46,358 nt of DNA, from positions 1 through 46,358 of the forward strand of contig NZ_MJEI01000066.1 in assembly GCF_002095395.1 (NCBI RefSeq), read 5' to 3'. The stretch is from Williamsia sp. 1135 (GTDB taxonomy: Bacteria > Actinomycetota > Actinomycetes > Mycobacteriales > Mycobacteriaceae). Both the position numbers and the translations under genes were made by a program. The notes under the pieces were generated by a model. That model did no database searches. It saw nothing but the letters and a program-made list of their open reading frames with translations, and was not told the DNA's origin. Numbering within the stretch: position 1 is the first letter of the stretch; every line of letters begins with the position of its first letter. Of this stretch, positions 1 to 46,358 are shown in pieces.

Positions 1-230
1 TCCGAGTAATCCTCCCGATTCAAAATCTCCAGAACGGCCTCTTGTTCCTCGGTGGCCAACGCCGCCGGCTGAAACCTCTGAGACTGCGGGGTCGGGTCTT
101 CAACGGGCGTGTAGTGCTTGTATCCCCGGGTGATCCGGTAGTAGGTCGAGCGGGCCACGCCGGTCAGATCACACGCCGCTGTGACCCCAATCCAGGTATG
201 GGCGGTCAGTGCGGTGACCAGCTCGATCAG
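1..230 (-). CDS. IS3-type transposase orfB, N-terminal part (truncated by window edge)
   Basis: Reading leftward from about 230 an open frame continues off the start of the window. It gives a helix-turn-helix-like segment (ACDLTGVARSTYYR) typical of the start of IS3 OrfB, ahead of the DDE integrase domain, which is missing here. The frame is -1 relative to orfA and remains open for some distance inside the 3' end of orfA. No ATG or GTG is evident at the junction, so production as an OrfAB fusion by -1 frameshifting is plausible. No classical A-rich slippery run is visible. The family is assigned by recall of motif and gene layout. Confidence 0.6.
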   Translation of the reverse strand, partial: MIELVTALTAHTWIGVTAACDLTGVARSTYYRITRGYKHYTPVEDPTPQSQRFQPAALATEEQEAVLEILNREDYS

Positions 231-703
231 GACAGATGATGTCGCTTGAGCCAGGCCTGGTACTGCTCGGCGCTCATCAAAGCTGGTGGGATCTGCGGAC
301 CCTCGTCCTGGGTCGAGCTCTTGGTGATCCCGTCCAAGAGCTCGAAGGCTTTTCCCATGATCTCCAACGCCGCCTCGGACTGGTCGTTCTTCTTCTCCAA
401 CCGGGCGACTTTGGCGCGCAACCGGGCCAGCTCAGCGCGGTCTTGACTGTCCATGCGGTCCCTCGTCTTGGCGGCGGCAGCGACCATCGAGTCACTGAAC
501 GCACCGGACTCGCGGGCCTCTAACCACTCTCGCACGGTCGCCCTGGTCAAGTTGTACTCGCGCATCAACTGGGTTTTCGCGCCGCGCTGCACCGCAAGAT
601 CCCAGCGCTGCAAGAACGCAATCCGGAACGCAATCGGGAACGAACGGCGCCCTTTCGCTGACCGTCCAATCGGGATATCGATCGGGGTACTCAACAAATC
701 CAT
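227..703 (-). CDS. IS3-type transposase orfA
   Basis: 158-residue DNA-binding subunit of an IS3-type transposase. The N-terminal half carries a helix-turn-helix (LMREYNLTRATVREWLEARE, about residues 47-66). It is followed by a leucine-zipper-like coiled coil (RAELARLRAKVARLEKKND) and a segment ending ALEIMGKAFELL, all characteristic of OrfA proteins that multimerise through the zipper. The ATG at 703 is chosen; an in-frame ATG four codons upstream (715) is an alternative. A much longer open frame extends upstream to 1138 but runs antisense through the citrate transporter and is not credible. The stop lies just inside the orfB frame, as expected for the family. Confidence 0.75.
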   Translation of the reverse strand: MDLLSTPIDIPIGRSAKGRRSFPIAFRIAFLQRWDLAVQRGAKTQLMREYNLTRATVREWLEARESGAFSDSMVAAAAKTRDRMDSQDRAELARLRAKVARLEKKNDQSEAALEIMGKAFELLDGITKSSTQDEGPQIPPALMSAEQYQAWLKRHHLS

Positions 704-858
704 GTCACACTCCATCCCCACCACCCCTACCACTCCTGCTGTCTTACAACCAGGGTGGCAGGGAGGGCGCAGCATCTGGTTTTGCCTAGAACGAGTGGGT
801 TTGTGTGGAGCGAGCAAAACGCGCAAAAGGCTACTAATGCGCTCAAGCGTGACTGTGA

Positions 859-884
859 TCTGGGGCACCCCCAGACTCTTTTTT
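859..884 (+). terminator. Hairpin plus T-run between the IS and the citrate transporter
   Basis: A perfect 7-bp stem (tctgggg / ccccaga, loop cac) is followed within 4 nt by six T residues, the form of an intrinsic terminator on the plus strand. It lies in the gene-free stretch 704-935. It may insulate the transporter from IS transcription, or the palindrome may be part of the IS end. The rest of that stretch shows no gene. Confidence 0.45.
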
Positions 885-935
885 GTAGCGCGGATCACTC
901 CGGTCCCGCAGTCCGCAAACGAGAGCGACGTCGTC

Positions 936-2351
936 ATGTTGGTAGCACTGGGCCTTGCGATGGTGGCCACATTCATGTTCCTGATCATCACCAAACGCGC
1001 CACCCCGGTGGTGGCCCTGATCCTCGTGCCCGTCGCATTCGGCCTCTTCGCCGGCGCGGGCATGGGGATCAGCGACATGATCACCGACGGCATCAAGGAT
1101 CTCGCGCCGACGGCCGCGATGCTGTTCTTCGCGATCATCTACTTCGGCATCATGATCGACGTCGGACTCTTCGACCCGATCGTGCGCGGCGTCGTCAAAG
1201 CCGTCCGCGCCGACCCCGCCAGACTCGTGGTGGGTACGGCACTGCTGGCCATGATCGTCTCGCTCGACGGGGACGGTTCCACGACGTTCATCATCGTCAC
1301 CTCGGCGTTGTTGCCGCTGTACCTCAAGCTCGGTGTCAGCCCGGTGGTCCTGACCGTCACCGCGGGCCTGGCCAACGGCACCCTGAACATCCTGCCCTGG
1401 GGCGGCCCGACCGCTCGAGCCGCTGCCGCACTGGGTATCTCGCCGTCCGACGTCTTCATCCCGATGATCCCGTCGCTGGTCGCCGGCCTCGTCATCGTGT
1501 TGCTGTTCTCGTACCACCTCGGCGTCATGGAGCGCCGCCGGATCGGCAAGATCGTCATCCGGGAATCGGTCCTCTCCCGGGAGAACGAGGCCGTGCTGGT
1601 GGGCACCGGTGGTGGCACGGGTGGCTCGGGTCGCAGCGGTGGCACGACAGGTGGCGACGACGCAGCAGGGGAGAGCGACGATTCGTCCGGCGGCGGATTC
1701 ACCGCCAACGCCCTCGACCCGAACCGCACCACTCTGCGGCCGAAACTGTTCTGGGTCAACGCCGCGCTGACGATCGCGCTGCTCGCCGTTCTCGGCATGG
1801 ACGTCATCGCGATCCCCGTGCTGTTCATGGTCGCGGCAGGTATCGCGCTGGTCATCAACTTCCCGCACGTCAAAGACCAGCAGTCGGCCATCACGCGGCA
1901 TTCGTCGAGCATCGTCTCGGTGGTCGCGATGGTGCTGGCAGCAGCCGTCCTCACCGGGGTGTTCGCCGGAAGCGGCATGGTCGAGGCCATCGCCGAATGG
2001 TTGACGTCGATCCTCCCCGATGCGATGGGACCGCACCTGGCCGTGGTCGCCGGAGTGCTCTCCATCCCGTTCACGTTCCTGATGAGCAACGACGCCTTCT
2101 ACTTCGGCATCCTGCCGGTGTTGTCCGAGACCGCCACCACCTACGGGATCGCTCCGGTGGAGATGGCACGCGCCTCGATCACGGGGCAGACGGTGCACAT
2201 GCAGAGTCCGCTGGTGCCCGCGATCCTGCTGCTGGTCTCCCTGGCAGGCGTCTCCCTGGCCGATCATCACAAGAAGGTGCTGTGGCGGGCGGTGGTGGTC
2301 TCGCTGGCGATGCTGGTCGTCGGAGTACTCGTCGGCTCCATTCCGTTCTGA
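936..2351 (+). CDS. CitMHS-family citrate:metal/proton symporter
   Basis: 471-residue polytopic membrane protein that probably imports citrate, often as a divalent-metal complex. The N-terminus (MLVALGLAMVATFMFLIITK), the segment SLDGDGSTTFIIVTSALLPLY, and GGPTARAAAALG match the CitMHS family as I remember it. Hydrophobic segments fill both halves. Between them a cytoplasmic loop at about residues 222-252 is almost entirely Gly, Ser, Thr and Asp, an unusual low-complexity linker. The ATG at 936 fits the family N-terminus; the open frame upstream runs into the IS and is discarded. A sensor kinase and response regulator follow directly, an arrangement like citH/citAB of Corynebacterium, so citrate-induced expression is likely (inference). 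Confidence 0.85.
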   Translation: MLVALGLAMVATFMFLIITKRATPVVALILVPVAFGLFAGAGMGISDMITDGIKDLAPTAAMLFFAIIYFGIMIDVGLFDPIVRGVVKAVRADPARLVVGTALLAMIVSLDGDGSTTFIIVTSALLPLYLKLGVSPVVLTVTAGLANGTLNILPWGGPTARAAAALGISPSDVFIPMIPSLVAGLVIVLLFSYHLGVMERRRIGKIVIRESVLSRENEAVLVGTGGGTGGSGRSGGTTGGDDAAGESDDSSGGGFTANALDPNRTTLRPKLFWVNAALTIALLAVLGMDVIAIPVLFMVAAGIALVINFPHVKDQQSAITRHSSSIVSVVAMVLAAAVLTGVFAGSGMVEAIAEWLTSILPDAMGPHLAVVAGVLSIPFTFLMSNDAFYFGILPVLSETATTYGIAPVEMARASITGQTVHMQSPLVPAILLLVSLAGVSLADHHKKVLWRAVVVSLAMLVVGVLVGSIPF

Positions 2352-2367
2352 CACGCAGCACATGAAG

Positions 2368-2397
2368 GTAGGCACCCGCGTGATCGCGGGTGCCTAC
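2368..2397 (+). terminator. Perfect 13-bp inverted repeat after the citrate transporter
   Basis: The arms gtaggcacccgcg and cgcgggtgcctac pair perfectly around a 4-nt loop, starting 17 nt after the transporter stop. There is no T-run. It probably acts as a terminator or attenuator between transporter and kinase genes, or less likely as an operator. An in-frame ATG at 2362 would put this hairpin inside the kinase gene, so a start at 2407 is preferred. Confidence 0.6.
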
Positions 2398-2406
2398 GCT
2401 GTTGTG

Positions 2407-4095
2407 ATGCGGCTGCGTAACCAGGTCTTGCTCTTGCAGGTGGTGGTGATCGTGGTCAGTCTCGCGGCGGGCTTCGGGGTGGTGATCTCCACCAGCGACG
2501 ACCGGTTCCGCGACGAGTACGGACAACGTGCTCTCGCGATCGCACGAACGGTCGCCACCGACACCGACGTTCGCGAGGCCGTGGCCAGTTCGGGCGGGAC
2601 GTCCCTGGATCCCGGCGAACTGCGGGCACGCCCACTGCAACTGCAAGCGCTCGCCGTGGCCGAGCGAACCGACGCGCTGTTCGTGGTGATCGCCAATGAT
2701 CGGGGCATCAGGCTCGCGCATCCGGACCCCGCGGAACTGGCCCTGCCGCTGAGCACCGATCCCACCCGTGCGCTCGCCGGCCAGGAAGACCTGGCCACCG
2801 ACCGCGGCACCCTCGGACAATCGGTGCGGGCCAAGGTGCCGATCTACGCGCCCGGCGGGACCGAGGTGGTGGGACTGGTGAGCGTCGGGATCTCCACCGA
2901 AGAAATAGCCGACGATCTGCGCGGAGACATTCGCACGCTGGTCCTGATCGCGTTGTCCGCGTTGCTGGTCGGAGTGGTGGGCTCGGCTTTGCTGGCTCGT
3001 CGCTGGCGCCGGTTGACACTGGGGCTGGAACCCGATCAGCTGGCCGAATTGGTTCGCGAGCAGGAGGCGGTGCTCCATTCGATGGGCGAGGGTGTGGTCG
3101 CGATCGACCCGAACGGTGTGGTGCGCGTGATCAACGACAAAGCCCGGATCTTGCTGGGGGTCACCGCCCAGACCGGTAGCCCGATCGATGCCATCGGGCT
3201 CACCCCACGGGTGCTGGAGGTCGCCCGCACGCCGGTGGACGTCCCACGGTCGGCGACCGTCGACGACCGGGTGGTGCTGGTGAGTTCGCGGCGTGTCTCA
3301 CGCGACGGGAAGGATCTCGGCATGGTGCTCTCGATCCTCGACCGCACAGACGTGGAAGACCTGACCCGCCAGGTCGATTCGATCCGGTCGATGACCGACG
3401 CCTTGCGGGCGCAACGGCACGAATCCGCCAATCGGATGCATGTCGTCGCGGGACTTCTCCGCCAAGGCAACGCCGTCGCCGGCCTCGACTATCTGGACGA
3501 GGTGATGGGCACCGGTCCGTACGGCACCGAACTGCCCGGCCTGGAAAACCTCACCGAACCCCACCTTCGAGCTTTCCTCGAGGCCAAGGCCGCTGCGGCC
3601 AGGGAACGCGGCGTCACGCTCACCCTCGGCGACCAGACCTTCCTCGATGGCAGCCTGCGCGACCCCGTCGTCGTGACCACCGTCGTCGGCAACCTCATCG
3701 ACAATGCAATCGAGGCGGCCTCCGGCCGGGCGATAGAGGCGGCCTCCGGCCGGGCACTTGAGGCGGCCTCCGGCCGGGCTGAGGCACTCGTGGAAGTAGA
3801 ACTGATCGCCGACGACGCCACGTTGCTGGTCACGGTCGCAGACTCCGGGCCGGGCATCGCCTTCACAGATCCCGACTCGGTCTTCGTAGAGGGGGTGACC
3901 AGCCACGACGACCCGGCTGTTCCCGGTGGGCGGGGAATGGGGTTGGCACTGGCCCGGCAGCTGGCCCGCCGCACCGGTGGCGACCTCATCGTCGGGGACC
4001 CGGGCGGGGAGACCGCAGCTGCCGACAACACCCTCGGCGGCGCCGTCTTCGTGGCCCGGTTGCCCGGCATCGTCGCGACAGGACATCCGGCATGA
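2407..4095 (+). CDS. CitA/DcuS-type sensor histidine kinase
   Basis: 562-residue membrane kinase. A first membrane segment (about residues 5-25) is followed by an extracytoplasmic sensor domain of the CitA/DcuS type and a second membrane segment near 178-200. A PAS-like region (EAVLHSMGEGVVAIDPNGVV) comes next. The phosphoacceptor region LRAQRHESANRMH has His338. The ATPase domain has an N-box (NLIDNAIEAA, Asn429/Asn433) and glycine boxes (DSGPGI, GRGMGLALARQLA). The start at 2407 is chosen because 2362 lies before a strong hairpin. An in-frame 24-bp triplication follows the N-box (separate entry). The last four bases overlap the regulator gene (ATGA), indicating co-translation. The ligand is probably citrate or another carboxylate, judged from the neighbouring transporter. 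Confidence 0.88.
   Translation: MRLRNQVLLLQVVVIVVSLAAGFGVVISTSDDRFRDEYGQRALAIARTVATDTDVREAVASSGGTSLDPGELRARPLQLQALAVAERTDALFVVIANDRGIRLAHPDPAELALPLSTDPTRALAGQEDLATDRGTLGQSVRAKVPIYAPGGTEVVGLVSVGISTEEIADDLRGDIRTLVLIALSALLVGVVGSALLARRWRRLTLGLEPDQLAELVREQEAVLHSMGEGVVAIDPNGVVRVINDKARILLGVTAQTGSPIDAIGLTPRVLEVARTPVDVPRSATVDDRVVLVSSRRVSRDGKDLGMVLSILDRTDVEDLTRQVDSIRSMTDALRAQRHESANRMHVVAGLLRQGNAVAGLDYLDEVMGTGPYGTELPGLENLTEPHLRAFLEAKAAAARERGVTLTLGDQTFLDGSLRDPVVVTTVVGNLIDNAIEAASGRAIEAASGRALEAASGRAEALVEVELIADDATLLVTVADSGPGIAFTDPDSVFVEGVTSHDDPAVPGGRGMGLALARQLARRTGGDLIVGDPGGETAAADNTLGGAVFVARLPGIVATGHPA
3712..3783 (+). repeat. Three in-frame 24-bp tandem repeats inside the kinase ATPase domain
   Basis: Units start at 3712, 3736 and 3760 and share gaggcggcctccggccggg. 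They encode EAASGRAI, EAASGRAL and EAASGRAE immediately after the N-box. The first unit continues the normal N-box helix, so the other copies look like a recent slippage expansion into the variable lid-side segment. Confidence 0.9.
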
Positions 4096-4757
4096 GCGCC
4101 GAGGACTTCGGGGTCCTGATCGTCGACGACGACTTCCGGGTCGCCGGCCTGCACGCGTCGATCGTGAACGCGGTGTCGGGATTCTCGGTCCTGGCGCAGG
4201 CCGGCACCCGCGAGGCGGCGGTCGCCGCCCTGGCCGAGCATCCCGAGATCACCCTCGCCCTCATCGATGTCCACCTGCCCGACGGCCCCGGGCTCGACCT
4301 GTTGCCCCGCCTGAACTGCGACGCCTTCGTGATCAGCGCAGAGACCGACAGCGCGGCGGTACGCAAAGCCCTGCGCGGCGGTGCGCTGACCTACCTGATC
4401 AAGCCGTTCGAGAACACGGAGCTGGCGAGGAGGCTCTCGGCGTATGCGCAGTACCGCCGCATCCTGGCCACTCCCACCACCGAGCAGAGCGCCGTCGACG
4501 CCGCGCTCGGCGCACTACGGACCGGACGTGCACTTCGCGAGGCATCGGACACCGGTTCTCAGACGGAGGAGCTCATCCTGACAGCGTTCGACGGATCCGA
4601 CCACGTCATGTTCGCCGACGAGGTCTCGGCCGTCGTCGGGATCTCACCGCCGACCGCGCGCAGGCATCTGGCAAATCTGGTCTCGTCGGGAAAACTGACC
4701 ATGAAGTTGCGTTACGGCGCGACCGGGCGGCCGAAGCAGGAGTACCGGCGTCCGTAG
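4092..4757 (+). CDS. CitB/DcuR-type response regulator
   Basis: 221-residue transcription regulator partnered with the upstream kinase. The receiver domain has the acidic pair near residues 11-13 (VDDD), the phosphoacceptor Asp59 in LALIDVHLPDG, and the conserved Lys in LIKPFENTELARR. The C-terminal part has a winged-helix/HTH segment (VGISPPTARRHLANLVSSGKL) as in CitB/DcuR regulators, and the family-typical end GRPKQEY. The ATG overlaps the kinase stop. Its likely target is the CitMHS gene just upstream, but I could not define a binding site. Confidence 0.9.
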   Translation: MSAEDFGVLIVDDDFRVAGLHASIVNAVSGFSVLAQAGTREAAVAALAEHPEITLALIDVHLPDGPGLDLLPRLNCDAFVISAETDSAAVRKALRGGALTYLIKPFENTELARRLSAYAQYRRILATPTTEQSAVDAALGALRTGRALREASDTGSQTEELILTAFDGSDHVMFADEVSAVVGISPPTARRHLANLVSSGKLTMKLRYGATGRPKQEYRRP

Positions 4758-4796
4758 TCCACGGGTAGATTGCCCTGAGGTCACACGGCGGTACGG

Positions 4797-6356
4797 GTGG
4801 GGGAGTGGATGAAGTTTCCGGGTCAAGAGTCGGACTTCGGTTCGGTGTTGCTCGGTTCGGCCACCGACACCGTTCGGCGCCAGCGGATCCGGATCCAACT
4901 ACTGATCACGGTGTCGCTACTGACCGCCAACGCGATCGGCGCGGGTATGGCGATCCTGTTGGTGGTGGTCGGGATCCCGGAACCCAGTGTGCTCGAGGCC
5001 CAGTTCTGGTGGGTCAACTTCATCGTCGTCCCGGTGTACGTCGGGATCGCGTTCGGATTCGGCTGGGTGGTCGGCACGACGCGGGTGCTGCGGCGGTTGC
5101 GGTGGGCGCTGCGCGACGAGAGACCCACCCCGAAGCAGGCACGTGCGGCGCTACGCGCACCGTGGGTGCTGACGCGACTGCAACTCGGGCTGTGGCTGGT
5201 TGCCGACGTGCTGTTCACGCTCTGTTACGGCATCCAGGACCCGGAACTGATCCCGAAGGTCGTGCTGGTGATCGGGCTGTCGGGGTCGGTCGTCTGCGCC
5301 ATTTCCTATCTGCTGACCGAGTTCTCGCTGCGACCCGTCGCTGCGCAGGCGCTCGAGACCGGCATCACCCGCCGCAGCCGGTTGCGGACCCGCGGCATGC
5401 TCAGCTGGGTCCTGGGGTCGGGGATCCCGATCGTCGGGATGATGCTGGTGGTGCTGTTCGCCGTCTTCCGCGACGACACCACCAAGACCGACGTGTTCAT
5501 TGCGATCATGGTCCTGGGCGCGACGGCTCTGTTCACCGGTCTGCTCCTGAACTACCTGAGCATCGACGCCATCAAGGCCCCGGTCGGGTCGGTCCGGCAG
5601 GCCATGACCAGGGTCGAGGGCGGGGACACCGAGGTGAGGGTCGTTGTCTACGACGGCACCGAGATCGGTGATCTGCAACGCGGATTCAACCTCATGGTCG
5701 AAGGTCTCGGAGAACGCGAGCGGATGCGCGACCTGTTCGGACGACACGTCGGCCGTGAGGTCGCCGAGGCGGCGCTGGCCCAGAACCCCGAACTCGGAGG
5801 CGCGGAGCGCGTGGTCGCGGTGGTGTTCATCGACGTCATCGGTTCCACCACGCTCGCCGCGAGCCGGCCCCCGAACGAGGTCGTCGAACTCCTCAACCGT
5901 TTCTTCGCAGTCGTGGTCACCGCCGTCGAGAGACACGACGGGCTGGTCAACAAGTTCGAAGGCGATGCGGTGCTCGCGGTGTTCGGGGCGCCACTGGAAT
6001 TGGACGACACCGCAACCGAAGCGCTCGCCGCCGCCCGGGAGATCTCGGTGAACCTCGCCGCCGACGTCCCCGAACTGGCGGCGGGTATCGGGGTGTCGCA
6101 CGGTCCCGTCGTCGCGGGCAACGTCGGCGCCATCCAGCGCTTCGAGTACACCGTCATCGGCGATGCCGTGAACGAGGCGGCCCGCCTGAGCGAACTGGCG
6201 AAGAAAGACCCGACCCGCCCACTGTCGTCGGGGCGGGCGGTGTCGGCGGCCACGGAAGCCGAAGCGGCGCACTGGCAGTGGCAGGAGAAGACGGAATTGC
6301 GCGGCCGCTCCGAGGTGACCGAGGTGCACGCGGCGCAGCATCCGCCGACTGCCTAG
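4797..6356 (+). CDS. Membrane-bound class III adenylate/guanylate cyclase with HAMP domain
   Basis: 519-residue protein expected to make cAMP from ATP. Six hydrophobic segments occupy about residues 33-255. A HAMP linker (APVGSVRQAMTRVEGGDTEV) follows, then a class III cyclase domain at about 335-500. The metal-binding Asp in VVFIDVIGST, the Lys and Asp in VNKFEGDAVLAVFG, and the transition-state Asn and Arg in IGDAVNEAARL are present, so the enzyme should be active. The layout matches the mycobacterial Rv1318c-Rv1320c/Rv3645 group. The start is ambiguous: GTG 4797, or ATG 4809 with gggag close upstream. It converges on the antiporter gene with a 4-nt stop-stop overlap. Confidence 0.88.
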   Translation: MGEWMKFPGQESDFGSVLLGSATDTVRRQRIRIQLLITVSLLTANAIGAGMAILLVVVGIPEPSVLEAQFWWVNFIVVPVYVGIAFGFGWVVGTTRVLRRLRWALRDERPTPKQARAALRAPWVLTRLQLGLWLVADVLFTLCYGIQDPELIPKVVLVIGLSGSVVCAISYLLTEFSLRPVAAQALETGITRRSRLRTRGMLSWVLGSGIPIVGMMLVVLFAVFRDDTTKTDVFIAIMVLGATALFTGLLLNYLSIDAIKAPVGSVRQAMTRVEGGDTEVRVVVYDGTEIGDLQRGFNLMVEGLGERERMRDLFGRHVGREVAEAALAQNPELGGAERVVAVVFIDVIGSTTLAASRPPNEVVELLNRFFAVVVTAVERHDGLVNKFEGDAVLAVFGAPLELDDTATEALAAAREISVNLAADVPELAAGIGVSHGPVVAGNVGAIQRFEYTVIGDAVNEAARLSELAKKDPTRPLSSGRAVSAATEAEAAHWQWQEKTELRGRSEVTEVHAAQHPPTA

Positions 6357-7948
6357 AGTCGCTTACGGCTGTCGCCCAGGCCTTCCGCGAGGTCGAGTTG
6401 CCGCAACGCACTTCGCAGCACCTCGTCGTCGATACGTCCACGATCCCGTTCGTCGATGAACACTTCGCGCTGAATCTGGATGAGCTCGTTGCGAATCCGG
6501 TTGTACGCCTCCGTCGGGCTCTCGCCGAGTTCGTCGGAATCCCGGCCGAGCCCCTCCCAGGCCAGATTCTTTCTGGTCCTGATCCAGTGGCGCAGGATCT
6601 CGACCTGCTCGCTGCGGGCATCGCCTGCCGGGATCTTCGCGGCGATCTCGTCGAGTCGCGTGATCGCAGCGCGCCCCGCACGGTCTTGAGCCCGGGCGAG
6701 CGACACCAGATCGGCCTGATGGTCGTCGCCCTGGACGCCCAGCCACTTGATGATCAACGGCAGAGTGGTGCCCTGCAACAGCAGCGAGCCGACCACGACC
6801 ACGAACGTGAGGAACAGGATCGCGTCCCGGGCCGGGAACTCCGAACCGTCGTCGACGGTCAGCGGGATGGCGAAGGCCGCGGCCAGGCTCACCACGCCTC
6901 GCATACCGGCCCACGACAAGACGAAGACGGCGCCTGCCGACGGAGCGACCTCGCGTTCGCGGATCCGCGGGAACAGCCGGGCACCGTACGTCGCGGCGTA
7001 CACCCAGACGATCCGGATCAGCACGGTGGCGAGGAAGACTGCCGCCGCGGCCCAGCAGATGCCGTTGATCGACCGCCCGTCGAGACCCTCGATGACCTGC
7101 GGCAGTTGCAGTCCGATGAGCAGGAACACAAACGATTCGAGGATCGCGTCGATCGACTTCCACACCGCGTTGTCCTGCAGTCGGGTCGCGTAACCTTCGC
7201 GGACTGATCGCTGGCCGAGATATAGGCCGGCCACCACCACGGCGATCACCCCGGACGCGTGGATCTCTTCGGCGACGAAGTAGATGACGAACGGGGCGAG
7301 GATCCCGAGCGCCGTCTCCATCGGTGGGTCGTCGAGAAAGTGCCGGGCGAAGGCCACCGCGATGCCGGCTGCCATACCGATGACCACGCCGCCGATCGCG
7401 GCCTCGAGAAAGGCCAGGATGCCATCCCACACCGTGGTGGTGGCGCCGATGGCGGCGGCGAGTGCGAGTCGGTAGGCGGTCAAGGCGGTGGCGTCGTTCA
7501 GCAGGCTCTCGCCGCCGAGCAGGGTCATCACGCGACGTGGCAGGCCGAGGCGGCGTCCGACGGCCTGCGCGGACACGGCGTCCGGCGGAGCGACGATGGC
7601 CCCCAGCACGAACGCGGCCGCCCAGGGCAGGTCGGGAACCGCGTAGTAGGCGACCACACCGACTCCTGCGGCCGTGGCCAACGGCAGCCCGACCGCGAGC
7701 AGGCCCACAGCGCGGATGTTCTTCCGAAGCGCAACGTAGGAGCTGTCCTGCGCCGCGGAGTAGAGCAACGGCGGGAGGATGGCGAACAACACGAGTTCGG
7801 GTTCGAGCGTGAGGTCGGGGAGTCCGGGAATCCAGCCGACACCGAGACCCACCACGACCAGTACCAGCGGGCCGGACAATCCGTATCGACGACACAGCGC
7901 GGAGACGATCACCGCGACCACCGCGACTATGAGGAGCCCTTCGTTCAC
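6353..7948 (-). CDS. Na+/H+ antiporter, CPA1 (NhaP/YjcE) family
   Basis: 531-residue integral membrane protein, probably exchanging Na+ or K+ for protons. Characteristic CPA1 segments are FAILPPLLYSAAQ, GAIVAPPDAVSAQAVGRRLGLP (the Asp of the ion-binding region) and GGESLLNDATALTAYRLAL. The last roughly 130 residues form a hydrophilic cytoplasmic regulatory tail rich in charged residues. The GTG at 7948 is chosen because gggaggaa sits 8 nt upstream and the product begins directly with the first membrane helix. An open frame upstream to 8410 overlaps the zinc-finger gene on the other strand and is not used. The gene is divergent from the UBP zinc-finger gene. Confidence 0.88.
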   Translation of the reverse strand: MNEGLLIVAVVAVIVSALCRRYGLSGPLVLVVVGLGVGWIPGLPDLTLEPELVLFAILPPLLYSAAQDSSYVALRKNIRAVGLLAVGLPLATAAGVGVVAYYAVPDLPWAAAFVLGAIVAPPDAVSAQAVGRRLGLPRRVMTLLGGESLLNDATALTAYRLALAAAIGATTTVWDGILAFLEAAIGGVVIGMAAGIAVAFARHFLDDPPMETALGILAPFVIYFVAEEIHASGVIAVVVAGLYLGQRSVREGYATRLQDNAVWKSIDAILESFVFLLIGLQLPQVIEGLDGRSINGICWAAAAVFLATVLIRIVWVYAATYGARLFPRIREREVAPSAGAVFVLSWAGMRGVVSLAAAFAIPLTVDDGSEFPARDAILFLTFVVVVGSLLLQGTTLPLIIKWLGVQGDDHQADLVSLARAQDRAGRAAITRLDEIAAKIPAGDARSEQVEILRHWIRTRKNLAWEGLGRDSDELGESPTEAYNRIRNELIQIQREVFIDERDRGRIDDEVLRSALRQLDLAEGLGDSRKRL

Positions 7949-8077
7949 CTGCGAATTCCTCCCTGAGCTGACTTCTGGCCGAACCAGGCAAAGATACGGG
8001 AGAATTGCCGGAGACGAAGCCGGCGGAAAGAGCTCAAAGAGACCACTGGCAAACTCCAGAGGCGGAGCTCGACCAGA

Positions 8078-8425
8078 TTGGACTGTATGCGACTGCCACG
8101 GCGATCGGTGATGCACCGAAACATCAAGGCCTCCGATGTGAAGGCGGACGACGACCTGTGCGTCGAACTGCGCGACGCGGCAGCGATACCCGTCGAAACC
8201 GCCGCGGCCGACGCTGTCGGGGTCTGCCAGGACTGCGCCGCCGAGGGTGTCGATCACTGGGCGCACCTGCGGCGTTGCCTCGCCTGCGGGCACGTCGCCT
8301 GCTGCGATTCGAGCCCGCGTAAGCATGCAACCGCCCACTTCAAGGCCACCGGACACCCCGTGATGCAGTCGGCTGAGCCCGGCGAGACGTGGCGTTGGTG
8401 CTACGTCCACGCGCGGATGGACTGA
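8078..8425 (+). CDS. UBP-type zinc-finger protein
   Basis: 115-residue (or shorter) protein built around a ubiquitin-hydrolase-type zinc finger. The metal-binding Cys and His lie in [17 protein letters not shown] and [14 protein letters not shown], followed by the family's end GETWRWCYV. In actinobacteria such single-domain proteins are common and their function is unknown; ubiquitin is absent, so a C-terminal-peptide-binding role is only a guess. The TTG at 8078 has ggcggag about 10 nt upstream. ATG 8087 and ATG 8111 are alternatives, and the conserved part begins after 8111. Confidence 0.75.
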
Positions 8426-8501
8426 TCGGCCCCTCGTTCGTCAGAATCCGATGTCTTACGCCGCGGGGGTCTACCCGTACGAAAGCCGCCTTGTTTGCAG
8501 C

Positions 8502-8507
8502 TAGCCT
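8502..8507 (+). promoter_or_regulatory. Possible -10 element for leaderless purT
   Basis: tagcct lies 8 nt upstream of the GTG chosen for purT, the distance expected if transcription begins at the start codon. No good Shine-Dalgarno sequence precedes that GTG and no clear -35 is visible. Confidence 0.3.
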
Positions 8508-8514
8508 TACAAAG

Positions 8515-10008
8515 GTGACTACGAATACCTCGGGGAGCGGCGTTGTCATCAACGCAGTGCCCGACCGTATCGGCACCCCACTGACACCGGGCGCCACCAA
8601 GGTGATGCTCCTCGGCGCCGGAGAGCTCGGCAAAGAAGTGGTGATCGCCTTCCAACGGTTGGGCGTCGAGGTGATTGCCGTCGACCGCTACCCCAATGCC
8701 CCCGGCCATCAGGTCGCACATCGTTCGCATGTGGTCGACATGACCGACCCGGTGGCGCTCCGTGCCGTGATCGAGGCGGAGCAGCCCGATTATGTGGTCC
8801 CGGAGATCGAGGCGATCGCCACCGAGGTGCTCGTCGACATCCACGAAGAGGGTTTCACCGAGGTCATCCCGACTGCCCGCGCGACCGCGCTGACGATGAA
8901 CCGTGAGGGCATCCGCCGACTCGCGGACGAACGGCTGGGTCTGCCGACGTCGCCGTACGCGTTCGCGGACTCCGCCGACGAGATCCGCGCGGCCACGGCC
9001 CGCGTCGGATACCCGTGCGTGATCAAGCCCGTGATGTCGTCGTCGGGCAAGGGCCAGAGCGTGGTCCGCGGTCCGGACGAGATCGACGCCGCCTGGGACT
9101 ACGCGGTCGCAGGCGGGCGCGTCAAAGGCGGCCGGGTGATCGTCGAGGGTTTCGTCGACTTCGACTACGAGATCACCTTGCTCACCGTGCGGGCGATCGA
9201 CCCTGCGACCGGGCGACTGGCGACCTATTTTTGCGCACCCATCGGCCATCGCCAGCAGCACGGTGATTACGTCGAATCGTGGCAGCCCCAGCCGATGAGT
9301 GAGATCGCGCTCGGTGGTGCGACGTCGGTGGCCGCGCGTATTGCAGCGGCTCTCGGCGATGGCCACCTCGGTGGCCGCGGCATCTTCGGGGTCGAGATGT
9401 TCGTCAAGGAAGACGATGTCTATTTCTCGGAGGTCAGCCCGAGGCCGCACGACACGGGTCTGGTGACGCTTGGCACTCAACGCCTTTCGGAGTTCGAGAT
9501 GCATGCCAGGGCGATCCTCGGCCTCCCCGTCGACGTCACGCTCGCCTCACCCGGAGCCTCTGCAGTGATCTACGGCGGTCTCGATGAGCCGGCGATAGCC
9601 TTCGGGAATGTGGCTGCCGCCCTGGCCATCCCGGAGACCGACATCCGGCTGTTCGGCAAGCCCGAGAGTTTCGCGCGCCGCCGCATGGGCGTGGTCATCG
9701 CGACGGCCGACGACGTGGGCACTGCCCGGCAACGGGCGGGCGACGCCGCTCGCCTGGTTCGCCCGATCAGCACGTCGCCGCAGGCCGACACCGCTGCCGT
9801 GGCGACGGCGAGCAGAGAACCGGAACCACAACCGGCTGCTGCGCCGGAGGATCTGGCGCAGACCCGCATGACTCGCAGGCCGCCGTCGCCTGCTGGGCCA
9901 CCCCCATCTGCTGGGCCACCCCCGAATGCCGGGCGGCCACCACAGCAGGCGCCGCGTCCGGACGTTCGGCTTCAGAAGCCGATCCGCTCCGGCGAAGACC
10001 CCCGGTAG
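8515..10008 (+). CDS. purT: Formate-dependent phosphoribosylglycinamide formyltransferase PurT, with Pro-rich tail
   Basis: 497-residue ATP-grasp enzyme. It forms formyl-glycinamide ribonucleotide from GAR, formate and ATP in purine synthesis. Landmarks: [23 protein letters not shown], the ATP-grasp segment [19 protein letters not shown], and the family block [16 protein letters not shown] with [15 protein letters not shown]. The catalytic part ends near residue 420. The remaining roughly 80 residues are low-complexity Ala/Pro with tandem PPPSAG-like units, absent from ordinary PurT (about 400 residues). GTG 8515 is chosen; upstream residues in the frame do not resemble the family. In M. tuberculosis purT is followed by a rhodanese and metZ; here those lie about 8 kb away. 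Confidence 0.9.
9890..9943 (+). repeat. 18-bp tandem repeat in the purT tail
   Basis: Two near-identical 18-bp units (ctgctgggccacccccat / ...ccga) at 9890 and 9908 and a degenerate third at 9926 encode [12 protein letters not shown] and NAGRPP. The array is in frame. Confidence 0.8.
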
Positions 10009-10014
10009 GCGCGA

Positions 10015-10494
10015 ATGTCCTTTGTCGGCGAGATCGTGGTCGCCGTGGTGATCTTCATCGGTCTCTGCGGCGTGGTGTTGCCCGTATTGCCGGGTTTGAT
10101 CCTCATCCTGGCCGCAATCGGGGTGTGGGCGTTCGTGGTCGGCGGCTGGGCGTGGCTGGTCTTCGCAGTCGCCGCAGGATTTCTGGGCGCGGCCGCATTG
10201 GTCAAATATCTCGTCGCGAACAAGTCGATGAAGAACTCGGGGGTCCCCGGACGCACGGTCATCGCCGGTGGCCTGCTCGGGATCGTCGGCTTCTTCGTGA
10301 TCCCGGTGATCGGACTGATCATCGGGTTCGTGCTGGGTGCTTTTCTCGCCGAGTGGTATCGGAACAAGAGCATCGAAGCCGGCTGGCGCGGAGCGGTTGC
10401 CGCCACCAAGGCAGCAGGCATTGCGATGATCATCGAGCTGGCCGGCGCCCTGTTCGCGGCGTCGATCTGGCTGGGCGCGGCGTTCGTCTACTAG
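10015..10494 (+). CDS. DUF456 family membrane protein
   Basis: 159-residue hydrophobic protein with about four or five membrane helices. The glycine-rich helices (GLCGVVLPVLPGLILILAAI near the start, GLIIGFVLGAFLAEW later) are typical of DUF456. No function is established for the family. The ATG lies 6 nt after the purT stop, so the two genes are probably cotranscribed. It converges on the siderophore ATPase gene with only 8 nt between stops and no hairpin. Confidence 0.85.
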   Translation: MSFVGEIVVAVVIFIGLCGVVLPVLPGLILILAAIGVWAFVVGGWAWLVFAVAAGFLGAAALVKYLVANKSMKNSGVPGRTVIAGGLLGIVGFFVIPVIGLIIGFVLGAFLAEWYRNKSIEAGWRGAVAATKAAGIAMIIELAGALFAASIWLGAAFVY

Positions 10495-10502
10495 CCGCCC
10501 GC

Positions 10503-11315
10503 TTACTTCTTGCGCCCGATCGGGACGATCATCGGACCACCGGAGATCGGATCGGTCATCACCTGAGACCGCAGCCCGAATGCCTCCTGCAGCAGCTCGG
10601 TCGTGATGACGTCACCGGGCACACCTTCGCGAATGATGGCGCCCTCGCGCATCACGACCAGCCAATCGCTGTAGCGGATGGCGAGATTGAGGTCGTGCAG
10701 CACCATGACGATCGTCTTGCCGTGCTTGCTGCACAGGTCGTCGACGAGGTCGAGCACGTCGATGGAGTGGGACAGATCGAGGTAGGTGGTGGGTTCGTCG
10801 AGCATCACCACATCGGTCTGCTGCGCCAGGGTCAGGGCGATCCAGACCCGCTGGCGCTGTCCTCCGGAGAGTGCGTCGATGGTCCGCTCTGCCAGCTCGG
10901 TGCAGTTGGTCTGCTCGAGGGCGGTGGCGACGGCGACCTCGTCTTCGTGCGACCACTGCCGGTACCACGCCTGGTGCGGGTGACGGCCGCGGGAGACCAG
11001 ATCGACGACGGTCAAACCCTCAGGGGCGACGGGGTTCTGGGGAAGCAGACCGAGGATCCGTGCGACATCCTTGGTGCGCAGGGTCGCGATGTCGCTGCCG
11101 TCGAGGAGCACCTGACCGCCGGTCGGTTTGAGCAGCCGCACCAGCGAACGCAGCAGCGTCGACTTCCCGCAACCGTTCGGGCCGACGATGGTGGTGATCT
11201 TGCCGTCGGGGATGGTGACATCGAGACCGTCGATGACGGTGCGTTCGCCGTAACCGACCTGCAGATCCGTCGCTGCGACCCGTGACGTCGCCTTCTCCGA
11301 GAACGCGGCACTCAT
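10503..11315 (-). CDS. Iron-siderophore ABC transporter ATPase (FecE/FepC-like)
   Basis: 270-residue ATP-binding subunit that powers iron-siderophore import. Walker A GPNGCGKST is at 45-53, the Q-loop in LLPQNPVAPEGLTV, the signature LSGGQRQRVWIALTLAQ, Walker B VVMLDEPTTYLD, and the switch His in VLHDLNLAIRYSD. These are the hallmarks of the FepC/FhuC group. The ATG at 11315 overlaps the stop of the upstream permease gene (ATGA), so it is the last gene of a three-gene leftward operon. A longer open frame to 11975 merely shadows the permease gene. Expression is expected to follow the iron box near 13487. Confidence 0.93.
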   Translation of the reverse strand: MSAAFSEKATSRVAATDLQVGYGERTVIDGLDVTIPDGKITTIVGPNGCGKSTLLRSLVRLLKPTGGQVLLDGSDIATLRTKDVARILGLLPQNPVAPEGLTVVDLVSRGRHPHQAWYRQWSHEDEVAVATALEQTNCTELAERTIDALSGGQRQRVWIALTLAQQTDVVMLDEPTTYLDLSHSIDVLDLVDDLCSKHGKTIVMVLHDLNLAIRYSDWLVVMREGAIIREGVPGDVITTELLQEAFGLRSQVMTDPISGGPMIVPIGRKK

Positions 11316-12412
11316 ACCGAAGCCTTCCGGTTGATCTGGATCATGAGGTAGATCAGGGCGGGCCCGCCGATACCCGCGGTCACCACGCCGACGGGGATGC
11401 CGGCCGGCAATACGGTGCGGCACAGTAGGTCTCCGCCGATGACCAGGCAGGCACCCATCAGGCCTGAGGTGATGGGACCGGGGATCTCGGCGCGTGCGAG
11501 GCGCATCGCGATCTGCGGGGCGAGCAGCGCGACGAAGGCGATGGGGCCTGCCGAGGACACGGCGACCGCGGCGACGACGACGGCTGCGATGAGGATCGTC
11601 GCCGACACCGCGTTGGCCCGCACTCCCAGCCCACGGCACACGTCTTCTCCGAGGCTGAGAATCGCGAGGTTGCGGGACTGGATCGTGACGAAGATGATCG
11701 CGGGGATCAGCACGATCAGTGGCGGCCACACGGCCTTCCAGCCCGCACTCGACACCGACCCCACGATCCAGAGCTGCGCCCGCTGGACTTCGTCGACGTT
11801 CGCGCGGGTCAGCAGGTAGGCGATCAGGGCTTGGAGTCCCCAGGTCAGGGCGACGCCGACGAGCACGAGGCGGATGGGGTCGATGCCTCTGCGCCAGGTC
11901 AGCAGGTACATCGCGAGAGCGGTCAGCAGACCGCCGAGGAGCGCCGCGACCGCGAGTCCGAGATCGGCGAGCCACGATGCCCAGGTCGATCCGAATGCGA
12001 TCACCGCGACGGCGGCGGCGCTGGCGCCGGAGGTGATCCCCAGCATGTCGGGGGTGGCGAGCGGGTTGCGGGCGATCACCTGGGTCAGCGCGCCGGACAT
12101 CCCGAGACCGAAACCGACGAGCAGGCTCACCAGGCCGATGGGGAGCTGGGTGTCGAAGACGACCACGTTCTCGGCGCGAGTTCCGCCGCCGAGCAGGATC
12201 CGGCCGACGTCGATGGGGCTCATCGGGAAGTCGCTGGTGCCGATACTCACCGCGAACAGGAGCAGGGCCGCCGCGGCCAGCACCAGACCCACCCCGGTGG
12301 CCCAGGGCCGGATCACGAAGGTGCCGACACCGATTCGAACGACCGTGCGGCGCAGGTGGTGTGCGGGAAGCGGAGCCTGTGCGGTCTCCGGGGGCTCGGC
12401 GAATGTCGTCAT
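11312..12412 (-). CDS. Iron-siderophore ABC transporter permease 2 (FecCD family)
   Basis: 366-residue permease with about ten membrane helices. Family motifs include GMSGALTQVIARNPLATPDMLGITSGAS and the cytoplasmic coupling segment SLGEDVCRGLGVRANAVS, followed by SSAGPIAFVALLAPQIAMRL. A hydrophilic N-terminus of about 45 residues precedes the first helix. ATG 12412 is chosen: it overlaps the stop of a tiny ORF formed by a local duplication and follows the first permease gene by 13 nt. It pairs with the product of 12426-13433 to form the membrane channel. Confidence 0.92.
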   Translation of the reverse strand: MTTFAEPPETAQAPLPAHHLRRTVVRIGVGTFVIRPWATGVGLVLAAAALLLFAVSIGTSDFPMSPIDVGRILLGGGTRAENVVVFDTQLPIGLVSLLVGFGLGMSGALTQVIARNPLATPDMLGITSGASAAAVAVIAFGSTWASWLADLGLAVAALLGGLLTALAMYLLTWRRGIDPIRLVLVGVALTWGLQALIAYLLTRANVDEVQRAQLWIVGSVSSAGWKAVWPPLIVLIPAIIFVTIQSRNLAILSLGEDVCRGLGVRANAVSATILIAAVVVAAVAVSSAGPIAFVALLAPQIAMRLARAEIPGPITSGLMGACLVIGGDLLCRTVLPAGIPVGVVTAGIGGPALIYLMIQINRKASV

Positions 12413-12429
12413 ACTGCGACCAACTTCAT
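12409..12429 (-). CDS. Six-residue ORF (MKLVAV) between the two permease genes
   Basis: A 17-bp duplication (12410-12426 and 12427-12443) copies the end of the first permease gene. The result is ATG AAG TTG GTC GCA GTA TGA. Its ATG overlaps the stop of permease 1 (ATGA) and its stop overlaps the ATG of permease 2 (ATGA). It may simply bridge translational coupling. Its translation is unproven. Confidence 0.45.
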   Translation of the reverse strand: MKLVAV

Positions 12430-12443
12430 ACTGCGACCAACTT
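12410..12443 (-). repeat. 17-bp tandem duplication at a permease gene junction
   Basis: The unit catactgcgaccaactt (plus strand) occurs twice head-to-tail without mismatch. One copy encodes the last residues of permease 1. The other separates its stop from the start of permease 2. Confidence 0.95.
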
Positions 12444-13433
12444 CTTGGCTCGGACCAAAGCGATGAAGAACGGCGCACCGACCGCCGCCAGGACGATCCC
12501 GGCCTGGATCTCACCGGGCCGGGCGATCATCCGGCCGAGGACGTCGCAGGAGACCAGTGCCACGGCCCCGATCAATGCGGAGTAGGGGACCACCCATCGA
12601 TAGTCGGGCCCGGTGAAGAAGCGGGCCACGTGTGGCGCGACGAGGCCGAGGAACACGATGGGCCCACACGCGGCGGTGGCGGCGCCGACGAGCAGGGTGA
12701 TCGCAACGATTCCGACGATGCGAACCTGCAGGATGCGGGACCCCAGGGCTTTCGTCATGTCGTCGCCGAGCGAGAGGATGTTGAGGAAGAACCCGCTGGC
12801 CACAGCCAAGATCAGACCCGGGATGACGAACGGGAGCGTCGCGGTGATGACGTCCCAGCCGCGGCCCGCGATGGAACCGACCTGCCAGAAGCGCCACGCC
12901 TCGAGCGAAGCGGTGTCGATGAGCACGATGGCCGAGGTGACCGCGATCAGCATCGCGGACAGGCCGGTGCCGGCGAGGATGAGGGTCAGTGGACTGGCAC
13001 CTTTGCCGACAGACGCGAGAAAGAAGACCAGGCTCGCCGCCAGCAGGGCGCCGATCAGACCGAAGCCCATGTACTGGATGGGGGTGGTGATACCGAGCAG
13101 GTAGACGCCCGCGACGACGGCGCAGGCCGCGCCCGCGTTGACGCCCAGGATGCCGGGGTCCGCCAGTGGGTTGCGGGTGTGACCCTGGGTGAGCGCCCCG
13201 GCCGCACCGATCGCCAGGCCGACGATCAATCCGAGCACGGTGCGGGGTATCCGCAGGGTCTGGACGATGCCGACCGCGTCGGGGGCGCCGGGCACGTTGT
13301 CTGCCCAGAGCGCATCCCAGACCTCTGAGAGGGGGATGACGCGGGATCCGATCGCAATCGACGCTGCGCACGCAACGATCAGCAGCGTCAGCAACAGTAT
13401 TGCGCCCGGTAGGCGCAGCGACTTCTTGCCCAA
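12426..13433 (-). CDS. Iron-siderophore ABC transporter permease 1 (FecCD family)
   Basis: 335-residue permease, first gene of the leftward siderophore operon. Family motifs are RIPRTVLGLIVGLAIGAAGALTQGHTRNPLADPGILGVNAGA, quoted here as adjoining short blocks of the BtuC/FecCD signature, SLGDDMTKALGSRILQVR (coupling helix), and CGPIVFLGLVAPHVARFFTGPD. TTG 13433 is the start: gaggcagg lies about 8 nt upstream and no ATG or GTG occurs before an in-frame stop. An IdeR/DtxR-like box begins 45 nt upstream, so iron repression is expected. About ten membrane helices are visible. Confidence 0.92.
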   Translation of the reverse strand: MGKKSLRLPGAILLLTLLIVACAASIAIGSRVIPLSEVWDALWADNVPGAPDAVGIVQTLRIPRTVLGLIVGLAIGAAGALTQGHTRNPLADPGILGVNAGAACAVVAGVYLLGITTPIQYMGFGLIGALLAASLVFFLASVGKGASPLTLILAGTGLSAMLIAVTSAIVLIDTASLEAWRFWQVGSIAGRGWDVITATLPFVIPGLILAVASGFFLNILSLGDDMTKALGSRILQVRIVGIVAITLLVGAATAACGPIVFLGLVAPHVARFFTGPDYRWVVPYSALIGAVALVSCDVLGRMIARPGEIQAGIVLAAVGAPFFIALVRAKKLVAV

Positions 13434-13477
13434 GACCGGGTCCTGCCTCTTCGCGCTCGACTAGTGATCCACCCTGG

Positions 13478-13496
13478 AGAGGTTAGCCTAACTTGC
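13478..13496 (-). promoter_or_regulatory. IdeR/DtxR iron box upstream of siderophore permeases
   Basis: On the minus strand the 19-mer has the core gttaggctaacct. It matches 14 of 19 positions of the IdeR consensus (TTAGGTTAGGCTAACCTAA, from memory). It begins 45 nt upstream of the permease TTG. It also lies 168 nt before the divergent secreted-protein gene and may control both. The flanking 13500-13620 is distinctly AT-richer than the surrounding DNA. Confidence 0.75.
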
Positions 13497-13663
13497 CTAT
13501 CGATCGCGAAATCGGCGCTCTGGCGAACCGCTTCGATAACGGAAAGCTAACGAAACGAAGACATGGAGTTTCTTATCTGTTTCTTGGCTAACACTCAGCC
13601 TGTACTTGACCGATTCACGTGCAAGGCCGCTGTGTCGGTGGCATTCACGAAAAAGGAGTGAAG

Positions 13664-14077
13664 ATGAAGCAGAAAATGGTTCGCGCTGCGGTCGCCGCAG
13701 CGGCGGCGGTCGGGATTGCGGCGGGGAGTGTCGTGGCTGCAGCTCCGGCTCAGGCGGCAGCGCCTGATCTGGCTCTCACCGGTGGGGTTTACTGCTCATT
13801 CGGCAAGCCCGGCGACCCCTGGCAGAACGCCTGGTACATGGTCCGGTGGATGGAGGTCACCGCTCACGGCCGCAACTGGCCGAACGTGACCTTGCACGAG
13901 TTCGGTGGAGCCGAGAAGTTCTCCCCGAACCTCAAGGAGGGCCAGAAGCTGCGCATCGAGACGAAGTGGTTCGGTTGCTTCCCGAGCTCCATCTCCGGAT
14001 ACACCATCTCCAGCGACATCGATCCGCTGCAGAACAACATCGGCTTCTGGGCCAACGTCCAGCGGATCGACAACTAG
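13664..14077 (+). CDS. Small secreted protein of unknown function
   Basis: 137-residue protein with a clear Sec signal peptide: MKQKMVR, a hydrophobic Ala/Val core, and a cleavage site near APAQAAAP (about residue 32). The mature part is about 105 residues with two cysteines (VYCSFG and FGCFPSS) that could form a disulfide, and several Trp. I do not recognise a family. ATG 13664 has aaaggag 5 nt upstream. The gene is divergent from the iron-regulated permeases and shares their regulatory region. It ends at a strong terminator, so it is a single-gene unit. Confidence 0.8.
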   Translation: MKQKMVRAAVAAAAAVGIAAGSVVAAAPAQAAAPDLALTGGVYCSFGKPGDPWQNAWYMVRWMEVTAHGRNWPNVTLHEFGGAEKFSPNLKEGQKLRIETKWFGCFPSSISGYTISSDIDPLQNNIGFWANVQRIDN

Positions 14078-14094
14078 CTCTCTCACACGCCGAC

Positions 14095-14160
14095 AACGAT
14101 CCCTCTCCCTGACGTAGAGCGCCCGCACATCCGCCTCGTCAGGGGGAGGGATCGTTTTGT
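14095..14160 (+). terminator. Long-stem intrinsic terminator after the secreted protein
   Basis: A 20-bp stem (14095-14114 with 14137-14156) has one T-G wobble and no other mismatch, a 22-nt loop, and ends in a run of T. It starts 17 nt past the stop. Confidence 0.88.
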
Positions 14161-14273
14161 CTGCGGATTCATCCGGAAGGGATGAGGGCATCGGGGACCG
14201 CAGGGACCAGACTCGTCTGCAGGCTTTCACTTCGAAGACTGATCTGACCTCATCTTTCAAGAAGGAGACACCC

Positions 14274-14717
14274 ATGACGGAACCCGAGGCGGCCGAGGTC
14301 GGTCCCATCGACTACCTGGTGATCGAGTTTCCCGCCGACCGCACCCCCGATGGTTCGGCATTGCCGCTGTTGGCCGACCTGGTGGATCGCGGGATCATCA
14401 AACTCCTCGACCTCGTCTTCGTTCGTAAAGAGCTCGACGGATCGATCTTTGCGGTCGCAGTCGAGGATTTCGACCTCTCCGGTGACTTCGACGTGTCGCT
14501 CTTTGCCGGCGCAGCGTCTGGCCTGATCGCTCGCGAGGATCTCGACGAGGCGGCTTCCGCGCTCGAACCCGGTTGTTCAGGCGCGATTCTGATCTACGAA
14601 AACCATTGGGCCGCACCGTTCGCGTCGGCCCTGCGGCGCAACGGTGCGCAGTTGGTCGCCTCCGGACGCGTGGCCACCCAAGACCTGCTCGACTCCCTAG
14701 ACGCGCTCGGCGTCTGA
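14274..14717 (+). CDS. DUF6325-type small acidic protein
   Basis: 147-residue soluble, acidic protein without signal peptide or membrane segment. The pattern PIDYLVIEFP near the start, ALPLLADLVDRGIIKLLDLVFV, and GCSGAILIYENHWAAPFASALRR fits the DUF1269/DUF6325 membrane-associated stress-protein group as I recall it. The function is unknown. ATG 14274 has aagaaggaga upstream. It is followed 19 nt later by a SHOCT-domain gene, a pairing common in actinobacteria, so the two products probably act together. Confidence 0.75.
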   Translation: MTEPEAAEVGPIDYLVIEFPADRTPDGSALPLLADLVDRGIIKLLDLVFVRKELDGSIFAVAVEDFDLSGDFDVSLFAGAASGLIAREDLDEAASALEPGCSGAILIYENHWAAPFASALRRNGAQLVASGRVATQDLLDSLDALGV

Positions 14718-14736
14718 ACTCAGCGAAGGAAACGTC

Positions 14737-15009
14737 ATGCCTGGTCTCTTACGCGGCGTAGCCCGCACCGCCGTCATCGCCGGCACCGCGACGTCGGTGT
14801 CCAACCGTGTCTCACGCCGTCAAGGCAATCGATGGGCGCAGCAGTCGCAACAGCAGGCTCCGCAACAGGCGGCGCCGGCGCCCGTCGCTGCACCTGCACC
14901 CGGCGTCGATCGGCTCACCGCCCTTCGCGAACTCGGCGAACTACGCACCCAGGGCGTGCTGACCGAAGCAGAGTTCGCCGCCGAGAAGGCCAAGATCCTC
15001 GCATCCTGA
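14737..15009 (+). CDS. SHOCT-domain protein
   Basis: 90-residue protein. A basic/hydrophobic N-terminus (about 1-30) is followed by a Gln/Ala/Pro linker (residues 35-57) and a C-terminal SHOCT motif, LGELRTQGVLTEAEFAAEKA, that ends KILAS. SHOCT domains are short oligomerisation modules at protein ends. The ATG has gaaggaaa upstream. It forms an operon with the DUF6325 gene and is closed by a large palindromic terminator. Confidence 0.85.
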   Translation: MPGLLRGVARTAVIAGTATSVSNRVSRRQGNRWAQQSQQQAPQQAAPAPVAAPAPGVDRLTALRELGELRTQGVLTEAEFAAEKAKILAS

Positions 15010-15034
15010 ACCTTCCCTCGTGGGTGAAAAGTCA

Positions 15035-15108
15035 TCCGCTCCACTTACAGCAATTCGCTCCACTTCCAGCGCACTGGAAGTGGAGCGAATTGTAGTAAGT
15101 GGAGCGGA
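15035..15108. terminator. 35-bp-stem bidirectional terminator
   Basis: 15035-15069 pairs with 15074-15108 at 33 of 35 positions around a 4-nt loop (cgca). Each arm itself contains the word cgctccactt twice. It lies between the convergent SHOCT gene and fprA and can serve both strands. No long T-run is present. Confidence 0.85.
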
Positions 15109-15122
15109 TTGCGAAGAGGGCC

Positions 15123-16511
15123 TCAGCCGCGGTTCACCTTGTCCGGCTCGCTTGCGGCGAGCATGTCTTCGCGTTCGACGACCTTGACGCGTTCGCGGCC
15201 TTCGGCGGCGCCGAGTTTGCGTTCGTGTTCGTCGAGGCGGTACCAGCCGTCCCAGGTGGTGAAGGCGACGTTCTTGTTTTCGAGGTAGTCGATGATGGCG
15301 TCTTCGCCGGGGGTGGCCGGCGTCAGGACCTTGCCGGCGAGGGCATCGTCGAGCAGGCAGTCGACGGTCTCGTTGGCGTCACCCTTGGTGTGGCCGATGA
15401 GTCCGACGGGTCCGCGCTTGATCCAGCCGGTGGTGTACATGCCCGTCATGTGGGTGCCCTGGTCGAAGATGCGCCCGGCTTCGTTGGGGATGACCCCGGC
15501 CTGATCGTCGAACGGGATCTGCGGCAGGTTGTCCGAGAGGTACCCGACGGCGCGGTAGACCGCGCCGAGGTCCCAGTCGGTGGTCTTGCCGGTGCCGCGG
15601 ACGTTGCCGGTGCCGTCGAGTTCGGTGCGTTCGGTGCGCAGGCCGATGACTTTCCCGTCCTCGCCCAGGATTTCGGTCGGGCTCTCGAAGAAGTGCAGGA
15701 ACAGTTTGTGCGGGCGGCCTTTGGGGTCGCGGATCGCGTACTGCTCGATGATGGTGGCGACCTGGTCGGTGATCTTCGACGAACGACGGGCCACGGTGGA
15801 CCCTTCGTCGTAGTCGATGTCCTCGGGGTTGACGATCACATCGATGGTCGGTGAGTGGTCGAGTTCTTTGAGCTCGAGCGGGGTGAACTTGGCCTGGGCC
15901 GGTCCGCGGCGTCCGAAGACGTGCACCTCGACGGCCTTGTTGTTCTTGAGTCCGTCGTAGACGTTGGCGGGGATCTCGGTCGGCAGCAGTTCGTCGCCGG
16001 TCTTGGCCAGTACGCGCGCCACATCGAGGGCGACGTTGCCGACGCCGATGACGGCGACCTTTTCGGCGTCCAGGGGCCAGGTGCGGGGGAAGTCGGGGTG
16101 CCCGTCGTACCAGGCCACGAACTGCGCGGCGCCGTAGCTGCCGTCGAGGTCGATGCCGGGCAGGTCCATGATGCGGTCGTCGGTGGCGCCGGTGGAGAAG
16201 ATGACGGCGTCGTACATCGACTGCAGGTCTTCCAGCGCGATGTCGGTGCCGTAGTCGACGTTGCCGATCAGCCGGATCTGCGGCTTGTCGAGGACTTTGT
16301 GCAGGGCGTTGATGATGCCCTTGATGCGGGGGTGATCAGGCGCCACGCCGTAACGGATCAGCCCGAACGGAGCAGGCATCCGCTCGAACAAGTCGATCGA
16401 GACACCACGGTCTTTGGCCTTGTCCGACTTCATCAGGGCATCGGCGGCATAGATCCCGGCAGGGCCTGCGCCAACGATGGCCACGCGAAGAGGACGGTTC
16501 TGATCGCTCAT
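15123..16511 (-). CDS. fprA: NADPH-ferredoxin reductase FprA
   Basis: 462-residue flavoenzyme of the adrenodoxin-reductase type that passes electrons from NADPH through FAD to ferredoxin. The FAD-binding motif VAIVGAGPAGIYAADAL is at about 9-25, with the family block MPAPFGLIRYGVAPDHPRIKG and the NADP-binding motif VAVIGVGNVALDVARVL. Near the end, GWIKRGPVGLIGHTKGDANETV is diagnostic. The length is close to mycobacterial FprA (about 456). It lies between the siderophore permease operon and the siderophore-binding protein on the same strand, so a role in reducing imported ferric siderophore is conceivable. A terminator-like palindrome separates it from the upstream gene. Confidence 0.92.
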   Translation of the reverse strand: MSDQNRPLRVAIVGAGPAGIYAADALMKSDKAKDRGVSIDLFERMPAPFGLIRYGVAPDHPRIKGIINALHKVLDKPQIRLIGNVDYGTDIALEDLQSMYDAVIFSTGATDDRIMDLPGIDLDGSYGAAQFVAWYDGHPDFPRTWPLDAEKVAVIGVGNVALDVARVLAKTGDELLPTEIPANVYDGLKNNKAVEVHVFGRRGPAQAKFTPLELKELDHSPTIDVIVNPEDIDYDEGSTVARRSSKITDQVATIIEQYAIRDPKGRPHKLFLHFFESPTEILGEDGKVIGLRTERTELDGTGNVRGTGKTTDWDLGAVYRAVGYLSDNLPQIPFDDQAGVIPNEAGRIFDQGTHMTGMYTTGWIKRGPVGLIGHTKGDANETVDCLLDDALAGKVLTPATPGEDAIIDYLENKNVAFTTWDGWYRLDEHERKLGAAEGRERVKVVEREDMLAASEPDKVNRG

Positions 16512-16605
16512 GAGTCGGAGTGCTTTCTCGTGCGAGTAGGAGTTCCGGCGCTCACCGATGCGGGCGCCCGGACGGGGCTCAACACCCCACGGTAAGCGTT
16601 GGACC

Positions 16606-16673
16606 TGGCGGGAACCAAAATCGGCAGACGGTCTCGAGTCGAACTCGACCGCTGCCGATTCTGGTTCCCGCCA
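16606..16673 (-). terminator. 22-bp-stem palindrome after the siderophore-binding protein
   Basis: Arms 16606-16627 and 16652-16673 pair at 21 of 22 positions. The central part contains a further imperfect small hairpin (gagtcgaactc region). It lies 25 nt past the stop of the leftward binding-protein gene and upstream of fprA. Confidence 0.75.
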
Positions 16674-16697
16674 AACCCGGCGCTCTGGGGTAGCGGG

Positions 16698-17717
16698 TCA
16701 GGCGCCCAGTTTGGGTGCAATCTGGTCGACTGCCCACGGGATGGTCAGGACGGTCGGCACCGACATCGCGCTGCCGATCTGCTGGTCCAGGTAGATCACT
16801 CCACCACGCTTGGCGATGTCGAGGTTGTTGAAGATCGGGTTGTTCTTGAGCTTTTCGTTCGAACCCTCCCAGTCGATCGCGACGACCTGGTCGAGGTTGT
16901 TGAGCAGGTTCAGATTCTCGTTCGAGATGGTGCCGTAGAAGCCACTGGTCACCAGAGGCTCGAGCTCTGCCGGGAAGATCTGGCCGAGGTTGACGAGCAT
17001 CTGGCCGCGTCCGTCACCGGGGCCATAGATGGAGATCGACCCGTCGGCGCCGGAGATGATGACGGCCGACTTCTTGCCGACCATGTTCGGGTACTGCGCC
17101 TTCGCCTCGTCGAACTTGGCGTTCGTCTGGTCGATCAGCTGCTGGGTCTTCTCCGGCATGCCGACCGCCTTGCCGATCTCGGCGGTCGATGCGGCCCACG
17201 GGATCAGCCAGTCCTGGTACTGGGATTCGCGAACGATGGTCGGGGCGACCTTGGTCAGGTTGTCGTACTGCTCCCGGGTGACCGCGTTGTTGACCGCAAC
17301 GATGAAGTCCGGATTGGTCGCCAGTGCCTTCGGGATGTCGGCGCCCAGATTCTGGGTGGCCTGGCCGAGCGCGACGGGGGTGTTCTCCGCGATGTACTTC
17401 TCGTTCCAGGGTTCGACCACGTTCTTGCCCGTCGGATCGTTGAACGGGACGATCGTGGTCGGTGTGATGCCCAGCGCCATGAGGATGTCGGCGTCACCGG
17501 GGCCGAGTGTTGCGACCCGGGCCGGCTCGGTCTTGATCTCCGTCTCGCCGAAGTTGTGGGTGACGGTGACCGGCAGGGCACCTTCTTCGGCGGTGACCGA
17601 TGCGCCGGCGCTGTCCTCGTCGGGGGCCGAACAAGCCGTGATCCCGATCAGAGCGGCAACAGTCGCGGTCACGATCGCTGCGCGGGCAGTCGCTCGCCTG
17701 GGGTTCTTGATTCGCAC
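16698..17717 (-). CDS. Iron-siderophore-binding lipoprotein (FecB/FepB family)
   Basis: 339-residue periplasmic-type binding protein for ferric siderophores, exported as a lipoprotein: hydrophobic stretch, then lipobox GITAC with Cys29 (counting from the GTG). The body has the TroA/FecB fold: PARVATLGPGDADILMALGI, NPDFIVAVNN and later VVAIDWEG, ending PWAVDQIAPKLGA. GTG 17717 is chosen because gaggaag lies 6 nt upstream and because the iron box then sits 45 nt upstream, exactly as for permease 1. A TTG at 17744 is the alternative. It lies apart from its ATPase and permeases, 3.3 kb away on the same strand. Confidence 0.92.
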   Translation of the reverse strand: MRIKNPRRATARAAIVTATVAALIGITACSAPDEDSAGASVTAEEGALPVTVTHNFGETEIKTEPARVATLGPGDADILMALGITPTTIVPFNDPTGKNVVEPWNEKYIAENTPVALGQATQNLGADIPKALATNPDFIVAVNNAVTREQYDNLTKVAPTIVRESQYQDWLIPWAASTAEIGKAVGMPEKTQQLIDQTNAKFDEAKAQYPNMVGKKSAVIISGADGSISIYGPGDGRGQMLVNLGQIFPAELEPLVTSGFYGTISNENLNLLNNLDQVVAIDWEGSNEKLKNNPIFNNLDIAKRGGVIYLDQQIGSAMSVPTVLTIPWAVDQIAPKLGA

Positions 17718-17761
17718 GGTCTCTTCCTCACAGTCCTGGAACAACCCTGTGACGTCGAAAA

Positions 17762-17780
17762 TTAGGGTTGGCTCACCAAT
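17762..17780 (-). promoter_or_regulatory. IdeR/DtxR iron box upstream of the siderophore-binding protein
   Basis: ttagggttggctcaccaat (plus strand) agrees with the IdeR consensus at 14 of 19 positions. It begins 45 nt from the chosen GTG, the same spacing as the box of the permease operon. The divergent membrane-protein gene starts 64 nt to its right. Confidence 0.65.
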
Positions 17781-17828
17781 GTCATGGGCCAGCGTCTCAC
17801 GGCGGTGGTGGCCCGGGCAAATACGGGT

Positions 17829-17834
17829 TATAAG
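17829..17834 (+). promoter_or_regulatory. Possible -10 element for a leaderless transcript
   Basis: tataag lies 9 nt before ATG 17844, consistent with transcription starting at or beside the start codon. No Shine-Dalgarno sequence precedes this ATG. The -35 region is not evident. Confidence 0.4.
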
Positions 17835-17843
17835 CTCGCGACC

Positions 17844-18314
17844 ATGGCATCAACCGACAAGAATGCGGTACCACCGCTGGAAGATGACGAGCGACGGACG
17901 CCGTGGCCGTTCCTCATCGCAGTGGCGATCGTGGTGCTGGTGCTCGGTGCGATCGGCGTGATGCATGTCGTGCGACCCGCCGAGGACCGGCTCACTGAGG
18001 AGTCGAAGGTCTCCCGGACGATCAACGACTACTACACGGCGCAGAACGCGCTCAACTACAGCAACTTCCGGGCCCTGACCTGCTCCGCGCAGCGCGACTC
18101 GGCTGACTTCCCGACCGAGGGCGCCTTCTCCACCGAGCAGACCGAAGCCCGCGAGGCCGACGGCCAGATCGAGATCAGCAACATCTCGGAGACCGTGGTC
18201 AACGGCGATCGGGCGACTGCGAATGTGCATTCGTTCCGCAAGCAGAAGACGCAGACCCAGATCACTCCGGTCACACTGGTCAAGGAAAGCGACTCCTGGA
18301 AGGTGTGTGCATGA
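17844..18314 (+). CDS. Rv0361-like single-pass membrane protein
   Basis: 156-residue protein with a charged cytoplasmic N-terminus, one membrane helix (PFLIAVAIVVLVLGAIGVMHVV, about residues 22-43) and an extracytoplasmic lumazine/SnoaL-like domain that ends in a typical VTLVKESDSWKVCA. Similar proteins occur throughout mycobacteria; the function is unknown. ATG 17844 is preferred to an upstream in-frame GTG-rich extension because a -10 element lies just before it. Its last four bases overlap the rhodanese gene, so it is the first gene of an operon leading into metZ. Confidence 0.8.
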   Translation: MASTDKNAVPPLEDDERRTPWPFLIAVAIVVLVLGAIGVMHVVRPAEDRLTEESKVSRTINDYYTAQNALNYSNFRALTCSAQRDSADFPTEGAFSTEQTEAREADGQIEISNISETVVNGDRATANVHSFRKQKTQTQITPVTLVKESDSWKVCA

Positions 18315-18724
18315 GTTACGCAGGTGACCTGACCCCGCAAGAAGCATGGAAGATCATCACCGAGGATCCGACCGCGGTGCTGGTCGACTGCCGCACCAGG
18401 GCCGAATGGACCTACGTCGGAGTACCCGATCTCACCGAGGCCGGAAAAGAGACGGTGTTCATCGAGTGGGTGAGCTTCCCGGACGGCGCAAAGAACTCCG
18501 ACTTCGTCGGTCAACTGCGCGCCGCGGGGGTCACCGACGACCAGCAGGTGGTCTTCCTGTGCCGCTCGGGCCAGCGTTCGATCGGAGCCGCGCAGGCCGC
18601 GACGGCCGACGGCGTCGCCAAGGCCTACAACGTGCTCGACGGCTTCGAGGGGGCCACCGATGCGGAGGGTCACCGCGGCGCGGTCGGCTGGAAGGCCCTG
18701 GGACTCCCGTGGCGCCAGTCGTAG
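18311..18724 (+). CDS. Rhodanese-like sulfurtransferase
   Basis: 137-residue single-domain rhodanese (Rv0390-like). It carries sulfane sulfur on Cys84 in the active loop VFLCRSGQRSIGAAQ; other landmarks are VLVDCRTRAEWTYVG and AYNVLDGFEGATDAEGHRG. The start overlaps the stop of the membrane-protein gene (ATGA); a GTG two codons upstream is possible. metZ follows after 45 nt. The association with metZ suggests a role in supplying or handling reduced sulfur for homocysteine synthesis (inference). Confidence 0.92.
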   Translation: MSYAGDLTPQEAWKIITEDPTAVLVDCRTRAEWTYVGVPDLTEAGKETVFIEWVSFPDGAKNSDFVGQLRAAGVTDDQQVVFLCRSGQRSIGAAQAATADGVAKAYNVLDGFEGATDAEGHRGAVGWKALGLPWRQS

Positions 18725-18769
18725 GACCCCACCACCAATCCGCGGCATCACCACACACGGAGGACGACA

Positions 18770-19966
18770 GTGAATAGTCCACTGCCCGACGGCGTCTCGC
18801 CGGACACGCTGGCGGTTCGTGGCGGTTTGGCCCGCTCGAACTTCGAAGAGACCTCCGAGGCGCTGTATCTCACCTCCGGGTATGTCTACTCCTCCGCGGC
18901 CGCCGCCGAACGTGCCTTCACCGGTGAAGATGAGCGATTCGTGTACTCCCGCTACGGAAATCCGACCGTCGCGATGTTCCAAGAGCGACTTCGCCTGCTC
19001 GACGGTGCCGAAGCCTGTTTCGCCACCGCGAGCGGTATGGCTGCGGTGTTCGTCGCGCTGGGCGCCCTGCTCAAGGCAGGTGATCGCCTCGTCGCCGCGC
19101 GCAGCCTGTTCGGTTCCTGCTTCGTCGTGTGTAACGAGATCCTGCCGCGATGGGGCGTGGAGACGGTGTTCGTCGACGGCGAAGACCTCGAGCAGTGGGA
19201 GCAGGCGCTGTCGGTGCCGACCACGGCCGTCTTCTTCGAGACGCCCTCGAACCCGATGCAGACACTTGTCGACGTCGAGAAGGTGTGTGGGCTCGCGCAT
19301 GCGGCAGGCGCACAGGTGGTACTCGACAACGTCTTCGCGACTCCGTTGCTGCAACGCGGCCTCGATCTCGGCGCCGACGTCATCGTCTACTCCGGAACAA
19401 AACACATCGACGGGCAGGGCCGGGTGATGGGTGGGGCCGTGCTCGGTTCGGCCGAGTACATCGACGGCCCGGTGCAGACGCTGATGCGGCACACCGGTCC
19501 GGCATTGAGCCCGTTCAACGCCTGGACCTTGCTCAAGGGTCTCGAGACGCTGCGTCTGCGCGTGGATCACTCCACGAGTTCGGCACTGCGGATCGCTGAG
19601 TTCCTCGAGGCGGATCCACGGGTTGCGTGGGTGAAATATCCATTCCTGCAATCACATCCGCAACACCATCTGGCGGTCAGGCAGATGTCGGGTGGTGGCA
19701 CCGTGGTGACGTTCGAACTCGCCGATTCGGCCGGGGCCTCAGGTAAGGCGAGAGCGTTCGAGGTGCTCGATGCGCTGAAGATCGTCGACATCTCGAACAA
19801 TCTCGGGGACTCGAAGTCACTCATCACGCACCCGGCCACCACCACGCACCGTGCGATGGGGCCGGAGGGCCGCGCCGCGATCGGGCTGTCGGACTCTGTC
19901 GTACGTTTGTCTGTAGGCCTCGAAGGCATCGACGATCTGCTGGGCGACATCGATCAAGCGCTGTAA
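18770..19966 (+). CDS. metZ: O-succinylhomoserine sulfhydrylase MetZ
   Basis: 398-residue PLP enzyme of the Cys/Met metabolism family that makes homocysteine from O-succinylhomoserine and sulfide. PLP binds Lys211 in VIVYSGTKHIDGQGR. Other conserved blocks are YSRYGNPTVAMFQERL, ATASGMAAVFVAL and FFETPSNPMQTLVDV, and the C-terminal LSVGLEGIDDLLGDI. GTG 18770 has ggagg 7 nt upstream. It matches the M. tuberculosis order rhodanese-metZ. Confidence 0.95.
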   Translation: MNSPLPDGVSPDTLAVRGGLARSNFEETSEALYLTSGYVYSSAAAAERAFTGEDERFVYSRYGNPTVAMFQERLRLLDGAEACFATASGMAAVFVALGALLKAGDRLVAARSLFGSCFVVCNEILPRWGVETVFVDGEDLEQWEQALSVPTTAVFFETPSNPMQTLVDVEKVCGLAHAAGAQVVLDNVFATPLLQRGLDLGADVIVYSGTKHIDGQGRVMGGAVLGSAEYIDGPVQTLMRHTGPALSPFNAWTLLKGLETLRLRVDHSTSSALRIAEFLEADPRVAWVKYPFLQSHPQHHLAVRQMSGGGTVVTFELADSAGASGKARAFEVLDALKIVDISNNLGDSKSLITHPATTTHRAMGPEGRAAIGLSDSVVRLSVGLEGIDDLLGDIDQAL

Positions 19967-20006
19967 GTAGGCGGCACAGAGGGGACGGTGGGTCATCCTG
20001 CACTCG

Positions 20007-20630
20007 GTGGCCGACTGGATCGTGTCGGTTGTTCAGTCAACGCCGCCCTGGGCGGTGTATCTCATCGTGTGCGGCGTCGTGTTCGGTGAAGCCGCAGCCT
20101 TGCTCGGCCTGGTGTTACCCGGCGAGACCGTGCTGCTGGCGGGCGCCGTTGCTGCGGCGATCGGCAGTGCCAACATCGCGTGGCTGATCGTCGCGGCGAG
20201 CGTGGCCGCGGTGCTCGGTGATTGGACCGGTTACCTGATCGGCAGACGTTCGGGTGAGAGGATCACCCACTCCCGTTTCGGTGGCTGGATCGGCGAAGAG
20301 CGGTGGGCCCGCGCCGAGACGCTGATCCGGGACGGCGGCGTCGTCACGGTCGTCAGCGCTCGGTGGATCGGATACGTCCGCACCGTGACCCCGTTCGTCG
20401 CGGGTATGAGTCACATGCCGACAAGGCAGTACCTGATCGCGAATGTGGTCGGCGGGGTGCTCTGGGTGGTGGTGGTCTGCGTGGTCGGATACGCGCTCGG
20501 GCAGACGCTCGGGGCCAGCCTGTTGCTGTACTTCGCGGTCGGTGCCGCGCTGGTGGTGGTCGCTTACTTCGGCATTCGGCGGTTGTGGCGCCGGCGGTCC
20601 GCGGTAGAGGTCGGACCGCCTGCGGAGTGA
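20007..20630 (+). CDS. DedA family membrane protein
   Basis: 207-residue membrane protein of the DedA/SNARE-associated family, thought to act as a lipid flippase or in proton-dependent membrane homeostasis. Motifs are FGEAAALLGLVLPGETVLL near the N-terminus and SARWIGYVRTVTPFVAGMSHM in the middle, the latter matching the family's conserved R-x-x-P-F/A-G loop. Five or so hydrophobic helices are visible, and it ends with a basic cytoplasmic tail. GTG 20007 is the only start in the frame; the upstream Shine-Dalgarno is poor. It lies 40 nt after metZ, so cotranscription is likely. Confidence 0.88.
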   Translation: MADWIVSVVQSTPPWAVYLIVCGVVFGEAAALLGLVLPGETVLLAGAVAAAIGSANIAWLIVAASVAAVLGDWTGYLIGRRSGERITHSRFGGWIGEERWARAETLIRDGGVVTVVSARWIGYVRTVTPFVAGMSHMPTRQYLIANVVGGVLWVVVVCVVGYALGQTLGASLLLYFAVGAALVVVAYFGIRRLWRRRSAVEVGPPAE

Positions 20631-20779
20631 GTGCTCGCCCGTCGACTAACAATCACGACGACTTTTAGCCGCCGGGAAATAGTTCGCCGCAGCTAAGTTG
20701 TTGTTCAAGAAAGACCTGATCCGACCGGTGGGAATTCGGTCCGACCTTGAAACGCAATGCGAAAGGAACGTCTGAGGCG

Positions 20780-21601
20780 ATGGTCCCAGTGCCGGATCCC
20801 AAAGATGTACTCGCCGGTTTCGTGCGCGCCCGCGTCGACGACCGGGTTCTTTTCGCGGACGACGTCGACGAGGCGATCGCCCTGGTCGCAGCTCATGTCT
20901 CTGGCGACGTCGTGCTCCTCGACGTACGCGCCGACCTGGAGACCTCCACTACCTCACCCGGCTACCGGGTGGTCGCCGCGCAGGTCGATCTCGCGCACAC
21001 ACTCGCCGCTGTGGAGGCCGAGTTCGTTGCACGCGATGCCGAACTCCTGATCGTTCCCGGAGTCGTCGACGCCACGGGTGAGGTGCTGCCGCTGCCGAGG
21101 CTGGCCGCGATCGCCCACCGGCACGGCGCCCGGATGCTGGTCGATGCCGGCCAACTCGCGACGCGTCGTGTCATCAACCTCACCAGCCATGGCATCGATT
21201 ACGTCGTGCTCTCCGGCGCGATCATTGCCGGGTTCGGGCCTGCCGCGGTCATCGGACGCGGCGACCAGCTGCCACTGGCCGATTCCGCTCACGTCAACAC
21301 TCCGGTGGCCCACGGGTTCGCGCAGGCGGCGCTCGCCATCGCAGATCTCGGTTTCGACTGGATAGGTCTGCACGAAGAATCGCTGTCCGCGGTGGTCGAC
21401 GACGCCGTGCGCGCTCTGCCCGGTGCGCGCAGGTTGAGGTTGTGGCCCGACGCCCGCGATCGCGTCGGCCTGGCCGAGATCGCGGTGGCCGGCCGCTTCG
21501 AAACAGTGCCGATCAGGTGGGGCCTCGGTACGGGCCACGCCGAGCTCTCACGGCAGTTGAACACTTTGGCAAACGTTGTTTTCGAGCAGGAGGCGTCATG
21601 A
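20780..21601 (+). CDS. Class V aminotransferase-like protein lacking the PLP lysine
   Basis: 273-residue protein. AELLIVPGVVDATGEVLPLP, IAHRHGARMLVDAGQLATRR and GIDYVVLSG follow the cysteine desulfurase/class V fold up to the cofactor site. There the expected S-G-H-K is replaced by LSGAIIAGFGPAAVIGRGD, with no lysine. The N-terminal PLP-phosphate region is also missing (273 residues against about 400). The C-terminal region (DWIGLHEESLSAVVDDAVRALPGARRLRL) still looks like the family's small domain. It is probably a pseudoenzyme. Its stop overlaps the next gene (ATGA). The start is uncertain: ATG 20780, or TTG 20747 in frame. Confidence 0.7.
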   Translation: MVPVPDPKDVLAGFVRARVDDRVLFADDVDEAIALVAAHVSGDVVLLDVRADLETSTTSPGYRVVAAQVDLAHTLAAVEAEFVARDAELLIVPGVVDATGEVLPLPRLAAIAHRHGARMLVDAGQLATRRVINLTSHGIDYVVLSGAIIAGFGPAAVIGRGDQLPLADSAHVNTPVAHGFAQAALAIADLGFDWIGLHEESLSAVVDDAVRALPGARRLRLWPDARDRVGLAEIAVAGRFETVPIRWGLGTGHAELSRQLNTLANVVFEQEAS

Positions 21602-22068
21602 CAGGTCGGACCCGACCGGAATTGCTGGTCGCGATCGACGGGGAGACCCCGATCGCCTGGAGTGGGCCGCGTCCGGCCGATGCCCGGGCATCTGTGGTCC
21701 GCCGAATCCGCCAGCCAGAATTGCGCGGCGGGATCAAGGAGCGTGCGCAACTGCGGGCGAGCTGGCAGCACCTCGGGGACAACCCCGCAGACCTCGTTGT
21801 GGCCCTCGAGATCGACGTGCTGATCGCAGACGACGCGGCCACCGCCCGAGCGGAACTGTTGCGTCTGGGGGAGTCGCGTTTCGGCGACACCGTGCGTTAC
21901 GTCGGCACCGCGGCGGGCCTGCTGACCCTGATCCTGGACGTCTACACCGCGGAGGTCGCGGACGCGGTCATTCTGCGGCCGCTCGATGGCGCAGCAGTGT
22001 CCGGGTCGGCCGAGCTCATCGCCGAGCAGGTGCTGCCGCGCCTGCGCGAGCGCGCCACGGCAGCCTGA
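21598..22068 (+). CDS. Short protein resembling the C-terminal part of luciferase-like monooxygenases
   Basis: 156-residue protein. The second half, FGDTVRYVGTAAGLLTLILD, with the following VADAVILRPLDG and LIAEQVLPRLRER, resembles the end of flavin-dependent luciferase-like (NtaA/SnaA type) monooxygenases. There the motif reads as a GTP loop, a helix, ADGF and VVPELRRRG. The barrel body with the flavin site is absent, so catalysis is unlikely. It is translationally coupled to the lysine-less aminotransferase-like gene and closed by a strong terminator, so the pair form a unit. The family assignment is an inference from a weak pattern. Confidence 0.6.
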   Translation: MTGRTRPELLVAIDGETPIAWSGPRPADARASVVRRIRQPELRGGIKERAQLRASWQHLGDNPADLVVALEIDVLIADDAATARAELLRLGESRFGDTVRYVGTAAGLLTLILDVYTAEVADAVILRPLDGAAVSGSAELIAEQVLPRLRERATAA

Positions 22069-22079
22069 CCCGTCCCACC

Positions 22080-22147
22080 CAAAAGCGCACCGTTCAGTCA
22101 TAACCACACGTCGCAACGTGTGCCTATGACTGAACGGTGTGCTTTTG
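22080..22147. terminator. 23-bp-stem bidirectional terminator
   Basis: 22080-22102 pairs with 22125-22147 with a single wobble. The loop contains a second perfect hairpin (cacacgt / acgtgtg). One strand ends gcttttg, the other gcgcttttg. It lies between convergent genes. Confidence 0.9.
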
Positions 22148-22150
22148 TCG

Positions 22151-23191
22151 TCAGGCCGTGGGCTCGGCGCGTTCGCCGTGGTCCCAGCGGTCGACGATCT
22201 CGGCGCGCGCGTTGTCGGTGAGCTGGCCGTAGAGGCGTAAGCGCGCCATGCCGCCGTCGGGAAAGATGTCCATTCGAGCTTCGGTGAGCGGCCGGTCGAC
22301 GTCGACGAGGAACCGGTGGCGGGTATCGGGCTGCAGGGCGCTGCGCGGCAGCAATTCGAACCACTCGCCGTTCTCGCCATCGCGTCCGCGGATCATGGCC
22401 GAGCCGGGTGCGTTGCCCAGAAAGTAGCTGGTGTCGAGTTCGGCGAGGCCGACGGTGGACTCACCTGCCAGCTTGATCTGGACCCAGTCGTTTCCGGAGT
22501 CGCGGCGACGGGATGTCTCCCAGCCCTCTCCCATCGTCCGGGCCCGGCCCGGCATCAACAGGTTGTTCGGCGAGCCGTAGAACATGTTGGAGCACGCCGT
22601 GATCATGCCGCCGTTCTCCAAGGCCGCGAGGTCGAAGTGCCCATACGACAGGAACTTCGGATCAGGCGTTCCCCGTCCATGGACGCGGAACCGGGCGACA
22701 CCACCGTCGGGATAGATCGACAGACGGACGTGGGTGAACCGCTCCATGGAGTCGACACGAAACGGATTCCGGGTGTCGCCGTTGACCTCGACCCGGTCGA
22801 CGATCGTCTTCCACTCGGTCTCGTCGACCAACTGAGTGGTGGTCGGAATGCCCTCTAGTGCAGCGGCTTCGACGGACACGTACGGGGGGTAGTTGCCCAC
22901 GAACCACGAGGTGTCGACGACGACGCCGTAGATGATCCCGGGCACTCCGAGTCGGATGATCGCCTGGTCCACGCCTTCTTCTCGACGCCGTCTTGTCTCC
23001 CAGCCGTCATAGACCTGACCCTTGTGGCCGAAGGTGGCCGGCTGATATTCCGCTGACGGGGTCTTGATGAGGTTCTGCGCCTCCGCGAACAGGTCGTCGT
23101 TGGTCCAGATGACCGCGCCCCCGAGGGTTCGTAACGCCAGATCCGGCATCGAGGTGAAGTGCGGACGCGAGGCTGGAGGCGATGGGGTCAC
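22151..23191 (-). CDS. alc: Allantoicase
   Basis: 346-residue hydrolase that splits allantoate into ureidoglycolate and urea in purine breakdown. The protein is an internal duplication of two beta-sandwich domains, visible as the repeated phrases KGQVYDGWETRRRREEGVD / MGEGWETSRRRDSGNDWVQI, VVDTSWFVGNYPP / ELDTSYFLGNAPGS, and RLSIYPDGGVARFRVHG / RMDIFPDGGMARLRLYG. GTG 23191 is used; an in-frame ATG 14 codons inside (MPDLALR) is an alternative. No other ureide gene is present in the window. It converges on the degenerate-enzyme pair across a bidirectional terminator. Confidence 0.93.
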   Translation of the reverse strand: MTPSPPASRPHFTSMPDLALRTLGGAVIWTNDDLFAEAQNLIKTPSAEYQPATFGHKGQVYDGWETRRRREEGVDQAIIRLGVPGIIYGVVVDTSWFVGNYPPYVSVEAAALEGIPTTTQLVDETEWKTIVDRVEVNGDTRNPFRVDSMERFTHVRLSIYPDGGVARFRVHGRGTPDPKFLSYGHFDLAALENGGMITACSNMFYGSPNNLLMPGRARTMGEGWETSRRRDSGNDWVQIKLAGESTVGLAELDTSYFLGNAPGSAMIRGRDGENGEWFELLPRSALQPDTRHRFLVDVDRPLTEARMDIFPDGGMARLRLYGQLTDNARAEIVDRWDHGERAEPTA

Positions 23192-23291
23192 GACTTGTCA
23201 GATTAGTGCGCGCGACCGTGGCGGTCGAACCGAGCTGGTCCGGCCGAGGGTGTTGCAGTCCAGATCTGGTTACGCGCATACTTGCGGCGGC

Positions 23292-23301
23292 CAATTAGTT
23301 G
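23292..23301. promoter_or_regulatory. Candidate MarR operator
   Basis: caattagttg is palindromic at four of five base pairs (CAAnTAnTTG type) and sits about 65-75 nt before the MarR gene. MarR regulators usually bind such sites near their own promoter. It is based on pattern only. Confidence 0.3.
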
Positions 23302-23365
23302 TGGGGCGAAACTCGTTGATTGCCGAAAGGACAGCCGGCCGGAGCCGAAAGGGGTCGTGAGCGCG

Positions 23366-23836
23366 ATGACACGGGTTGATCAGGTAGACGATCTCATAGA
23401 GGTCCTCGCCCGGTACGCGCAGATTCGCGAGCGACTCGCAGCGATGCGACTGCGGACGCCGGACGGGATCGTCGAGACCGCCGCCTACAACTGCCTGTTC
23501 CGCCTCGCTGACGCCCCCGCCCGCTCGGGTGAGCTGGCGGAAGCGATGTTCGCCGACCCTTCCACCATCAGCAGGCACGTCGCGCACCTCGTCCGACTCG
23601 GGTATGTGCGTCGGGAGGCCGATCCGAACGACGGGCGGGCGACGATCCTGGTCGCCACCGACACCGGGCGCGAACGGGTTGCCGAATTGCGTACCCGTCG
23701 CGGCGAGCAACTGCGGGTGATGATGAACGACTGGTCAGAAGACGACGTCAGTGCCCTGACCACTTTGATGGGCCGATTCGTCGAGGGCGCAGAGGCCACT
23801 CTGGCGTGTGCGACGACCGAGGAAGGCCAGAGTTGA
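23366..23836 (+). CDS. MarR-family transcriptional regulator
   Basis: 156-residue winged-helix repressor. The recognition region ARSGELAEAMFADPSTISRH and HVAHLVRLGYVRREADPNDGRATILVATDTG (helix, wing and DxR motif) are classical MarR. It probably dimerises and represses the downstream exporter gene until a toxic ligand binds. ATG 23366 is used; GTG 23357 is a close alternative with aaagggg upstream. The MFS gene begins inside its stop codon (TTGA), so the two are translationally coupled. Confidence 0.9.
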   Translation: MTRVDQVDDLIEVLARYAQIRERLAAMRLRTPDGIVETAAYNCLFRLADAPARSGELAEAMFADPSTISRHVAHLVRLGYVRREADPNDGRATILVATDTGRERVAELRTRRGEQLRVMMNDWSEDDVSALTTLMGRFVEGAEATLACATTEEGQS

Positions 23837-25524
23837 CGGACAAGACCGAGCCTGCCGTCGCCGGTGGTGAGCTCTCGCACCGCAAGATCCTGACGATCCT
23901 CGGCGGACTCATGCTGGGAATGTTCCTCGCCGCCCTGGATCAGACCATCGTCTCGACCGCCATCCGGACCATTGCCGACGACCTCCAGGGGTACTCCCTC
24001 CAGGCATGGGTCACCACTGCGTACCTGGTGACCGCCACCATCGTCACGCCGCTCTACGGCAAATTGTCGGACATGTACGGGCGCAAGGCGCTGTTCATGA
24101 CGGCGATCTCGATCTTCATTGTGGGGTCGCTGCTGTGCAGTACCGCGACGTCGATGTACCAACTCGCCGGGTACCGCGCCCTGCAAGGCCTCGGTGCAGG
24201 TGGCCTGATGTCGCTGGCGCTGACGATCGTGGGCGACATCGTGCCGCCTCGCGAGCGCGCCAAGTATCAGGGTTACTTCCTCGCGGTCTTCGGGACCTCG
24301 AGTGTCATCGGTCCCGTGCTCGGCGGACTGCTCGCCGGCCAGGACTCGATCCTCTGGGTCTCGGGTTGGCGCTGGGTGTTCCTCGTCAACGTCCCGATCG
24401 GACTCGTGGCGCTCATCGTCGTCTTCCGGGTTCTCGACTACGACCAGATCCGCAACGTGCGTCAGCGGGTGGACTGGTGGGGCGCCGGGCTGTTGGCGCT
24501 CGGCGTGGTGCCGTTGCTGATCGTGGCCGAGCAGGGCCGGATCTGGGGATGGGGCAGTGGCTGGGCGCTGACCTGCTACATCACCGGAGTCGTCGGTATC
24601 GCGGCGTTCGTCTGGGTCGAACACAAGATGGGAGAGGCGGCGATCATCCCGCTGCGGATCTTCCAGAACCGGATCTTCGCGCAGGGCATCGTTATCTCCG
24701 TGGTCGTCGGAATGGTCATGTTCGGCGGAATCTCCATGCTGCCGCAGTACTTCCAGGTCATCCGCGGATCGAGCCCGACGATGGCCGGCCTGCAGATGCT
24801 GCCCATGGTGCTCGGTCTGATGAGCGCATCCATCATCTCCGGCCAGCTCATCTCCCGGACGGGTCACTACCGCATCTACCCCGTCGTGGGTTCTGTGCTG
24901 CTCACCGTCTCCACGTTCCTGCTGCATCTGATGAGCGTCGACACGCCGGTTGCCGTGGTGATGACCATGGCGTTCTTCTTGGGATTCGGCCTCGGAAACA
25001 TGCTGCAACCGTTGACCCTGGCCTTGCAGAATGTGTTGCCGCCCAAAGACATGGGGGTCTCGACGGCGTCCGCGACGTTCTTCCGTCAGATCGGTGGCAC
25101 TCTCGGTGTTGCGGTCTTCTTCTCCGTGCTGTTCAGCCTGATGGGCCCGAACATCACCGACGGTCTGAGGGACGAGGCGAGCTCGCCGCAATTCCGCCAG
25201 GCCGTGGCGCAGGCCGCCCAGAGTCCGGACGCCCAGGTCTCGGCGTTCGGCAAGGGACTGGCCGCTGCCGCCCAGAATCCGGGGGCCGGAGGCGGGCAGG
25301 CCGGCAGTGTCATGGACGACACGTCTGTCATAGCCAAACTGCCCGAACCGATCTCACGGCCGATCAAGGTCGGCTTCGCCGACGCGATGGACAAGGTGTT
25401 CCTGAGCGTCTCGATCGTGTCGTTGATCGCGCTGGTCTTGGTGCTGTTCTGGAAAGAGGTGCCCCTGCGCACCCAATCCGGCATGCAAGCTGCCCGGGAC
25501 AAACCTGAGGCTGTAGAGCCGTAA
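23833..25524 (+). CDS. MFS drug exporter, DHA2 (14-TMS) family
   Basis: 563-residue proton-coupled exporter of the EmrB/QacA type with about 14 membrane helices. Motifs are LDQTIVSTAIRTIADDL (motif D1), LSDMYGRKALFM (motif A) and FGTSSVIGPVLGGLLAG (motif C). A long extracytoplasmic loop rich in Ala, Gln and Gly (about residues 455-505) precedes the last helix. TTG 23833 overlaps the MarR stop, which fixes the start. The substrate is unknown, probably hydrophobic drugs or metabolites sensed by the MarR protein. Confidence 0.92.
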   Translation: MTDKTEPAVAGGELSHRKILTILGGLMLGMFLAALDQTIVSTAIRTIADDLQGYSLQAWVTTAYLVTATIVTPLYGKLSDMYGRKALFMTAISIFIVGSLLCSTATSMYQLAGYRALQGLGAGGLMSLALTIVGDIVPPRERAKYQGYFLAVFGTSSVIGPVLGGLLAGQDSILWVSGWRWVFLVNVPIGLVALIVVFRVLDYDQIRNVRQRVDWWGAGLLALGVVPLLIVAEQGRIWGWGSGWALTCYITGVVGIAAFVWVEHKMGEAAIIPLRIFQNRIFAQGIVISVVVGMVMFGGISMLPQYFQVIRGSSPTMAGLQMLPMVLGLMSASIISGQLISRTGHYRIYPVVGSVLLTVSTFLLHLMSVDTPVAVVMTMAFFLGFGLGNMLQPLTLALQNVLPPKDMGVSTASATFFRQIGGTLGVAVFFSVLFSLMGPNITDGLRDEASSPQFRQAVAQAAQSPDAQVSAFGKGLAAAAQNPGAGGGQAGSVMDDTSVIAKLPEPISRPIKVGFADAMDKVFLSVSIVSLIALVLVLFWKEVPLRTQSGMQAARDKPEAVEP

Positions 25525-25580
25525 CCCCGCTGAGTACCGACGCGACGCTGGGCGGTGAGCAAGGCGAACTCGCCCCGCCC

Positions 25581-25668
25581 GGCAGGCGGCCCGCGTCGTC
25601 TGGACAGACGACGAGCGAGCGAAGCGATGCGAGGAGGAAGGAAGACGACGCGATGGCGGCCGCCTGCC
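25581..25668. repeat. Composite inverted repeat in the MFS-ppa gap
   Basis: ggcaggcggcccgcgtcgtc at 25581-25600 pairs with 25644-25668, which carries a five-base bulge. Inside, cgtcgtct / agacgacg form another hairpin, and the apex is purine-rich (gcgaggaggaaggaa). Just after it lies gcgtagcgaagcggagcg. It may be a mobile palindromic element or a complex terminator. No gene is visible in 25525-25800. Confidence 0.6.
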
Positions 25669-25752
25669 CCGCGTAGCGAAGCGGAGCGAAAAAACACAGC
25701 TGGTGAGACGAACACGAAACCCCTCACAGCAAAGCCAACCCCACGCGACAAA

Positions 25753-25782
25753 AGGCCCGACCCCCGGTGGGGGGTCGGGCCT
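25753..25782. terminator. 13-bp-stem terminator between MFS and ppa
   Basis: Perfect stem aggcccgaccccc / gggggtcgggcct with a 4-nt loop. On the minus strand it is followed by tttt, so it mainly serves ppa, which ends 19 nt away. Confidence 0.85.
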
Positions 25783-25800
25783 CTCTGCCGATGAGTGCGG

Positions 25801-26313
25801 TCAGCCGCGGGAAGGCTCGTTCGCCTCGTGCGGGTGCTCGGCGAGGCGGTCGATGGCCTCCTGGGCGATCTTCTCGGCGTCGGCTTTACCTGCCCAGCCA
25901 CCGGGGAAGACCTCTTTGCCCGGCTCGAGGTCCTTGTAGTGCTCGAAGAAGTGGGCGATTGCCTTGAGTTCGAACTCCGGCACGTCACCGATGTCCTGGA
26001 TGTGGTCCCAGCGGACGTCCTTGGCGGGCACGGCCAGCAACTTATCGTCGCCGCCGGCCTCGTCGGTCATCCGGAACATGCCGACGATCCGGGCGCGGAC
26101 GATCACGCCCGGGAAAACGGACTCGGGCAGTAGGACCATCGCATCCAGGGGGTCGCCATCCTCGCCCAGGGTCCCGTCGATGAATCCGTAGTCGGCCGGA
26201 TAGCCCATCGCGGTGTACAAATAGCGGTCGAGGTACACCTTTCCGGATTCATGGTCGACCTCGTACTTGTTGCGCTGTCCCTTGGGGATCTCGATGGTGA
26301 CGTCGAAGTCCAC
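25801..26313 (-). CDS. ppa: Inorganic pyrophosphatase
   Basis: 170-residue family I soluble pyrophosphatase hydrolysing PPi to phosphate. The conserved core is complete: [37 protein letters not shown], and the metal-binding Asp cluster in [13 protein letters not shown], with [17 protein letters not shown] and [16 protein letters not shown] 26313 is chosen since aggagg lies 6 nt upstream and the product begins as other actinobacterial enzymes do; the longer open frame to 26457 is antisense to the dacB start. It is divergent from dacB, as Rv3628 and Rv3627c are. Confidence 0.95.
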
Positions 26314-26431
26314 GGTGCCTCCTGGTGCGTTGTGCGTAGCCGGTCCCAAAATCGACTCAACGATACTGTGGAGACCTGGGACCGTCGCGCTCGGCGGGAC
26401 CAAGGAGTGAAACTCTGACCGGAGGTAATAA

Positions 26432-27805
26432 GTGGCAGGCAGTGCGCGCAGCCGCAAGGGACTGCTGTGGACGCTGGTTCCGGTGGTGGTTCTGATCGTG
26501 GTGGCCGCAATCGTGCTGGTGATCGCACTTCGTGTCGATCAGGACTCAGATGCCCTGCCCGAGGGTGCTGTTCCGCAGCCCTCACCCGCTTCCCTGACCC
26601 CGCGGATCAACCCGGTGGCTGCCGATGCCCCGTCGCCGACCCCCGATGGCGTCCGTGCCGATCTGACGCAGGCCCTGGCCAACCCCGATCTCGGGCAACT
26701 CTCCGGAGAGATCTCCGACGCCGCCAGCGGCCAGACCCTGTGGTCTGCCACCCCCAACCAGCCGATGGTGCCCGCGTCGACGATCAAGATCCTCACCGCC
26801 TCTGCCGCGCTCGTGTCCTTGCCGCACGACAAGCGCATCACGACGACGGTGGTCGCGGGCAAGGGTGGTCAGGTGATCCTGGTCGGCGCCGGCGATCCCA
26901 CGCTGTCGGTGCAGCCCGCGGGCGAGGAAACCTTCTTCACCGATGCCCCGCGCATCAGCGACCTCGCAGCGCAGATCAAGAAGGCCGGGATCAACGTCAC
27001 GTCCGTGGCCGTCGACACCAGCGGTTTCAGCGGCCCGACCATGACGGAGAGCTGGGATCCGGCAGACATCGCCGGGGGAAACATCACGCCGATCGAGTCG
27101 CTGATCGCCGACTCGGGCAGGGTCGAGCCCCTCGAGATCGACTCGCCCCGTACCGCCACCCCCGCGGTCACGGCCGGGGCTGCGCTGGCGTCCGAGCTCG
27201 GGGTCGATGCCGCGGTGGCGCAGGCGACGGCGCCTGCCGGGGCGCAGGTGATCGCGCAGGTGGAGTCCGCGCCGCTGGTCACCCGGCTCGGCGACATGAT
27301 GAGGGCGAGTGACAACGTCCTCGCCGAAACCGTGTCCATCGAGATCGCCATGGCCACCGGTGGCAGGCCCACCATGGCAGGCGGAATCGATGCGGTGCGG
27401 AAAGCGTTGAGCGACTATGGGTTCAACATGAACGGAACGGTGATCGCCGACGTCAGCGGACTGTCGGAAGACAATCGGGTCTCCGCGGGCCTGCTCGACA
27501 AGGTGGTCAACGCAGGCGCGGGAACGGCGCAGCCGAAACTCCGGCCACTGTTGGACATGCTGCCGGTGGCCGGAGCGACGGGCACTCTCGCGGAACGGTT
27601 CGCGACCGAAAACCAGGCTGGAGCAGGCTGGGTCCGGGCCAAGACCGGAACCCTCACGGGCGCAAGCGCGCTGGTCGGCGTTGTGCAGACGAGAGAAGGT
27701 CGCGTGCTGAGTTTTGCCCTGATGTCCAACGGGACGTCGCCGGATGTCGCGAGACCTGCGCTCGACACGATCGCGGTGGCGCTGCGGGATTGTGGGTGCC
27801 GATGA
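26432..27805 (+). CDS. dacB: D-alanyl-D-alanine carboxypeptidase/endopeptidase (PBP4 type)
   Basis: 457-residue serine peptidase, class C penicillin-binding protein, trimming peptidoglycan stem peptides or cross-links. It has a membrane anchor near residues 11-35 and a Pro-rich linker. The active site comprises Ser116 and Lys119 in VPASTIKIL, the SDN triad member near Ser293 ([10 protein letters not shown]), and Lys404 in RAKTGTL. The insertion between SxxK and SxN is typical of PBP4-like enzymes. GTG 26432 has gaggtaat upstream. Its stop overlaps the next start (ATGA). Rv3627c is the expected orthologue. Confidence 0.92.
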
Positions 27806-28818
27806 GTATCGACTGGCAGCTTGCGGCGACGATCGGCAAGAAGGTCGCCCGCCCCGGACCGGTCACCACCGGATACACGCTGACTGCAGCCCGCGAAGAG
27901 CTGGCGTCCTCCGCGGTGGCTGCGGAAGCGCCGGTCCGCGATGTCACCGGCCTGGCGGATGGTCTGCCGGTCCCGACGGCGCGGATCCTGGACCGCGGCG
28001 GCTGGATAGAGGCGGCGACTCGATCGATGTCGGCGATGCTCGATGCCGATGACGAGAACTCGAAGCCCGGGATCAGCGGACGTCTTGCCGGTGTCCAGGC
28101 GGGCGGATTGCTGGCCTTGCTCTCCGGGGCGATTCTCGGCCAGTACGACCCGTTCACGCCGGATCCCGAGTCCGGCAACGACGGTGTGCTGATGTTGGTC
28201 ACTCCCAACATCATTGCCGTCGAACGTGCGTTGCGCGTGGTGCCCAGCGACTTCCGGTTATGGGTGTGTCTGCACGAGGTGACCCACCGGGTGCAATTCT
28301 CGGCCAATCCCTGGTTGCGCGACTACATGTCGTCGAACGTCGAGTCGCTCACCGCGGAGAACAGCGAGTCGGGCGGCGAGATGGTCAGCCGCGTGAGTGC
28401 TGCACTCAGAAGTGGGGAGCAGCGCGAGAAGGGGATCGTCGGCGCGATGCAGCTGCTGCAGTCGCCCGAACAATACGAGGCCTTCAGCCGGATGATGATG
28501 CTCGGAACCCTCCTCGAAGGGCACGCCGACCACGTCATGGATGCGGTGGGACCGGCGAAGGTCCCCACCGTCGACCGGATCCGAAGCGCCTTCGACAAAC
28601 GCCGCACCCGGCCGCAGAATCCGGTGCAACGCCTGCTGCGCGCTCTGCTCGGTATGGATGCCAAACTCGCGCAATATATTCGGGGCAAGGCCTTCGTGGA
28701 CGAAGTGGTGGGGACCGTGGGCATGGCCCGGTTCAACGCCATCTGGACCGGCCCCGAGACGATGCCGCTACCTGCCGAGATCGAGCAGCCACGATTGTGG
28801 ATCGACCGGGTGCTGTGA
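27802..28818 (+). CDS. Zinc metalloprotease-like protein (Rv3626c type)
   Basis: 338-residue protein of the actinobacterial zinc-dependent metalloprotease / F420-biosynthesis-associated family. A zinc signature HEVTH is at 158-162 (LWVCLHEVTHRVQFSANPWL) and a downstream Glu-rich helix LGTLLEGHADHVMD may supply the third ligand. The substrate is unknown. ATG 27802 overlaps the dacB stop and its own stop overlaps the tilS start, placing it in a dacB-protease-tilS operon. The same order holds in M. tuberculosis. Confidence 0.88.
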   Translation: MSIDWQLAATIGKKVARPGPVTTGYTLTAAREELASSAVAAEAPVRDVTGLADGLPVPTARILDRGGWIEAATRSMSAMLDADDENSKPGISGRLAGVQAGGLLALLSGAILGQYDPFTPDPESGNDGVLMLVTPNIIAVERALRVVPSDFRLWVCLHEVTHRVQFSANPWLRDYMSSNVESLTAENSESGGEMVSRVSAALRSGEQREKGIVGAMQLLQSPEQYEAFSRMMMLGTLLEGHADHVMDAVGPAKVPTVDRIRSAFDKRRTRPQNPVQRLLRALLGMDAKLAQYIRGKAFVDEVVGTVGMARFNAIWTGPETMPLPAEIEQPRLWIDRVL

Positions 28819-29765
28819 ACTCTGCTGCGGTCGCCGGTATCACCGGCGTCGTGGCCGATTTTGCCGAACGACATCTCGCGAGCACCGACGTCTGTGTCGC
28901 GCTGTCCGGAGGTGCCGACTCGCTGGCCCTGACCGCTGCGGCCATCCGCGCGGGTCTCGGTGTCCGGGCGTTGATCGTCGATCACGGGCTGCAACCCGGT
29001 TCCGCGGAGGTGGCCGAACGCGCGGCTCTCGCCGCGAGCGGACTCGGCGCACACCCACGAGTGCTGCGGGTCGAGGTGGGTCGCAGCGGGGGGCCCGAGG
29101 CAGCGGCCCGGACAGCGCGCTATCAGGCTCTGGACGAGGCTCGAGACGGCTTGCCGGTGCTACTCGGACACACGCTCGACGATCAGGCCGAGACGGTCCT
29201 CCTCGGATTGGCGCGCGGATCAGGCGCCCGTTCCGTCGCCGGGATGCAGCCGTGGACGGCGCCGCTGGGCCGACCGTTGCTGACGATCAGGCGGGCAGCC
29301 ACCCGCACCGCGTGCTCCGACCTCGGGCTCTCGCCGTATGACGACCCGCACAACACCGATCCACGGTTCACCCGGGTGCGGCTACGTGCCGAGGTACTGC
29401 CGCTGCTCGAAGATGTCCTGCAGGGGGGAGTCGCGCAGGCGCTGGCGCGTACGGCCGAACAACTACGTGATGACCTCGACGTCGTCGAGAACGTCGCCGA
29501 CCAGCACAGCGCGTTGATCGCAGGCGACATCGTCGCCTGCGCCGACTTCGAGATGCTGGCGCCGGCGATCCGCTCGCGTCTGCTGCGGCGGTGGCTGCTC
29601 CGGCAGGGAGCGACCGAGCCGACGGAGACGGTCGTGAGAGCGGTCGGGGCGTTGGTGACCGGGTGGCGCGGGCAGGGGCCGGTCGCCGTCGGCGGCGCCC
29701 ACGATCACCGGCTGGAGATAGCGAGACGCGACGCCCGACTCGTGGTCGAACGCCGCGTCCGCTGA
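28815..29765 (+). CDS. tilS: tRNA(Ile)-lysidine synthase TilS
   Basis: 316-residue PP-loop ATPase that converts the wobble C34 of tRNA-Ile(CAU) to lysidine. The PP-loop SGGADSLALTAAAIR lies near residues 31-45. VDHGLQPGSAEVAERA, LGHTLDDQAETVLLGLARGSG and the segment YDDPHNTDPRFTRVRLRAEVLP are diagnostic. It is a short TilS without the long C-terminal domains of the E. coli enzyme, as usual in actinobacteria. GTG 28815 overlaps the preceding stop (GTGA). Confidence 0.93.
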   Translation: MNSAAVAGITGVVADFAERHLASTDVCVALSGGADSLALTAAAIRAGLGVRALIVDHGLQPGSAEVAERAALAASGLGAHPRVLRVEVGRSGGPEAAARTARYQALDEARDGLPVLLGHTLDDQAETVLLGLARGSGARSVAGMQPWTAPLGRPLLTIRRAATRTACSDLGLSPYDDPHNTDPRFTRVRLRAEVLPLLEDVLQGGVAQALARTAEQLRDDLDVVENVADQHSALIAGDIVACADFEMLAPAIRSRLLRRWLLRQGATEPTETVVRAVGALVTGWRGQGPVAVGGAHDHRLEIARRDARLVVERRVR

Positions 29766-29782
29766 CGTCGTGTCAGTCTGCC

Positions 29783-30433
29783 TCAGCTTGCCTTCGGGGG
29801 AACGAACGGCGAGTTGATCGTGTTGAAGTACTGAATCGCAGCACCTATCAGGGTCGGTCCGCCGGCCACGATGGTTCCGACGACCCCGCCGATGCCTGCG
29901 CCGGTCACCAGACCCGGGATGCACCCCGCGGGAAGACTGACGACGCAGCCGATGCCGGCACCGAGGATGGTTCCGATGAGAGTTCCCACGGTGACAGCCA
30001 CGCTCACGTAGGTTCCGAGAGTCTGCAGGGCCTGCAGGTCCCGCTCCTCACGCGTCCGGGGACCGTCCGCGACCTGCTTGCGGATGTTGTCGCTGACGTC
30101 GACCTTGGTCGCGCTGGCCGCGTCGCGAACCGGGGTCAGGGTCGCGGTGTTGCCGGTGATGTCGGCGATGATTGGGAACTGCTGGTCGTCGAGGTTGTAG
30201 ACCAGCGGGATCGAGGCAGCGACGTTGCCCGCGGCATCGACGATCTCGAACTGGTTGCCCGACTTGCGGAGGGATCCGATGTCGGTTTCGAACACGACGT
30301 GGTCTCCCACGACGTCCGCGGTGTATCCGATATCGGCCGATGGTGGCGCAGCATTCGCCGGTGCCGCGGTTACCAGGCCTGCGACCGTCGCCGCGGTGGC
30401 GAAGATCGCGATCAATCCGGTTCTGATTTTCAT
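29783..30433 (-). CDS. Exported protein of unknown function (DUF8020-like)
   Basis: 216-residue protein with a Sec signal peptide (MKIRTG, hydrophobic core, cleavage near APANAAPP at about residue 29). A beta-rich domain (SADIGYTADVVGDHVVFETD and later IVDAAGNVAASIPLVY) is followed by a glycine-rich hydrophobic C-terminal half with two Cys (GCVVSLPAGCIPG) that could insert in a membrane or be glycine-zipper-like. Such proteins are frequent in Nocardia, Rhodococcus and Gordonia. ATG 30433 is used; the longer frame to 30592 lacks a signal. It lies on the opposite strand, interrupting the tilS-hpt pair found in mycobacteria. Confidence 0.75.
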   Translation of the reverse strand: MKIRTGLIAIFATAATVAGLVTAAPANAAPPSADIGYTADVVGDHVVFETDIGSLRKSGNQFEIVDAAGNVAASIPLVYNLDDQQFPIIADITGNTATLTPVRDAASATKVDVSDNIRKQVADGPRTREERDLQALQTLGTYVSVAVTVGTLIGTILGAGIGCVVSLPAGCIPGLVTGAGIGGVVGTIVAGGPTLIGAAIQYFNTINSPFVPPKAS

Positions 30434-30718
30434 TCGTATCCCTGAGTTCATGGGCGCTGATCTACCCGGTTCGTGTCTTCCCCCCACGCGCCCTGATCCG
30501 ATCTCTCCGCCTCGTTCGACCCGGTGGTCGATCACCCCGAACTGCGTCTGGATTCGGCCCGTGGAACTGTGCGTTCGCTGCCTGCGTCTCAAGCCAGATC
30601 AGTAAAACAGAATTGACCTTCAAGCTCATACTTTTCGAATAACTTCATTCGGTCGAAGGATCAGACGGCGTATCCACGCGGTGCCCTTCGATGGGGTTGA
30701 GGCATGATGAGGTACGTG

Positions 30719-31282
30719 ATGCAGCAGCGCGACCCATATGGCAACGACATCGAAGCGATTGTGGTCACCGAGGAGCAGATCTCGGCACGGATCGCTGAAC
30801 TCGCGCAGACCGTGGGGGAGCGATATCGCGACGCTCCCGACGATCTGGTGCTGATCGGGGTTCTCAAGGGTGCGGTGATGTTCATGACGGACTTCGCGCG
30901 GGCGCTGCCCATCCCGTCGCAGCTGGAATTCATGGCGGTGAGCTCGTACGGATCGTCGACGTCCTCATCGGGTGTGGTCCGGATCCTCAAGGACCTCGAC
31001 CGCGACATCCACGACCGCGACGTCGTCATCGTCGAAGACATCATCGACTCGGGTCTCACCTTGTCCTGGTTGATCAAGAACCTGCGGACTCGGCATCCGC
31101 GGTCGCTCGAGGTGTGCACCCTGTTGCGCAAACCGGACGCGATCCGCGTCGATGTTCAGGTGAAGGACGTCGGCTTCGACATCCCCAACGAGTTCGTCGT
31201 GGGATACGGCCTCGACTACGCGGAGCGGTATCGCGACCTGCCGTACGTCGGCCGGCTGCACCCGCAGGTCTACACGGACTGA
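30719..31282 (+). CDS. hpt: Hypoxanthine phosphoribosyltransferase
   Basis: 187-residue purine-salvage enzyme making IMP or GMP from hypoxanthine or guanine and PRPP. Conserved blocks are [19 protein letters not shown], the flexible-loop region with SSYGSST, and the PRPP-binding motif [45 protein letters not shown] near the end is diagnostic. ATG 30719 is preferred (tgagg 5 nt upstream), with ATG 30704 and GTG 30716 as in-frame alternatives. The 285-nt gap before it holds no gene; its last 100 nt are AT-rich and probably contain promoters for both directions. Confidence 0.93.
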
Positions 31283-31294
31283 GGCGACCCCACC

Positions 31295-32656
31295 GTGACT
31301 GCTGTTGAGATCGCCGCGAGAGTACGCGCCGGGCAAGTGGATCCGGTGGCGGTGACCAGGGAATCGCTGGAGCGGATCGCACAGCGTGACGGTGCGATCG
31401 GGGCCTTCGTGAAGGTGCGGGCGGACAAGGCGATTGCCGAGGCGGAGCTCCTCACCGCCCACCCGGATCTGGCGAAGCTGCCGCTGGCCGGGGTGCCGGT
31501 CGCCATCAAGGACAACGTCCCCGTCGCCGGCGAACCGATGACGATCGGTTCCGAGGCGACCTCGCGGGCGCCCCAGCTCACCGATCACACCGTTGTTCGC
31601 CGACTGCGCGCCGCCGGGGCGGTGGTGGTCGGCCTGACCGCGGTCCCAGAGCTGTGTATGTGGGGTACGACGGACAACCCGGCGATCACCACGCGAAACC
31701 CCTGGAACGACAAGCGAACCCCTGGCGGGTCGTCCGGTGGATCGGCTGCTGCGGTCGCCAGCGGGCAGGTGGTGCTGGCGCACGGGAACGACGGTCTCGG
31801 CTCGATCCGGATCCCCGCCGCAGATTGCGGTCTGTTCGGGATCAAACCCGGATTGGGCGTGGTGCCGCGGGAGTTCGGCGGCAACGGCTGGTTCAACATG
31901 AGCGAGAACGGGCCGCTGGCGACCACAGTCGCCGACGCGGCGCTGATGCTGGGCGTGATGGCCGACGATCTGGAGCTGGCGCGCGCCGGTACCGAAGCTG
32001 ATCCCGGAAACCTGCGAATCGTTGTCGCAGAGAACTTCCCGCTGGCGGTGGGCAAGGCCGACAAGCACTGGGCCCAGGCACAGGCCAGTTGCAGCGGGGT
32101 GCTGGCGGATCTGGGGCATCGCGTCCCGCACGCCGACCTGCCGTACCCGACCAACCCGGCTCCGTTGCTGTTCCGGTGGTTCGCGGGCGCCGCGGCAGAT
32201 GCGGACAGCATCGCCGAGGCAGGCGGTGATCTCGGCAAGCTGCAGCGACGCAGCAAGACCCACACGGCCCTGGGTCGGGCCGTCAGCCGATTCGACCTGG
32301 TCCACGACGTGCAGGTGAGCAGGGTGGAGCAGAAGGTGCTCGCCTATCTCGATCGCAACAAGGCCGATCTGCTGCTCACGCCGACTCTCGCCACCCCGCC
32401 CTTGAAGGCGCAGCAGTGGAGCGCCAAGGGCTGGGCGTCGAACATCTGGGCCAACGTCAACTACGCCCCGTACGCCGGACTGTTCAATCTGCTCGGCTGG
32501 CCGGCGATGTCGGTCCCCTTCGGCGTCCATCCCGTCTCCCGGACTCCGATGGCGGTGCAATTCGCAGGTCGGCCCGGGTCGGAAGCGCTGCTGTTGAAGC
32601 TCGCCGCTCAGCTCGAGATCGCCCGCCCCTGGCAAAGGGTCGCGCCAGGGTTCTGA
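31295..32656 (+). CDS. Amidase signature family hydrolase (GatA-like)
   Basis: 453-residue amidase. The Ser-cisSer-Lys triad is visible: Lys72 in VPVAIKDNVPVAG, cis-Ser147 in the glycine-rich GGSSGGSAAAVASG, and the nucleophile near Ser170 in NDGLGSIRIPAADCGL. The absence of gatB or gatC, and a divergent C-terminal half, argue for a free-standing amidase of unknown substrate, not the tRNA amidotransferase subunit. GTG 31295 lies 12 nt after the hpt stop, so the two are probably cotranscribed. Confidence 0.88.
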   Translation: MTAVEIAARVRAGQVDPVAVTRESLERIAQRDGAIGAFVKVRADKAIAEAELLTAHPDLAKLPLAGVPVAIKDNVPVAGEPMTIGSEATSRAPQLTDHTVVRRLRAAGAVVVGLTAVPELCMWGTTDNPAITTRNPWNDKRTPGGSSGGSAAAVASGQVVLAHGNDGLGSIRIPAADCGLFGIKPGLGVVPREFGGNGWFNMSENGPLATTVADAALMLGVMADDLELARAGTEADPGNLRIVVAENFPLAVGKADKHWAQAQASCSGVLADLGHRVPHADLPYPTNPAPLLFRWFAGAAADADSIAEAGGDLGKLQRRSKTHTALGRAVSRFDLVHDVQVSRVEQKVLAYLDRNKADLLLTPTLATPPLKAQQWSAKGWASNIWANVNYAPYAGLFNLLGWPAMSVPFGVHPVSRTPMAVQFAGRPGSEALLLKLAAQLEIARPWQRVAPGF

Positions 32657-32742
32657 GCCTCCTGCTCACAGAACTGCGCTTTGCTCGTGAAATTCCACGA
32701 GCGGGGCGCAGGAAAGTGAGCGAAGTCTAAATTCTGCCGGGA

Positions 32743-32769
32743 GGGAACGCTCGACCACGACGAATCGTT
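32743..32769 (+). promoter_or_regulatory. ECF-sigma (SigR/SigH/SigE-like) promoter for ftsH
   Basis: gggaac and cgtt are separated by 17 nt (ggaac to gtt 18 nt). This is the -35/-10 pattern of actinobacterial stress sigma factors. It lies about 100 nt upstream of the ftsH ATG. FtsH degrades damaged membrane proteins, so heat or oxidative-stress control is sensible. Confidence 0.6.
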
Positions 32770-32868
32770 GACGGGTAGCCTGATGAATCAGACATCCCGA
32801 CTGGAAGGACGCGCCGAGATCACAGCGAGGGCCACTACGTGGCCGTCGGGATCGGCTGACACACCTCA

Positions 32869-35283
32869 ATGAACCGCAAGACTGTCTTTCGCAACCTGGC
32901 GATCGTCGCCGTAATCGTGCTGGCGATCTGGGGTTGGACCGTGCTCCGCGACGGCAACCGTGACTACAAGGCCGTCGACACCTCGGTGGCGATGACCCAG
33001 CTCAACATCAAGAACGTCGACGAGGTTCAGATCGACGACCGTGAGCAGACGCTCCGGATGACGTTGAAAGACGCCGTCAACGGCGACAAGAAGATTTCCT
33101 CGAAGTACCCGGCGCAGACCACCGAAGAGGTCTTCGACCGTGTGGACGCCTCGGGAGCCGTCTATCAGACGAACGTCAACAAAGAGTCGTTCCTGATGCA
33201 GATGCTGATCTTCATCTTGCCGCTGATCCTGCTCTTCGGGCTGTTCTTCTTCGTGATGAGCCGGATGCAGGGTGGTGGCAAGGGCGGGGTCATGGGCTTC
33301 GGCAAGTCCAAGGCGAAAGAGCTCAACAAGGACATGCCGAGCACCACGTTCGCGGATGTCGCAGGCGCGGACGAGGCCGTGGAAGAACTCTTCGAGATCA
33401 AGGACTTCCTGCAGAACCCCGCCCGCTACCAGGCCCTCGGTGCCAAGATCCCGAAGGGCGTCCTGCTCTTCGGTCCCCCCGGAACGGGTAAGACCTTGCT
33501 CGCCCGCGCAGTGGCCGGCGAGGCCGGGGTGCCGTTCTTCACCATCTCCGGCTCCGATTTCGTCGAGATGTTCGTCGGTGTGGGTGCCTCGCGCGTGCGC
33601 GACATGTTCGAGCAGGCCAAGAAGAACAGCCCCTGCATCATCTTCGTCGACGAGATCGACGCCGTCGGACGCCAGCGCGGCGCCGGCCTCGGCGGTGGCC
33701 ACGACGAGCGTGAGCAGACCCTCAACCAGCTCCTCGTCGAGATGGACGGGTTCGGTGAGCGTTCAGGTGTCATCCTCATCGCGGCGACCAACCGCCCCGA
33801 CATCCTCGACCCAGCGCTGCTGCGCCCGGGCCGTTTCGACCGGCAGATCCCGGTCGGCAACCCCGACATCGCAGGACGTAAGGCGATTCTGAACGTCCAC
33901 GCCCAGGGCAAGCCCATCGACGCCGACGCCGACCTCGACGGTCTGGCCAAGCGCACGCCGGGTATGTCCGGCGCGGACCTGGCCAACGTCATCAACGAGG
34001 CCGCTCTCCTCGCGGCCCGTGAGAACCGCACCTCCATCACCGCCGAACTACTCGAGGAGTCCGTCGACCGCGTGGTGGGTGGTCCGCGTCGCAAGAGCCG
34101 GATCATCAGCGAGCACGAGAAGAAGATCGTCGCCTATCACGAGGGCGGGCACACGCTCGCCGCGTGGGCGATGCCCGATCTCGACCCCATCTACAAGGTC
34201 ACGATCTTGGCTCGTGGACGCACCGGCGGTCATGCGCTGGCAGTGCCCGAGCAGGACAAGGACCTGATGACCCGCTCGGAGATGATCGCTCGCCTGGTGA
34301 TGGCCATGGGTGGACGTGCCGCCGAAGAACTGGTCTTCCACGAGCCGACCACCGGCGCCTCCTCCGACATCGACCAGGCGACCAAGATCGCTCGGGCGAT
34401 GGTCACCGAGTACGGCATGAGCGCGCGCCTCGGTGCTGTTCGCTACGGCCAGGAACAAGGCGACCCGTTCCTCGGCCGCTCGATGGGAGCGCACTCCGAC
34501 TACTCGGCCGAGATCGCCGGGGAAATCGACGACGAGGTGCGCCGACTGATCGAGGCCGCGCACACCGAGGCGTGGGCGATCCTGACCGAGTACCGCGACA
34601 TCCTCGATGTCCTGGCCACCCAGTTGCTCGAGCGCGAGACCCTGACGCGTAAGGATCTCGAGAAGATCTTCGGCAAGGTGGAGAAGCGTCCGCGGATCAC
34701 CACGTTCAACGAGTTCGGCGAGCGCACCCCCAGCGACAAGCCTCCGGTGAAGACCCCGGGCGAGCTGGCGAAGGAGCGGGGCGAGCCCTGGCCACCCGAG
34801 CCGCCGCGTTCGCCGGAGCTCGCCAAGGTCGGGCCGCATGCGCAACCGGGCCCCGGCGAGTTGCCGGGACAGCAGTACCCGCCCCAGACCCCGTATCCGC
34901 AGCATCAGGGCACACCGCAGCAGGGTGGCGCACCGGGCGGCACCCGACCCGACTACGGCGCTCCCGCGGGCTGGTCGGCGCCGGGGTGGCCTCCCACCGG
35001 TGGTGGGCAGAACGGAGCCGGCAGCAATGGCGGGCCCCAGAACGGTGCTACCCAGAACGGTGCTCCCCAGAACGGTGGGTACCAGAGCGGTGGGTACCAG
35101 AGCGGCGGCTACCAGAACGGTGGGTATCAGAACGGGGCCCCGCCGAACAGTGCACAGCCACCGACGAACCCTTACGGTCAGCCCGGCAGTCCCTATGGGC
35201 AGCCACCGACGAATGGCCATCACAACGACGGTCACGATGGTCAGAACGGCCAGCCGCCCTCGAACGGACAGAACGGACAATGA
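32869..35283 (+). CDS. ftsH: ATP-dependent zinc metalloprotease FtsH
   Basis: 804-residue membrane AAA+ protease degrading damaged or regulatory membrane and cytosolic proteins. Two membrane helices (about 8-26 and 108-128) flank an extracytoplasmic domain. The AAA module has Walker A GPPGTGKT (202-209, Lys208), Walker [16 protein letters not shown], and the second region of homology [20 protein letters not shown]. The zinc site HEGGH is at 424-428. The C-terminal roughly 170 residues are disordered, rich in Pro, Gly, Gln and Asn, with a pentapeptide array, longer than the tail of mycobacterial FtsH (about 760 in total). The stop overlaps folE (ATGA). Confidence 0.96.
35038..35142 (+). repeat. 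Seven-unit 15-bp repeat in the ftsH tail (QNGGY pentapeptide)
   Basis: Seven consecutive 15-bp units encode [30 protein letters not shown] and QNGAP. Units 3-6 are almost identical in DNA, indicating recent slippage. The encoded segment is low-complexity, of a type found in phase-separating or adhesive tails. Confidence 0.9.
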
Positions 35284-35882
35284 CGTCTCGCGAAAACCTG
35301 ACCGCCATCAATTCCTTCGACGCCGATCGTGCAGAGCGTGCTGTGCGCGAATTGCTCATCGCGGTCGGGGAGGATCCTGACCGCGACGGGCTCAAAGAAA
35401 CCCCTGCTCGGGTGGCCAGGGCGTATCAGGAAATGTTCGGCGGGCTGCACTCGGACCCGGACGAAGTCCTCGCGACCACCTTCGATGTCGGTCATGACGA
35501 GCTGGTGCTCGTCAAGGACATTCCGATGTACTCCACCTGTGAGCACCATCTGGTCTCGTTCCACGGGGTCGCGCACGTCGGGTACATCCCGGGCGCCAGC
35601 GGGCAGGTGACGGGGTTGTCCAAGCTGGCCCGCGTCGTCGATCTGTACGCGCGCCGTCCGCAGGTCCAGGAACGGCTCACCACGCAGATCGCCGACGCGA
35701 TCGTCCGCAAACTCGATCCTCGCGGCGTGATCGTGGTGATCGAGGCGGAGCACCTCTGCATGGCGATGCGAGGTATCCGCAAGCCCGGCGCGTCCACCAC
35801 GACCTCTGCGGTTCGCGGGCAGTTCAAGACCAGCGCGGTCTCGCGCGGCGAAGCCCTGGATTTGATCTCTCGACGGAGTTGA
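35280..35882 (+). CDS. folE: GTP cyclohydrolase I FolE
   Basis: 200-residue enzyme converting GTP to dihydroneopterin triphosphate, the first step of folate synthesis. The zinc-binding Cys and His lie in [14 protein letters not shown] and in [49 protein letters not shown] and TTSAVRGQF are family hallmarks. ATG 35280 overlaps the ftsH stop, so expression is coupled to ftsH as in mycobacteria. It is the first folate gene of the operon. Confidence 0.96.
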
Positions 35883-35907
35883 TTTCCGTAGGGGAGGGGC
35901 TGACGAC

Positions 35908-36801
35908 ATGAGCACGGTCATCATGGGTGTCGTGAACGTGACTGCGGACTCGTTCTCCGACGGCGGGCGGTATCTCGATGCCGACGCGGCGATCGCTCAC
36001 GGAATCGCGCTCGCGGCCGGCGGCGCCGACATCATCGACGTCGGTGGTGAGTCGACCAGACCGGGGGCCCAGCGCGTCGACCCCGATCTCGAGATCGCCA
36101 GGGTTGCGCCGGTCATCGAAGGGCTCTCCGCCCGTGGCATCGCGACATCCGTCGACACCATGCGCGCCGTGGTTGCCGAGCGGGCGATCGAGGCAGGCGC
36201 CGCGATCGTCAACGACGTGTCGGGTGGCCGCAGCGATGCGGACATGGCAAGAGTCGTGGCGAATGCCCGGATCCCGTGGATCCTGATGCACTGGCGCCCG
36301 TCCGATCCCTCCTTCACCCATCACCGCGGTGAGAAGGGTGGCTACCGTGACGTGGTCGCGGAGGTGAGCGGCGAACTGCTGGCGCAGGTCGACGCCGCCA
36401 CCAGTGCGGGGGTGGACCCGGAGGCCCTCATCCTGGATCCGGGTCTGGGTTTTGCCAAGACCGCCGAACACAATTGGGCGCTACTGCACGCGCTGCCGAC
36501 TCTTGTCGGTCTCGGGTACCCGGTGCTGGTTGGCGCCTCGCGGAAGCGTTTCCTCGGTGCACTTCTCGCCGATGCCGATGGTGAGCCCCGCCCTCCCGAC
36601 GGTCGAGAGATCGCGACGGCGGCGCTCAGCGCGTTGGCTGCCGCGAACGGGGCCTGGGGTGTGCGCGTGCACGACGTCGCTGCGAGCCGGGACGCGGTGG
36701 CGGTTGCCGATGCCTGGGCTGCGGGCGCCGCTCGCCCGGTACAGGCACACGGAACTCGGCCACGGTACCGGGTCGTAGATGTGAAGGGACATGATGGCTG
36801 A
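35908..36801 (+). CDS. folP: Dihydropteroate synthase FolP
   Basis: 297-residue TIM-barrel enzyme joining p-aminobenzoate to dihydropterin pyrophosphate, the sulfonamide target. The pterin and PABA sites are intact: [15 protein letters not shown] at the start, [32 protein letters not shown] and [12 protein letters not shown] 35908 has ggggagggg upstream. Its end overlaps folB. The last roughly 20 residues after the barrel are variable. Confidence 0.95.
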
Positions 36802-37168
36802 TCGAATCGAATTGCGCGGGTTGAAAGTTCGGGGCAACCACGGCGTCTTTGATCACGAGCGGCAGGACGGTCAGGACTTCATCGTCGACGTCATCCTGTG
36901 GGTGGATTCGCGGACGGCGGCGGCCACCGACGACCTCGCCGACACCGTCGACTACGGGGCTCTGGCTCACTTGGCGTACGACATCGTCGCCGGGACCCCG
37001 CGCAATCTCATCGAGACGGTCACCGCCGAGATCGCGGACCGGGTGATGCTCGAGACCGAACAGGTCTTGGCCTGTGAGGTGACACTGCACAAGCCCTCGG
37101 CACCAATCGATCTGGCGTTCGACGACGTGGCGGTGGTGGCACGCCGCTCGCGCAAGGGGGCGCAGTGA
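36794..37168 (+). CDS. folB: Dihydroneopterin aldolase FolB
   Basis: 124-residue enzyme converting 7,8-dihydroneopterin to 6-hydroxymethyl-dihydropterin. The family pattern is clear: [20 protein letters not shown] with the Glu and His region, [31 protein letters not shown] and the Lys in [13 protein letters not shown] 36794 is preferred to the adjacent ATG 36791 because of the better Shine-Dalgarno spacing (aaggga). It overlaps folP and folK. Confidence 0.94.
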
Positions 37169-37698
37169 GCCGGGCGGTGCTGTCCATCGGCTCCAACATC
37201 GGCGACCGACTCGCCCATCTGCAGTCCGTGTGCGACGGCCTCGGAACCGCAGTGGTCGCCGCGTCCGGGGTCTATTCGACCCCGCCCTGGGGTGGCGTGG
37301 AGCAACAGGACTTCCTCAACGCCGTCCTGATCGTCGACGATGCGGAGCGTGATGCCGGGCAGTGGCTGCAGGCCGGGCAGGAGTTGGAGCAGCAGGCGGA
37401 TCGGGAACGCGTGCAGCGCTGGGGTCCAAGGACTCTCGACGTGGACGTGATCTCGGTGCCGCACGACGACGACGAGGTCATCTCGGATGATCCGGTGCTG
37501 ACCTTGCCGCACCCGCGCGCCGCCGACCGTGCTTTCGTACTCGTCCCGTGGCTCGACGCCGACGCCGACGCCGCCTTGTGGCACGCCGGTGCCCGGGTGC
37601 CGGTGGCGAAGTTGCTTGCTGCGCTGCCGACGTCGGAGCGCGATGGCGTCACCCGCACCGACGATCAGCTCGTCATCACCGGCAGCGGGCCGCGATGA
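37165..37698 (+). CDS. folK: HPPK FolK (6-hydroxymethyl-dihydropterin pyrophosphokinase)
   Basis: 177-residue kinase that pyrophosphorylates 6-hydroxymethyl-dihydropterin for Fol[34 protein letters not shown], the catalytic region [17 protein letters not shown] and [16 protein letters not shown] are diagnostic. GTG 37165 overlaps the folB stop (GTGA), and its own stop overlaps the DUF3180 gene. Confidence 0.94.
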
Positions 37699-38195
37699 GA
37701 GGCGACCCGCCCGAGAACGACAACGCGATGGGGCCCACTCGTGTCCGGGACCTGACGATCCTGGCCGCGGTGATCGCAGTGGTCGTCTTCCTCGTGGTCC
37801 GGATCAGTTACGGGTCCCTGCCGCCGCTCCCGCTGCTCGCCGGGATCGTTCTGTATGTGCTTGCCGCCCTTGAGGTTGTCATCGCGTTTGTGGTCCGGTC
37901 TCGGGTCGCAGGCAGGCAGGTCGGTTCCCATCACGGCCAACTACACCCGTTGACCGCCGCCCGGGTACTGGCTCTGGCCAAGGCGTCGGCGATTCTCGGT
38001 GCCATCGCCACCGGTGTGTGGGCCGGCACGCTGGTGTATCTGCTGACCAGACAGGGCGATCTGGCCGCGGCCGAGCACGATCGTCCCGGCACGATCATCG
38101 GTTTGATCGGCGGTGTGTTGCTGGCGGCTGCGGCGCTGTGGCTCGAATACTGCTGCCGCACGCCCGACGATCCGTCGGACGACCTGGCGACATGA
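37695..38195 (+). CDS. DUF3180 membrane protein
   Basis: 166-residue protein with four membrane helices (about 20-40, 47-68, 92-116, 130-150). The sequence [19 protein letters not shown], the [20 protein letters not shown] segment and GWIAG-type C-terminal helices match DUF3180, which is conserved directly after folK in mycobacteria and relatives. Its role is unknown; constant linkage to folate genes suggests a connection, or simply cotranscription. ATG 37695 overlaps the folK stop. Confidence 0.9.
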
Positions 38196-38306
38196 CCGCC
38201 CAAAGCGACGCGAGATCGGGCAAAACGACAGGGGATCGGGCGACTGTGACGGGACTTGCCGCGTGAGTTGGCGAATCGAGGCGATCTCGAACGGTATGTT
38301 TGCCCA

Positions 38307-39479
38307 ATGACCACCTCCGCTGGCCGATCGGCTGATGCCAGAAGAGCCCGTCGTGGTCCCGGACAGTGGCTGCTGGGCGTGCTCCTGCTGTTCGCACTGG
38401 GCTCCAGTGTCTTCATGATCATCACCTCGGAGATGAGCATCGCCGGGTCGCTCGCGGTGATCACCGCACTCTGGGCGGCCGTCATCGGCGCGATTCTCGT
38501 GACCAAGTACCGCAGGCAGGCCGACTCCTCCGACGCGAAGGCGCGCGATCTGCGGCTGGTGTACGAGCTGCAACTCGAACGAGAGATCACCGCTCGCAGG
38601 CAATACGAACTCGGTGTCGAATCGCAGATCCGTAAGGAGGTCGGTGCTGAGGCCGGCGAAGAACTGCGGGCACTCAAGTCCGAACTCGCATCGCTGCGGG
38701 CAAGTCTGGAGCAATTGCTCGGTGAGCTGCCCGACGAACGGATCGCGCTGGTACGCGAACGCCTGCCCGAGCTCGAGCATCGGTCGCGGCACACCGGCTT
38801 CGGTGGTGGAGAATCCGATCGGCAGACGAGCGGATTCGCGTATTCCGATCCCTCGTTCGGAAGTGCACCGCTGGTCCCGGACGACGGTGCGGTCGCAGAA
38901 AGCGACTTCGCCTCCACGGCGCCGCCGTCGGATCAGTCCGAGCGCGGTGACCGGAACGAGATGACCGAGGTCATCCCCGTCGTCACCGATGACGATCCGC
39001 TGCCGGCAGAGCCCGCGGATCCGCCGGCCGCCCCGGTGACGTACGACCCGCCCTTCGACCCCGAGGCCTATGGCTCGGAACCCGAGGTTCCGCAGCCGCT
39101 CGACCCGGAGCTGGTCGAGGACAGCGCAGCGCAACCCGAACCTCTCCGAGTACCCGTGGCCGATGCCGACGAGACCGCCGCGGGCTCTGCGGCAGGGCGG
39201 CACGCCGGTGGCACCCGTCACCGCGCCCAGACGCCCACCGATGAACAGACTGCCGGCGACGACCAGCCGGTACCGGCGTTCGTGGACGAGACCCCGACCG
39301 ATGAGTGGGAGGTCGCCGCACCCCCTGCCGGCGGCATACCCGATGCGCTGCTCGCCGACGATGCCGACGGCTTCCCCGAACTGCCCGGAGCCCACGCCTC
39401 CGGTCGCTCGGTGTCCGAACTGCTGACGGGATTCGAGTCCTCGTCCCCCAGCGGTGGTCGTCGCCGTCGTCGCGACTGA
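38307..39479 (+). CDS. DUF6779-type membrane protein with long acidic tail
   Basis: 390-residue protein. A basic N-terminus precedes two adjacent membrane helices (about residues 20-65). A coiled-coil-like charged region follows (LRLVYELQLEREITARRQYE to LLGELPDERI, about 85-155). The rest is a low-complexity acidic tail rich in Pro, Ala, Glu and Asp. The position matches Rv3604c, a protein of unknown function. ATG 38307 gives a product beginning MTTSAGRSADARRARRG. A gap of about 110 nt separates it from DUF3180. Confidence 0.82.
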   Translation: MTTSAGRSADARRARRGPGQWLLGVLLLFALGSSVFMIITSEMSIAGSLAVITALWAAVIGAILVTKYRRQADSSDAKARDLRLVYELQLEREITARRQYELGVESQIRKEVGAEAGEELRALKSELASLRASLEQLLGELPDERIALVRERLPELEHRSRHTGFGGGESDRQTSGFAYSDPSFGSAPLVPDDGAVAESDFASTAPPSDQSERGDRNEMTEVIPVVTDDDPLPAEPADPPAAPVTYDPPFDPEAYGSEPEVPQPLDPELVEDSAAQPEPLRVPVADADETAAGSAAGRHAGGTRHRAQTPTDEQTAGDDQPVPAFVDETPTDEWEVAAPPAGGIPDALLADDADGFPELPGAHASGRSVSELLTGFESSSPSGGRRRRRD

Positions 39480-39617
39480 CACATCACACCACCCGTCAAC
39501 GGGTGAGGCCGGTCACACGCATTGGCGGTTCGGCTCGTGCTGGTTCTATCCTCGCTGCGGAACGTCTGGTACCCGCAACTGAGACATCAGTGGGACTGGA
39601 ACGAATGGAGGACGACG

Positions 39618-40505
39618 GTGACCTCGACGGGGATTACCAATTGGCCCGCGCCTGCGCGCCTGACGGTGGGCATCGTGTCCGCGGGTCGAGTGGGGACCAC
39701 GATCGGTCAGGCGCTCGAGCGTGCCGATCACGTGGTCGGTGCCGTCGCTGCCGGGTCTGCCCAATCCCGCGACCGGGCGCGTCGTCGACTCCCCGAGTCC
39801 GAGATCCTTCGCCCGTCCGAGGTCGCGGCGCGTTGTGAACTGTTGATCCTTGCCGTCCCCGATGACCGGCTGGCCACGGTGATCGCCGACCTCGCGGAGT
39901 CAGGGGCGGTGCGGCCCGGCACGATCGTCGCCCACACCGCCGGCGCGCTCGGGGTGCGCGTTCTCGATCCGCTGACCGAACTGGGGGCGCTGCCGCTGGC
40001 GCTGCACCCGGCGATGACGTTCATCGGCTCGGAAGAAGACACCGATCGCCTGCGCACGTGTTGTTTCGGGATCACTGCCGCCGACGACATCGGGCTGGCG
40101 ATCGGGCAGTCCCTGGTGCTGGAGATGGGGGCGGAACCGGTCCACATCCGCGAGAGCGACCGGACGCTCTACCACGCCGCCGTCGCGCACGGCGCCAATC
40201 ATCTGGTCGCCCTGGTCAGCGACGCTGCGGCGGCCCTGCGAACGGTGCTCGACGGGCAGGACGTCAGCGCCGAGCGAGTGCTGGGACCCATCCTCGTCGC
40301 GGCGCTGGACAACACATTGAGGTCGGGTCCGAAAGCCTTGACCGGCCCGGTGATGCGAGGTGACACCGCTGCGGTCGCGCGGCATCTCTCGGCCCTGTCG
40401 GCCACCGATGAGGGCATCGCGCAGGGTTACCGGGCGATGGCCAAGCGCGCGGCCTCCTACACCGACCCACCGGCCGACATGATCGAACTGCTCGAGGGCA
40501 ACTGA
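39618..40505 (+). CDS. Rossmann-like/DUF2520 oxidoreductase (Rv3603c type)
   Basis: 295-residue protein with an N-terminal NAD(P)-binding Rossmann domain ([20 protein letters not shown], about 17-36) and a C-terminal DUF2520 helical domain with HPAMTFIG and the catalytic-looking segment [16 protein letters not shown]. It is similar to ketopantoate reductase-like and pyrroline carboxylate reductase-like folds. Constant linkage to panC and panD suggests a role in pantothenate metabolism, but no reaction is proven. GTG 39618 has ggagg upstream. Its stop overlaps panC by one base. Confidence 0.88.
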
Positions 40506-41422
40506 TGACCAGGAGTGATGTGACCGCTGAGAAGCCTTACACTGCAGGACAACTGACAGTCCACCGGGATCCGGCGGTGCTGAACAAGATCAGCCGGGCA
40601 CTGCGTTCGACCGGCAAGCGCGTCGTGTTGGTACCGACGATGGGTGCCTTGCACGACGGGCATCTCGAACTCGTCAGGGCGGCAAAAGAGAAGGGCGACG
40701 CGGTCGTCATCGTCTCCATCTTCGTCAATCCTCTGCAGTTCGGTGCCGGTGAAGACCTCGACGCCTACCCACGCACGTTCAAGAAGGACTGCGATCTGCT
40801 ACGCAGGGCCGGTGTCGAATTGGTGTTCGCCCCCGGGGTCTCCGACATGTATCCCACCGGACCCCGTACCACCGTGCATCCCGGACCGCTGGGGAGCGAA
40901 CTCGAAGGTGGTTCACGGCCAACACATTTCGCTGGAATGCTCACCGTGGTACTCAAACTGCTGAACATCGCGGCGCCGATGGCGGCCTACTTCGGGGAGA
41001 AGGATTACCAGCAGTTGGTGCTGATCCGGCAGATGGTCAGTGATCTCGATCTGGACGTGCAGATCGTCGGCGTGCCGACGGTGCGGGAGTCCGACGGGCT
41101 TGCGATGTCGTCGCGTAACCGCTATCTCGACCCCACTCAGCGTGAGCTGGCGACCTCGTTGTCCGCGGCCCTGGTGGCGGGTGCCCACGCAGCCGCCGGA
41201 GGTGAGGCGGCAATCCTCGACACCGCGCGTTCGGTGCTGGCTCACCACCCGGAGGTCGAGGTCGACTATCTCGAACTGCGCGGAACGGGTTTGCAGCCTC
41301 CGCCCGAACGGGGCGACGGCAGGTTGCTGGTCGCCGCCAGAATCGGCGGCACCCGGCTCATCGACAACGTCGGCGTCGCCATCGGCACCGGGTTTCTTGG
41401 AAGAGGAGGGAACACACCATGA
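40505..41422 (+). CDS. panC: Pantothenate synthetase PanC
   Basis: 305-residue enzyme condensing pantoate and beta-alanine with ATP. The nucleotide-binding signature [69 protein letters not shown] and the loop [13 protein letters not shown] are all intact. ATG 40505 follows the preceding stop by overlap. The end overlaps panD (ATGA). Confidence 0.96.
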
Positions 41423-41877
41423 TCCGCACCATGATGACATCGAAGATCCACCGCGCGACGGTGACACAGGCCGACTTGCACTATGTCGGCTCGGTGACGG
41501 TCGACACCGACCTGCTCGATGCGGCCGGCCTGATCGAGGGGGAGCAGGTCTCGATCGTCGACATCACGAACGGCGCCCGCCTCGAGACGTATGTGATCGC
41601 CGGCCCGTGCGGCTCCGGGGTCATCGGGATCAACGGCGCTGCGGCACATCTGGTGCATCCAGGAGATCTCGTGATCCTGATCGCGTACGGCGGCCTGAAC
41701 GAGGACGAGGTGAAGCAGTATCGGCCCCGCGTGGTGTTCGTCGACGAGCAGAACAAGATCGTCGAACTCGGCGCCGACCCCGCGCACGCGCCCGCGGGTA
41801 CCGATCTGCGGGATCCGAGGGAGCTCGATCCAGAGCAGTTCGAGGCCGGGCAACTGCTCTCGGGTAGTACGGCCTGA
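41419..41877 (+). CDS. panD: Aspartate 1-decarboxylase PanD
   Basis: 152-residue pyruvoyl enzyme giving beta-alanine from aspartate. It is made as a proenzyme cleaved between Gly24 and Ser25 ([12 protein letters not shown]), which yields the pyruvoyl group on Ser25. Other landmarks are [12 protein letters not shown], the substrate region with [12 protein letters not shown], and [17 protein letters not shown]. The C-terminal roughly 25 residues extend beyond the E. coli enzyme, as in mycobacteria. It is coupled to panC and is followed 2 nt later by coaX. Confidence 0.96.
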
Positions 41878-41878
41878 C

Positions 41879-42691
41879 ATGCTGCTCGCCCTGGACGTCG
41901 GCAACACCAACATCCACCTCGGTGTGTACGCCGGGCAGGGTGACCATGCCCGGCTCGTCCGGGATTGGCGCATGCGCACCGAACCCCGGATGACCGCCGA
42001 CGAACTGGCGTTGAACCTGCGCGGTCTGCTCGGCTCCGACATCGATCAGGTGACGGCGGTGGTCGGTCTCTCGACGGTGCCGTCGCTCCTTCGGGAGATG
42101 CGCGTGATGGTGGGCAAGTATTTCGGCGCCGGACCCCACGTCCTGCTCGAACCCGGTGTGCGAACCGGTGTTCCGCTATTGGTGGACAACCCCAAAGAGG
42201 TGGGTACCGACCGGGTGGCGAATGCACTGGCCGCCTACACCGCCTACCAGCGCGGCTGCATCGTGGTCGACTTCGGCACCACGACCCTGGTCGACGTGGT
42301 CTCGGCCAAAGGGGAGTTTCTGGGCGGCGCGATCGCGCCCGGTATCGACCTCGCGGTGGAGGCCCTGGCCGCTCGCACCGTCACGCTGCGCACGGTCGAA
42401 CTGCTGCCCCCGCGCAGCGTGGTCGGCAAGAACACCGTCGAAGCCCTGCAATCGGGCATCTTGTACGGATTCGCGGGCCAGGTCGACGGCCTGGTGTCGA
42501 GAGTGCGACGCGAGGTGCCCGGATTCGACGGAGATGCCATCGCGGTGATCGCGACCGGTTACCTGGCGCCGCTTGTCTTCGACGAATGCGTGACGCTGCA
42601 GCACCACGAGCCGACCCTGACTCTCGACGGTCTGCGGCTGGTCTACGAGCGGCAGCGGGACGCCCGCACGCGATCGCGTCCGCAGATCTGA
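41879..42691 (+). CDS. coaX: Type III pantothenate kinase CoaX
   Basis: 270-residue kinase giving 4'-phosphopantothenate, the first step of CoA synthesis. LLALDVGNTNIHLGVY (phosphate 1), NPKEVGTDRVANALAAY, VVDFGTTTLVDVVSA (phosphate 2) and the GGAIAPGIDLAVEALAARTVTL block define the type III family. It belongs to the panC-panD-coaX operon. Its end is followed by a 150-nt gap holding a Cys-containing leader ORF. Confidence 0.95.
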   Translation: MLLALDVGNTNIHLGVYAGQGDHARLVRDWRMRTEPRMTADELALNLRGLLGSDIDQVTAVVGLSTVPSLLREMRVMVGKYFGAGPHVLLEPGVRTGVPLLVDNPKEVGTDRVANALAAYTAYQRGCIVVDFGTTTLVDVVSAKGEFLGGAIAPGIDLAVEALAARTVTLRTVELLPPRSVVGKNTVEALQSGILYGFAGQVDGLVSRVRREVPGFDGDAIAVIATGYLAPLVFDECVTLQHHEPTLTLDGLRLVYERQRDARTRSRPQI

Positions 42692-42737
42692 TCGGGTCTG
42701 GTGTGGCCGGGCCGGATATGGCACAATCTGCAGCGTG

Positions 42738-42773
42738 ATGAACCGGAGCTGTCAGGAGTGTTGTCGGGGCTGA
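42738..42773 (+). CDS. Cysteine-containing leader peptide (MNRSCQECCRG)
   Basis: An 11-codon ORF with three cysteines (C5, C8, C9) lies 71 nt upstream of the rhodanese-like gene. A -10-like cacaat at 42722-42727 puts the transcript start at about 42735, so the ORF would be leaderless or begin as GTG-ATG. Leaderless short ORFs rich in Cys codons act as cysteine-responsive attenuators of sulfur operons in mycobacteria (established knowledge). Here it could sense cysteinyl-tRNA supply and control the downstream gene. It is not proven to be translated. Confidence 0.55.
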   Translation: MNRSCQECCRG

Positions 42774-42802
42774 ATGCCTCTCGATGACCCCTGTGCCCGA
42801 TC

Positions 42803-42823
42803 TCGGCGGCTGATGTCCGCCGA
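42803..42823 (+). promoter_or_regulatory. Hairpin between leader ORF and rhodanese-like gene
   Basis: tcggcgg and ccgccga form a perfect 7-bp stem with a 7-nt loop, 29 nt after the leader stop and about 21 nt before the next ATG. It could be part of an attenuator, but no T-run follows and no alternative pairing was established. Confidence 0.4.
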
Positions 42824-42844
42824 TCACATCTGAAAGTTCTTCCG

Positions 42845-43312
42845 ATGTCAGTGCTCACCGCACCCCTGTCAGACGTCCACACCAGCAACGACGTGAAGAT
42901 TCGCCCCGGCGAACCGATGACCGCGCGCGCCTGCGCTCCGTTGTCCATCTCGGCTGATCAATACGGTCCAGCCCTGCATAGTGGTGCCACGGCGGTTGAC
43001 ATCCGTAGCCAGTCCGATCGGGACCGCGACGGAATTCTGTTGGGAGCCTTGGCGATTCCGGCCGATGACATTCTCGCGCGGCTCGTGCCCGGCACCGCGG
43101 TGTCGCTGGCGGGCGCAGAGTTCGGCCGGCGCTGGGTGCTGGTCGGCCGGGATGGTCACGACGCCGAGATGCTGACGTGGCGGCTGCAGGCGCTCGGTGT
43201 GACCGGCGCGCGCTTCGTCGCAGGCGGTCAACAGATGTTGTCGCGCTCGTCCGGCCGTGGACCGCTCGGCGCACACACCGCCCGCGATCTGGAGACCTAC
43301 GCCGCGCACTGA
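42845..43312 (+). CDS. Rhodanese-like domain protein lacking the active-site cysteine
   Basis: 155-residue protein. [35 protein letters not shown] and [22 protein letters not shown] follow the rhodanese fold (VDVRS...GHIPGA...L...GG). At the catalytic loop the sequence is [13 protein letters not shown], with Gly where Cys is required, so transferase activity is not expected. The only Cys is near the N-terminus (ARACAPL). The N-terminal 25 residues are atypical, and an in-frame ATG at 42917 could be the true start. The gene occupies the place of the short Rv3599c of M. tuberculosis, between coaX and lysS. Confidence 0.65.
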
Positions 43313-43370
43313 TCGAGCGGATCTGCGCCTCCGGCGGCGTTATGAATTCGGCAGTGTTCTGCGCGGCCGA

Positions 43371-43376
43371 TAGGGT
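43371..43376 (+). promoter_or_regulatory. Possible -10 element for leaderless lysS
   Basis: tagggt lies 8 nt before GTG 43384, the distance expected for a transcript starting at the GTG. No Shine-Dalgarno sequence precedes it. Confidence 0.4.
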
Positions 43377-43383
43377 CGCCTGT

Positions 43384-44934
43384 GTGAATGAAGTCCGTGG
43401 CCGAGGCCGAAATACCCCAGATGTCGACACCACTCCCGAATCAGAGGGCGCTGATCAGACCCCGGAACAGCTCCGGATCCGCCGCGCGAAGCGGGAGAAG
43501 ATCCTCACCGAGGGCGGCGAGGCGTATCCGGTATCGGTGCCGCGAACACATTCACTTGCCGAGGTCCGCGCGAAATATCCCGACCTCGAGGTCGACACCC
43601 AGACCGGCGACATCGTCGGGGTCGCCGGGCGCGTCATCTTCGTCCGCAACACCGGCAAGCTCTGTTTCGCCACCCTGCAGGAAGGTGACGGCACCCAACT
43701 GCAGGCGATGATCAGTCTGGGCGGAGTCGGAGAAGAGGCACTCGCCTCGTGGAAGGCCGACGTCGATCTCGGCGATTTCGTTTTCGTCCACGGTGAGGTC
43801 ATCAGCTCACGGCGCGGCGAGCTCAGTGTGCTCGCCGACACCTGGCAGATGGCGTCCAAGTCGTTGCGGCCACTTCCGGTGGCGCACAAGGACATGAGCG
43901 AAGAGGCGCGGGTCCGGCAGCGGTACCTCGACCTGATCATCCGGCCGCAGGCGCGGGAAACCGCCCGAATCAGGGTCGCGGTGATGCGAGAGCTGCGCGC
44001 CGCACTGGAACGACGCGGTTTCCTCGAGATCGAGACGCCGATGCTCCAGACCCTGCACGGCGGAGCGGCGGCGCGACCGTTCGTCACCCACTCGAACGCC
44101 TTCGACATCGACCTCTACCTGCGCATTGCGCCGGAACTCTTCCTGAAGCGGGCCGTGGTCGGCGGAATCGAGCGCGTGTTCGAGATCAACCGCAACTTCC
44201 GCAACGAGGGCGCCGACTCGACGCATTCTCCGGAATTCGCAATGCTCGAGACCTATCAGGCCTATGGCACATACGACGATTCTGCGCGGATGACGCGGGA
44301 GGTCATCCAGGAGGTCGCGATGGGTGCCCTCGGCACGCTGACCCCGGAGATGGCCGACGGGACCACGTACGACCTCAGCGGTGAATGGCGGTCGGTGGAG
44401 ATGTATCCGTCGTTGTCGCAGGCCATCGACGAGGAGATCACCCCGCAGACGTCCGTGGAGCGCCTGCTCGAGATCAGTGCCCGAGTGGGCTTGGAGATTC
44501 CCCCGAACAAGGGATACGGGCACGGCAAGCTGGTCGAAGAGCTGTGGGAGCACACGGTGGGCGACGAGTTGTCGGGGCCGGTGTTCGTGCGAGACTTCCC
44601 GATCGAGACCTCCCCGCTGGTGCGCGAGCACCGCACCATCGAAGGTGTGACCGAGAAGTGGGATCTCTATATGCGGGGTTTCGAATTGGCAACCGGATAT
44701 TCAGAATTGATCGACCCGGTCATTCAACGCGAGCGGTTCGTCGATCAGGCCCGTCTTGCGCGTGCCGGCGATGACGAGGCAATGGTGCTCGATGAGGACT
44801 TTCTTGCCGCCATGGAGCAAGGCATGCCGCCGACCACCGGCACGGGAATGGGCATTGATCGACTACTGATGGCGCTTACCGGACTCGGCATTCGGGAAAC
44901 GATCCTCTTTCCACTTGTGAAGCCGCAGCAATGA
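43384..44934 (+). CDS. lysS: Lysyl-tRNA synthetase, class II
   Basis: 516-residue enzyme charging tRNA-Lys. It has an N-terminal OB-fold anticodon-binding domain ([20 protein letters not shown], about 75-95). The class II motifs are [10 protein letters not shown] (1), [22 protein letters not shown] (2) and [15 protein letters not shown] (3). [15 protein letters not shown] is also family-typical. GTG 43384 is chosen since it follows a -10 element; ATG 43342 is an in-frame alternative. In mycobacteria lsr2 follows. Here an IS701-type element begins five bases past the stop. Confidence 0.95.
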
Positions 44935-44939
44935 CCTAA

Positions 44940-44958
44940 TACTACAGCCGTAGATAGG
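44940..44958 (+). repeat. IS701-type left terminal inverted repeat
   Basis: tactacagccgtagatagg is the exact reverse complement of 46340-46358. Beyond base 19 the ends diverge. Confidence 0.93.
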
Positions 44959-44960
44959 GT

Positions 44961-46307
44961 TCATTGTTGTTGTGACCTGCGTTGATAGTGGTGTTGTCGG
45001 GCTCGGTATTGGTGTTTTCGTCGCCAGAGTGACCAGCGGAGGGGGTCAGCGATGGCATGCAGTGGTGTGAGGACGAGGATCGTGAAGAGTTTGCGGAACT
45101 CGTTGACCGACAACCGGATCAGTCCAGGTTCTGAGGGTTGGGCCAGGCGTTCAGTGGCGGTATGCACGGCCAGGAAGGCGTGCGCAGCCATGACCAAGGT
45201 AATCCAGCGGTGCCAGGACGTCCACGTCCGCACTTGATGCTGATCCAGACCGGTCAGGCCTTTGCCGCTCTGGAACGATTCCTCGACCGTCCACCGCCGC
45301 CCGGCGACTCGGACGTACTGGTTCAGCGGCACCGGTGCCGGGCTGTAGCAGCGATAGAAGGCGAGCTCGCCGGAGCTATCGTTGCGCCGCACCAACACGT
45401 GACAGAGGCCAACATCGGGACGCTCGGTGGTCGCGATCAAGGCCCAGGAGTACCAGCGGTGTCCTTTGCTACCGGCGCCGGCAGACATCTTGTGCCAGGA
45501 CCGCGGCGGTAGATTCTCAGCAAGGGCATCGACCCGGATCTTCCCGGCGGCTGTGGGGACCTGCCGATTGCATCCGACGGCCAGGACGTAGCCGATCTGT
45601 CTGTTGTGCAACGCTTTTCGTAGGTTCGGGTCTGCGCCGTACACTTCATCGCCAGCGACCCACGAGGCCGGAACGTCGGCGTCGAGGGCCGCCTCGACCA
45701 GCGTGGTTGCCAGGGCTGGTTTGGTAGCGAACTCGACCGTGTCAGGGACCCCGGCCTTGGTCCTTCGCTGCGGGTCGGTGGCCCAGGTGTGCTGCGGCAG
45801 GTACAGCGCTCGGTCGATCAGGGTGTGTCCGCGAGCGGCGGCGTAGGTCAGGTAGACCGCGACCTGACAGTTCTCCGTGCGTCCGGCGGTTCCGGTGTAC
45901 TGGCGTTGTACCCCAACGGTGTTGGTGCCCTTCTTCAAGTCGCCGGTCTCATCAACGACAAGCACCGCATCAGGGTCGGCCAGGTGGTCGATGACATAGC
46001 TGCGAACGTCATCGCGGACCAGATCAGCGTCCCATTTAGCGCGGGACAGCAAGTGCTGCAGTCGGTCAGGGGTGCCATGGCCCGATAGTTCGGCGATAGT
46101 CCAGCAGTTCTTGGAACCTATATCGGCCAGCAAACCCAGCACCAGCGCACCGGCGTTGCGTCGTGCTTCGACCCGCGCGAACCGCGACGAGAACGACTCC
46201 AACAACCCATCCAGGCCCGCATGCCACCGCTCATGGTCTACCCTCAGTGCTGCGGTTGCCGCAGCTGATCTGGATGTCTTCACAAACTCGAGATCATGCC
46301 GCGGCAA
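44961..46307 (-). CDS. IS701-family transposase
   Basis: 448-residue DDE transposase. The three acidic residues are apparent in AVLVVDETGDLKKG, WVAGDEVYGADPNLRKAL and GRRWTVEESFQSGKGLTGLD (the YREK-like region). The N-terminal block FSSRFARVEARRNAGALVLGL and ELSGHGTPDRLQHLL are typical of IS701 transposases. The ATG at 46307 leaves a short leader of 33 nt inside the right inverted repeat side. The gene is intact, so the element is potentially active. Confidence 0.93.
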   Translation of the reverse strand: MPRHDLEFVKTSRSAAATAALRVDHERWHAGLDGLLESFSSRFARVEARRNAGALVLGLLADIGSKNCWTIAELSGHGTPDRLQHLLSRAKWDADLVRDDVRSYVIDHLADPDAVLVVDETGDLKKGTNTVGVQRQYTGTAGRTENCQVAVYLTYAAARGHTLIDRALYLPQHTWATDPQRRTKAGVPDTVEFATKPALATTLVEAALDADVPASWVAGDEVYGADPNLRKALHNRQIGYVLAVGCNRQVPTAAGKIRVDALAENLPPRSWHKMSAGAGSKGHRWYSWALIATTERPDVGLCHVLVRRNDSSGELAFYRCYSPAPVPLNQYVRVAGRRWTVEESFQSGKGLTGLDQHQVRTWTSWHRWITLVMAAHAFLAVHTATERLAQPSEPGLIRLSVNEFRKLFTILVLTPLHAIADPLRWSLWRRKHQYRARQHHYQRRSQQQ

Positions 46308-46339
46308 CCGCGCCTACCAGCGCAAACACGCCGAAACTA

Positions 46340-46358
46340 CCTATCTACGGCTGTAGTA
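46340..46358 (-). repeat. IS701-type right terminal inverted repeat
   Basis: This 19-bp repeat ends exactly at the last base of the window, so no flanking chromosome is seen on this side. Confidence 0.93.

Follow-up and report, generated by a model that had tools for sequence, protein, structure and literature searches.

What is a short reading frame with three cysteine codons doing between coaX and lysS of Williamsia sp. 1135, directly in front of a rhodanese-like gene that has lost its catalytic cysteine? In this study we analysed the 46,358 nucleotides that carry this locus (hereafter the window), and our answer, which we hold at a probability of roughly 0.7, is that the frame belongs to a leader-peptide attenuator that senses cysteine and has a promoter of its own. 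The element and its neighbours lie on the forward strand. Downstream of coaX (type III pantothenate kinase, 41879..42691, outside the element) a -10-like CACAAT (42722..42727) stands 7 nt before a GTG, and the transcript is predicted to start at 42735. The original prediction had named an 11-residue peptide, MNRSCQECCRG, and its ATG frame with three Cys codons is present at 42738-42773 (ATG AAC CGG AGC TGT CAG GAG TGT TGT CGG GGC TGA). However, direct reading of the sequence places an in-frame GTG (42735-42737) immediately 5' of this ATG. It has the better leaderless spacing from CACAAT, and nearly all rows for Gordonia in our leader table carry a GTG start. Because the GTG is in frame upstream of the ATG, the leaderless product probably has 12 residues, VMNRSCQECCRG, encoded by a GTG-ATG... 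frame at 42735..42773 (ECC core at 42756-42764, stop codon TGA at 42771-42773).

A hairpin had also been proposed after the frame. Folding does predict one, but it overlaps the end of the frame: at 42753..42793 the Gln-Glu-Cys-Cys-Arg-Gly codons pair with the sequence behind the stop codon (inner stem 42760-42788), and among 52 related leaders of other genera 95.9% of the cells in the equivalent inner helix are paired. The first 66 nt of the transcript fold at -25.8 kcal/mol, a stability reached by 0 of 200 shuffles (z -2.73); over 42735-42875 the folding is mildly unusual only (z -1.78, 11/200 shuffles). The spacer of about 70 nt between leader stop and downstream gene is structured. Its second predicted hairpin, UCGGCGG...CCGCCGA (42803..42823, from the minimum free energy fold, with variation in the nine Williamsia leaders judged by eye), lies upstream of a weak SD sequence. 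Then follow, at 42823..42836, AUCAC (42823-42827), which is the complement of the transcript 5' end GUGAU, and the weak SD GAAAG itself (42832-42836). The rhodanese-like gene occupies 42845..43312 (155 aa, with Gly101 at the position of the catalytic Cys) and is followed by lysS (43384..44934, likewise outside the element), which has a leaderless promoter of its own, TAGGGT (43371-43376)-N7-GTG. The remainder of the window, 44940-46358, is an insertion sequence with a DDE transposase on the minus strand (44961-46307, PF13546) and perfect 19-nt inverted ends; it begins 5 nt past the stop codon of lysS, and its other end coincides with that of the contig. A generic sigma-70 scan, which does not model leaderless actinobacterial promoters, returned no promoter. 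Intrinsic terminators (hairpin plus T run) numbered 0 in 42600-43450. At curated score Rfam gave none in 42600-43500, the sole match being sR23 at 14.4 bits against a cut-off of 45, and six leader peptides compared with NCBIfam had no match there.

Is the frame more than a chance opening? In all nine Williamsia genomes it is present, and pairwise identity falls off to both sides of it: 0.99 for the stretch from ECC to the stop codon, 0.91 for the preceding codons, 0.90 for the 3' hairpin arm and 0.87 for the -10 element and spacer, while the outer flanks reach 58-72% (coaX, the intergenic part upstream and the later portions of spacer and gene lie at 0.67-0.72, the gene start at 0.58). Cys codons and reading frame are thus kept where the flanks drift, and the refuting check named with the original prediction, that related genomes would not conserve the Cys codons, turned out in favour of the prediction. 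Among 50 named rhodanese-like loci found by protein similarity (mostly Williamsia and Gordonia, and overlapping largely with the genomes used in our other counts), 49 have a leaderless Cys-Cys frame within 320 nt upstream. The same search gave 0/50 on the reverse strand, 0/49 at 360-700 nt upstream and 0/50 at 480-820 nt downstream. The fiftieth locus, from Jongsikchunia, reads VSKSCQVCR instead of Cys-Cys. The original prediction of a Cys-containing leaderless frame before the rhodanese-like gene therefore holds well beyond this one strain, and we have good confidence that the frame in the window is real and conserved far beyond chance, as judged from these alignments.

The core extends through the family. 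Of 301 family genomes, 187 contain the pattern GARTGYTGYCNNGGNTRA; the reversed control pattern gave 21 matches (counted by eye). The exact core was found in 0 of 106 genomes outside the family, and its four matches among 121 genomes all fell within it. We collected 147 motif sites: 135 stand before a CDO or rhodanese gene in identified genomes, 10 have neither gene and were taken as chance, 1 duplicates the window and 1 lies outside the family. In 131 of the 135 leaders a leaderless start, in the form of a NANNNT box followed after 6-8 nt by a start codon, lies in frame upstream of ECC, the 5' end in each case being a predicted one; the two remaining frames gave 0 and 6 such starts. Where the core is missing, different situations were met. 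Genera g8 (MLRCCC) and g20 (...ACCPQNC..) have leaderless frames at the same place that are unrelated in sequence and still Cys-rich, so that the peptide varies around Cys codons that are retained. In genus g4 the gene is present and the leader absent (7/7 loci), and no such leader follows coaX in the 16 of 16 g29 genomes read; we take g29 to be probably Mycobacterium. A record titled Kitasatospora arboriphila (L299) carries a Williamsia-type locus, its strain label being probably wrong.

Which genes, then, stand behind the leader? By tblastn, the 135 leaders of 21 genera lie directly before either a CDO gene (56 leaders, 11 genera) or a rhodanese-type gene (79). The order coaX-CDO-rhodanese was seen in all 18 CDO loci read, from 11 genera outside Williamsia and Gordonia, with lysS next in the 11 loci where the stretch extended far enough. 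Genera g20 and g24 share this order and have Cys-rich leaders of other sequence. At the coaX-lysS locus of Williamsia and Gordonia there is no CDO, and the rhodanese-like gene comes directly after the leader. In the 50 named loci tblastn placed coaX within 1.5 kb upstream in 28 and lysS downstream in 44; in the 22 loci without coaX in that distance, leader and gene are still together. Judged from gene order, the coaX-lysS neighbourhood of the leader is old and real. Outside the family, 9 CDO loci were scanned and gave one clear leader, the leaderless frame VFWVSRRGHLFDECCR before the CDO gene of L149 (G304, a genome of the same taxonomic order), and one doubtful Cys-rich frame (L148).

It had been suggested that this position links cysteine supply to the expression of the CoA and tRNA-charging genes. 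We rejected leader control of coaX or lysS, despite the preserved neighbourhood, on the separate start signals at both sides. A conserved -10 that belongs to the leader lies downstream of coaX, and in 9/9 Williamsia genomes lysS is preceded by the leaderless promoter TAGGGT-N7-GTG (43371-43386 in the window), so that such control is not supported. Transcripts from the leader may nevertheless read through into lysS.

As to the enzymes, a CDO-rhodanese pair does exist in Williamsia, relocated elsewhere in the genome (C80 at about 41060, L153, on the reverse strand in the genome of the window). A Williamsia copy of the CDO matches PF05995 with E 5.3e-11, and its best solved relatives are named cysteine dioxygenases. 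The enzyme class is thus assigned by family match, and a cysteine-degrading role is presumed. A sulfur-metabolism gene would be expected downstream of a leader attenuator, and the Williamsia copies match PF05995 and PF00581; the window protein is rhodanese-like only. The latter aligns over the rhodanese domain and to Cys-bearing paralogs, and it differs from PF00581 proteins in its score of 14.4 bits, below the family cut-off of 22.2, and in the replaced catalytic Cys, so that neither mark of a catalytic rhodanese, active-site Cys or family score, is found in it. Its closest named relative is a Williamsia record with 93% identity. The loss of the cysteine, which the original prediction had read correctly from one gene, recurs among its relatives: the catalytic column is non-Cys in all 50 named loci (38 Ser, 10 Gly, 1 Ala, 1 Thr). 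In a set of 90 loci, 16 have a CDO no more than 900 nt upstream, and 13 of these keep the catalytic Cys; of the 74 that have none, 71 have lost it. Since these loci are related, the figures describe an association and not 90 independent events. The remainder of the domain is conserved (DGHDAEWLTWHLQARGV...), which indicates selection for something other than classical catalysis, and we infer a probable non-classical role for the protein.

The relocated operon has a leader too. In front of its CDO lies the leaderless frame VTVRPTPLWNRMCCCC (WNRMCCCC, with four terminal Cys codons), and the other six of the 7 Williamsia genomes read show endings MCCC or MCCR. With a ribosome placed on the first Cys codon, the predicted opening energy of the CDO start dropped from 7.5-12.4 to 5.5-8.6 in the five of seven leaders folded, as calculated without a shuffled control.

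How might such a leader work? In the genomes compared, conservation far above that of the flanks extends to the frame, its leaderless start signal, its Cys codons and its place in front of a CDO or rhodanese-type gene. If transcription starts at the G of GTG, the ribosome would begin on the mRNA 5' end and translate VMNRSCQECCRG from there. Its speed over the Cys codons would report the supply of Cys-tRNA and thereby set the output of the downstream gene. We hold with moderate confidence that the window leader regulates the gene behind it.

A candidate for the RNA part comes from folding the leaders of ten other genera, here called D-type (g6, g10, g15, g19, g21, g22, g23, g25 and g26 with CDO, and g27 with rhodanese only; 73 leaders). 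A long hairpin is predicted in which CCAGGAG, just before the Cys-Cys codons, pairs with CUCCUGG at the SD, GCAUGAGC-like leader codons nearer the 5' end pair with the start-codon region, and GUCGAGGC pairs with GCCUCGAC around the stop codon. In the 52 of 135 leaders with a short spacer, helices P1 and P2 had 90.7% of cells paired, versus 40-55% when the partner was slid. Two-sided covariation in the D-type alignment was small, amounting to 4 cells in 1 of 16 pairs, and further types of pair did not exceed shuffles. Over 134 leaders the complementarity of the SD region was 6.66 of 8 pairs against a partner-permuted mean of 6.49, with 0/500 permutations as high, relatedness being uncorrected. 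In the 40 of 73 D-type leaders sampled, the downstream start was modelled to need 7.67 kcal/mol less for opening when a ribosome stalls at the first Cys of ECC (shuffled 1.33, s.d. 2.03), and with the ribosome at the stop codon the energy was 3.47 above the stall (shuffled 0.89). A ribosome held at the Cys codons would keep the SD and start helices open, so that cysteine shortage would switch the gene on. The modelled stalling result is the behaviour expected of an attenuator of this kind.

At first sight, starvation-induced control of a cysteine dioxygenase is metabolically odd. Might the logic be inverted, with the gene responding to plentiful cysteine, run-through keeping the start open and a stall closing it or triggering Rho or mRNA decay? 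Such logic would fit an enzyme that degrades cysteine, and CDO, whose Williamsia copy matches its family model, is the first gene behind 56 of the 135 leaders. Moreover, stalling reduced the unpaired probability of the SD from 0.27 to 0.18 over 134 leaders, a result that counts against the main reading. The opening energy, calculated with shuffled controls, points the opposite way, and we set the SD measure aside as the main one because a weak local SD hairpin dominates it in the structures inspected. As far as the published accounts accessible to us go, Cys leaders are attenuators of cysteine biosynthetic genes, which also argues against inversion, and we regard it as unlikely. A broader reading leaves room for both: a family-wide cysteine-sensing leader would control the CDO-rhodanese operon, either with inverted logic or with CDO as a scavenger that frees sulfur from another thiol in cysteine shortage, and in Williamsia and Gordonia the leader would have been kept after CDO left and would now drive a repurposed rhodanese-like protein without catalytic Cys. 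We put this forward tentatively, as somewhat short of an even chance.

It might also be asked whether the element works as RNA structure only, the reading frame being incidental. Its nucleotides are indeed kept beyond coding need: the Cys pair is encoded by TGT-TGT in 134 of the 135 leaders and by TGT-TGC in one (all selected on the ECC motif), compared with 57 TGC and 48 TGT for Cys codons earlier in the leaders. But the leaderless start and open frame are maintained in a single frame, and leaders of other sequence retain their Cys codons, which makes this explanation quite improbable.

The window leader itself is inferred by descent to do the same job for the rhodanese-like gene, and here folding gave less. 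In Williamsia, Gordonia and three related genera no stalling effect was obtained (no ribosome minus stall -0.35, shuffled 0.49; 40 of 46 leaders). When the initiation region was widened by more bases before the SD, placing the ribosome at the earlier Cys codon led to some opening in Gordonia (14.2 to 10.7) but to almost none in Williamsia (14.4 to 14.0). In 36 of the 46 leaders from the five genera the transcript 5' bases have their complement immediately ahead of the SD (7.4 expected), including 7/9 in Williamsia and 25/27 in Gordonia. In Williamsia the SD helix would have decayed, and candidate contacts are this 5'-end pairing, coupling or Rho-dependent termination; we claim no specific RNA switch for the window leader. 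Has it then become a relic of an ancestor with CDO behind it, no longer regulating? The predicted lack of SD sequestration in Williamsia and Gordonia, the departure of CDO from the locus and the lost catalytic Cys would agree with that. Against it stand the core, which at 99% is the best conserved stretch of the region, and the 22 of 50 named loci in which leader and gene have stayed together without coaX nearby, and we give a relic little credence. That the frame encodes a functional micropeptide, such as a thiol or metal binder, with regulation secondary, is hardly credible: most of the 21 genera do keep the C-terminal ECC[RQ]G almost unchanged (sites selected on ECC), but base pairing also explains this constancy, and unrelated Cys-rich peptides occupy the same place in other genera.

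Attenuators of this kind are known. Cys leader peptides have been predicted before cys operons of Mycobacterium and P. acnes and before cbs of B. longum (Seliverstov et al. 2005, PMC1262725). As that article describes them, they resemble ours in Cys runs near the stop codon and in having no terminator hairpin; they differ in that no conserved hairpins are reported and in their target genes, the words rhodanese and dioxygenase being absent from its main text. The same source describes the LEU element before leuA of Actinobacteria, in which, as in D-type leaders, leader codons pair with the downstream SD in a base stem, whereas Leu codons, a pseudoknot and another gene set it apart; the likeness is one of description, not of sequence. 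Leaderless Cys sORFs, one of them before cysA2, were reported by Shell et al. (2015, PMC4633059), and attenuator function of a polycysteine leaderless sORF in M. smegmatis by Canestrari et al. (2020, Mol Microbiol 114:93), as related in PMC9094748, PMC13236596 and PMC9031893. In these accounts, as here, a leaderless Cys sORF comes first in the transcript, before sulfur genes including cysA2, and ribosome speed at the Cys codons is proposed to set downstream expression. Unlike the mycobacterial sORFs so described, the leaders studied here have another locus and other targets (CDO, and the CDO-linked rhodanese or its Cys-less relative), and an ECC core that in ten genera comes with a predicted helix to the SD. 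In the literature searched, Canestrari et al. (2020) aside, we found no leader described before CDO or in the coaX-lysS interval. The kind of element is therefore known; what appears to be new is its locus, its target and the near-invariant ECC core.

The product of cysA2 is, we assume, a rhodanese. Known Cys leader attenuators serve genes of cysteine supply; here the leader stands before a thiol dioxygenase, in 11 genera, or before rhodanese-type genes. The family thus offers a natural series in which the leader stays and the gene behind it changes. The direction in which the operon responds to cysteine shortage and the real substrate of the dioxygenase become directly testable questions.
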